From: Deltaproteobacteria bacterium
Lineage (GTDB): Bacteria > Desulfobacterota > GWC2-55-46 > JADFVP01
Assembly (NCBI GenBank): GCA_024275045.1
Contig: JAJRZX010000089.1
Span: 1 to 32,376, forward strand
Direction: 5' to 3'
Length of the DNA stretch: 32,376 nt
The stretch's first letter is position 1. Every line of letters starts with the position of its first letter. Below the pieces are notes generated by a model. It did no database searches. It worked only from the letters and a program-made list of their open reading frames with translations, and was not told where the DNA came from. Positions 1 to 32,376 of this stretch are shown piece by piece. The translations under genes were made by a program, and so were the position numbers.

Positions 1-1
1 C

Positions 2-1042
2 ATTCAGTGGGTGCTCTGGGGTTATAGTCTGGCATTCGGCCCGGGAGGCGGTTCCTTAATGGGAGGGCTTGGATACCTTGGGCTCACAGGCGTTGGCATG
101 GAGGCCAAGGGCACTATTCCCCACCTTGTTTTCATGATGTTCCAGGGCATGTTCGCAATCATAACAGTAGCCCTTATTACAGGTACCTTTGTTGAGAGGA
201 TGAAGTTCAAGGCCCTGATTATCTTTGCGATTTTGTGGGCTACCATTATATACGACCCCCTGTGCTACTGGGTATGGGGCGGAGGATGGATCGGCGCAAC
301 AGGCGCGCTGGACTTTGCCGGAGGCACGGTCGTGCATATAAGCTCCGGTACATCGGCCCTTGTGGTGGCACTTGTTATCGGCAAGAGAAAGGGTTTTCCA
401 CGCACGGCAATGCCGCCTCATAACCTGCCCATGACAGTGCTTGGCACGGCCCTTTTATGGTTCGGGTGGTTTGGTTTTAACTCGGGAAGCGCGCTGGCGG
501 CTGACGGGGTCGCGGCACTTGCCCTTGTTACCACAAATACGGCCGCCGCGGCAGGCGGGCTGGCATGGGTATTTATTGAGTGGAGCACGCGCGGCAAACC
601 CACTGTACTTGGCGCTGTATCAGGTGCCGTGGCAGGGCTTGTGGCCATAACGCCGGGGGCTGGTTTTGTGGGGCCGGTCTCTGCGATAATCATAGGTCTT
701 GGCGGAGGAGCCCTCTGTTACTTTGCCGTGAGTTACCTTAAACCCGCGCTTGGTTACGACGATGCCCTGGACGTATTCGGCATACACGGCATAGGCGGAA
801 TATGGGGGGCGCTGGCAACAGGGCTCTTTGCCTCTGTTGGGGCAAAGGGGGCCTTTTTCGGCGATACCCATCAGTTTGTGGTACAGGTCGTAGCCGTTGT
901 GGCAACCATTGTCTTTGCCATGGTACTGACCTTTATTATCCTCATGGTTGTAAAAGCTCTCGTAGGGCTCCGTGTCAGTGAAGAGGACGAGGTCATGGGC
1001 CTTGATCTCACCGAGCACGGCGAGGCCGGGTATACGAGATAG
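2..1042 (+). CDS. amtB: Ammonium channel AmtB, 5'-truncated by window edge
   Basis: This is an inner-membrane ammonium/ammonia channel of the Amt/Rh family. The reading frame is open from base 2, giving IQWVLWGYSLAFGP, so the N-terminal helices lie outside the window. The two pore histidines are visible in family context: one in DFAGGTVVH and one in GIHGIGGIWG. The rest is a string of Gly/Ala-rich membrane helices, and the protein ends in the conserved cytoplasmic tail (EEDEVMGLDLTEHGE) that in this family couples the channel to PII/GlnK. A PII gene often sits next to amtB; none lies downstream here, so if present it should be upstream. The next genes are an NtrB/NtrC pair, which fits nitrogen control. 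The product is near certain; only the 5' end is missing. Confidence 0.97.
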   Translation: MQWVLWGYSLAFGPGGGSLMGGLGYLGLTGVGMEAKGTIPHLVFMMFQGMFAIITVALITGTFVERMKFKALIIFAILWATIIYDPLCYWVWGGGWIGATGALDFAGGTVVHISSGTSALVVALVIGKRKGFPRTAMPPHNLPMTVLGTALLWFGWFGFNSGSALAADGVAALALVTTNTAAAAGGLAWVFIEWSTRGKPTVLGAVSGAVAGLVAITPGAGFVGPVSAIIIGLGGGALCYFAVSYLKPALGYDDALDVFGIHGIGGIWGALATGLFASVGAKGAFFGDTHQFVVQVVAVVATIVFAMVLTFIILMVVKALVGLRVSEEDEVMGLDLTEHGEAGYTR

Positions 1043-1085
1043 TACTCTGAGAGAGGGGACGGGTGTCTCGGGGAGTATGTAAAAG

Positions 1086-1126
1086 AGAAATGGCGTCACG
1101 GGTTCTTTGCCTGTGGCGCCATTTCT
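1086..1126 (+). terminator. Stem-loop after amtB, probable terminator
   Basis: AGAAATGGCGtCAC and GTGGCGCCATTTCT form a long, almost perfect stem with one mismatch, 44 bases after the amtB stop. Only a short T-rich tail follows (TTTCTTATATAT), so termination may be partial. Confidence 0.6.
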
Positions 1127-1278
1127 TATATATAAGCAATTGAGAAGCCTTGAAAAAAACACTTATTCTCTCCCGGCAGCGTTCTATCTGTCTTTAATAT
1201 AGCGCAGACCTGCTCATACTTCCCCTCTTGCTCTTCCCGGCCTTTAAAGGGCAGAACCTTCTATCACCCCAAGATTAC

Positions 1279-1307
1279 TTGTTTTTTTAACTTGATCCTG
1301 TTATCAT
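1279..1307 (+). promoter_or_regulatory. Candidate sigma70-type promoter for ntrB-ntrC-thiE
   Basis: TTGTTT (1279-1284), a 17-base spacer and TATCAT (1302-1307) lie about 37 bases before the kinase start. The -10 matches consensus at 5 of 6 positions but the -35 at only 3, so this is a weak call. Confidence 0.3.
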
Positions 1308-1343
1308 GCCTATTATTTATGCAGATATATAAGGCGGCTTCTG

Positions 1344-2423
1344 ATGCAGGAAAACTCCATTAAGATGTATGAGGATATTTTAGACAGTTTCATGGGAGGG
1401 GTTGTGTACATAGACCTCTCCATGAGGATACTTGTCTTTAATCTCGGGGCAGAGAGAGTCTCGGGTATATCAAGAAAGATGGCCTTAAATAGGCCCCTCC
1501 ATGAGGTCTTTCATCGTGACCCGTGGTTTACGGACCTTATGAAGGATACACTTGGCGGGGAGAGGACTTACACCGAGCATGAGGGGAGTATTCACCGTAC
1601 CTTTGCGGCCCCTCTTGCCGTAAGTCTCTCAACAGGGGTGGTCTTCAGCAAGGACGGCTTTGTAGAGGGGGCTCTGGCATTTTTGAAGACCCCGGGCCTT
1701 GGCGTTAAGGCCCTTGAGGGTTTCTCGCCACAGGGGGAGAAACTCTCGGGCATGAGCTTTTTTGCTGCGGAGCTTGTTCATGAGATAAGAAATCCCCTTG
1801 GCGGCATAAGGGCCGCTGCGCAGCTCCTCTCTCGAAAAGCAGGCGATAGCGTCCTTACGGATTATACGGATATAATCATCAGAGAGACTGACCGCCTTGA
1901 TACCATGCTGAAAGAGGTGGCGGCCTTTACAGCGCCTCGTAGAGAGGTAAACAAGGAGATAAATATACACCGCCTCCTTGATTCCGTAATATTTCTTATC
2001 TTCGGTAATAACTCCCAAGTGATTGTAAAAAAAGAGTACGACCCCAGCCTCCCGCCCCTCTCAGGTGATGACGGCGCCCTGGTACAGGTCTTCTTAAATC
2101 TCCTGAAGAACGCTGCGGAGGCGATAGGAGAGGACGGCAATATCTCTGTGGTTACGAGGATCTTAACTGATTTTCACATGTCCGGGACCTCCAAGAAGGC
2201 GGCGCGCATGGTCTCCATTGAGATAACTGATAATGGGTGCGGTATAGCGGCAGATGATATGGATAAGATATTCACCCCTTTTTTTACAACAAAAAAACAG
2301 GGCAGCGGTCTTGGTATGGCGCTCTCGTTAAAGATAGTGAGAGAGCAGGGCGGGTATCTGAATATTGAGTCCACTGTGGGTGTGGGCACGCGCGTACGTG
2401 TCCTGCTGCCGGCAGCTTATTAA
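1344..2423 (+). CDS. ntrB: NtrB-like PAS sensor histidine kinase
   Basis: Cytoplasmic two-component kinase of 359 aa, expected to phosphorylate the NtrC-like protein encoded just downstream. Residues 5-115 form a PAS-type domain with no membrane segment. The phosphoacceptor region reads AAELVHEIRNPLGGIRAAAQ with His146, which is the NtrB/GlnL form of the H box. The ATPase part shows the N box (NLLKNAAEA, 252-260), the G1 box (DNGCG, 296-300) and the G2 box (GSGLGMAL, 320-327). In the Ntr system the kinase/phosphatase balance is set by PII; amtB upstream supports that reading. The gene lies 11-23 bases from ntrC depending on the ntrC start. A different PAS kinase role is possible, but H-box sequence, domain order and neighbours all agree on NtrB. 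Confidence 0.93.
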   Translation: MQENSIKMYEDILDSFMGGVVYIDLSMRILVFNLGAERVSGISRKMALNRPLHEVFHRDPWFTDLMKDTLGGERTYTEHEGSIHRTFAAPLAVSLSTGVVFSKDGFVEGALAFLKTPGLGVKALEGFSPQGEKLSGMSFFAAELVHEIRNPLGGIRAAAQLLSRKAGDSVLTDYTDIIIRETDRLDTMLKEVAAFTAPRREVNKEINIHRLLDSVIFLIFGNNSQVIVKKEYDPSLPPLSGDDGALVQVFLNLLKNAAEAIGEDGNISVVTRILTDFHMSGTSKKAARMVSIEITDNGCGIAADDMDKIFTPFFTTKKQGSGLGMALSLKIVREQGGYLNIESTVGVGTRVRVLLPAAY

Positions 2424-2446
2424 TAATAAGAAGGATGCGAGGTTTT

Positions 2447-3874
2447 ATGAAGAAGCAGACGGTGCTAATAGCCGATGATGACAAGAGTATACTGTGGCTC
2501 CTGGAACGTTTTTTTTCCGAGAAGGGCCTTATCACCTTACAGGCCGAGGATGGTCTTGAGGCAGAGGCCTTATTAAGCGGAAAAAAGCCTGATATCGCCA
2601 TTATTGATATAAATATGCCGGGAAAAGACGGTCTTCAGATATTAAAGGAGGCCGCGGAGCATAGCCCTGAGACCTCTTTTATTATAATGACGGCAGAGTC
2701 TACCATGGATAATACTGTTGAGGCCATGAAGCTCGGGGCCTTTGATTACATCAGTAAGCCCTTTGACCTGGATGAGCTTGAGATAATAATCGAGCGTGCC
2801 CTTGGCGACAGGGCAATGCGAAAAAAACTTAAGAGGCTGAGCAGCCGCCTTGATGAGAGCCTTGCCGAAACAACGGTATTTGTAGGTAAATCCCGAGCCG
2901 TGCAGGAGGTCTTCAAGACCGTTGGCAGACTTGCCGCCAGCGCTGTTGATGTTATGGTCCTTGGCGAGAGCGGCACTGGCAAGGAGCTGATGGCCCGTAT
3001 TCTCCATGCCTCAAGTCCTCGTAAAGACGGCCCTTTTATCGCGGTGAACGCCGCCTCCGTACCGGCGGGGCTTTTGGAGAGCGAGCTCTTCGGCCATGAG
3101 AAAGGGGCTTTTACAGGGGCACTTGAGGCGAGGCCCGGAAAGTTTGGACTTGCTGACGGCGGGGCCATCTTTCTTGACGAGGTAGGGGATATGAGCCTGG
3201 ACCTTCAGGCACGGCTCCTGCGGGTTATTCAGGAGAGGGAGTTTTACAGAGTCGGCGGAAGTACGCCCGTACGCGTGGATGTGCGGATAATAGCGGCCAC
3301 CAACCATGATATGGAGGCCATGGTACGGGATAAGAAATTCAGAGAGGACCTCTGGTTCCGCCTTGGCGGTATGACCATTACCATGCCCCCGCTAAGAAAG
3401 AGAAAATCAGATATAGAGTCCCTTGCCGAGCACTTTCTGCTGAGGTTCTGCGAGGAGTTCAGGTGCGGGCCAAGGACTTTCTCTCCCGGGGCCGTAGAGG
3501 CTCTCAGACGGTATCGCTGGCCCGGGAACGTGCGTGAGCTTGAGAACGTAATCAGGCGTGCGGTGCTGCTCTCGTCCACAGTGGAGATACTTCCCTGCGA
3601 CCTTAATATTACCTCAGGTGAGCGCCGCGGTGATTCCCTTGAGAACATTATCGCAACACGTTTAAAACCCTTTGTGGAGAAGACGGATATGAAGGGCAGG
3701 CAGGATATATATGACCTTATTATACCTTTTATGGAGAGGCCCCTTCTGAGGCTTGTCCTTGAGAAGACCGGGGGCAATCAGCTGCGCGCCGCCGAGGTGC
3801 TTGGTATTAACAGAAATACGCTTAGAAAAAAGATAAGGCTCCTTGGTATAGACAAGAAGGGAGGCAAGGGCTGA
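2447..3874 (+). CDS. ntrC: NtrC-like sigma54-dependent response regulator
   Basis: Transcription activator with three domains. The receiver (1-120) carries IADDD, phospho-acceptor Asp54 in IIDINMPG and Lys104 in ISKPF. The AAA+ domain (about 145-380) has Walker A GESGTGKE, the sigma54-contact loop GAFTGA in ELFGHEKGAFTGA, Walker B GAIFLDEV and the arginine region FREDLWFR. A Fis-type helix-turn-helix lies at the C-terminus (GGNQLRAAEVLGINRNTLRK). I chose ATG 2447, which has GAGG four bases upstream and puts the Asp and Lys at 54 and 104, as in classical NtrC. The in-frame ATG at 2435 has AAGG directly abutting it, an unusable spacing. Paired with the NtrB-like kinase; likely targets are nitrogen genes such as amtB. 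Confidence 0.94.
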   Translation: MKKQTVLIADDDKSILWLLERFFSEKGLITLQAEDGLEAEALLSGKKPDIAIIDINMPGKDGLQILKEAAEHSPETSFIIMTAESTMDNTVEAMKLGAFDYISKPFDLDELEIIIERALGDRAMRKKLKRLSSRLDESLAETTVFVGKSRAVQEVFKTVGRLAASAVDVMVLGESGTGKELMARILHASSPRKDGPFIAVNAASVPAGLLESELFGHEKGAFTGALEARPGKFGLADGGAIFLDEVGDMSLDLQARLLRVIQEREFYRVGGSTPVRVDVRIIAATNHDMEAMVRDKKFREDLWFRLGGMTITMPPLRKRKSDIESLAEHFLLRFCEEFRCGPRTFSPGAVEALRRYRWPGNVRELENVIRRAVLLSSTVEILPCDLNITSGERRGDSLENIIATRLKPFVEKTDMKGRQDIYDLIIPFMERPLLRLVLEKTGGNQLRAAEVLGINRNTLRKKIRLLGIDKKGGKG

Positions 3875-4554
3875 TGGGGGGTGAGGTAGGGGATGGGCGG
3901 GGGAGAGATGGGGGTAAGCCCCTCGTAAGGGGGCTCTACGGCATTGTGGACACCTCGCTGGTGCCTGCGGGTAGAGTAGCAGCCGTGGCAGAGCAGTTAA
4001 TAGAGGGCGGGGTCAAGATACTGCAACTTCGGGCAAAGGGGCTGGCAGGAGGTGAGTTTCTTGCTCTTGCCCGTACTCTTAAGGCGCTTGCCCTTAAAAA
4101 TCGTGTTTTATTTATAGTTAACGACAGAGTGGATATTGCTATGGCGGTTGGGGCCGCGGGCGTTCATCTTGGCCAGGATGATATACCCGTGCACGAGGCG
4201 AGAGCGCTGCTTGGAGAGAGGTTTATAATCGGGTTAAGTACGCATAACCTCAGAGAAGCGGAGCTTGCAGAGGGGAGTACGGCTGATTACGTCTCTTTTG
4301 GGCCCATCTTTACGACCTCTACCAAAAAAAACGCAGAGCCGCCCCTTGGATTAAAGGCGCTTGGTAAGGGACGTACTCTTGTAAGAAAACCTCTTGTGGC
4401 TATCGGTGGTATAACTGAAGAGAGCCTGCCCTCTGTTATTGGGAGAGGTGTTGACGGGGTGGCCATTATTTCTGATATACTCCTTGGCAAGACCCCTGCC
4501 GAGAAGGTAAGGTCTATAAGAAATATTATTAAAGTATGTGAGGCTAAGGTCTGA
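3874..4554 (+). CDS. thiE: Thiamine-phosphate synthase ThiE
   Basis: TIM-barrel enzyme that joins the thiazole phosphate and HMP-pyrophosphate halves of thiamine. Family motifs are in order: ILQLRAKG (49-56), IVNDRVDIA (81-89), GVHLGQDD (96-103), YVSFGPIFTTSTK (139-151) and the phosphate-binding AIGGI (176-180). The start ATG overlaps the ntrC stop (TGATG), with AAGGGAGG nine bases upstream, so translation is probably coupled to ntrC. The first 17 or so residues are a Gly/Asp/Arg-rich leader that the family does not need, but no later in-frame start precedes the first barrel strand. Thiamine synthesis behind a nitrogen-regulatory pair is an unusual context; no other thi gene is in the window. 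Confidence 0.93.
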   Translation: MGGEVGDGRGRDGGKPLVRGLYGIVDTSLVPAGRVAAVAEQLIEGGVKILQLRAKGLAGGEFLALARTLKALALKNRVLFIVNDRVDIAMAVGAAGVHLGQDDIPVHEARALLGERFIIGLSTHNLREAELAEGSTADYVSFGPIFTTSTKKNAEPPLGLKALGKGRTLVRKPLVAIGGITEESLPSVIGRGVDGVAIISDILLGKTPAEKVRSIRNIIKVCEAKV

Positions 4555-4627
4555 GGCCGCGGTAAAATTGGCGTAGAGGTCGTGATTTACAGCTGCTGCC
4601 CGGGGGAAGAGCGTATAATTAGCAGGC

Positions 4628-4662
4628 AAAAAAAAAGGAGCCTTTAATAAGGGCTCCTTTTT
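4628..4662. terminator. Bidirectional intrinsic terminator
   Basis: GGAGCC and GGCTCC form the stem around a short AT-rich loop, flanked by an A-run on the left and a T-run on the right. It lies between convergent thiE and the minus-strand GT2 and can serve both directions. Confidence 0.85.
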
Positions 4663-4692
4663 AATTGTTATCCGAGGTGCTCTCGAGGGTAT

Positions 4693-5766
4693 TTATCTCT
4701 TTGCGATAGAGAGTATGCGGCGAAGAAATTTTCTGCCCTCAGGCGCGCGCTGCTCCTGATTCCATGAGAGAGGGGCGAGCTTTGCGAGCTTCATCTTAAT
4801 GAGGCTCCTGTTCATGAAGAGCGGTGTGACAAGGGATGTGAGGTAGCTGTTATCCACGGTCTTGATGGAGTTTTTCATGTCTTTTCTTTTTTTCAGCATA
4901 AGACCCGCCATCTTAAGTGCGTCAAACTTGGCACGGAGAAAGACGCCGGGTTTTTTCTGTCTCACACCAAAGTATACAAGGTCTGCCGTGAACCCGAAAA
5001 GCATCTGCGGGAGGTTTTTTAAGAGCAGTGATGCGGGAAGGTACTTAATGCGCAGAAACTCCATATTACGCTGGCTGTAATAGATGCCCGTGGCGCTGGC
5101 CCTGCCGATGGAGTGGCCCACTTCGTGGTATACAACGGCCTCGGGGAGATAGAGTATCTTCCAGCCCGCTATCTGGGCCCTCATGCTTAGATCCGTGTCC
5201 TCGCACTGCAGGAAGAAGTCCTCGTCAAAAAAGCCAATTTTTTCAATCATCTCTCTTCTGTACATGGCAGCAGCTGCACATGCGCTGAAGACGTACTCGC
5301 GTTTTTTGTACCTGTTGTTGGCCTTACTCTCACGTTTAAAACATCTCAGCGTAGAGAGCATTATATCGCCTGCGCTGTCAATGGCGCTGCCGTCCCATGT
5401 AAGGACGCGGGAGGCGCAGATACCGGCCTTTGTATCTCTATCAAGGTTTGAGGTCAGTTCCTGTAGCCACTGCTCCCCGGCACGCGCGTCGGGGTTAAGC
5501 AGAGCAATGTACTCACCGTCTGCATGGTCGTATGCTGCGTTATTGCCGCCTGCGAAACCGCGGTTATCATCAAGATATACTGTTGTAAGCGGATAATTGG
5601 AGACTGCCTTGAAGGTCTCAACACGGGCCTTTGTGGCATCCTTTGATGCGTTGTCTACAAGGACACAATCAAAGTCGCGGTAGGACTGCCTGTTAAGGGA
5701 TTCAAGTACTGCGGTGATACTCTCGGCTGATTCATAGGTGACGATAAGTACGGTAACACGAGCCAT
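4693..5766 (-). CDS. Family 2 glycosyltransferase (rhamnosyltransferase-like)
   Basis: Probably cytoplasmic GT-A sugar transferase of 357 aa acting on surface glycan. It begins VTVLIVTYES, has the nucleotide-binding VDNASKDAT (37-45), the NRGFAGGNN segment (68-76), the DxD-like NPDAR (91-95) and the acceptor-side CEDTDLSMRAQIAGW (188-202), all as in the WcaA/rhamnosyltransferase branch of GT2. The C-terminal third has weakly hydrophobic helices that may lie on the membrane. I chose ATG 5766, directly before the first beta strand and with GGAG eight bases upstream; a longer reading to 5901 adds 45 residues unlike the family. It shares strand with the large operon but is split from it by the hemerythrin gene and repeats. 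Donor and acceptor cannot be told. Confidence 0.9.
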   Translation of the reverse strand: MARVTVLIVTYESAESITAVLESLNRQSYRDFDCVLVDNASKDATKARVETFKAVSNYPLTTVYLDDNRGFAGGNNAAYDHADGEYIALLNPDARAGEQWLQELTSNLDRDTKAGICASRVLTWDGSAIDSAGDIMLSTLRCFKRESKANNRYKKREYVFSACAAAAMYRREMIEKIGFFDEDFFLQCEDTDLSMRAQIAGWKILYLPEAVVYHEVGHSIGRASATGIYYSQRNMEFLRIKYLPASLLLKNLPQMLFGFTADLVYFGVRQKKPGVFLRAKFDALKMAGLMLKKRKDMKNSIKTVDNSYLTSLVTPLFMNRSLIKMKLAKLAPLSWNQEQRAPEGRKFLRRILSIAKR

Positions 5767-6175
5767 AGATGAGTCTCCAGGATGAATGAATCCACTTGCC
5801 GTAAGAAAGAAACTTAAGCTTGTGCGGGTTGGGCGATGCGGCCTGCCCGGCCCTCTTGCGGCAATCAAAGTTGTAAAAGGATAGTAAATAATCCCAAGCA
5901 ACGTACTGGCGCTGCAGCGCTATCTCGCAATAGACCGCAACCATGATGGCAGCACTGCCATCTCTTACATCGCCCCGTCGTCAGGACTATTCTTTAGCTA
6001 TAATAGCACATTGGTGTCAAAAAAACAACCCCGAGGGTTTAAATTAGCCACTTTATTGACATTATTGGGTTTTTTCAAGAGGCCGGGCAGGGGGTTTGTG
6101 ATTTTTGTCATATACATTCACTCTTCGCTTGTTACAATTTACAGATAACCTTAACAGAAGGAGGAGTACAGAAAT
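5767..6175. other. Intergenic region between divergent GT2 and hemerythrin genes
   Basis: On the minus strand a TTGACA lies at 6015-6020, without a convincing -10, as a possible start point for the GT2. At about 6026-6050 the sequence AACAACC..GGGTTTAAATTA.GCCA resembles part of the 118-bp repeat found at 6976-7311, possibly a decayed fragment. A CRP/FNR-like half-palindrome is at 6097-6112. AAGGAGGAG just before 6176 is a strong ribosome binding site for the hemerythrin gene. Confidence 0.5.
6097..6112. promoter_or_regulatory. Candidate CRP/FNR-family operator
   Basis: TGTGA-TTTTTG-TCATA fits the TGTGA-N6-TCACA architecture with one mismatch in the right half. It lies 64 bases before the hemerythrin start. 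A similar, perfect palindrome is at 22767-22782. A site this short can arise by chance. Confidence 0.35.
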
Positions 6176-6853
6176 ATGCAGAGCATACTTGATGTAAGAT
6201 CTTTAAGCCCGAAAGAGCGTCATCCCGGGATATTCAATACTTTTAAGGAACTGGGCCCGGGGGATTCATTTGTTCTTATAAATGATCATGAGCCCAAGCC
6301 GCTACTTTACCAGTTTCAGATTGAGTTTGACGGCGAGTTTGAGTGGTGGCCCCTTGAGCGTGGTCCCGAGGCATGGCGTGTAAGTATAGTAAAGCGTGAG
6401 ACAAAGGCCGTAGAGCGTGAAGTTACGGATTACATGCAGGATGACCACCACAGGCTTGACAGGATATTGGAGACTTTTCAGGAAGCCAGGAGTGGTGGTA
6501 ATTGGGCCAATGCCCTTGCGGCCTTTAATGAGTTTGACCTTGGGCTTAGAAGGCACATCCAGGCCGAGGAAGAGGTCTTATTTCCCCTTTTTGAGGAAAA
6601 GACTGGCATGAAGGACGCGGGTCCTACCTTTGTCATGAGGATGGAGCATACTGATATCAGGGATTTTCTTGATAAGATCAAGGCTGCCACAGAGGCGGAG
6701 GACAGCGAGGCCGCTGCCGGTGCCACGCAGATGCTTCTTAATACCCTTGCGGACCATAACATGAAAGAGGAGCAGATACTTTATCCGGAGTCGGATTCTT
6801 TTCTTTCCAAGGCCGAGGTAAAGGATTTCATCAGAAAGGCTCAGGTCCTTTAG
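6176..6853 (+). CDS. DUF2249-hemerythrin (HHE) domain protein
   Basis: Cytoplasmic protein of 225 aa. Residues 1-75 look like a DUF2249 domain (LDVRSL, INDHEPKPLLYQF). Residues 82-205 are a four-helix HHE hemerythrin domain with di-iron ligand candidates His91/92 (QDDHHRLD), His127 and Glu131 (RRHIQAEEEVLFP), His158 (MEHTDIRDF), and His194 with Glu198/199 (DHNMKEEQILYP). Proteins of this build are usually linked to oxygen or nitric-oxide sensing or to iron-sulfur repair under nitrosative stress; which one applies here is not shown. It has an excellent ribosome binding site and its own terminator. It lies opposite to the glycan genes on both sides, with repeat-like sequence on both flanks, so it looks like an insertion into the locus. 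Confidence 0.88.
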   Translation: MQSILDVRSLSPKERHPGIFNTFKELGPGDSFVLINDHEPKPLLYQFQIEFDGEFEWWPLERGPEAWRVSIVKRETKAVEREVTDYMQDDHHRLDRILETFQEARSGGNWANALAAFNEFDLGLRRHIQAEEEVLFPLFEEKTGMKDAGPTFVMRMEHTDIRDFLDKIKAATEAEDSEAAAGATQMLLNTLADHNMKEEQILYPESDSFLSKAEVKDFIRKAQVL

Positions 6854-7291
6854 AGATAAGCTTCAATGCTGTAAGTTTAAAGCCATGCCCTCAAGAGAGT
6901 GGCATGGCTTTTTTGTATTTCGCGGGGCGCGAGTGGTATGTTCAATGAACTGAAGTCGTTCCCCCGTTGGTTTTCTTTTAGACATACAGCTTCTGCGCGG
7001 CCTCTGTGTTTAGAAACAACGGGGTTTAAATTACGGGCCATTGGTTTTCTTTATCTTGGTTTCTTTTTTTCAAAAGACATTTTTAAATTCCCGTTTTAGA
7101 CATACAGCTTCTGCGTGGCCCCTGTGTTTAGAAACAACGGGGTTTAAATTACGGGCCATTGGTTTTCTTTATCTTGGTTTCTTTTTTTCAAAAGACATTT
7201 TTAAATTCCCGTTTTAGACATACAGCTTCTGCGCGGCCCCTGTGTTTAGAAACAACGGGGTTTAAATTACGGGCCATTGGTTTTCTTTATC
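6854..7291. other. Intergenic region filled with tandem repeats
   Basis: After the hemerythrin terminator the space is taken up almost wholly by a 118-bp tandem repeat. Short open frames on the plus strand here (about 60-110 codons) only translate the repeat in shifting frames and show no protein-like composition. Confidence 0.7.
6879..6914 (+). terminator. Intrinsic terminator of the hemerythrin gene
   Basis: AAAGCCATGCC and GGCATGGCTTT form a perfect 11-bp stem closed by an 11-base loop and followed by a T-run, 25 bases after the stop codon. Confidence 0.92.
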
Positions 7292-7311
7292 TTACTTTCT
7301 TTTTTCCAAAA
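6976..7311. repeat. 118-bp direct repeat, about 2.85 tandem copies
   Basis: The marker GACATACAGC starts at 6981, 7099 and 7217, an exact 118-base period. Copies 1 (6976-7093) and 2 (7094-7211) are nearly identical, with two visible base differences in the GCG(C/T)GGCC(T/C)CTG segment. Copy 3 (from 7212) follows them for about 80 bases, then departs at CTTACTTTC and ends in a perfect hairpin. Each copy carries the small palindrome TGTTTAGAAACA. The period is not a multiple of three, so the repeat is not maintained as coding sequence. Confidence 0.92.
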
Positions 7312-7320
7312 GAAAGTAAG
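7291..7320. repeat. Perfect hairpin overlapping the GT2 stop codon
   Basis: CTTACTTTCTTTT and AAAAGAAAGTAAG are perfect 13-base inverted arms around TTCC. The hairpin ends repeat copy 3 and encodes the last residues (FLLEKRK) and stop codon of the minus-strand GT2. No T-run follows on either strand, so it is not a standard terminator. In copies 1 and 2 the matching stretch (TTTCTTTTTTTCAAAAGACA) has lost the pairing. Confidence 0.85.
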
Positions 7321-8371
7321 GGGGTTGTTGAAGTTTTGGAATTTCTTTTATGGTCTTGTGTTTTTTAAGAAAGTACTGCATTGCGATGGATCCCCTGTAC
7401 ATTTTTTTCTGAATATCTTTATCCTTAACCACTCTATTGCTTTGAACCTTTTTTCTCTCTCTAAGTATTGGCAGTATATTCACGGTTACATTAAGTACGG
7501 CCTTTGCGATGGCTTTAGCCCGCAGGGGGTTTTCTTTCAAGAGGGCGTATACCATGGTGGCAGCTTCGAGGACCATGCGTATGGGCAGGACTCGGAGCAA
7601 TGTGGTGGCTGAGTAGTTTTTCAGTACCATGACAAGGTTATTTCTATGGTTCAGGTACAGGTGCGTGAGGCTTTTTCTGTCCATGCCCGCGCTTCCAAGG
7701 TGGTAGATGCGAGCCTCGGGCACGTAGATGAGCTTGTATCCCAGCAGGTGTAGGCGCCAGGCAAGGTCTATCTCCTCCATGTAGGCGAAAAAGCTCGCGT
7801 CAAAACCTCCGGCTTCTTTTACCGCGCTTTTTTTAGCGAAGAGCGCTGCCCCTGATGCCCAGAATATCTCCGTACTTTGTTCGTATTGGCCTGTGTCTCG
7901 TTCGACTTCGTTAAAGACACGGCCGGCGGCAAAGGGATAGCCCAGGACATCCATAAGCCCGCCCGCGGCACCGGAGTACTCGAAGTTTTGTTTATCTCTG
8001 AGCGAGAGTATCTTGGGCTGGGCAAGGGCTATTGCTGTGTCACGTTCAGCGATAGAGACCAGCGGGGAGAGGCAATCAGAGTCCAGCTCAACGTCGTTAT
8101 TAAGGATGAAGAGGTATTTGCCCGAGGCAAGTTCTATACCTTTATTGCAGCCCCCGGCATAACCAAGGTTGGTCTCGGAGAAGATGAATTTTTTGTGGGG
8201 GTGTTTTTTTTGAAGTTCCTCAAGCTCTGCATCAATGGGGCTGTTGGATATGATTATGACTTCAAGGGAGGGGTACTTGATAAAGCTAAGGGAAGAGAGG
8301 CACTCTCTTAGCAGCTCGGTCTTTCCGTAGTGTATTACAATTAGAGTTACCAGCGCTGTATCCCGGCTCAT
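7292..8371 (-). CDS. Family 2 glycosyltransferase
   Basis: Probably cytoplasmic GT2 of 359 aa, last gene of the minus-strand operon. It starts LVTLIVIHYGKTELLRECL, has NLGYAGGCNKG (68-78), the DxD-type NNDVELD (91-97) and the C-terminal MEEIDLAWRLHLLGYKL pattern of the WcaA/rhamnosyltransferase-like branch. The usual nucleotide-contact Asp in the VDNGS-type loop is absent: the loop reads IISNSPID (40-47). The gene may use an altered donor contact or be weakened. The start has AAGG six bases upstream. The last eight or so codons lie in the hairpin at 7291-7320, so the natural C-terminus may have been replaced by repeat sequence. It is 73 bases from the DPM1-like gene, the widest gap in the operon. 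Confidence 0.9.
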   Translation of the reverse strand: MSRDTALVTLIVIHYGKTELLRECLSSLSFIKYPSLEVIIISNSPIDAELEELQKKHPHKKFIFSETNLGYAGGCNKGIELASGKYLFILNNDVELDSDCLSPLVSIAERDTAIALAQPKILSLRDKQNFEYSGAAGGLMDVLGYPFAAGRVFNEVERDTGQYEQSTEIFWASGAALFAKKSAVKEAGGFDASFFAYMEEIDLAWRLHLLGYKLIYVPEARIYHLGSAGMDRKSLTHLYLNHRNNLVMVLKNYSATTLLRVLPIRMVLEAATMVYALLKENPLRAKAIAKAVLNVTVNILPILRERKKVQSNRVVKDKDIQKKMYRGSIAMQYFLKKHKTIKEIPKLQQPPYFLLEKRK

Positions 8372-8394
8372 GGCTGCCTTAAGTATGTACTTGT

Positions 8395-8408
8395 ATTATT
8401 ATAATAAT
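8395..8408. promoter_or_regulatory. Perfect AT palindrome in an operon gap
   Basis: ATTATTATAATAAT is a perfect 14-bp palindrome between the DPM1-like gene and the last GT2. On the minus strand it contains TATAAT, so it could be the -10 of an internal promoter, although no clear -35 is visible. Confidence 0.35.
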
Positions 8409-8444
8409 GAGGGGTAGAAGGTCTCTCAGCGTGAGTAACAGGTC

Positions 8445-9185
8445 TTAGGGGTTGTTATGGGCCTTTTTCATCTCTTCAGTGCTGCTGCCTTCTTTTCTCA
8501 GTTTCCATACCCTGCACGCGGCCTCGGTGACTATGCTCTTTCCCATCTTGGATTCCCCTTCTGTTCTTTCTCTAAAGATAATGGGAATCTCCCTTATCTT
8601 AAATCCGCTCTTGAGGGTATGGTACTTCATCTCTACGAGAAAGGCGTAACCCCGGGCAAAGTCTTTTTCATTGATGATTTCTTTTAAGACCTCTGCCCTG
8701 AAGAGATTAAATCCGCCTGTCCAGTCTTTGATATAACCGCTTAGTACGAGGCGGGCGTAGAGGTTGCCTGCTTTACTGAGTACGTGTCTGGCTATTGGCC
8801 AGCCCTCGATGGCACCTCCGCGGACGTATCTTGAGCCTATGACAAGGTCGGCCCCATGTGTGTTCATTTCCTCAAGGAGCCTTGTGATATCCCCGGGGTC
8901 GTGTGAGAAGTCGCAGTCCATCTGCTGGATAAGCTCGAATCCATTGGCAAGGCCAAAGTGAAAACCCTCGATATAAGCAGAGGCAAGGCCAAGTTTGCCG
9001 CTGCGGTGCAGGACGCTTACGCGCTTGGTCGCTCTGGCGAGTTTATCGGCTATCCTGCCCGTGCCGTCCGTTGAGTTGTCGTCTACCACAAGGACGTGGG
9101 CGTCCCGCACTTTCAGGACCTCGCCTATCATGCGCTCGATGTTGCCGGCCTCGTTATATGTGGGCAGTATTATCAGGAGTTTCAT
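8445..9185 (-). CDS. Polyprenol-phosphate glycosyltransferase, DPM1-like (GT2)
   Basis: Enzyme of 246 aa that by family moves a hexose (mannose in the best-known cases) from a nucleotide sugar to a polyprenyl phosphate on the cytoplasmic face. Motifs: LIILPTYNEAGNI (4-16), VVDDNSTDGTG (33-43), QQMDCDFSHDP (87-97), then GSRYVRGG and DWTGGFNLFR. There is no C-terminal membrane domain, so it is the short DPM1 type. The start codon abuts the stop of the GT4-sulfatase gene with no gap. The lipid-linked sugar would be a natural donor for the GT-C protein encoded at 18882-21899 in the same operon; that link is inference. The sugar itself cannot be read from sequence. Confidence 0.92.
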   Translation of the reverse strand: MKLLIILPTYNEAGNIERMIGEVLKVRDAHVLVVDDNSTDGTGRIADKLARATKRVSVLHRSGKLGLASAYIEGFHFGLANGFELIQQMDCDFSHDPGDITRLLEEMNTHGADLVIGSRYVRGGAIEGWPIARHVLSKAGNLYARLVLSGYIKDWTGGFNLFRAEVLKEIINEKDFARGYAFLVEMKYHTLKSGFKIREIPIIFRERTEGESKMGKSIVTEAACRVWKLRKEGSSTEEMKKAHNNP

Positions 9186-12100
9186 TTACAGGTATCCCAG
9201 CGCCTCGAGTTTCTGTTTAGTCTCTTCATCGGCCTCTATCATCTCAGCCTTTTCTCCGCCTGTTCTTTCGCTTAGCCATTTGGAGAGCAGTCCCTCAAAA
9301 TCAGCCGTAACCGCGGCATTATGCTCAGCCACGTTTTTTGTCTCCCCGGGGTCGTTTATAAGGTCGTAGAGCTCTGTAAGGCCCTTCTTGAGTTTTAAGG
9401 TGGGTGAGTACGATACATCCTCAAGGGTCTTTATAAACTTCCATTTTGTTGTTCTTATGGCTATCTGAGAGCCGTGTGCGCCCTCGTCAATAACATACTC
9501 GTGCACCTCTTTGGTCTTCTTTTCTATTAGAGGCATAAGGCTGCTCCCTTCCATGCCTTTGCTTTTAAGACCAAGTATCTCAAGGGCCGTGGGCACAAGG
9601 TCTATGTTCATGCTCATGCCCTCTACCACATGACCTGCGGGAAGTGTTTTCGGCAGGCGCATAATAAGGGGTATGCGCATGGTCTCATCAAAGACCCCCA
9701 CGTGGCAGAAATAATTGCCGCGCTCGCCAAGGTACTCGCCGTGGTCCGCGGTTATCATAATCAGGGTATTATCCAGTAGACCAAGTGCGTCCATGTGTCT
9801 GAATAGGCGGTCAAGCTCATAATCAAGGTATGTTATCTCTGCCTTGTACTCGGAGATAGGCAGACCTACGTCTGTGATGCCTTTTCGCGTGAGCCAGTTT
9901 TTTGTAAGTGCGTGCATATCCACGGAGTCCACGGTCTTTGAGTCTTTGCCCTCTCCTGAGTCCGGCGCATACATCTTGTGAAAGGGCTTTGGGGCCTGAT
10001 AAGGGAAGTGTGCGTCGAATACGTGTATCCAAGAGAAAAAGGGTTTCTCGGGGTCCTCGCTTATCCAGTCGCTTAGGATGTTTACGCACTGAGACCCGGC
10101 GCGCTCCATGCCAAGGACGGGAAAATAATCATCAAAACCCCGCTCTATGCCTCTGCACCACTCGGGGTTAAGAAGCGCCGCGCTTACTACCGCGCTGCAG
10201 CGGTACCCTTCTTTACCAAGCCTCTCGGGTATGGTCTCAAGCACCGGGAAGTTGTACTTGTAGTTGTCCATGGTCTTTATGGACCGTGGGAACTTCGATG
10301 CAAGGAGCGATACGTGGGATGGTATGGTTATGTGCGATTGGGCAAAGTGGTTTTTAAATACAACGCCTTCTCTTGCAATGCGGTCAAGGCACGGTGTTTT
10401 TACGGTTTTATTGCCCATAAAACCCAGGTGGTCAGCACGTACGGCGTCAAGGGTGATGATAAGCACGTTGGTGTGCTTGATGGTGCTGCGTTTAATCTTT
10501 TTTTTCAGCTTCGAGACTATCTCCAGAGGGCCAAGGCCCATGACAAGCCCGCTCTTGTTCCTGAAGTGAAAGTCAACTTCCTGCCCGCCGTAATGGGAGA
10601 CATCTATATCCACGTCATGCCAGGCCCTTTTTGTGAGCCTCTTGCTTAACGTGGAGAGCGCGTTCTTGGAGAAGATATCCTCAGAGGTGCCGTCTTTTTT
10701 TACTACAGATACCTCAAGGCCGCCCTTGAGGCTTATCCCCCTTGGGCCTCCCCGTACGCCTACTCCCATATTGAGTCTGCCGTCCGGTGGCACGTGTACG
10801 CCCCTGTAAATAAAGTGGGACTCCTTGTCCATGGATATGACCTGTCTCGCGTCATCACCGAGATAAAAGACCTCTTCTCTATTGGGGTTTTCTTTCTCAA
10901 ATCGGATAATAAATGATTTTTTCAGGTGGTCAAGAAAGTTGTAGCGCACCTCTCCGTTATTGGTAATCGCAGGGCTACTCCACCCGGACCAGTCAAACTC
11001 AGGGTCGTTCCGCGGGCCCGCGGAGGTCTTGAAGAGGACCTCGATTTCTTGGCCGTTAAAGCGTGATAGATCAATGGACTCATCAAACCACTCTCTGTCA
11101 CTCTCAATACTCTTTGGGTCTATGTATCTCTTAAAGAGCGAGGTGTACTCCTTGTCCGCTCTTATGAGGAGCTCGAACTCCACGCCGTCTCCCGGCTCTA
11201 TCCATGCGGCCTCGTTTATGCCTATGCCAAAGTCCAGTGTCTCGCCTTTATTGACGGTAATGCCTCGAAACTCCACGGTAGTGGATGTATCGCCAACGCA
11301 GATGGCGGGGTGCGCAAAGAGTACGGGGCGCTCCTCGCCTTTTACCTTAAATGAAGAGACATTGACCATGTTCTTAAGCTTGTAGGCGGAGTATGGGCAC
11401 TCCGTGTAACCCTTGCCTTCTTTACGAACCTCGGCCTTAAAGATATTTCTTATAAAGTCATACCCCTCCGCCACAGTGGGGCTTGTAATGTCTGTGTATA
11501 TCTCTTCAATCTCCGCCGCGTTATCGGCTATGGACTTTACGGGGGGGATGCTTTCTCGCATCTGCTCAAGAAGCCCGGGTGTATTAATGACCTCTTGTAT
11601 TACCCTGCCAAGGTCCTCGTCATCACCCGCCTTGAAGTTGAGCCCGCCGTTGCCCTTGCCAACGTACTCGGCCATGCCGCCTATATTGGAGGCTATTACG
11701 GGGATGCCCGCAAGGTATGCCTCGTGTATGGTTAACGGAGAGTTCTCGTACCATATTGAGGGTACTATAAGCACATCAATGGCAGATAGAATCTTGCCAA
11801 CGTCTTTATTGTCATAGGCGCCGGCAAGTTTTATGGATTTGTTTTTTATAAGCCCTGTAAGGTCTTTGTTGTAGTCCTTGTATCCGTGGTAGGCGACCTG
11901 CTCGCCGTATATTGTAAGCTCAGCCATGGTATCGGTTACTCTGTTAAATGCCTTAATGAGCACATGCACGCCCTTTGAGGGTATCCATGAGCCTATGTAG
12001 CCGAAACGTATTTTGTTTGATGGTTTTCTCTTTAAACCTTCGAATATGCTCTTGTCAAACCCGTAATCAAGGTATGTTATCTTTTCTTTTGGAACGCCAA

Positions 12101-12833
12101 AGTCCATGTATTTTCCCTGAAGGAACTTCGAGGGGGCGATAAAGGAGTCTACAAGGGAGCATATCTCTTGGATGTGCGCGGTGCGTTTGTTTATCTCATC
12201 GGTGCCGTGGGTATCGTCTTTCTGCAGAGTCTTTGATGAAAACAAAAACACCTTTCTCAGCAGCTCCTTGGCCGCGGCGCTGCCCTTAAACGCAGGTACG
12301 GTCTTTTTGAGTTTGGAGGCGGCCTTACCTGCTTTGCTGCTCATTGCAAGCTGGGCTGCAAGACACTCTGCGCAGCGCTCATCAGAGGGGCCCACGCAGA
12401 TATCGAGCTCGCGGTTAAGGAGCTGGCCACGCTGGCAGAAGAGCCAGAAGTCGTGCAGCGTATAGACTACGGGGATATCACGGGCTTTTGCCTCTTTTAC
12501 GCATGTGGTGGAGAGGCACGTGACGTGATGAAAGTGCACAACATCAGGGGAGACCTCATCAAGGAACTCACCGAACTTTCTTGCGATAATCTCGTTCTTG
12601 TAGGTCTTTGAGAACTCTGGGCCGCACTTGAAGTTATTATTTATGGTGGTGATATTCAGGCCCTTGTATTTCTTGTTCTCTACGGCGAGCTCTTTGGCCT
12701 CGGGGTTTGCCACTCTGTGAAATACAAAGACCTCGTGCCGTGTTGCAAGCTCCACGGCAAGGTTATATGTGTAGACCTCGGAGCCGGCCATATTTGCCGG
12801 AGGAAAACCATGTATGACCAGGGCTACTCGCAT
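9186..12833 (-). CDS. GT4 glycosyltransferase - tandem beta-sandwich - sulfatase-like fusion
   Basis: Giant 1215-aa fusion. Residues 1-450 are a GT-B/GT4 transferase: GSEVYTYNLA at the start, a Cys cluster (CVGPSDERCAEC, 146-157), GYIGSWIPSKGVHVL (278-292) and the E-x7-E motif ENSPLTIHE (363-371). Residues 470-625 and 630-775 are two beta-rich modules of one kind (DGVEFEL, RYIDPK, REWF, TSAGPR, GWSSPAI). Residues 785-1215 are an alkaline-phosphatase-fold sulfatase-like domain with metal ligands in ITLDAVRADHLG (Asp796) and TADHGE (Asp1030, His1031), ending in LEALGYL. The nucleophile loop reads ITIPSH with Thr836 where sulfatases carry Cys or Ser, so formylglycine chemistry is not expected. 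No signal peptide or membrane helix is seen, suggesting a cytoplasmic phospho- or sulfo-group enzyme coupled to chain building. Starts 3 bases after the upstream GT2 stop. Confidence 0.88.
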   Translation of the reverse strand: MRVALVIHGFPPANMAGSEVYTYNLAVELATRHEVFVFHRVANPEAKELAVENKKYKGLNITTINNNFKCGPEFSKTYKNEIIARKFGEFLDEVSPDVVHFHHVTCLSTTCVKEAKARDIPVVYTLHDFWLFCQRGQLLNRELDICVGPSDERCAECLAAQLAMSSKAGKAASKLKKTVPAFKGSAAAKELLRKVFLFSSKTLQKDDTHGTDEINKRTAHIQEICSLVDSFIAPSKFLQGKYMDFGVPKEKITYLDYGFDKSIFEGLKRKPSNKIRFGYIGSWIPSKGVHVLIKAFNRVTDTMAELTIYGEQVAYHGYKDYNKDLTGLIKNKSIKLAGAYDNKDVGKILSAIDVLIVPSIWYENSPLTIHEAYLAGIPVIASNIGGMAEYVGKGNGGLNFKAGDDEDLGRVIQEVINTPGLLEQMRESIPPVKSIADNAAEIEEIYTDITSPTVAEGYDFIRNIFKAEVRKEGKGYTECPYSAYKLKNMVNVSSFKVKGEERPVLFAHPAICVGDTSTTVEFRGITVNKGETLDFGIGINEAAWIEPGDGVEFELLIRADKEYTSLFKRYIDPKSIESDREWFDESIDLSRFNGQEIEVLFKTSAGPRNDPEFDWSGWSSPAITNNGEVRYNFLDHLKKSFIIRFEKENPNREEVFYLGDDARQVISMDKESHFIYRGVHVPPDGRLNMGVGVRGGPRGISLKGGLEVSVVKKDGTSEDIFSKNALSTLSKRLTKRAWHDVDIDVSHYGGQEVDFHFRNKSGLVMGLGPLEIVSKLKKKIKRSTIKHTNVLIITLDAVRADHLGFMGNKTVKTPCLDRIAREGVVFKNHFAQSHITIPSHVSLLASKFPRSIKTMDNYKYNFPVLETIPERLGKEGYRCSAVVSAALLNPEWCRGIERGFDDYFPVLGMERAGSQCVNILSDWISEDPEKPFFSWIHVFDAHFPYQAPKPFHKMYAPDSGEGKDSKTVDSVDMHALTKNWLTRKGITDVGLPISEYKAEITYLDYELDRLFRHMDALGLLDNTLIMITADHGEYLGERGNYFCHVGVFDETMRIPLIMRLPKTLPAGHVVEGMSMNIDLVPTALEILGLKSKGMEGSSLMPLIEKKTKEVHEYVIDEGAHGSQIAIRTTKWKFIKTLEDVSYSPTLKLKKGLTELYDLINDPGETKNVAEHNAAVTADFEGLLSKWLSERTGGEKAEMIEADEETKQKLEALGYL

Positions 12834-12836
12834 GTC

Positions 12837-13793
12837 TCAGACTCCTCGAATGTTGTTGCTCCCGCGTCCGGTTATGGCGTCAAGGGCACCGCTGTACTGT
12901 GCGTAGACGTTTAAGAGGGATGCGAAGGGGGTTCGTAATATTAAAAATATTTTTTTGTAAAACACAGGCTCATTGCTCCAGATATAAGCTGCGTCTCTAA
13001 TCGTGGAGTTAAAGGCGTAACGTACAAGCTGAGTTCTTGTGGATATGGTCCTTATGCCGAATATCTCATTCAGGCGCCTGTGACAGAGGCGCGTTCTCTT
13101 GTACTCGTACCCCAGCGGCCTTGAGTGAGAATGAGTAACAGCTGCCGCTGGTTCGTATACTATCTTAAAGCCCTTCTCAAGGACCTTTTTTGACCACTCC
13201 AGGTCTTCGGCAAAGTCTGTCCTTACATAGGGGATTTTTTCCCATACGCTTACTCTTACAGCAGAGCATACGTCATCAAAGTTACAGAAAAAATACTTTT
13301 CCATGGGTCTCATCTTATCGTATGCCTCACGCTCACTGATAGCGGATACGTGCCTCTTGTCTCTGCCTGTGAGCCACCCGTTGAGGTCCCGTTTTGTAAG
13401 CGGGTGGGCCTCTGCTCTTGGGTACTGCCTTGCGTACACCCCGGCAACAAGGGGGTCTGTAAGAAAGGGGCTTATCATTGCGCTTAGCCAGTGTCTGTTC
13501 AGCGGCACGGCGTCCTGCGTCATAAGTATAACAAACTCTCCCTTCGCAAGCCCTATGCCTTTGTTTCTTGTCTCCCCGTGGTTGAACTCACCTGGGTCAA
13601 TCTCATAGAGCCTGAGCAGGGGGGGAGAAAACCCTTTAATGCGCTCTACTGTACCATCCGTGGAGCCTGAGTCTATAACAATTACCTCAAAGGACATATC
13701 CGTATCTTGAGAAAAAACAGCCTCAAGGCACTCTCTGAATAATTCCCCACCGTTAAAGGATGGTATGAGTATGGAAACCCTTATATCTTTCAT
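12837..13793 (-). CDS. Family 2 glycosyltransferase
   Basis: Probably cytoplasmic GT2 of 318 aa. It opens VSILIPSFNGGELFRECL, has VIDSGSTDGT (39-48), the GEFNHGETRNKG segment (68-79), the DxD-like MTQDAVPL (91-98) and a YPRAEAHPLTKRDL region; this combination is common in rhamnosyltransferases of O-antigen clusters. The conserved acid pair is in FAEDLEWSKKVLEKGFK. It sits in the operon between two GT4 genes, 28 bases after the upstream one and 3 bases before the next. The specificity for rhamnose is only suggested by resemblance. Confidence 0.9.
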   Translation of the reverse strand: MKDIRVSILIPSFNGGELFRECLEAVFSQDTDMSFEVIVIDSGSTDGTVERIKGFSPPLLRLYEIDPGEFNHGETRNKGIGLAKGEFVILMTQDAVPLNRHWLSAMISPFLTDPLVAGVYARQYPRAEAHPLTKRDLNGWLTGRDKRHVSAISEREAYDKMRPMEKYFFCNFDDVCSAVRVSVWEKIPYVRTDFAEDLEWSKKVLEKGFKIVYEPAAAVTHSHSRPLGYEYKRTRLCHRRLNEIFGIRTISTRTQLVRYAFNSTIRDAAYIWSNEPVFYKKIFLILRTPFASLLNVYAQYSGALDAITGRGSNNIRGV

Positions 13794-13821
13794 TACAGCG
13801 GCGCGCCCCGCCTCCTGGATG

Positions 13822-15684
13822 TCATGCCTGCGCCATGGCAGTAAGTCTTGGGGCCTTACATGAGATAAGCCTCATGTACCTCTTCTCCATATTATCGGCA
13901 TCTTCCGCTATAGTCTTTACCTCTGGCAGCCCAGCAATGAGCCTATTGAGGAGTTTTTTGTCTCTTATAAGCTCCTCCATCTTCCCACGCAGTCCAGCGG
14001 CATCGCCTACCTTAAAGACAAGACCTGATACCCCATCCTGCACAAGCTCGGCCATGCCGCCGATGTTGCTGGTGATAACGGGAATGCCGGATAGAAATGC
14101 CTCGTGTATGGTAAGGGGCGAGTTCTCAAACCATATGGATGGTACTACGAGAACATCGATTTCCGAGAGCACCTCTATTATATCTTTATTATCAAAGGCG
14201 CCCATGAAGCGCACCCCTGAGTCACCGGCCTCTTCACGGAGCTTTGCCACGTAATCAGGGAACCACGTAAGGTTACCGTATATCTTCAGCTCTGCGTGCT
14301 CTCTGTCTTTACGGCCAAGGCCGCTGAATGCACTCACCAGTACATGAACGCCCTTATGCGGTACAAGGCTTCCGGTGTAGCCGAAGCGTATTTTTTTGTG
14401 CTTACCTGACCTTTTCTTTTTTGTACTGAAAGCACTTACATCAAAGCCGTTGTCTGAGTAGAGAATTTTCTCGGCAGGGATGCCGAACTCCACGAAGCGT
14501 TCTTTTAAGAATCGAGAGGGTGAGATAAAGAGGTCTACGCCTTGAGTTGCCTGAAGTACTTTTTCAAGTCTCATGTTTACGGTTGGTACGAGTTTTTTAG
14601 CTGCCACGGCATCAAATAAAGAGTTGAATTTAAGGAGCGACCTTGCGGCCAGCCTCTTGCCCTTTGAGGCGCTCTCCGCCCCTTTTGACTCAACCCTTAC
14701 ATCTGCCCATCCCGCCGTGAGCCCGCTCTCTTTGAAAGAGGACTCCGGGCCAGTTACAAGGCTCAGCGCCACTTTTTTGCCACTGTATTTCTCAAGGTCC
14801 AGCTCGTGTCCGTGCCAACCCTCCCCACCATCCTTGGCGGTGGGCAGCACCTCGCAGAAGACCTCGTCATCGTCTACCAAAACCTTAAAATATATCCCTT
14901 CTCTCTCTTTTATTTTATTAATATCCCCGGCGCCGTTTTTTGCCTTTACCCCTATGGCAAAACTCATGAGAGACGCCTCGCGCACGTTACGCTTGAATGT
15001 AATAGTAGATGCCCTGCTTGTGAGTATGGCCGCTCTGGAGTCGCCGTTAAATGTAAGGCGCCCTTTCTTAACAAAACGTCTTTGCGTACCCTCTACACGG
15101 GCTTTATCAAGAGAGGCCGTAAGGTCAGAGTCTCCGGTATTCTGCAGCCTCCCTGATATTTTTGCGAAGAGCCTCTTCAGGCGAAAGGAGTTCTTTGAGT
15201 ACCGTGAGACGCATCTCGCGCATCTTGCGACCTCGATCTCATGGCAGATACTGAGGCCGGGGGTCATTCTCTGGCCCCCAAGCGGACAGGTAAGCCAGTA
15301 GTCGTGCAGGGTAAAGACAACGGGTATGGATCTGTCTTTAGCTATCTTTATGTAATTCAGCGAGTGGTTGATAAGGTGCTGAATATGGATTATATCGGGT
15401 CCTGTTTTATCAAGCACCTCGGTGAAGAGCCTGTCCATGGCCGCGTTCTCGTATGTCTCTGTAAAACCGCTGTAGTCTCTGTTAACTATGGCCTCAAAGT
15501 AAGGCAGCCCATCGTAAGCCCCCTCTCTAAGGGTGTACTGGCGCGTGCCGCGCTCTGCCTCGGTAAAAAAAAGGCTTACCTCGTGCCCTCTTTTTACGAG
15601 CTCCTTTGAGAGCTTGTATGTGTAGACCTCTGAGCCCGCCGTGTGACGGGGGAGAAAGTCGTGTATAACCTGAAGTATCTTCAT
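13822..15684 (-). CDS. GT4 glycosyltransferase with inserted beta-sandwich domain
   Basis: GT-B fold transferase of 620 aa, well above the usual 380-420 for the family. The N-terminal half (1-190) has HTAGSEVYTYKLSKEL, FTLHDYWLTCP and a Cys cluster (CHEIEVARCARC, 147-158). Residues about 205-335 are an inserted beta-rich module (EGIYFKVLVDDDEV, GWHGHELDLEKYSGKKVAL, GWADVRVES) related to those in the GT4-sulfatase and GT-C/TPR proteins of this operon. The C-terminal half (about 380-600) has GYTGSLVPHKGVHVLVSAF and E-x7-E in ENSPLTIHE (520-528). The GT4 parts of this protein and the 1215-aa fusion are clearly related, so they look like paralogues that acquired the same module in different places. 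Probably adds a sugar to the chain on the cytoplasmic face; the insert could hold the growing glycan. Confidence 0.9.
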   Translation of the reverse strand: MKILQVIHDFLPRHTAGSEVYTYKLSKELVKRGHEVSLFFTEAERGTRQYTLREGAYDGLPYFEAIVNRDYSGFTETYENAAMDRLFTEVLDKTGPDIIHIQHLINHSLNYIKIAKDRSIPVVFTLHDYWLTCPLGGQRMTPGLSICHEIEVARCARCVSRYSKNSFRLKRLFAKISGRLQNTGDSDLTASLDKARVEGTQRRFVKKGRLTFNGDSRAAILTSRASTITFKRNVREASLMSFAIGVKAKNGAGDINKIKEREGIYFKVLVDDDEVFCEVLPTAKDGGEGWHGHELDLEKYSGKKVALSLVTGPESSFKESGLTAGWADVRVESKGAESASKGKRLAARSLLKFNSLFDAVAAKKLVPTVNMRLEKVLQATQGVDLFISPSRFLKERFVEFGIPAEKILYSDNGFDVSAFSTKKKRSGKHKKIRFGYTGSLVPHKGVHVLVSAFSGLGRKDREHAELKIYGNLTWFPDYVAKLREEAGDSGVRFMGAFDNKDIIEVLSEIDVLVVPSIWFENSPLTIHEAFLSGIPVITSNIGGMAELVQDGVSGLVFKVGDAAGLRGKMEELIRDKKLLNRLIAGLPEVKTIAEDADNMEKRYMRLISCKAPRLTAMAQA

Positions 15685-15695
15685 AATATAAAGGC

Positions 15696-16790
15696 TTATT
15701 TTGGTTGTTTTATGATGCCGAGACCCTTTAACGCCTTTACGCCTCTGGATTTTTCCAGCAAGTCCAGTCTTTTTACGAGCTCCGCTATCCTCTCGTCCTT
15801 TTTTTCTACTCTTGCCTTGAGCTTTTGTATGCGGTTGTCTTTCTGTTCCACCGTGGCTTTTAACCCTTTTATGTACCCCTCTCTTGCCTCCAGTGTATCT
15901 TCCAGGCTTTTAATATTCTTGTCCCTTGTCTCAATAACCTTCTTAAATTCTTCTCTCTCCAGGTCACCGGCTTTTCTCAGCGCATTATACCCGTGGAGGT
16001 TGATGAGCGGCGAGAGCCACGACAGGTCAAGGTCCTTTTTACCATCCGCGGCAACGCCAAGGCCCTCTATCTTCAAAACAACCTCTTCTCTGAATCCTCC
16101 CCTGCACGAGGCCAGGAGGTGGCGGTACGAGGGCTCGCAGTTGTCAGATGGGTAGTAGTTCTCGTTATAAAAGGTGTTAATGCGCCGGGCAAGGCTTTTT
16201 AGAAATTTATCTCCCGTAACATATATAGAGAGCGCCATCATGGGGAGCCAGCGCTTAAGTACCCCGTTGGGCACGGAGAGGGTCTGCCAGCCGCTCTCTG
16301 CAAGGGTTTGCGTAACACCCTGCTCATCAGGCAGACCGTACTTGATATGTTCTCTTAAAAAGGCGTGCTCCTCGCCGCTTGCGGCCTTTATCACATCATA
16401 GAGTATGACCTCTGCCTCTTGCACGTTATGGGTCTTAAAGGGCGCGGCTATGAAGACGTAATCTCTTGAGACCCGCTTAAGCTCCTTTATAAAACTCTCT
16501 CTTACATCAGGCACAATGTGCTCAAGAACATCCACGCTTATGACAATATCAAAGGTCTTCTCTCTAAAGGGCAGGGCAGTGCCGTCGCCGCGTATGAATC
16601 TTCCTTTTGTAGAGGGCACGCGGTCCAGTATGTAAATATCATCAGAGGGCATAAAGTCCGTTAAAGTGCCGGGGCTTCCGCCAACGTCAAGAATTTTTAA
16701 GGGTTCACCGCCGCCTCTTACGGCCTCAATGGCGTCTTTTACGATGCAGTACCTCTGGTACTGATCAAAGGGCAGCTTAACGGGGTTCAT
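15696..16790 (-). CDS. SAM methyltransferase with C-terminal coiled coil (WbdD-like cap candidate)
   Basis: Class I methyltransferase of 364 aa. Motif I is ILDVGGSPG (33-41); an acidic loop YILDRV and DVLEHIVPD (87-95) follow. Residues 277-346 are a long charged coiled coil (EEFKKVIETRDKNIKSLED and so on), and the tail ends GLGIIKQPK. The start overlaps the end of wzt by 14 bases. In E. coli O8/O9a the methyltransferase/kinase WbdD caps the glycan and uses its coiled coil as a length ruler for export by Wzm/Wzt. Domain order and neighbourhood here fit a methyl-only cap enzyme of that kind. That role is inference; no kinase domain is present, and a plain sugar O-methyltransferase remains possible. 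Confidence 0.85.
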   Translation of the reverse strand: MNPVKLPFDQYQRYCIVKDAIEAVRGGGEPLKILDVGGSPGTLTDFMPSDDIYILDRVPSTKGRFIRGDGTALPFREKTFDIVISVDVLEHIVPDVRESFIKELKRVSRDYVFIAAPFKTHNVQEAEVILYDVIKAASGEEHAFLREHIKYGLPDEQGVTQTLAESGWQTLSVPNGVLKRWLPMMALSIYVTGDKFLKSLARRINTFYNENYYPSDNCEPSYRHLLASCRGGFREEVVLKIEGLGVAADGKKDLDLSWLSPLINLHGYNALRKAGDLEREEFKKVIETRDKNIKSLEDTLEAREGYIKGLKATVEQKDNRIQKLKARVEKKDERIAELVKRLDLLEKSRGVKALKGLGIIKQPK

Positions 16791-18066
16791 CTCTATCTTC
16801 CTTTATGGCCCAGGCCGTGGCAATGGAGACAAGACCATGCTCTATTACATTACCCTCCATGACCTCGAAGACAAGGGCCTTCTCCATGTGGTCAATGGGC
16901 GTTGGCGCAAGCTCGCTGTGGTCGTAGCAGTAATAGGAGATATAATAAGAGCCCTTTAGGAGCGGCAGATTATTAATAGTGCAGGTAATGCGGCCGCTCC
17001 CGCCTTTGGTGAGCTCAGGTATCTCCATTGGGTCCTTGTGCCAGAGGTGATTGAGTCCTGCGATATATGTGCCGTCATTACGGAATATGCCAATACCGAA
17101 GACCGGGTTGTTCGTAGTCTTCGTAACCCTGTATTCGGCCTCTATTACCATCTTCTCATTGGGGCTGTATACATAGCGCTCTGTCTTTTTATCGTCAAGA
17201 AGCCTGACTTTTTCTATGTGTATGCTGCCGTCTCCCCATCTCGGGGGAAGGGGCTTATCAGCAGCCGCATCCGCGGCTTCAGGGGTGCTCTCAGCCTCAC
17301 TGGCTTTTTTGTTCAAGGCCCCTATCTTCGCCTCTCTCTGCGCGTGCACCATGGTAAGGTAACGGTCAATTACCTCATCGGCGGTGCCGTTGGCTACAAG
17401 CCTGCCCCTGTCAAGGAGCATAACATGGTCGCAGATAGTGCGTAGATTATACAGGCTGTGCGTGACAAGCACAAGGGTCTTGCCCCTGCTCTTTAGCTCG
17501 TTTATCTTGTTAAAGCATTTACCCCTGAAGTACTCATCCCCTACGGCGATGACCTCGTCTACAAGGAGTATCTCCGGGTCCATGGCAATCATGATGGCGA
17601 ATGTAAGGCGCATCTTCATACCTGATGAGTAAGTCTTTACAGGTAGATCTATAAAATCCCATAACTCGGCAAAGTCCACTATCTCCGTGAATTTTTCCGC
17701 GGCCTCCTCTTTTGTGAGCCCCAGCAGCGAGCAGTTCATAAAGAGGTTTGCCCTGCCCGTAAAGTCCCCCTTAAAACCCGCGCCAAGCTGCAATACCGAG
17801 GTAACCTTGCCCTTAATGGCAATTTTGCCCGTAGAGGGTTGGCTGAGCCTTGATAAAAGCCGCAGCAGCGTACTCTTGCCTGCGCCGTTATGGCCGATTA
17901 TGCCGCAGGTGCTGCCCTTTTTTATCTCAAAGTCCAGACCCTTCAGGGCCCACATCTCCCGGTGGCGTTTTTTGCCGCGGGGCATTATCATCTCCGCGAG
18001 CCTGTGGGATGGCTTTTTGTATATATCGTATTTTTTTCCGAGATTCTCGGCCTTGATAACAATCAT
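16777..18066 (-). CDS. wzt: O-antigen/polysaccharide ABC exporter ATPase Wzt, with C-terminal binding domain
   Basis: ATPase of 429 aa. Walker A is GHNGAGKS (58-65), the signature is YSSGMKMRL (146-154), Walker B is ILLVDEVIAVGD (166-177) and the switch His is His203. YSSGM with VLQLGAGF is typical of the Wzt/TagH branch. After an Ala/Glu-rich linker (250-275), residues 280-420 form a beta-rich domain like Wzt-C, which in E. coli O9a binds the modified non-reducing end of the glycan. That domain, together with the methyltransferase gene overlapping by 14 bases, points to export of a capped chain. It pairs with the Wzm permease 6 bases upstream. The ATPase call is firm; ligand recognition by the C-domain is family knowledge. 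Confidence 0.95.
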   Translation of the reverse strand: MIVIKAENLGKKYDIYKKPSHRLAEMIMPRGKKRHREMWALKGLDFEIKKGSTCGIIGHNGAGKSTLLRLLSRLSQPSTGKIAIKGKVTSVLQLGAGFKGDFTGRANLFMNCSLLGLTKEEAAEKFTEIVDFAELWDFIDLPVKTYSSGMKMRLTFAIMIAMDPEILLVDEVIAVGDEYFRGKCFNKINELKSRGKTLVLVTHSLYNLRTICDHVMLLDRGRLVANGTADEVIDRYLTMVHAQREAKIGALNKKASEAESTPEAADAAADKPLPPRWGDGSIHIEKVRLLDDKKTERYVYSPNEKMVIEAEYRVTKTTNNPVFGIGIFRNDGTYIAGLNHLWHKDPMEIPELTKGGSGRITCTINNLPLLKGSYYISYYCYDHSELAPTPIDHMEKALVFEVMEGNVIEHGLVSIATAWAIKEDRDEPR

Positions 18067-18072
18067 AATGGT

Positions 18073-18876
18073 CTACAGAAGGTCTACGAGTTTCATATGG
18101 TTTTTAGTAAAGAACCTGTACCCGAATAAGAATATGGCAACGGAGAATATCATGAAATAAATAAATTCCGCACCGGGGAGTCTGTCGTTAAGAAGTATAT
18201 CCCTGTATGCCGTGATAAGAGAGGTCATGGGGTTGATGTATATGAAGATACGTACTTTCTCAGGGACGATTGAGAGCGGATAAAAAACCGGAGTAAGGTA
18301 CATCCACATCCGTATGAGCGGTCTCATGAGCGGGTTTACATCGCGGAAAAAGACATTAAGGGCAGAGAGCAGGAGGGCAAAACCCATGGTAAGGAGAAAC
18401 TGGAAAAAAACAACCACCAATAGCAGAGGTGATAGATAACCCAGTGTCCCGGTGAGGACCACTCTGAAGATAAGCAGTATGACTATGCCGATGAGCTCGC
18501 TTATTAGGGCTGAGATAACAAGGGACGTATGCAGCGTCTTCAGGGGGAAGACTACGTTTCTTACGAGATTCGCGTTCTTGGTAAGGGTGTTTACAGAGGT
18601 GGTGATGGACTCCTGAAATGCTATCCAGGGCAGCATCCCGCAGAAGAGGTAGAGTGAGTAGTTGTGGATGGAGCCTGCTTTTGTAAACCTTACGCCCAGG
18701 ATAACGGAGAATACAAAGGTGTATATGATGAGAAGAAGTATGGGGTTCAGGACAGACCAGTACAGCCCCAGCGTGGAGCCCACGTAGCGCGTCTTGAGGT
18801 CGCTCTTTACGAACTCGGTAACAAGGTACTTGAACTCAAGGGATCTCTTTAGACCTCTGCTGAGAGCAATGCCCAT
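18073..18876 (-). CDS. wzm: Polysaccharide ABC exporter permease Wzm
   Basis: ABC-2 type inner-membrane permease of 267 aa with about six membrane segments, the usual size for Wzm/KpsM/TagG proteins. It starts with an amphipathic part and FVKSDLKTRYVGSTLGLYWSVLNP, a typical ABC-2 entry; PLIRMWMYLTPVFYPLSIVPE and YINPMTSLITAYRDILL follow near the end. It forms the channel partner of Wzt, encoded 6 bases downstream, and lies 5 bases after the GT-C/TPR gene. Together they carry lipid-linked glycan across the inner membrane. Confidence 0.95.
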   Translation of the reverse strand: MGIALSRGLKRSLEFKYLVTEFVKSDLKTRYVGSTLGLYWSVLNPILLLIIYTFVFSVILGVRFTKAGSIHNYSLYLFCGMLPWIAFQESITTSVNTLTKNANLVRNVVFPLKTLHTSLVISALISELIGIVILLIFRVVLTGTLGYLSPLLLVVVFFQFLLTMGFALLLSALNVFFRDVNPLMRPLIRMWMYLTPVFYPLSIVPEKVRIFIYINPMTSLITAYRDILLNDRLPGAEFIYFMIFSVAIFLFGYRFFTKNHMKLVDLL

Positions 18877-18881
18877 GAGAC

Positions 18882-21800
18882 TTACTCCTTTATCCCGTTA
18901 GCCTTGATATAGGCTATTTCTTTTTGTGCGAGTTTCTTTATCGCCGCAGAGCCCTCTGCTGAAGCAGTAACGGCCTTGAAAAACTCAAGGGCCTCATCTG
19001 TCCTGCCCCCGGCCTTGAGGATGCGCCCAAGCTTAAGAGCGGCGATGCCGTTATGAGGCGCCTTGTCAAGGGCTTTTCTGTAACTCTCTTCGGCGTTTTG
19101 CAGGTCTTTCTTGAATCTGTAATAATCGCCAAGCATAATCAGGGCAGGGCCGCTCTGCGGGTGGGCGCTCAAGACCTTCTCGAGCTCTGCTCTGGCCTTT
19201 GCGCTTTTGCCTGCCAAGAGGTAGTTTCTTGATAACCCAAGGCGCGCCGCCGCGTTCTCTGGTTCTAACCGCAGTACCTGGGTATAAGAAGTTATAGCCT
19301 TCTCGTATTCCTTGTGGCGTCTGTAAAGTTTTGCCAGACTCAGGTTAAACCCAATGTTATCAGGCGTTAGCCTCAGACCCTTGGTGAGCAGGTCCTCTGC
19401 TCTCTTGAATTCCCCGGTATCTATATAATATTTGCTTAGACGGCTCCTTGCCTCAGTGCCACCGGGGTATATTCGCAGTGCTATTCGGAACTGCTCTGCG
19501 GCCCTTTTTTTATCTGTCTTTTGGTTGAGTACCAGACCCAGGGCCATGCGGACGTCATAGTCTTGGGGATATTTTTTTGCCTCATCCTCAAAGAGAGATA
19601 TATCATCAAAGCGGGCTATCTCTGCCATGATAGCGCCGGTCCCGGCCGCCTCTGAGATCGTATCTTTACCGGGGCTTATAAGAGGCACTGAGCTCAGGGA
19701 GACGAGTCCGGTGCTGCCCCAGCCCGCCTTATCAACGTGCCTCCACCTGTTCTTCTTACCCATGGTGAGGTTAAGCCTGGGGCCCCCTGATGTGACAAAG
19801 TAAATAATTAAATCACGTCCCCGGTATTTTTTCAACCCCGCCATGTAGTTGAACCACCGTCTCTCGGCCACGTTGTTCTTGGCGTCTATGTAGCGTGAAA
19901 AGAGTTTTTCGCCCCTCTTGGCAGCCGCATCATAGAGGTAAACCTCAAAGAGCACGCCGTCCCCATCATTGGGGTGCCAGACCATGGGCGACTGGCTTAT
20001 GGAGAACCTCAGCGCAGAGTCCCCGGGCACATGCAGAGGGAAGGCCGTATAGACCTTGGAGAGGCCCTTGCCGGGCTCCTGCCATATTACGTCTCTAAGT
20101 AGCCAGGCGCTCTCTGTAACCTGATTGGCCCTGAAGAGCTCCACTCTGCGCCCGCTGCCGAGGATTACTCCGCTCCCGGCCTCAGAGAGTCTATCCGTAA
20201 AGTCATACTCTAACTTCCCGTAGCCCTTTTTGTTCTCAAGGGCCTCTTCTGCCTCTGCATTTACGGGAATTATCTCTTCAGCCGCAGGACCTCTCTTAAG
20301 TACATAGGTCGCGCCGCCAACCTCAGTAATGGGGTATGAGCTGTCTATATGGTAGTTCTCGGTGATGTACTTGTGTATGAGGGGCATGTGCTTGCTCAGC
20401 CTTTTCTCATCAAAGCTCATATCAGAGTAGATAATGTACCTGAGCCTGCTCTTTTCCAGTGCCTTTATCACAGTGGCCTCGTCCATGGCCCCGGGCATTA
20501 TAAGGGGGTAAGGCACAATGCTCTTTCTTGCGCTTAGAAAATAGTACATGGCCCCTGTAGGCACTACAAGGATGGGCTCGTCAGGGGTTGTATAGTTATT
20601 TATGTGTTTTGTTGTGGCCCTTATTACCGCGGCTTTATTATGATTTGTCTTTATGCCGTAAGCCCTCTCAAGATGCATGACCTCTTTTACCTCTCCGGGA
20701 GCCGGATGAAACAGAGGCATGTACGAGGAGGCGAGGTTTAAGATGGAGAAGAGCGCGGTAAGGGTATAGGCTGTGACTTTTAAGAACGTAAACAGGCGCA
20801 AACGGGGCAGTGCCTCTGCCAGCAGCGCGGCGAGGATTATAACGGGTGGAAGGATAAAGGTGAGGTGGGAGATATCGCTTCTTGGAAAAACGCCCAGGAA
20901 GATTAAGAAGGAGGTGAGTACAAGGGTTGCTTCTTTCCACGGCACGGTTTTTCTTCGAATTACGGACTGAGCCGTATGGATAAAACCAGCGGCAATAACA
21001 AGAGGGGGCAGAATGAATATAACCGCAGCAACGTTTTTGATCCACTGCTCACTTACATGCCCTTCTTTAAGCGCCCATATGGAGAGATCTCTAAAAGGTA
21101 TGTAGTTTAAAAACTCGCTCTGAAAAAAGTAAGGGTTTTCCCTTGAGAGCAGGGGGTATGCCTTGTAGTATACGCCGGCGGCCTTCTGGAATAGAGAGAT
21201 AAAGGTGTACTGCACCATCTGGTGCCACGCCCCTGCTGAGTAAAAATAAAGCACTGTGAGAACTACAGGTACGCTGAATGAGATGGAGAAAACAATCAGC
21301 GGCTTAAGCTCTTTTTTGCCGAGAAGCCTTGCGAAAAGAATACAACCCGTACCTGCGGTGATAAAGACCCCGTAGTTCTGCTTGAAGAATACGGCAAGCG
21401 CTGCCGCGGCGCCTGAGAAGAGAATCGTACTCAGTGAAGATGAGTTAAGGTAGTGTAAGAAAAAGAGCAGGCTTAGAAGGACAAAGGTTATGGAGAGCTG
21501 AGAGTACCCGGGCCACCTGTAGGCAGGCAGGGCCATGGAGATAAAGAGTATGGAAATAAGAAAGGATGTTTTTTTTTGTATAAAGAACCTGGATATGGAG
21601 TAGATGAGAAAGGTGCTCGCGGCTATGGTGAGGCATGCCAGTATGCGTCCCGTCAGCACGGAGAACCCGAAGATGGAAAAAAACAGGGCCTGCAGGTAAT
21701 AGACCCCCGGCATAATGCCCGTTACCAGGTCTCTATAAAGGACGTCACCCTTTGTGAGCCTCTCGGCTACATAAAGGAGGGCCCCCTCGTCAAGCATGGA

Positions 21801-21899
21801 TATATCCATCTGTGAGAGGGGCAGGTACAGCAGTACCGCAAGTGCGAAGACGGCAATACCCCCCTCAAAGGGGGAGAAGGTATTAAGTGAGTTCTTCAT
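18882..21899 (-). CDS. GT-C membrane glycosyltransferase - beta-sandwich - TPR fusion
   Basis: Protein of 1005 aa in three parts. Residues 1-395 are a polytopic GT-C type domain (ArnT/PMT/GT39-like) with the acidic loop MDISMLDEGALLYVAERL (Asp37, Glu38) after the first helix, where these enzymes bind metal and lipid-phosphate sugar. Residues 400-540 are a soluble part typical of the group (DEPILVVPTGAMYYFLSARKS). Residues about 590-740 are a beta-rich module (DGVLFEVYLYD, RYIDAK, RRWF, TSGGPR, GWGSTGLVSL) shared with two other proteins of this operon. Residues 770-985 are about six TPR units. By family the beta and TPR parts should face the periplasm. It likely transfers a sugar from polyprenyl phosphate, perhaps made by the DPM1-like enzyme, to glycan or another acceptor. 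It overlaps the upstream methyltransferase gene by 4 bases (ATGA). Confidence 0.88.
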   Translation of the reverse strand: MKNSLNTFSPFEGGIAVFALAVLLYLPLSQMDISMLDEGALLYVAERLTKGDVLYRDLVTGIMPGVYYLQALFFSIFGFSVLTGRILACLTIAASTFLIYSISRFFIQKKTSFLISILFISMALPAYRWPGYSQLSITFVLLSLLFFLHYLNSSSLSTILFSGAAAALAVFFKQNYGVFITAGTGCILFARLLGKKELKPLIVFSISFSVPVVLTVLYFYSAGAWHQMVQYTFISLFQKAAGVYYKAYPLLSRENPYFFQSEFLNYIPFRDLSIWALKEGHVSEQWIKNVAAVIFILPPLVIAAGFIHTAQSVIRRKTVPWKEATLVLTSFLIFLGVFPRSDISHLTFILPPVIILAALLAEALPRLRLFTFLKVTAYTLTALFSILNLASSYMPLFHPAPGEVKEVMHLERAYGIKTNHNKAAVIRATTKHINNYTTPDEPILVVPTGAMYYFLSARKSIVPYPLIMPGAMDEATVIKALEKSRLRYIIYSDMSFDEKRLSKHMPLIHKYITENYHIDSSYPITEVGGATYVLKRGPAAEEIIPVNAEAEEALENKKGYGKLEYDFTDRLSEAGSGVILGSGRRVELFRANQVTESAWLLRDVIWQEPGKGLSKVYTAFPLHVPGDSALRFSISQSPMVWHPNDGDGVLFEVYLYDAAAKRGEKLFSRYIDAKNNVAERRWFNYMAGLKKYRGRDLIIYFVTSGGPRLNLTMGKKNRWRHVDKAGWGSTGLVSLSSVPLISPGKDTISEAAGTGAIMAEIARFDDISLFEDEAKKYPQDYDVRMALGLVLNQKTDKKRAAEQFRIALRIYPGGTEARSRLSKYYIDTGEFKRAEDLLTKGLRLTPDNIGFNLSLAKLYRRHKEYEKAITSYTQVLRLEPENAAARLGLSRNYLLAGKSAKARAELEKVLSAHPQSGPALIMLGDYYRFKKDLQNAEESYRKALDKAPHNGIAALKLGRILKAGGRTDEALEFFKAVTASAEGSAAIKKLAQKEIAYIKANGIKE

Positions 21900-22642
21900 C
21901 GAACCTCTTTAGACACCTTCATTATCATGTAGTCTTTCTTGAAGGGGAAGATATCGTAAAGGCTCCAGAGAAGCCTTGCCATGGTGCCGGGGGTGCGTCC
22001 GAGTTTGGCCTGCACGGCCTCCCAGTCGCTTTTCTGGCCGGATTGGTCAAACTTTAAGATGGTAAAACCACTGGACTTTAATATTTCTTTGAAGGCCCTT
22101 TTTGTGAAGTATGAGATATGCCCCGTGAGAATACTGCCGCTGTTAATGGCCCCGTAACGTCCCACAGTGGAGCACTCAACACCCGGGGGCTGAAAACCGA
22201 ATAATAGGAGCAGGACGTTCATCATGGAGTCAAGTCGCGGGATATCGATAATGGCCGTGCCGTCGTCTCTAAGTACGCGGTGTATCTCAGAGAGAAGAAA
22301 ATCCGTATCATGCAGGTGCTCCAGTGTCTCCATGCACGTGACAAGGTGAAAGGATTTATCTTCGTAGGGCAGGGGGTTTCCGCTGTTAAGGTCACAGTCT
22401 ATGGCATCTACGCCTCTTTTTCTTGCCTCCTCTGTATGGACAAAATCTATACCCTTTACGGTCTTTGCCCCTATGCGTCCGGCTACGAGCAGGGTTGCGC
22501 CGCCTGTTGAGCAGCCAATATCCAGATACTCCGGCTCTGCGGTTGCGCGGGGAAGCATGGCCAGCACCTTCTCCACCCTCTCGTCAACATAGTCAGGGAC
22601 AAAGTCATCCCAAATCCTTTTATTAGTCTCGGATATGCTCAT
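21896..22642 (-). CDS. SAM-dependent methyltransferase
   Basis: Class I methyltransferase of 248 aa, first gene of the minus operon. Motif I is YLDIGCSTGG (39-48); GIDFVHTEEA follows as the acidic loop, and METLEHLHD (104-112) is the Methyltransf_11-type motif; VLRDDGTAIIDIPR closes the core. The C-terminal part (SYFTKRAFKEILKSSGF) is usual for methyltransferases in O-antigen clusters. It may methylate a sugar or a nucleotide-sugar intermediate; the target is unknown. It is distinct from the coiled-coil methyltransferase downstream. Confidence 0.9.
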   Translation of the reverse strand: MSISETNKRIWDDFVPDYVDERVEKVLAMLPRATAEPEYLDIGCSTGGATLLVAGRIGAKTVKGIDFVHTEEARKRGVDAIDCDLNSGNPLPYEDKSFHLVTCMETLEHLHDTDFLLSEIHRVLRDDGTAIIDIPRLDSMMNVLLLLFGFQPPGVECSTVGRYGAINSGSILTGHISYFTKRAFKEILKSSGFTILKFDQSGQKSDWEAVQAKLGRTPGTMARLLWSLYDIFPFKKDYMIMKVSKEVR

Positions 22643-22766
22643 TTTTTTTGTATGTGTGCTGATTAAGAGATTTAAATATATGTCTCGCGCTCTACCGAAG
22701 GAGGCTGCTGACTCTCTCGGCAGGGCCGGGTTTTTAGAATGATGGCTCTCTCGGATGTGTCGGGTC

Positions 22767-22782
22767 AGTGATAAAAATCACT
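22767..22782. promoter_or_regulatory. Perfect CRP/FNR-family palindrome
   Basis: AGTGAT-AAAA-ATCACT is a perfect 6-4-6 inverted repeat and fits GTGA-N6-TCAC, the core of CRP/FNR-family operators. It is centred about 132 bases before the methyltransferase start on the minus strand and about 120 bases before the luxR -35. Confidence 0.5.
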
Positions 22783-22894
22783 TCAACATGACCCCGATAT
22801 GGTTTAAATATAATATAAGAGGTACTCTGCACTTGGCAAGAGAAAAAAGATAATACTCCGCCTGCGAAGCCCTTATAATCATGCTTGTAACTCC

Positions 22895-22924
22895 TTGACA
22901 AGATAGCGCGAGAGCGCTTACAAT
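22895..22924 (+). promoter_or_regulatory. Sigma70-type promoter for the LuxR-family gene
   Basis: TTGACA (22895-22900, 6/6), an 18-base spacer and TACAAT (22919-22924, 5/6). The spacer contains the perfect inverted repeat AGCGC-GAGA-GCGCT (22905-22918), placed where a bound regulator would block RNA polymerase. Confidence 0.7.
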
Positions 22925-22979
22925 GCAAATGCGTGTCTTGCTTTTAGCAGAGTATTACGTTGAAGCGGATTGAGTAAGT

Positions 22980-23630
22980 GTGGAGCTTTTTATTCGAATG
23001 GATTCATATAGCGATATTATAAAGAAGAGGGCCATGGCCGGCGTCATGATATTTAATGCCGGCAAAGAACTTATCTATGTGAACTCCGAGGCCAAGAAGG
23101 TCCTTCAAAAATTAAGAGAGGCAGAGCACGGCGAGATTGCCGGGGCCGGTGGCAGTGACAATGGTTCCCGCGCTTATGTCCCTGAAGAGATACTCTCTCT
23201 TTGCGATGAGCTCAAGGCTCACATAGAGGAGCAAAAGGCAGAAGAAGGGAAAGACAGGGAAGAGCGCGAGGAGAAGAGGGACTTCATATATAAGAACATC
23301 GTCAGTAATGAAGAGGATTATTTTTTAAGGGCCATCCCCATGCACAGGATAGACGGGGCGTCAGGGGCCTCGCATACAATGATTACTGTTGAGAGGTTCT
23401 CAACAAGGCTTACGGCTGATATACAGAAGGTGGGCACAAAGTTCGAGCTTACCAAAAGAGAGACGCAGGTCTTGAAAGGCGTTGCAAGAGGCAAGTCCAA
23501 CAGAGATATTTCCGTGGTGCTCTTCATAAGCGAGCATACGGTGAAGGATCACGTACGGAATATTATGCATAAAATGGGTGTTAATAACCGCTCTCTTCTT
23601 ATCTGCAGAGTATTCGAGTCCAATCAGTAG
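22980..23630 (+). CDS. LuxR-type HTH regulator with PAS-like N-terminus
   Basis: Putative DNA-binding regulator of 216 aa. The C-terminal 62 residues are a LuxR/GerE helix-turn-helix: [19 protein letters not shown], then [19 protein letters not shown]. The N-terminal part (about 10-140) has [20 protein letters not shown], as in small PAS-like sensing domains, plus a highly charged Glu/Lys stretch around 80-105. There is no receiver domain and no membrane helix. The GTG at 22980 opens the frame, but ATG 22998 ([10 protein letters not shown]) is an equally good start, with GGAG 12 bases upstream. It sits between two divergent glycan clusters and is the obvious candidate for controlling one or both. 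Confidence 0.88.
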
Positions 23631-23641
23631 TTACGCTGCGC

Positions 23642-23711
23642 CCCCTCGCGCGGGAGGGGATTGAGTCTGCGGTACCTTTACACCTCTTAAGCAAAAACCC
23701 CACTTTTGGGG
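23642..23711 (+). terminator. Two GC stem-loops after luxR, possible terminator
   Basis: CCCCTC/GAGGGG (23642-23659) begins 11 bases after the luxR stop, and CCCC/GGGG (23698-23711) follows. Neither has a real T-run, so termination is uncertain. Confidence 0.35.
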
Positions 23712-23865
23712 GATTGTAAAATAGCCTCGAATAGTTTAATCTTATATCTATTATATTGGAAAGAACCTTGACACAGAGTCTTTCCGGTGTTTCCCACGCA
23801 ATGGAAGACCTCATGTCAGGGGTTTTCACATAAGACACTCGTCGCGCCGTACCAGCCATGACAAT

Positions 23866-25683
23866 ATGGACACGGCGTACCCCATCAAGAGGCCGCATAC
23901 GATACAACACCCCATGATAAACCGCATCGAGACCAAGAGCAGAACCGGCAAGAGCAGGATAAAGAGGGCCGTTATACTTGCGGACGGAGAGAACGCGCTC
24001 CTTACTCCGCTGGTAAAACACAGGTCCATTATGGAGCTGCCAGTCTTTAACAGGCCGATTATAGAGCATACCCTCAAATGCCTTGCCCATAACGGTGTGA
24101 CCAGCGTAGTAATCGTGGGCCGGCAAGGCGGCTTTGAAGAGATACCTGCCGATACCTTCGGCAACGAGGGCCCCCCGGTAAAGATAGAATACTTTGCCTC
24201 AGAGGTGCCCCGCGGCACAGCCGGAGTGCTCCGTGATTTACAGGACTACTTCGAGGACGAGGATTTTATCGTACTTCAAGGCAATACATTTGCGGAGTAC
24301 AGCGCCGTGGATGACTTAATCAATTTTCACATTAGAAAGGGCTCGGGCCTTACCATCGGGGTCTCGCGCCTTGGCCGCGGCTCTCTTGAGACCCTCACCG
24401 CCGCTGAAGACGGGAGCGTGGAAGATATCTCCATTATACATTCCTCAATAGAGAACAAATCCTCTGTAAAACCCGAGGGCATCTTTGTGGTAAATCCAGA
24501 GGCCCTCTCTCTTATTGACGGCGAGGGGTACTTTGATATTAAGGAACAGCTCTTTCCCGCCATGAAAAAAGCCTCCATGCCCGTATACATACACAGGTTC
24601 GGCGGGTACATAAGGACTATAGAGAGCGTAGACGATTATTATAATTTTCACAGGTCACGCCTTCTTGATGGACACGTACCCGGTGGGTTTAAAGAGGTAG
24701 GCGCGAATATATGGGTTGGCAGAGACGTGGCCATCTCACCGCGGGCCTATCTGCTTGGCCCTGCCGTAATAGGTGATAACTGCGTGGTCCGAGATCATGC
24801 GCAGGTAATAGGGCCGGTAATACTTGGAAGCAACTGTCTTATTGACGAGGGCTCCATTGTGCGCGAGAGTATCCTCTGGAAGGGTACGGAAGTGCGGCAG
24901 GGGGCGTCCTTATTTTACTGCGTGGCAGCCTCTAATACGGATATAAAGAAGGGAAGCTCCTATAACAACATGACTCTTGTAGGTGATATTACCCACGGGG
25001 ATACCAATATCGTGCCCTCAAGAGACGACGCGCCCACTGTGAGCGGAGTTACGGTGAGAAAGATAGAGGCCGTAAGGTCAAGGGCCTATCTGATGACCAA
25101 GAGGATGATGGATCTGATGCTCTCCTCTCTTGCCCTCTTGTTCTTATCCCCTCTTATGTTTGTAATCGCCGTTATTATAAAGTTCGATTCCCCGGGCTCT
25201 GTTATCTACAAGCAGAAGCGTTGCGGTAAAGACGGGCGTGAGTTCAGCATGTTGAAGTTCAGGACTATGGTGCAGGGCGCGCACAAGCTGCAGAAAAAAT
25301 ATATGGACGATAAAAGCGTGGACGGCCCTGTATTTAAGCTTGATTCAGACCCGAGGATAACGCGTATCGGGGGTTTTCTCAGAAAGACAAGCCTTGACGA
25401 GCTGCCTCAGCTCATGAACGTTCTAAAGGGGGAGATGAGCCTTGTTGGGCCAAGACCCCTTGTAATGGGCGAGATGAAGTTCAGCCCCAGTTGGAGAGAC
25501 ATCAGGCTGAAGGTAAAGCCCGGGGTCACGGGGCTCTGGCAGGTAGAGGGCAGGAGCAGCCCTTATTTTCATGACTGGATACGCTATGACGTATCATATG
25601 TAAAAGATCAGTCCCTTACCGGCGACCTGAAGATAATGATGAAGACTATCAAGGTGGTGCTGAGAAAAATAGGCGCCCGTTAA
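23866..25683 (+). CDS. Degenerate NDP-sugar pyrophosphorylase domain fused to initiating sugar-phosphate transferase
   Basis: Protein of 605 aa. Residues 33-265 have the fold pattern of an NTP_transferase sugar nucleotidyltransferase. Its GxGTRLxPLT loop reads ADGENALLTPL (39-49), the KPxLPV lysine region reads RSIMELPV, and the metal Asp of the GD motif is Asn140 (VLQGNTF), so catalysis is doubtful. Residues 280-385 are left-handed beta-helix hexapeptide repeats (VIGDNCVVRDHAQVIG). Residues 405-605 are a complete bacterial sugar-transferase domain with one membrane hairpin (LALLFLSPLMFVIAVIIKF), KFRTM, SLDELPQ (Asp511, Glu512), MSLVGPRP and GVTGLWQVEGR. That part should load a sugar-1-phosphate onto undecaprenyl phosphate and start a repeat unit. 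No ribosome binding site is visible before ATG 23866; ATG 23914 is an alternative. Confidence 0.9.
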   Translation: MDTAYPIKRPHTIQHPMINRIETKSRTGKSRIKRAVILADGENALLTPLVKHRSIMELPVFNRPIIEHTLKCLAHNGVTSVVIVGRQGGFEEIPADTFGNEGPPVKIEYFASEVPRGTAGVLRDLQDYFEDEDFIVLQGNTFAEYSAVDDLINFHIRKGSGLTIGVSRLGRGSLETLTAAEDGSVEDISIIHSSIENKSSVKPEGIFVVNPEALSLIDGEGYFDIKEQLFPAMKKASMPVYIHRFGGYIRTIESVDDYYNFHRSRLLDGHVPGGFKEVGANIWVGRDVAISPRAYLLGPAVIGDNCVVRDHAQVIGPVILGSNCLIDEGSIVRESILWKGTEVRQGASLFYCVAASNTDIKKGSSYNNMTLVGDITHGDTNIVPSRDDAPTVSGVTVRKIEAVRSRAYLMTKRMMDLMLSSLALLFLSPLMFVIAVIIKFDSPGSVIYKQKRCGKDGREFSMLKFRTMVQGAHKLQKKYMDDKSVDGPVFKLDSDPRITRIGGFLRKTSLDELPQLMNVLKGEMSLVGPRPLVMGEMKFSPSWRDIRLKVKPGVTGLWQVEGRSSPYFHDWIRYDVSYVKDQSLTGDLKIMMKTIKVVLRKIGAR

Positions 25684-25911
25684 GGGCAGTAACTCCTTCT
25701 ATGCTTCTCCCGTTCCAGATTTTTCTTATCTTTGCAACTCTCCGAGATAGCCGAATTTATCATTTAAGGATATAATCTTACCACGGTTTTAGTCTCTCTT
25801 GCTTGTACCTCTGTTCTGAGTCATGCGGTGTATGACAGGTCCTCTCATTATGAGCCCTCGGCGGGTTGGAGGCAGAGATGGTATCTCTTAATTAAGATAA
25901 AGCGACTTACC

Positions 25912-25950
25912 CCCCCTCATCATGCCCTGGATAGAGGGGTATCTTTTTAA
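25912..25950 (+). terminator. Probable intrinsic terminator
   Basis: CCCCTC (25913-25918) pairs with GAGGGG (25934-25939) around a 15-base loop and is followed by TATCTTTTT. It would end transcripts from the sugar-transferase gene, about 230 bases after its stop. Confidence 0.55.
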
Positions 25951-26074
25951 CATAAAAACAGGTCTTCATATCTCAGATAAAACAAGTTCTCCCCGCACAT
26001 GCTTGACCTGTATTCTGCTTAATATTACAGCATTAATATAAATATCCGATACAGTATCAAAAGGTAAACTTTCC

Positions 26075-26103
26075 TTGACAACCTGCGCCTTAGTTGGTAA
26101 CGT
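26075..26103 (+). promoter_or_regulatory. Candidate promoter for the wza-wzz genes
   Basis: TTGACA (26075-26080, 6/6), a 17-base spacer and TAACGT (26098-26103, 3/6). The perfect -35 with correct spacing is encouraging; the weak -10 suggests that an activator would be needed. Confidence 0.4.
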
Positions 26104-26245
26104 GACGGCCACTGGAAAGTGTTTGAATATCACGAAAGAACCTCTCTGGAATTCAATTCAATCTTACCTGTGGACTTCTACTGATATTATATAATCACAT
26201 AAATATTTTTAATATCTAATCCGGACAATAATAAGGGTGAATCAC

Positions 26246-27028
26246 ATGCAGCCCTCATATCTTATGGCGAAAAAAATTTTCTTTCTGCTCATACCTCTTC
26301 TTATCTTCGCGGGTTGCGCCAAAAGAGTCTCTGATGAGGCCTTTAAGGCGGATTTGGCCTCTGCGAATAAGGTTGCCGTTACAGAGTTCATCCTGGGCCC
26401 GGGTGATTCAATAGATGTAAGTGTCTGGCGTCATGAAGACCTCAATAAAGAAGTCCAGCTTGACCCTTACGGCAATATAACTTACCCTCTCATAGGCCAG
26501 ATACACGCAACAGGGCTTAGCGTCTTCGCGCTGAGGGATAAGCTTATTGAGGGCCTCTCCAAGTACCTCGTAGATCCCCAGGTAGATATTTCCATTACCT
26601 CGGTTCAGAGCCAGAAGGTATATGTGCTGGGCGAGGTGCAGCGTCCGGGTATATTTGTTTTTCAGTCTCAGAACTCAGTCCTTGAGGCCATTGCGATGGC
26701 CGGAGGTTTTGGCCTCGATGCCCAGCCCGGGAGCGTAGTGCTTATAAGGGGCGGGCTGAAGAGTTCCAACGCCGTGACGCTGGATCTGAAAAAGGCTATA
26801 AAAGAGGGTGAGATGGCAGATAACGTTGCCATTGAAAAAGGCGATATTATCTACGTACCCCCAATGCTCATAGCGGATATCAGCAGGAAGTTCAAATATA
26901 TTTACAGAATCCTCCTGCCCGTAGTACTGCTTGAGAACGGCATCGCCCTGGAGCCTCAGGTTGAGCGTGTGCTCACGGGGAAAAGCTCCTCAAATAATAC
27001 TATTGTAATAGGTGCGGGAGCTCAATAA
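26246..27028 (+). CDS. Polysaccharide export lipoprotein, Wza-like (Poly_export-SLBB)
   Basis: Outer-membrane export protein of 260 aa. The signal peptide has a lysine start and the lipobox-type end LLIFAGC, with Cys24 as lipidation site. The Poly_export domain follows (LGPGDSIDVSVWRHEDL, PYGNITYPLIGQI), then an SLBB-type part (VYVLGEVQRPGIF, SVLEAIAMAGGF), then a short hydrophobic helix near the C-terminus (YIYRILLPVVLL). It is shorter than E. coli Wza (about 380 aa) and like the compact exporters of many other Gram-negative exopolysaccharide loci. I chose ATG 26246, with AAGGG a normal distance upstream; the GTG at 26237 lies inside that binding site. It lies 99 bases before the Wzz-like gene and is probably co-transcribed with it. 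Confidence 0.93.
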   Translation: MQPSYLMAKKIFFLLIPLLIFAGCAKRVSDEAFKADLASANKVAVTEFILGPGDSIDVSVWRHEDLNKEVQLDPYGNITYPLIGQIHATGLSVFALRDKLIEGLSKYLVDPQVDISITSVQSQKVYVLGEVQRPGIFVFQSQNSVLEAIAMAGGFGLDAQPGSVVLIRGGLKSSNAVTLDLKKAIKEGEMADNVAIEKGDIIYVPPMLIADISRKFKYIYRILLPVVLLENGIALEPQVERVLTGKSSSNNTIVIGAGAQ

Positions 27029-27127
27029 GGTGAAAATCAGCCCCGTAACGCGGGGTCTTGAGTGATAACCCCCGTAATATAGAGCCTGCGGCATTTAAAT
27101 AACAACAAATAAATAAGATGAGAGCAA

Positions 27128-28510
27128 ATGGTTGAAGAGACTCTTTTAGATTATTGGTTCATATTATACAAGAGAAAGTGGATAGTTATCATTATTACGG
27201 TGATGGCTATCTTAACCGCGGTGGTGCTCTCAAAGCGCCTCACGCCAATATATGAGGCCAAGGCGGTATTTTTTGTCCCGCAGTCGCCTGATGTTACAAC
27301 GTTTTTTACCCCTCCGGGGGCTGCCAGCGCGAGGACGCTCCTATCGCCAAATACCAATGAGGTAACACAGGGCCCTTATATCGGTATCTTAAAGAGCAGG
27401 ACAATAGCCGAGTTAGTGCATAAGGATTTCCCCAATAAAAGCGTACATGATCTGATGAGAAAGGATACGGCCTATGTCATATCCAATGAGTTCATGCTCC
27501 AGATATACGCAAGGGACAAAGACCCCGTGCAGGCCGCCGGTATAGCCAACGCTTATGTTAAGTACTTTAATGCCATCATGAGCGGTTACTCCCAAGACAA
27601 CCAGATGCAGAAAAAAGATACTATAAGCTCTCAGCTGAGGATTCACCGCAACAGTCTCATGGAGGCACGAAAGGCTCTTAAGAGTTTTCAGGAAGAAAAT
27701 AACACGGCGGATATCAAGGAAGAGACAAAACAGCTGATCCTGCTTAAGACTGCTTTTGAGTCCCAGATGGAGAGCTCGCGGATAGCCCTTACAGAGGTGA
27801 TGAAGAAGATAGCAGCCACTGAGGCTGAGATTCAGACTGAGATGAGCCTCCTTCAGGCCTCTGAGGTCACAGTAACAAGCGCTCTGCTTGTTAATCTTAA
27901 AGAACAGCTCCTTGATATAGAATCAAAGATCGCCGAGCTTAAGGTTGAGTTCAAAGAGGCGCACCCTACGGTAAAGTCTCTTATGAAAAAGTATGAGATG
28001 GTTCAGAATAATGTAGGCAAGGAGATTGAGAGGATAATAAAGAGCCAGATAAAGGCGCCTGACAGTTTCTTTGAGATATTAAGAAGACAGCTCATAAACT
28101 TCTATATTGATAAGGAACGCATCACGGCGTCCATAAAAGCGGGCAAGGCAACTATCGCGCATATAGATGAGCGGATAGAGAAGATGCCGGCTCTTGAGGC
28201 CCGGTACGATAGCCTCTCTGAGAAAGTTGATAAGTACAAAAAGTTGATTGAGACCCTGGATATGAACCTTCAGGAGGTAGAGGCGCAGTCAAAGCGGAGT
28301 ATGGAGGTAGTAGTCTGGGTGGAAAGGGCCACTCCGCCTACGTCGCCTTCGTTCCCTCTTTTAATGGTTAACGCCTTTGTTGCCCTCTTTGTGGGTCTGT
28401 CTGGGAGCATATTCTATTGTTTCTTCCTTGAGTATCTTGATAATACGAGAGAGAAGAGGATGTACAGGCTCTTGAAGGCAATGCGGGCCTCGGAGGACAG
28501 CGATGGATGA
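27128..28510 (+). CDS. Wzz/GNVR-type polysaccharide chain-length protein
   Basis: Inner-membrane polysaccharide co-polymerase of 460 aa. The first membrane helix (about 18-38, WIVIIITVMAILTAVVL) follows the typical LLDYWFILYKRKW. A large periplasmic part follows, with long coiled coils (about 165-260 and 340-400) as in the GNVR family. The Pro-rich PPTSPSFP precedes the second helix (about 411-434), and a short cytoplasmic tail ends the protein. There is no Walker motif, so no tyrosine autokinase domain is fused. It should set chain length together with the Wza-like protein upstream. The next small gene starts 8 bases inside its 3' end, which suggests translational coupling. Confidence 0.92.
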   Translation: MVEETLLDYWFILYKRKWIVIIITVMAILTAVVLSKRLTPIYEAKAVFFVPQSPDVTTFFTPPGAASARTLLSPNTNEVTQGPYIGILKSRTIAELVHKDFPNKSVHDLMRKDTAYVISNEFMLQIYARDKDPVQAAGIANAYVKYFNAIMSGYSQDNQMQKKDTISSQLRIHRNSLMEARKALKSFQEENNTADIKEETKQLILLKTAFESQMESSRIALTEVMKKIAATEAEIQTEMSLLQASEVTVTSALLVNLKEQLLDIESKIAELKVEFKEAHPTVKSLMKKYEMVQNNVGKEIERIIKSQIKAPDSFFEILRRQLINFYIDKERITASIKAGKATIAHIDERIEKMPALEARYDSLSEKVDKYKKLIETLDMNLQEVEAQSKRSMEVVVWVERATPPTSPSFPLLMVNAFVALFVGLSGSIFYCFFLEYLDNTREKRMYRLLKAMRASEDSDG

Positions 28511-28742
28511 GAAGGACCTTATCCCGCTTATAAAAAAAGAGGAGAAGAAAAGGGCCTACTCAAGGCTTGCGCAATCAGTGATTGATAAAGGTGAGGTTGC
28601 TCCCATGCCGTACCTGCTCCTGCGCGAGTTTAGGCGTCCCATACGCATGGTCTTTGGTGCGGTTATTGGTCTGTCCATGGGGCTGTTCAGCGTTATCTTC
28701 GTCTTTTTATTAGTTGTCTATATTATGCATATGGAGTTCTGA
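28503..28742 (+). CDS. Small single-helix membrane protein of the export operon
   Basis: Protein of 79 aa that I do not recognise. The N-terminal 50 residues are charged (MDEKDLIPLIKKEEKKRAYS), followed by REFRRPIRMVFGAVIG and one long hydrophobic segment (about 54-76) ending HMEF. By the positive-inside rule the N-terminus is cytoplasmic. It overlaps the Wzz-like gene by 8 bases and the next small gene by 1 base (TGATG), a strong sign that it is translated and belongs to the operon. It could be an accessory subunit of the chain-length/export complex; this is inference from position only. Confidence 0.75.
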   Translation: MDEKDLIPLIKKEEKKRAYSRLAQSVIDKGEVAPMPYLLLREFRRPIRMVFGAVIGLSMGLFSVIFVFLLVVYIMHMEF

Positions 28743-29044
28743 TGTCCCGAATTTCCCGAAAACAAAGATATGAGCAGCTCGTCTCTCGCATAAGGACGAT
28801 GAGGCTGGGTATAAGAAAAGAAGTTGAGGCCGAGCTTGCCATTGAAACAGAGAAAGCAAAGTCCGAGGGAAAGTTTCTCTGGGAAAATAATTGGGTTACC
28901 CCTGAAGAATCACGGCAGATACAGCGTAAGCTTAAGATAAGGGACAGGATTGTATTTGTTGAGCTCTCCATCCTCTTACTCTTTATGAGTTTTTCGAGTT
29001 ACGCTTTATATTTTCTGATGCACCGTTTCTTGCTGCCGAGATAA
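28742..29044 (+). CDS. Small tail-anchored type membrane protein of the export operon
   Basis: Protein of 100 aa that I do not recognise. The first 70 residues are highly charged and helical (RKQRYEQLVSRIRTMRLG, VEAELAIETEKAKSEGK), with WENNWVTPEESRQIQRKLK in the middle. One hydrophobic helix (about 72-93) lies at the end, followed by HRFLLPR. The start codon overlaps the stop of the 79-aa gene by one base. The layout (soluble cytoplasmic part, C-terminal anchor) suggests a membrane-bound adaptor. The pair follows a Wzz protein that lacks a kinase domain, so a regulatory or scaffolding part is conceivable. Confidence 0.72.
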   Translation: MSRISRKQRYEQLVSRIRTMRLGIRKEVEAELAIETEKAKSEGKFLWENNWVTPEESRQIQRKLKIRDRIVFVELSILLLFMSFSSYALYFLMHRFLLPR

Positions 29045-29252
29045 AACCGGCGCAAGGGATAGGCTTTATATCTATTCGCAGTACCTCGTCAAGCAATGCA
29101 ATGCAATCCAATGCTTTTTTCCTCTGTACCCACTCCGATTTAAAAAAAGTATAAAAAAATATCATACCCCTCTCAGCCTCGCCCCCAAAGGGTCTGAGAG
29201 TATAAGGTCGGTGAGAGCCGCGGTTTATGAAGGCCGCGCTTTACTTTTTCCG

Positions 29253-29278
29253 CCGCGATAAAGGCTTCGCGGTTTTTT
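29253..29278 (+). terminator. Intrinsic terminator of the export operon
   Basis: CCGCGA and TCGCGG form a 6-bp GC stem around TAAAGGCT, followed by six T residues. It lies about 210 bases after the last small membrane protein gene. Confidence 0.8.
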
Positions 29279-29325
29279 CGCCTTAATTACCTGTAGATAC
29301 CGGGCTCGCGGGTACGCTATTGTCC

Positions 29326-29354
29326 TTGACAGCAATGAGAATTGTTGATAAGAT
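29326..29354 (+). promoter_or_regulatory. Strong sigma70-type promoter for the PQQ-propeller gene
   Basis: TTGACA (6/6), a 17-base spacer and TAAGAT (4/6), with an extended -10 TGa just before it. The spacer includes the inverted repeat CAAT-GAGA-ATTG (29333-29344). Confidence 0.7.
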
Positions 29355-29550
29355 TTATGAAAATTATAGCATATGCCTGACTAATTAGTAGCCGCTCTTT
29401 TGCTGCCAATCAGCTCTTATCTCCCATAGGATGATTCCATTCCTGTGTTTACTGAGAATAGAGTAATTGAAGCAAGTACAGGCAAGAGCTGCGCTGATAT
29501 TAAAGGTTTTTTGCATCATGACGCGTTCCGTGTAAATGGAGGCAGGTAAG

Positions 29551-31032
29551 ATGTTGCACCGTAGAAAGTTACTCCTTATTATTTCTGTACTGGTTATTCT
29601 GCTTGCCGGTTTTACCGATGTATGGGCCCATCCCTGGCCCATGTTTCAGAGAACAAATAAACACAGAGGCAGGGCCCTTGTGGCGGGTCCCGATTCCCCG
29701 GGACTCTCCTTTATGGTTGGAATCGGCGCTGTCTCAGAGGGCGCTCCGGTGGTGGCCGATGACGGTACCATTTATGTTGGAAATCACATAGGAGAGCTTC
29801 GCGCCTATGATGCATCGGGTAAACTCAAATGGATTTACCCTACCCTTGGACTTATAAGGGCCACCCCTCTTATCGGGCCTGACTCTACGGTGTATGTAGG
29901 CTCTAAAGACGGCGGGCTCTACGCAGTAAACCCCGACGGCACGCTGAAGTGGGTCTTTTTTATCTCAGACGGCATAACCTCATCCCCATCGTTTAGCAAT
30001 GACAACACCACCATATATTTTGGCACCCACAATTTAGGGGTATTTGCCGTGGGAGTAGACGGGGTCATGAAGTGGCGTCTGCCCGTGGATATAGCCACAA
30101 GCGCGCCCTCGCCGGCGGTTGCTTCCGACGGTACTATTTACCTTGGCGGTTACGGCGCAGGCGGCAAGAGTAAGATGTATGCCATCAACCCCAACGGCAC
30201 CATTAAGTGGGTGGCGCCCACCCCGGGTCAGATTAGAAGCACTGTGGCCCTTGGAAGTGACGGAACCCTGTACTTTGGCACAAGAGATGGGGTCTTTCAC
30301 GCACTTAACCCCGATGGAACGGAACAGTGGACCTTTAAAGCAGGTGATGAGATAAGGGCTTCCGCGGCCTTTGATATCCTTAGCGGCACCATATACTTTG
30401 GGTCTTACGATAAAAAGCTTTATGCCTTGAACCTGGACGGAACATTAAAGTGGAGTTTTGTAACTGACGGGTTTATTGAAGGGTCCCCCATAATAGACTC
30501 AAGGGGTATTATTTATGTTAAACCTCACGGTGGCTCTCTTTATGCCTTTAATCAGAACGGTACGGTAAAGTTTCAGCACTCATATCAGTATTTATCCTCA
30601 GGCATGTCCATTGATGCCAATGGTGTGCTTTATTTCTGCGGCGACTTCACATTATTCGCCGTGGGGCCTGCCCAGTCTCCTCCGCCGCCCAATCCTCAGA
30701 ACCCTGTTATTGAACTTATAGTGGCCAAAGACGCCTATGTTACAGGGGAGACCATGGATATAAGCGCCAAACTTACAAATGCCACAACTCTCACAAGGCT
30801 TGTTGAGCTTAAGGTATACATGCGCGATTCGCAGCAGAACCTTACGCCAATTGTGGATATGCAGAACGTTACCCTTAATCCGGGCGATACGTACAATAAA
30901 GTTATCTACTCTCATACGTTTGCCGTAGGCGAGCCCTCTACGATATTGTACATAGGCGCGAGGGTGATGATCCCGGAGACCGGTGATACGGTAAGTCTTG
31001 ATTTTAAGACCATAAGTTTTAGGGCCCAATAA
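29551..31032 (+). CDS. Secreted PQQ-type beta-propeller protein
   Basis: Exported protein of 493 aa. The signal peptide is clear (MLHRRKLLLIISVLVILLAG, cleavage after VWA), and I chose ATG 29551 because GGAGG lies 8 bases upstream; ATG 29536 is upstream of that site. The body has about eight blades of the form DGTIYVG...LYAVNPDGTLKW, characteristic of BamB/PQQ-like propellers. A Pro-rich linker (SPPPPNPQNP) leads to a beta-sandwich domain of about 110 residues (PVIELIVAKDAYVTGETMD). The quinoprotein dehydrogenase catalytic region is not seen, so a binding or scaffolding role in the periplasm, outside the cell or at the outer membrane is more likely than an enzyme. It has its own promoter and lies before the flippase gene. 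Confidence 0.88.
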   Translation: MLHRRKLLLIISVLVILLAGFTDVWAHPWPMFQRTNKHRGRALVAGPDSPGLSFMVGIGAVSEGAPVVADDGTIYVGNHIGELRAYDASGKLKWIYPTLGLIRATPLIGPDSTVYVGSKDGGLYAVNPDGTLKWVFFISDGITSSPSFSNDNTTIYFGTHNLGVFAVGVDGVMKWRLPVDIATSAPSPAVASDGTIYLGGYGAGGKSKMYAINPNGTIKWVAPTPGQIRSTVALGSDGTLYFGTRDGVFHALNPDGTEQWTFKAGDEIRASAAFDILSGTIYFGSYDKKLYALNLDGTLKWSFVTDGFIEGSPIIDSRGIIYVKPHGGSLYAFNQNGTVKFQHSYQYLSSGMSIDANGVLYFCGDFTLFAVGPAQSPPPPNPQNPVIELIVAKDAYVTGETMDISAKLTNATTLTRLVELKVYMRDSQQNLTPIVDMQNVTLNPGDTYNKVIYSHTFAVGEPSTILYIGARVMIPETGDTVSLDFKTISFRAQ

Positions 31033-31135
31033 GCAGAGGGCCTTTTCTTGCGCACCCGGGTGAGGGGCAGAGGCGGGGGCGGGGCGGTGCCTTTGCTTCT
31101 GTTTGTCATGCGGTACGTTGGCAGTGTTTTTTTTT

Positions 31136-31167
31136 AGCGGCAGCAGGGTCTCGGCTCTGCTGCCGCT
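31136..31167. other. Strong 11-bp stem-loop with T-run on the wrong side
   Basis: AGCGGCAGCAG and CTGCTGCCGCT pair perfectly around a 10-base loop. The T-run lies before the stem on the plus strand and nothing T-rich follows on either strand, so it is not a standard terminator. It may protect the 3' end of the propeller mRNA. Confidence 0.6.
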
Positions 31168-31227
31168 TGAATGTTCAGGTCCTCTCTTTTATCCGTAAAA
31201 GGCGAGCCCCAACGCTCTCTATTCCCC

Positions 31228-31257
31228 TTGACTTCCAGCATGGATTTTTGTTAAACT
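31228..31257 (+). promoter_or_regulatory. Weak promoter candidate for the flippase gene
   Basis: TTGACT (5/6), an 18-base spacer and TAAACT (4/6). The distance of about 240 bases to the start codon makes it tentative. Confidence 0.3.
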
Positions 31258-31504
31258 TAATACGCTACACGGTGCCTTACCATCAACTCTGCCTTTTTTA
31301 CGTAATCAGAGATTATCTCCCCTTAGAGGCTGTTATTTTCCTGTATAATTCATGCTGAGACTCTTGTGAAATAAAGGGTGCGTGTACGTTACGCCATATC
31401 TTTCAAGACGGTACTGTATTAAAAGCATGTTTTTCTCGAACTCTCAAGCTCCTCTTGTTAAGAGCTTTTCCTAAGACATTTACAATAATACAAAGGTTGT
31501 TTTA

Positions 31505-32376
31505 ATGAGCATTGCCAAGAGGCTTACAACGAACGCAGGGCTTGTAATGATAGCCGGTGTAGCGACAAAGGTATTCTCCTTTATTTTTATAGCCTATGCC
31601 GCAAGGGTTCTTGGCCCCCGTGACTTTGGTATCTTTGCCCTTATCGGAACCATAGCTTTTCTCTTTCCCTTTTTCGGCAACCTCGGCATCGGCCCCATGG
31701 CCATAAGGGAGATGGCCAGGGACAAGACAAGGATTGAGGAGATATTCAACCATATAATATCCATCAGGATGGCCCTTGTTATTTTTTTCTATCCTATCCT
31801 GGTCATAGCCGTCAACTTCATGGGGTACAGCCGCGAGATAAGATTTCTGCTCTACATCAGCGGCCTTACGGCGGTAGTTGCCACCCTCTCTCATTCATTT
31901 AATATCATTTACATAGCCCGCGAGAAGTTCAAATTCCCTTCTCTGGTAGCGGTGCTGGTTTCTTTTCTCAGCACTATCGCCAATATCATAGTCTTATACC
32001 TTGGGTTCGGCCTTAAGGGACTTGTTATCGTGTCACTTCTCGGTGCTATTACAGGTACGGCCGTATCCGGTGTTTGGATATGGATGAAGGTAATCAAATT
32101 CCGCTTTGTCTTTGATATGGGGATCTGGAAGGACCTTATCTCTCAGTCGCTGCCCTTTGCCGCGCTCTCTTTTCTTAAGCAGGCAGGCACGCACATGAAC
32201 GTACTCCTGCTCTCGTATCTGCCCGGTGCCGGGCCAGTGGCCATAGGGTACTATAACCCCGCTATAACGCTATGCCGTCAGTCCATGATACTGCCAAACA
32301 GCTTCAGGCATGCCGCGCTTCCTACTGTATCTTCCAACTCGGGAGACTTGAATGTCATAAAGGGAATCATCAAGAA
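31505..32376 (+). CDS. Wzx-like polysaccharide flippase, 3'-truncated by window edge
   Basis: Open frame of 290 codons without a stop, running off the window. It starts MSIAKRLTTNAGLVMIAGVA with AAAGG 8 bases upstream. AYAARVLGPRDFGIFALIGT and FGNLGIGPMAIREMARDK are the first-helix signatures of the MOP-superfamily polysaccharide flippases (RfbX/Wzx). Several further membrane helices follow (ALVIFFYPILVIAVNFMG, VAVLVSFLSTIANIIVLYLG), then SLPFAALSFLKQAGTHMNVLLLSYL. Such proteins move lipid-linked repeat units across the inner membrane. With the initiating sugar-phosphate transferase, Wza-like and Wzz-like proteins it makes a Wzy-type set; no polymerase is in the window. Confidence 0.92.
   Translation, partial: MSIAKRLTTNAGLVMIAGVATKVFSFIFIAYAARVLGPRDFGIFALIGTIAFLFPFFGNLGIGPMAIREMARDKTRIEEIFNHIISIRMALVIFFYPILVIAVNFMGYSREIRFLLYISGLTAVVATLSHSFNIIYIAREKFKFPSLVAVLVSFLSTIANIIVLYLGFGLKGLVIVSLLGAITGTAVSGVWIWMKVIKFRFVFDMGIWKDLISQSLPFAALSFLKQAGTHMNVLLLSYLPGAGPVAIGYYNPAITLCRQSMILPNSFRHAALPTVSSNSGDLNVIKGIIK

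Follow-up and report, generated by a model that had tools for sequence, protein, structure and literature searches.

Four segments in three glycan enzymes encoded in the window (the whole stretch of 32,376 nucleotides of deltaproteobacterial DNA that was analysed) belong to a single, as yet unnamed family of jelly-roll (galactose-binding-domain-like) modules. Judging from sequence, models and analogy, we consider it fairly probable that the module is a portable carbohydrate-binding module (CBM), which would dock pathway enzymes on the polysaccharide of the cluster or on its polyprenyl-linked precursor. Two copies lie in tandem in a fusion protein of 1215 residues (9186–12833, minus strand), in which Pfam places a GT4 domain at residues 1–455 and an alkaline-phosphatase-superfamily (AP) domain at residues 789–1174. 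The first, F1, comprises residues 478–628 (10950–11402, minus strand), as supported by an HMM built from foreign copies, the AlphaFold2 model and the signature count. The second, F2, comprises residues about 649–762 (10548–10889, minus strand), as supported by the HMM, hhalign and the strand order in the model. The third copy—hereafter called the “GT4 insert”—lies at residues about 198–334 (14683–15093, minus strand) in the N-terminal domain of a second GT4 of 620 residues (13822–15684, minus strand; Pfam Glycos_transf_1 and Glyco_transf_4), and is supported by the HMM, hhalign and a model; both GT4 proteins score above the Pfam cut-off. The “GT-C copy”, identified by the HMM and pairwise comparison, occupies residues about 591–737 (19689–20129, minus strand), between the GT-C part and the C-terminal TPRs of a PMT_2-type protein of 1005 residues (18882–21899, minus strand; Pfam PMT_2 and TPR families). 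The latter protein scores 37.3 bits against PMT_2 (cut-off 26.1), and has at least 8 hydrophobic segments in residues 1–390. The module segments as a whole span residues about 480–628 (F1), 641–772 (F2), 195–336 (GT4 insert) and 584–737 (GT-C copy). A sequence-only reading had noticed four segments with shared signature motifs in three glycan enzymes, and all of them are present where it placed them. Pfam leaves the four segments unassigned, and sequence searches of Pfam, NCBIfam, PHROGs and the PDB returned nothing above the cut-off. The description “four copies of one module” is right by descent and fold, while it is not necessarily right by function.

The common descent is established by an HMM that was built from the copies of other genomes only, with the window sequence excluded. 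This profile matches F1 (1.1e-38), the GT-C copy (2.5e-25), the GT4 insert (9.2e-14) and F2 (5.6e-6, over residues 649–762), whereas the top score among about 3,500 shuffled proteins is 0.12. In pairwise comparisons, F1 and the GT-C copy share 32% identity (E 6e-14 with the composition statistics off). F1 also matches F2 (1e-6) and the GT4 insert (3e-5), while no pairwise match is detectable between F2 and the GT-C copy. With profiles excluding the query, hhalign yields 97.2% for F2 and 96.6% for the GT4 insert. When the GT4 insert alone was used to search 247 whole genomes, the best foreign matches were module-bearing proteins (5e-7), and F2 alone matched module-bearing proteins weakly (0.004) in the same genomes. 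Several weak matches of such single-copy queries (L053, L056, L070 and L111) were judged to be due to chance.

The predicted structures are consistent with this relationship. In the AlphaFold2 model of the tandem (fusion residues 472–784), F1 folds into nine strands with pLDDT 90–98, and the core of F2 adopts the strand order of F1 with pLDDT about 55–91, though zero homologues were aligned to F2. The model of the GT4 insert (mean pLDDT 84.9, pTM 0.82) again has the strand order of F1. Accordingly, the structural comparison suggested earlier finds one jelly-roll sandwich in F1, F2 and the GT4 insert, to which the GT-C copy is assigned by its alignment to F1. Foldseek matches the GT4-insert model mostly to CBMs, including CBM61 (2xom/2xon), CBM51 (2vng, TM 0.61), CBM6, CBM35, CBM36 and CBM4, and also to the cellulose-synthase BcsB. 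The tandem F1–F2 model matches a tandem CBM51 (2ygm), the GlcNAc-bound CBM51-2, CBM22, and reelin, CUB and MAM structures. The E-values of about 1e-4 and TM scores of about 0.5–0.6 establish the fold class only, and not the ligand. On the basis of these models, the earlier comparison with carbohydrate-binding modules is supported as far as a CBM-type fold is concerned.

Which known domains does the module resemble? The best Foldseek matches, CBM51/NPCBM and other galactose-binding-like CBMs (CBM6, 35, 36 and 61), share its jelly-roll fold. However, the module has no Pfam NPCBM match at E up to 10, and such CBMs usually reside on secreted glycoside hydrolases rather than on biosynthetic enzymes. 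The best resemblance at the sequence level is a weak likeness to the InhA-like MAM domain (PF20773) around the RKWhd..iDLs.y.Gk motif (E 0.0065), with a fold rmsd of 3.8 A over 129 columns and a PDB sequence match at E 0.11. With the full-length protein, PF20773 reaches E 0.042 and 13.8 bits, below its cut-off of 26.9; moreover, the InhA-like MAM domain is an accessory domain of peptidases, outside glycan synthesis. Another beta-sandwich of an ABC-transporter-dependent polysaccharide pathway, Wzt_C (PF14524), is present in the window cluster and binds the glycan end (PMC9445017, PMC11231755). Homology of the module to Wzt_C was rejected, with an hhalign probability of 1.5% and no Pfam hit of the family to the segments.

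The copies differ in the conservation of a signature, defined as the 26 positions at which at least 75% of 22 core copies agree. The core copies keep 21–26 of these positions, F1 keeps 25, the GT-C copy 22, the GT4 insert 10 and F2 only 6, in agreement with the earlier impression that F1 and the GT-C copy resemble each other closely, whereas the other two have diverged. F2 lacks the GDGV, IDPK, TSxGPR and DWAGW motifs. By this measure, F1 and the GT-C copy appear intact. The GT4 insert and F2 are degenerate, and the ligand of F1 and the GT-C copy may not be theirs; the loss of most signature residues from these two copies makes a single ligand for the four less likely. These losses also speak for the strongest alternative, in which only F1 and the GT-C copy are still functional, F2 and the GT4 insert being structural remnants that do not bind. 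Both diverged copies still retain the fold and an open frame, and AP-linked relatives with a similarly poor signature (7–15 of 26) are widespread and may form a second functional branch. We regard the remnant explanation as a serious possibility, while leaning against it; it is compatible with glycan docking as regards the intact copies.

The module changes its host enzyme between homologous clusters. The core of the window cluster is of the ABC-transporter polysaccharide type, and consists of a methyltransferase with a coiled coil, Wzt (with Wzt_C) and Wzm (15696–18876, minus strand; assigned by Pfam, with 38–46% identity to the L025 cluster). In the clusters L025 and L030, from the genomes G088 and G124, the identities to the window proteins are 46% for Wzm and 43% for Wzt (both in L025), 38% for the coiled-coil methyltransferase, about 40% for GT4 and 39% for GT2. 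The window GT2 (12837–13793, minus strand) is a protein of 318 residues without the module, while its homologues in L025 and L030 have 483 residues and bear a C-terminal module; the alignment covers residues 1–306 of the window protein at 39% identity, and stops where the module region of the homologue begins. In L030, a B12-radical-SAM enzyme also bears the module, and the homologous GT4 lacks the insert (454 residues, as compared to 620). The hosts are thereby reversed, with the module on GT2 and radical-SAM enzymes there and on GT4 in the window, which indicates that the pathway, and not the enzyme, is the constant element. In G394, a module-less GT4 resides beside Wzm, Wzt and the methyltransferase (L123), and another contig (L124) encodes a module-AP gene, with its 5′ end cut by the contig, which is 36% identical to the C-terminal half of the window fusion. 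The GT4 part of the fusion aligns with a stand-alone GT4 up to residue 455, and the C-terminal part aligns with this module-AP protein without GT4. As judged from these alignments, the fusion joins two parts that are separate in other genomes, and its borders lie near residue 455 (the end of GT4) and residue 478 (the start of F1). In G403, a GT-C with the module resembles the window GT-C, and an AP enzyme with the module resembles the window fusion. The GT-C plus module arrangement of the window recurs in L126, where window residues 17–704 align at 22% identity (E 8e-26). The module is present in 6 of the 8 genomes with the cluster methyltransferase, as compared to 27 of 395 overall (hypergeometric p 1.5e-6, a value that overstates independence, since the six genomes belong to only four families).

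The sequence-only reading had attributed this spread to domain shuffling within one locus, for which we find no support. The module occurs in several phyla, each window copy is closest to a copy of another genome (F1, 37% to L042; GT-C copy, 35% to L038; GT4 insert, 27% to L036; F2, 25% to L042), and the tree does not group the window copies. A tree constrained to group them has an lnL lower by 21, although the AU test does not formally reject it (p 0.12). The GT4 insert and F2 fall with the AP-linked, signature-poor copies, on long branches. Taken together, these sequence data fit an exchange among the enzymes of one cluster type, across genomes.

The module family is rare, yet spans phyla. 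A profile of two rows, F1 and the GT-C copy, yielded no copy of the module in the 58 nearest genomes (G001–G058). The cluster methyltransferase was not found in a sampled subset of them. Since both are missing from the near relatives searched, the polysaccharide cluster of the window looks like a variable locus. The two-row profile detected strong copies in four other genomes of the phylum, at the C terminus of GT2, B12-radical-SAM and PMT-type GT-C proteins, and within proteins of the YfhO type. YfhO has a known role in lipoteichoic-acid glycosylation (PMC5836110). When genome contigs were scanned, copies were detected in Acidobacteria, Gammaproteobacteria, Nitrospinota, Aminicenantes and Melainabacteria, besides Deltaproteobacteria, and the phylum-wide search with 18 copies, which detected the module in the above-mentioned 27 genomes, recovered all four window copies. 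Many genomes have a single copy. The partners are mostly glycan enzymes (GT2, PMT_2, YfhO and AP/“sulfatase”), and also include the B12-radical-SAM enzymes. The distant matches are mostly N-terminal to “sulfatase”-superfamily domains, in proteins often with a signal or membrane anchor; others form the C-terminal part of GT-C proteins or the end of small secreted proteins. The module thus occurs on proteins without a membrane segment or signal (GT4, GT2 and radical SAM) as well as on secreted and membrane enzymes, as anticipated by the earlier proposal that it is used on both sides of the membrane.

What could the module bind? That the module stays the same while the enzymes that carry it change within one pathway points to a ligand that is likewise constant. 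The glycan of the cluster itself, or its polyprenyl-linked form, is the best candidate, in view of the fold, of the enzymes to which the module is attached, and of the CBMs on GT-C enzymes as a precedent. The beta-rich CBM of ORF12 (GT136), a GT-C of Citrobacter youngae O1, was purified and binds the unmodified O-polysaccharide, and the CBMs of EmbC and AftD contact the acceptor glycan (PMC11127046). Like the module, the CBMs of ORF12, EmbA/B/C and AftD are accessory beta-sandwiches on GT-C enzymes that extend or decorate a polysaccharide; by description, which is the level of this comparison, the ORF12 CBM is immunoglobulin-like and reported for GT-C only, whereas the module also occurs on GT4, GT2, radical-SAM and AP enzymes. 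By analogy, the module would hold a GT4, GT2, GT-C, B12-radical-SAM or AP-superfamily hydrolase/transferase on the growing polysaccharide or its polyprenyl-linked precursor. Such docking would raise the local substrate concentration and possibly confer specificity. The intact copies would act in a presumably cytoplasmic GT4–AP fusion (F1) and on the presumably periplasm-facing side of the GT-C protein, while the diverged GT4 insert and F2 may be structural or bind something else. We infer the sugar binding, the common ligand, the topology and the effect on catalysis. Some observations count against glycan docking. The CBM of C. youngae ORF12 is dispensable for the enzyme activity (PMC11127046), proteins are also among the ligands of jelly-roll folds (with MAM, reelin and CUB domains among the matches), and the module resembles the InhA MAM domain most at the sequence level. 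A broader version, which we advance only tentatively, is that the module serves as a portable address label, marking enzymes for one class of surface polysaccharides, and is moved by evolution between unrelated enzymes on both faces of the membrane, recruiting its carrier to the same nascent glycan.

The main rival to glycan docking is protein docking, in which the module, like MAM, would assemble a membrane-associated enzyme complex through a common partner or through other modules. The weak InhA-like MAM resemblance and the MAM, reelin and CUB fold matches are in keeping with this role, as are the presence of the module on several enzymes of one cluster and its location at termini and in loops. 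We nevertheless consider it unlikely: the hosts reside on both sides of the membrane and include secreted or lipoprotein-type proteins, which makes a common protein partner improbable, CBMs dominate the single-domain fold matches, and many genomes have only one copy. Polyprenyl- or lipid-linked compounds are the substrates of the GT4, GT2, GT-C and YfhO enzymes in pathways of this kind, and the sequence-only reading had suggested a lipid-linked ligand; a membrane tether that recognizes the lipid carrier or a phospholipid head group, rather than the glycan chain, would fit these substrates. This seems quite improbable to us, as the module also occurs on secreted AP-superfamily enzymes and small secreted proteins, and its fold matches are mainly sugar-binding. 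Finally, the idea that the four segments are unrelated beta-sandwiches with chance motifs, which the undetectable F2–GT-C pair might have favored, was disproved by the HMM, profile and structure tests and retains practically no probability.

Many degrading enzymes are well known to have accessory glycan-binding domains, and a few assembly enzymes have them too, each as a special case. The module is an uncatalogued branch of accessory carbohydrate-binding-type modules that is remarkable for its range of partners: one family is common to six enzyme types and to several enzymes per cluster, and moves to other hosts between homologous clusters. With this family, one can test directly by what means the enzymes of a polysaccharide pathway converge on one chain. 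The family also provides a sequence marker by which B12-radical-SAM and “sulfatase” proteins whose substrate is unknown can be assigned to polysaccharide synthesis.

The C-terminal domain of the fusion matches Pfam Sulfatase (3.8e-35), its LDAVRADH and TADHGE motifs align with the metal-binding motifs of other AP-superfamily members, and its nearest PDB entries are sulfatases. However, in the alignment to solved sulfatases and module-linked AP domains, a nucleophile motif, T836-I-P-S-H (10314–10328, minus strand), replaces the formylglycine motif C/S-x-P-x-R, which makes the earlier label “sulfatase” doubtful. None of the other module-linked AP domains in the alignment has the formylglycine motif; they have T-x-P-S or variants of it. 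In the AP superfamily, threonine nucleophiles are those of phosphodiesterases and phospho-transferases, such as LtaS and EptA; sulfatase activity of the fusion should therefore not be assumed. Because no membrane segment or signal was found in the fusion, its AP domain is probably cytoplasmic, unlike several secreted relatives. A literature search found nothing directly relevant on a glycosyltransferase–sulfatase fusion or on the module domain.

Several further genes were observed in the course of the analysis. In G088, four adjoining YfhO-type genes (L023 and L024; C1, about 2548–2559 kb) each have the module before the YfhO C-terminal domain. B12-binding radical-SAM proteins with a C-terminal module are encoded beside polysaccharide genes in L030 (7607–9421, minus strand) and L032 (2335–4131, minus strand), and are candidate glycan-modifying enzymes. 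A family of small secreted proteins of unknown function (L097, L099, L100, L102, L104 and L107) has a C-terminal sequence that matches the module in its second half (SDGV.F ... DLS.wAGK ... DWAvWv.P). The window methyltransferase (15696–16790, minus strand), which adjoins Wzt and has a C-terminal coiled coil, resembles a WbdD-type chain terminator with a ruler, without the kinase domain; its homologues in L123 (719 residues) and L125 (683 residues) have an extra N-terminal methyltransferase-like part. On the opposite strand (23866–25683, plus strand), the window encodes a fusion, assigned by NCBIfam, of a sugar nucleotidyltransferase-like part (residues about 34–345) and a polyprenyl glycosylphosphotransferase (residues about 400–605).
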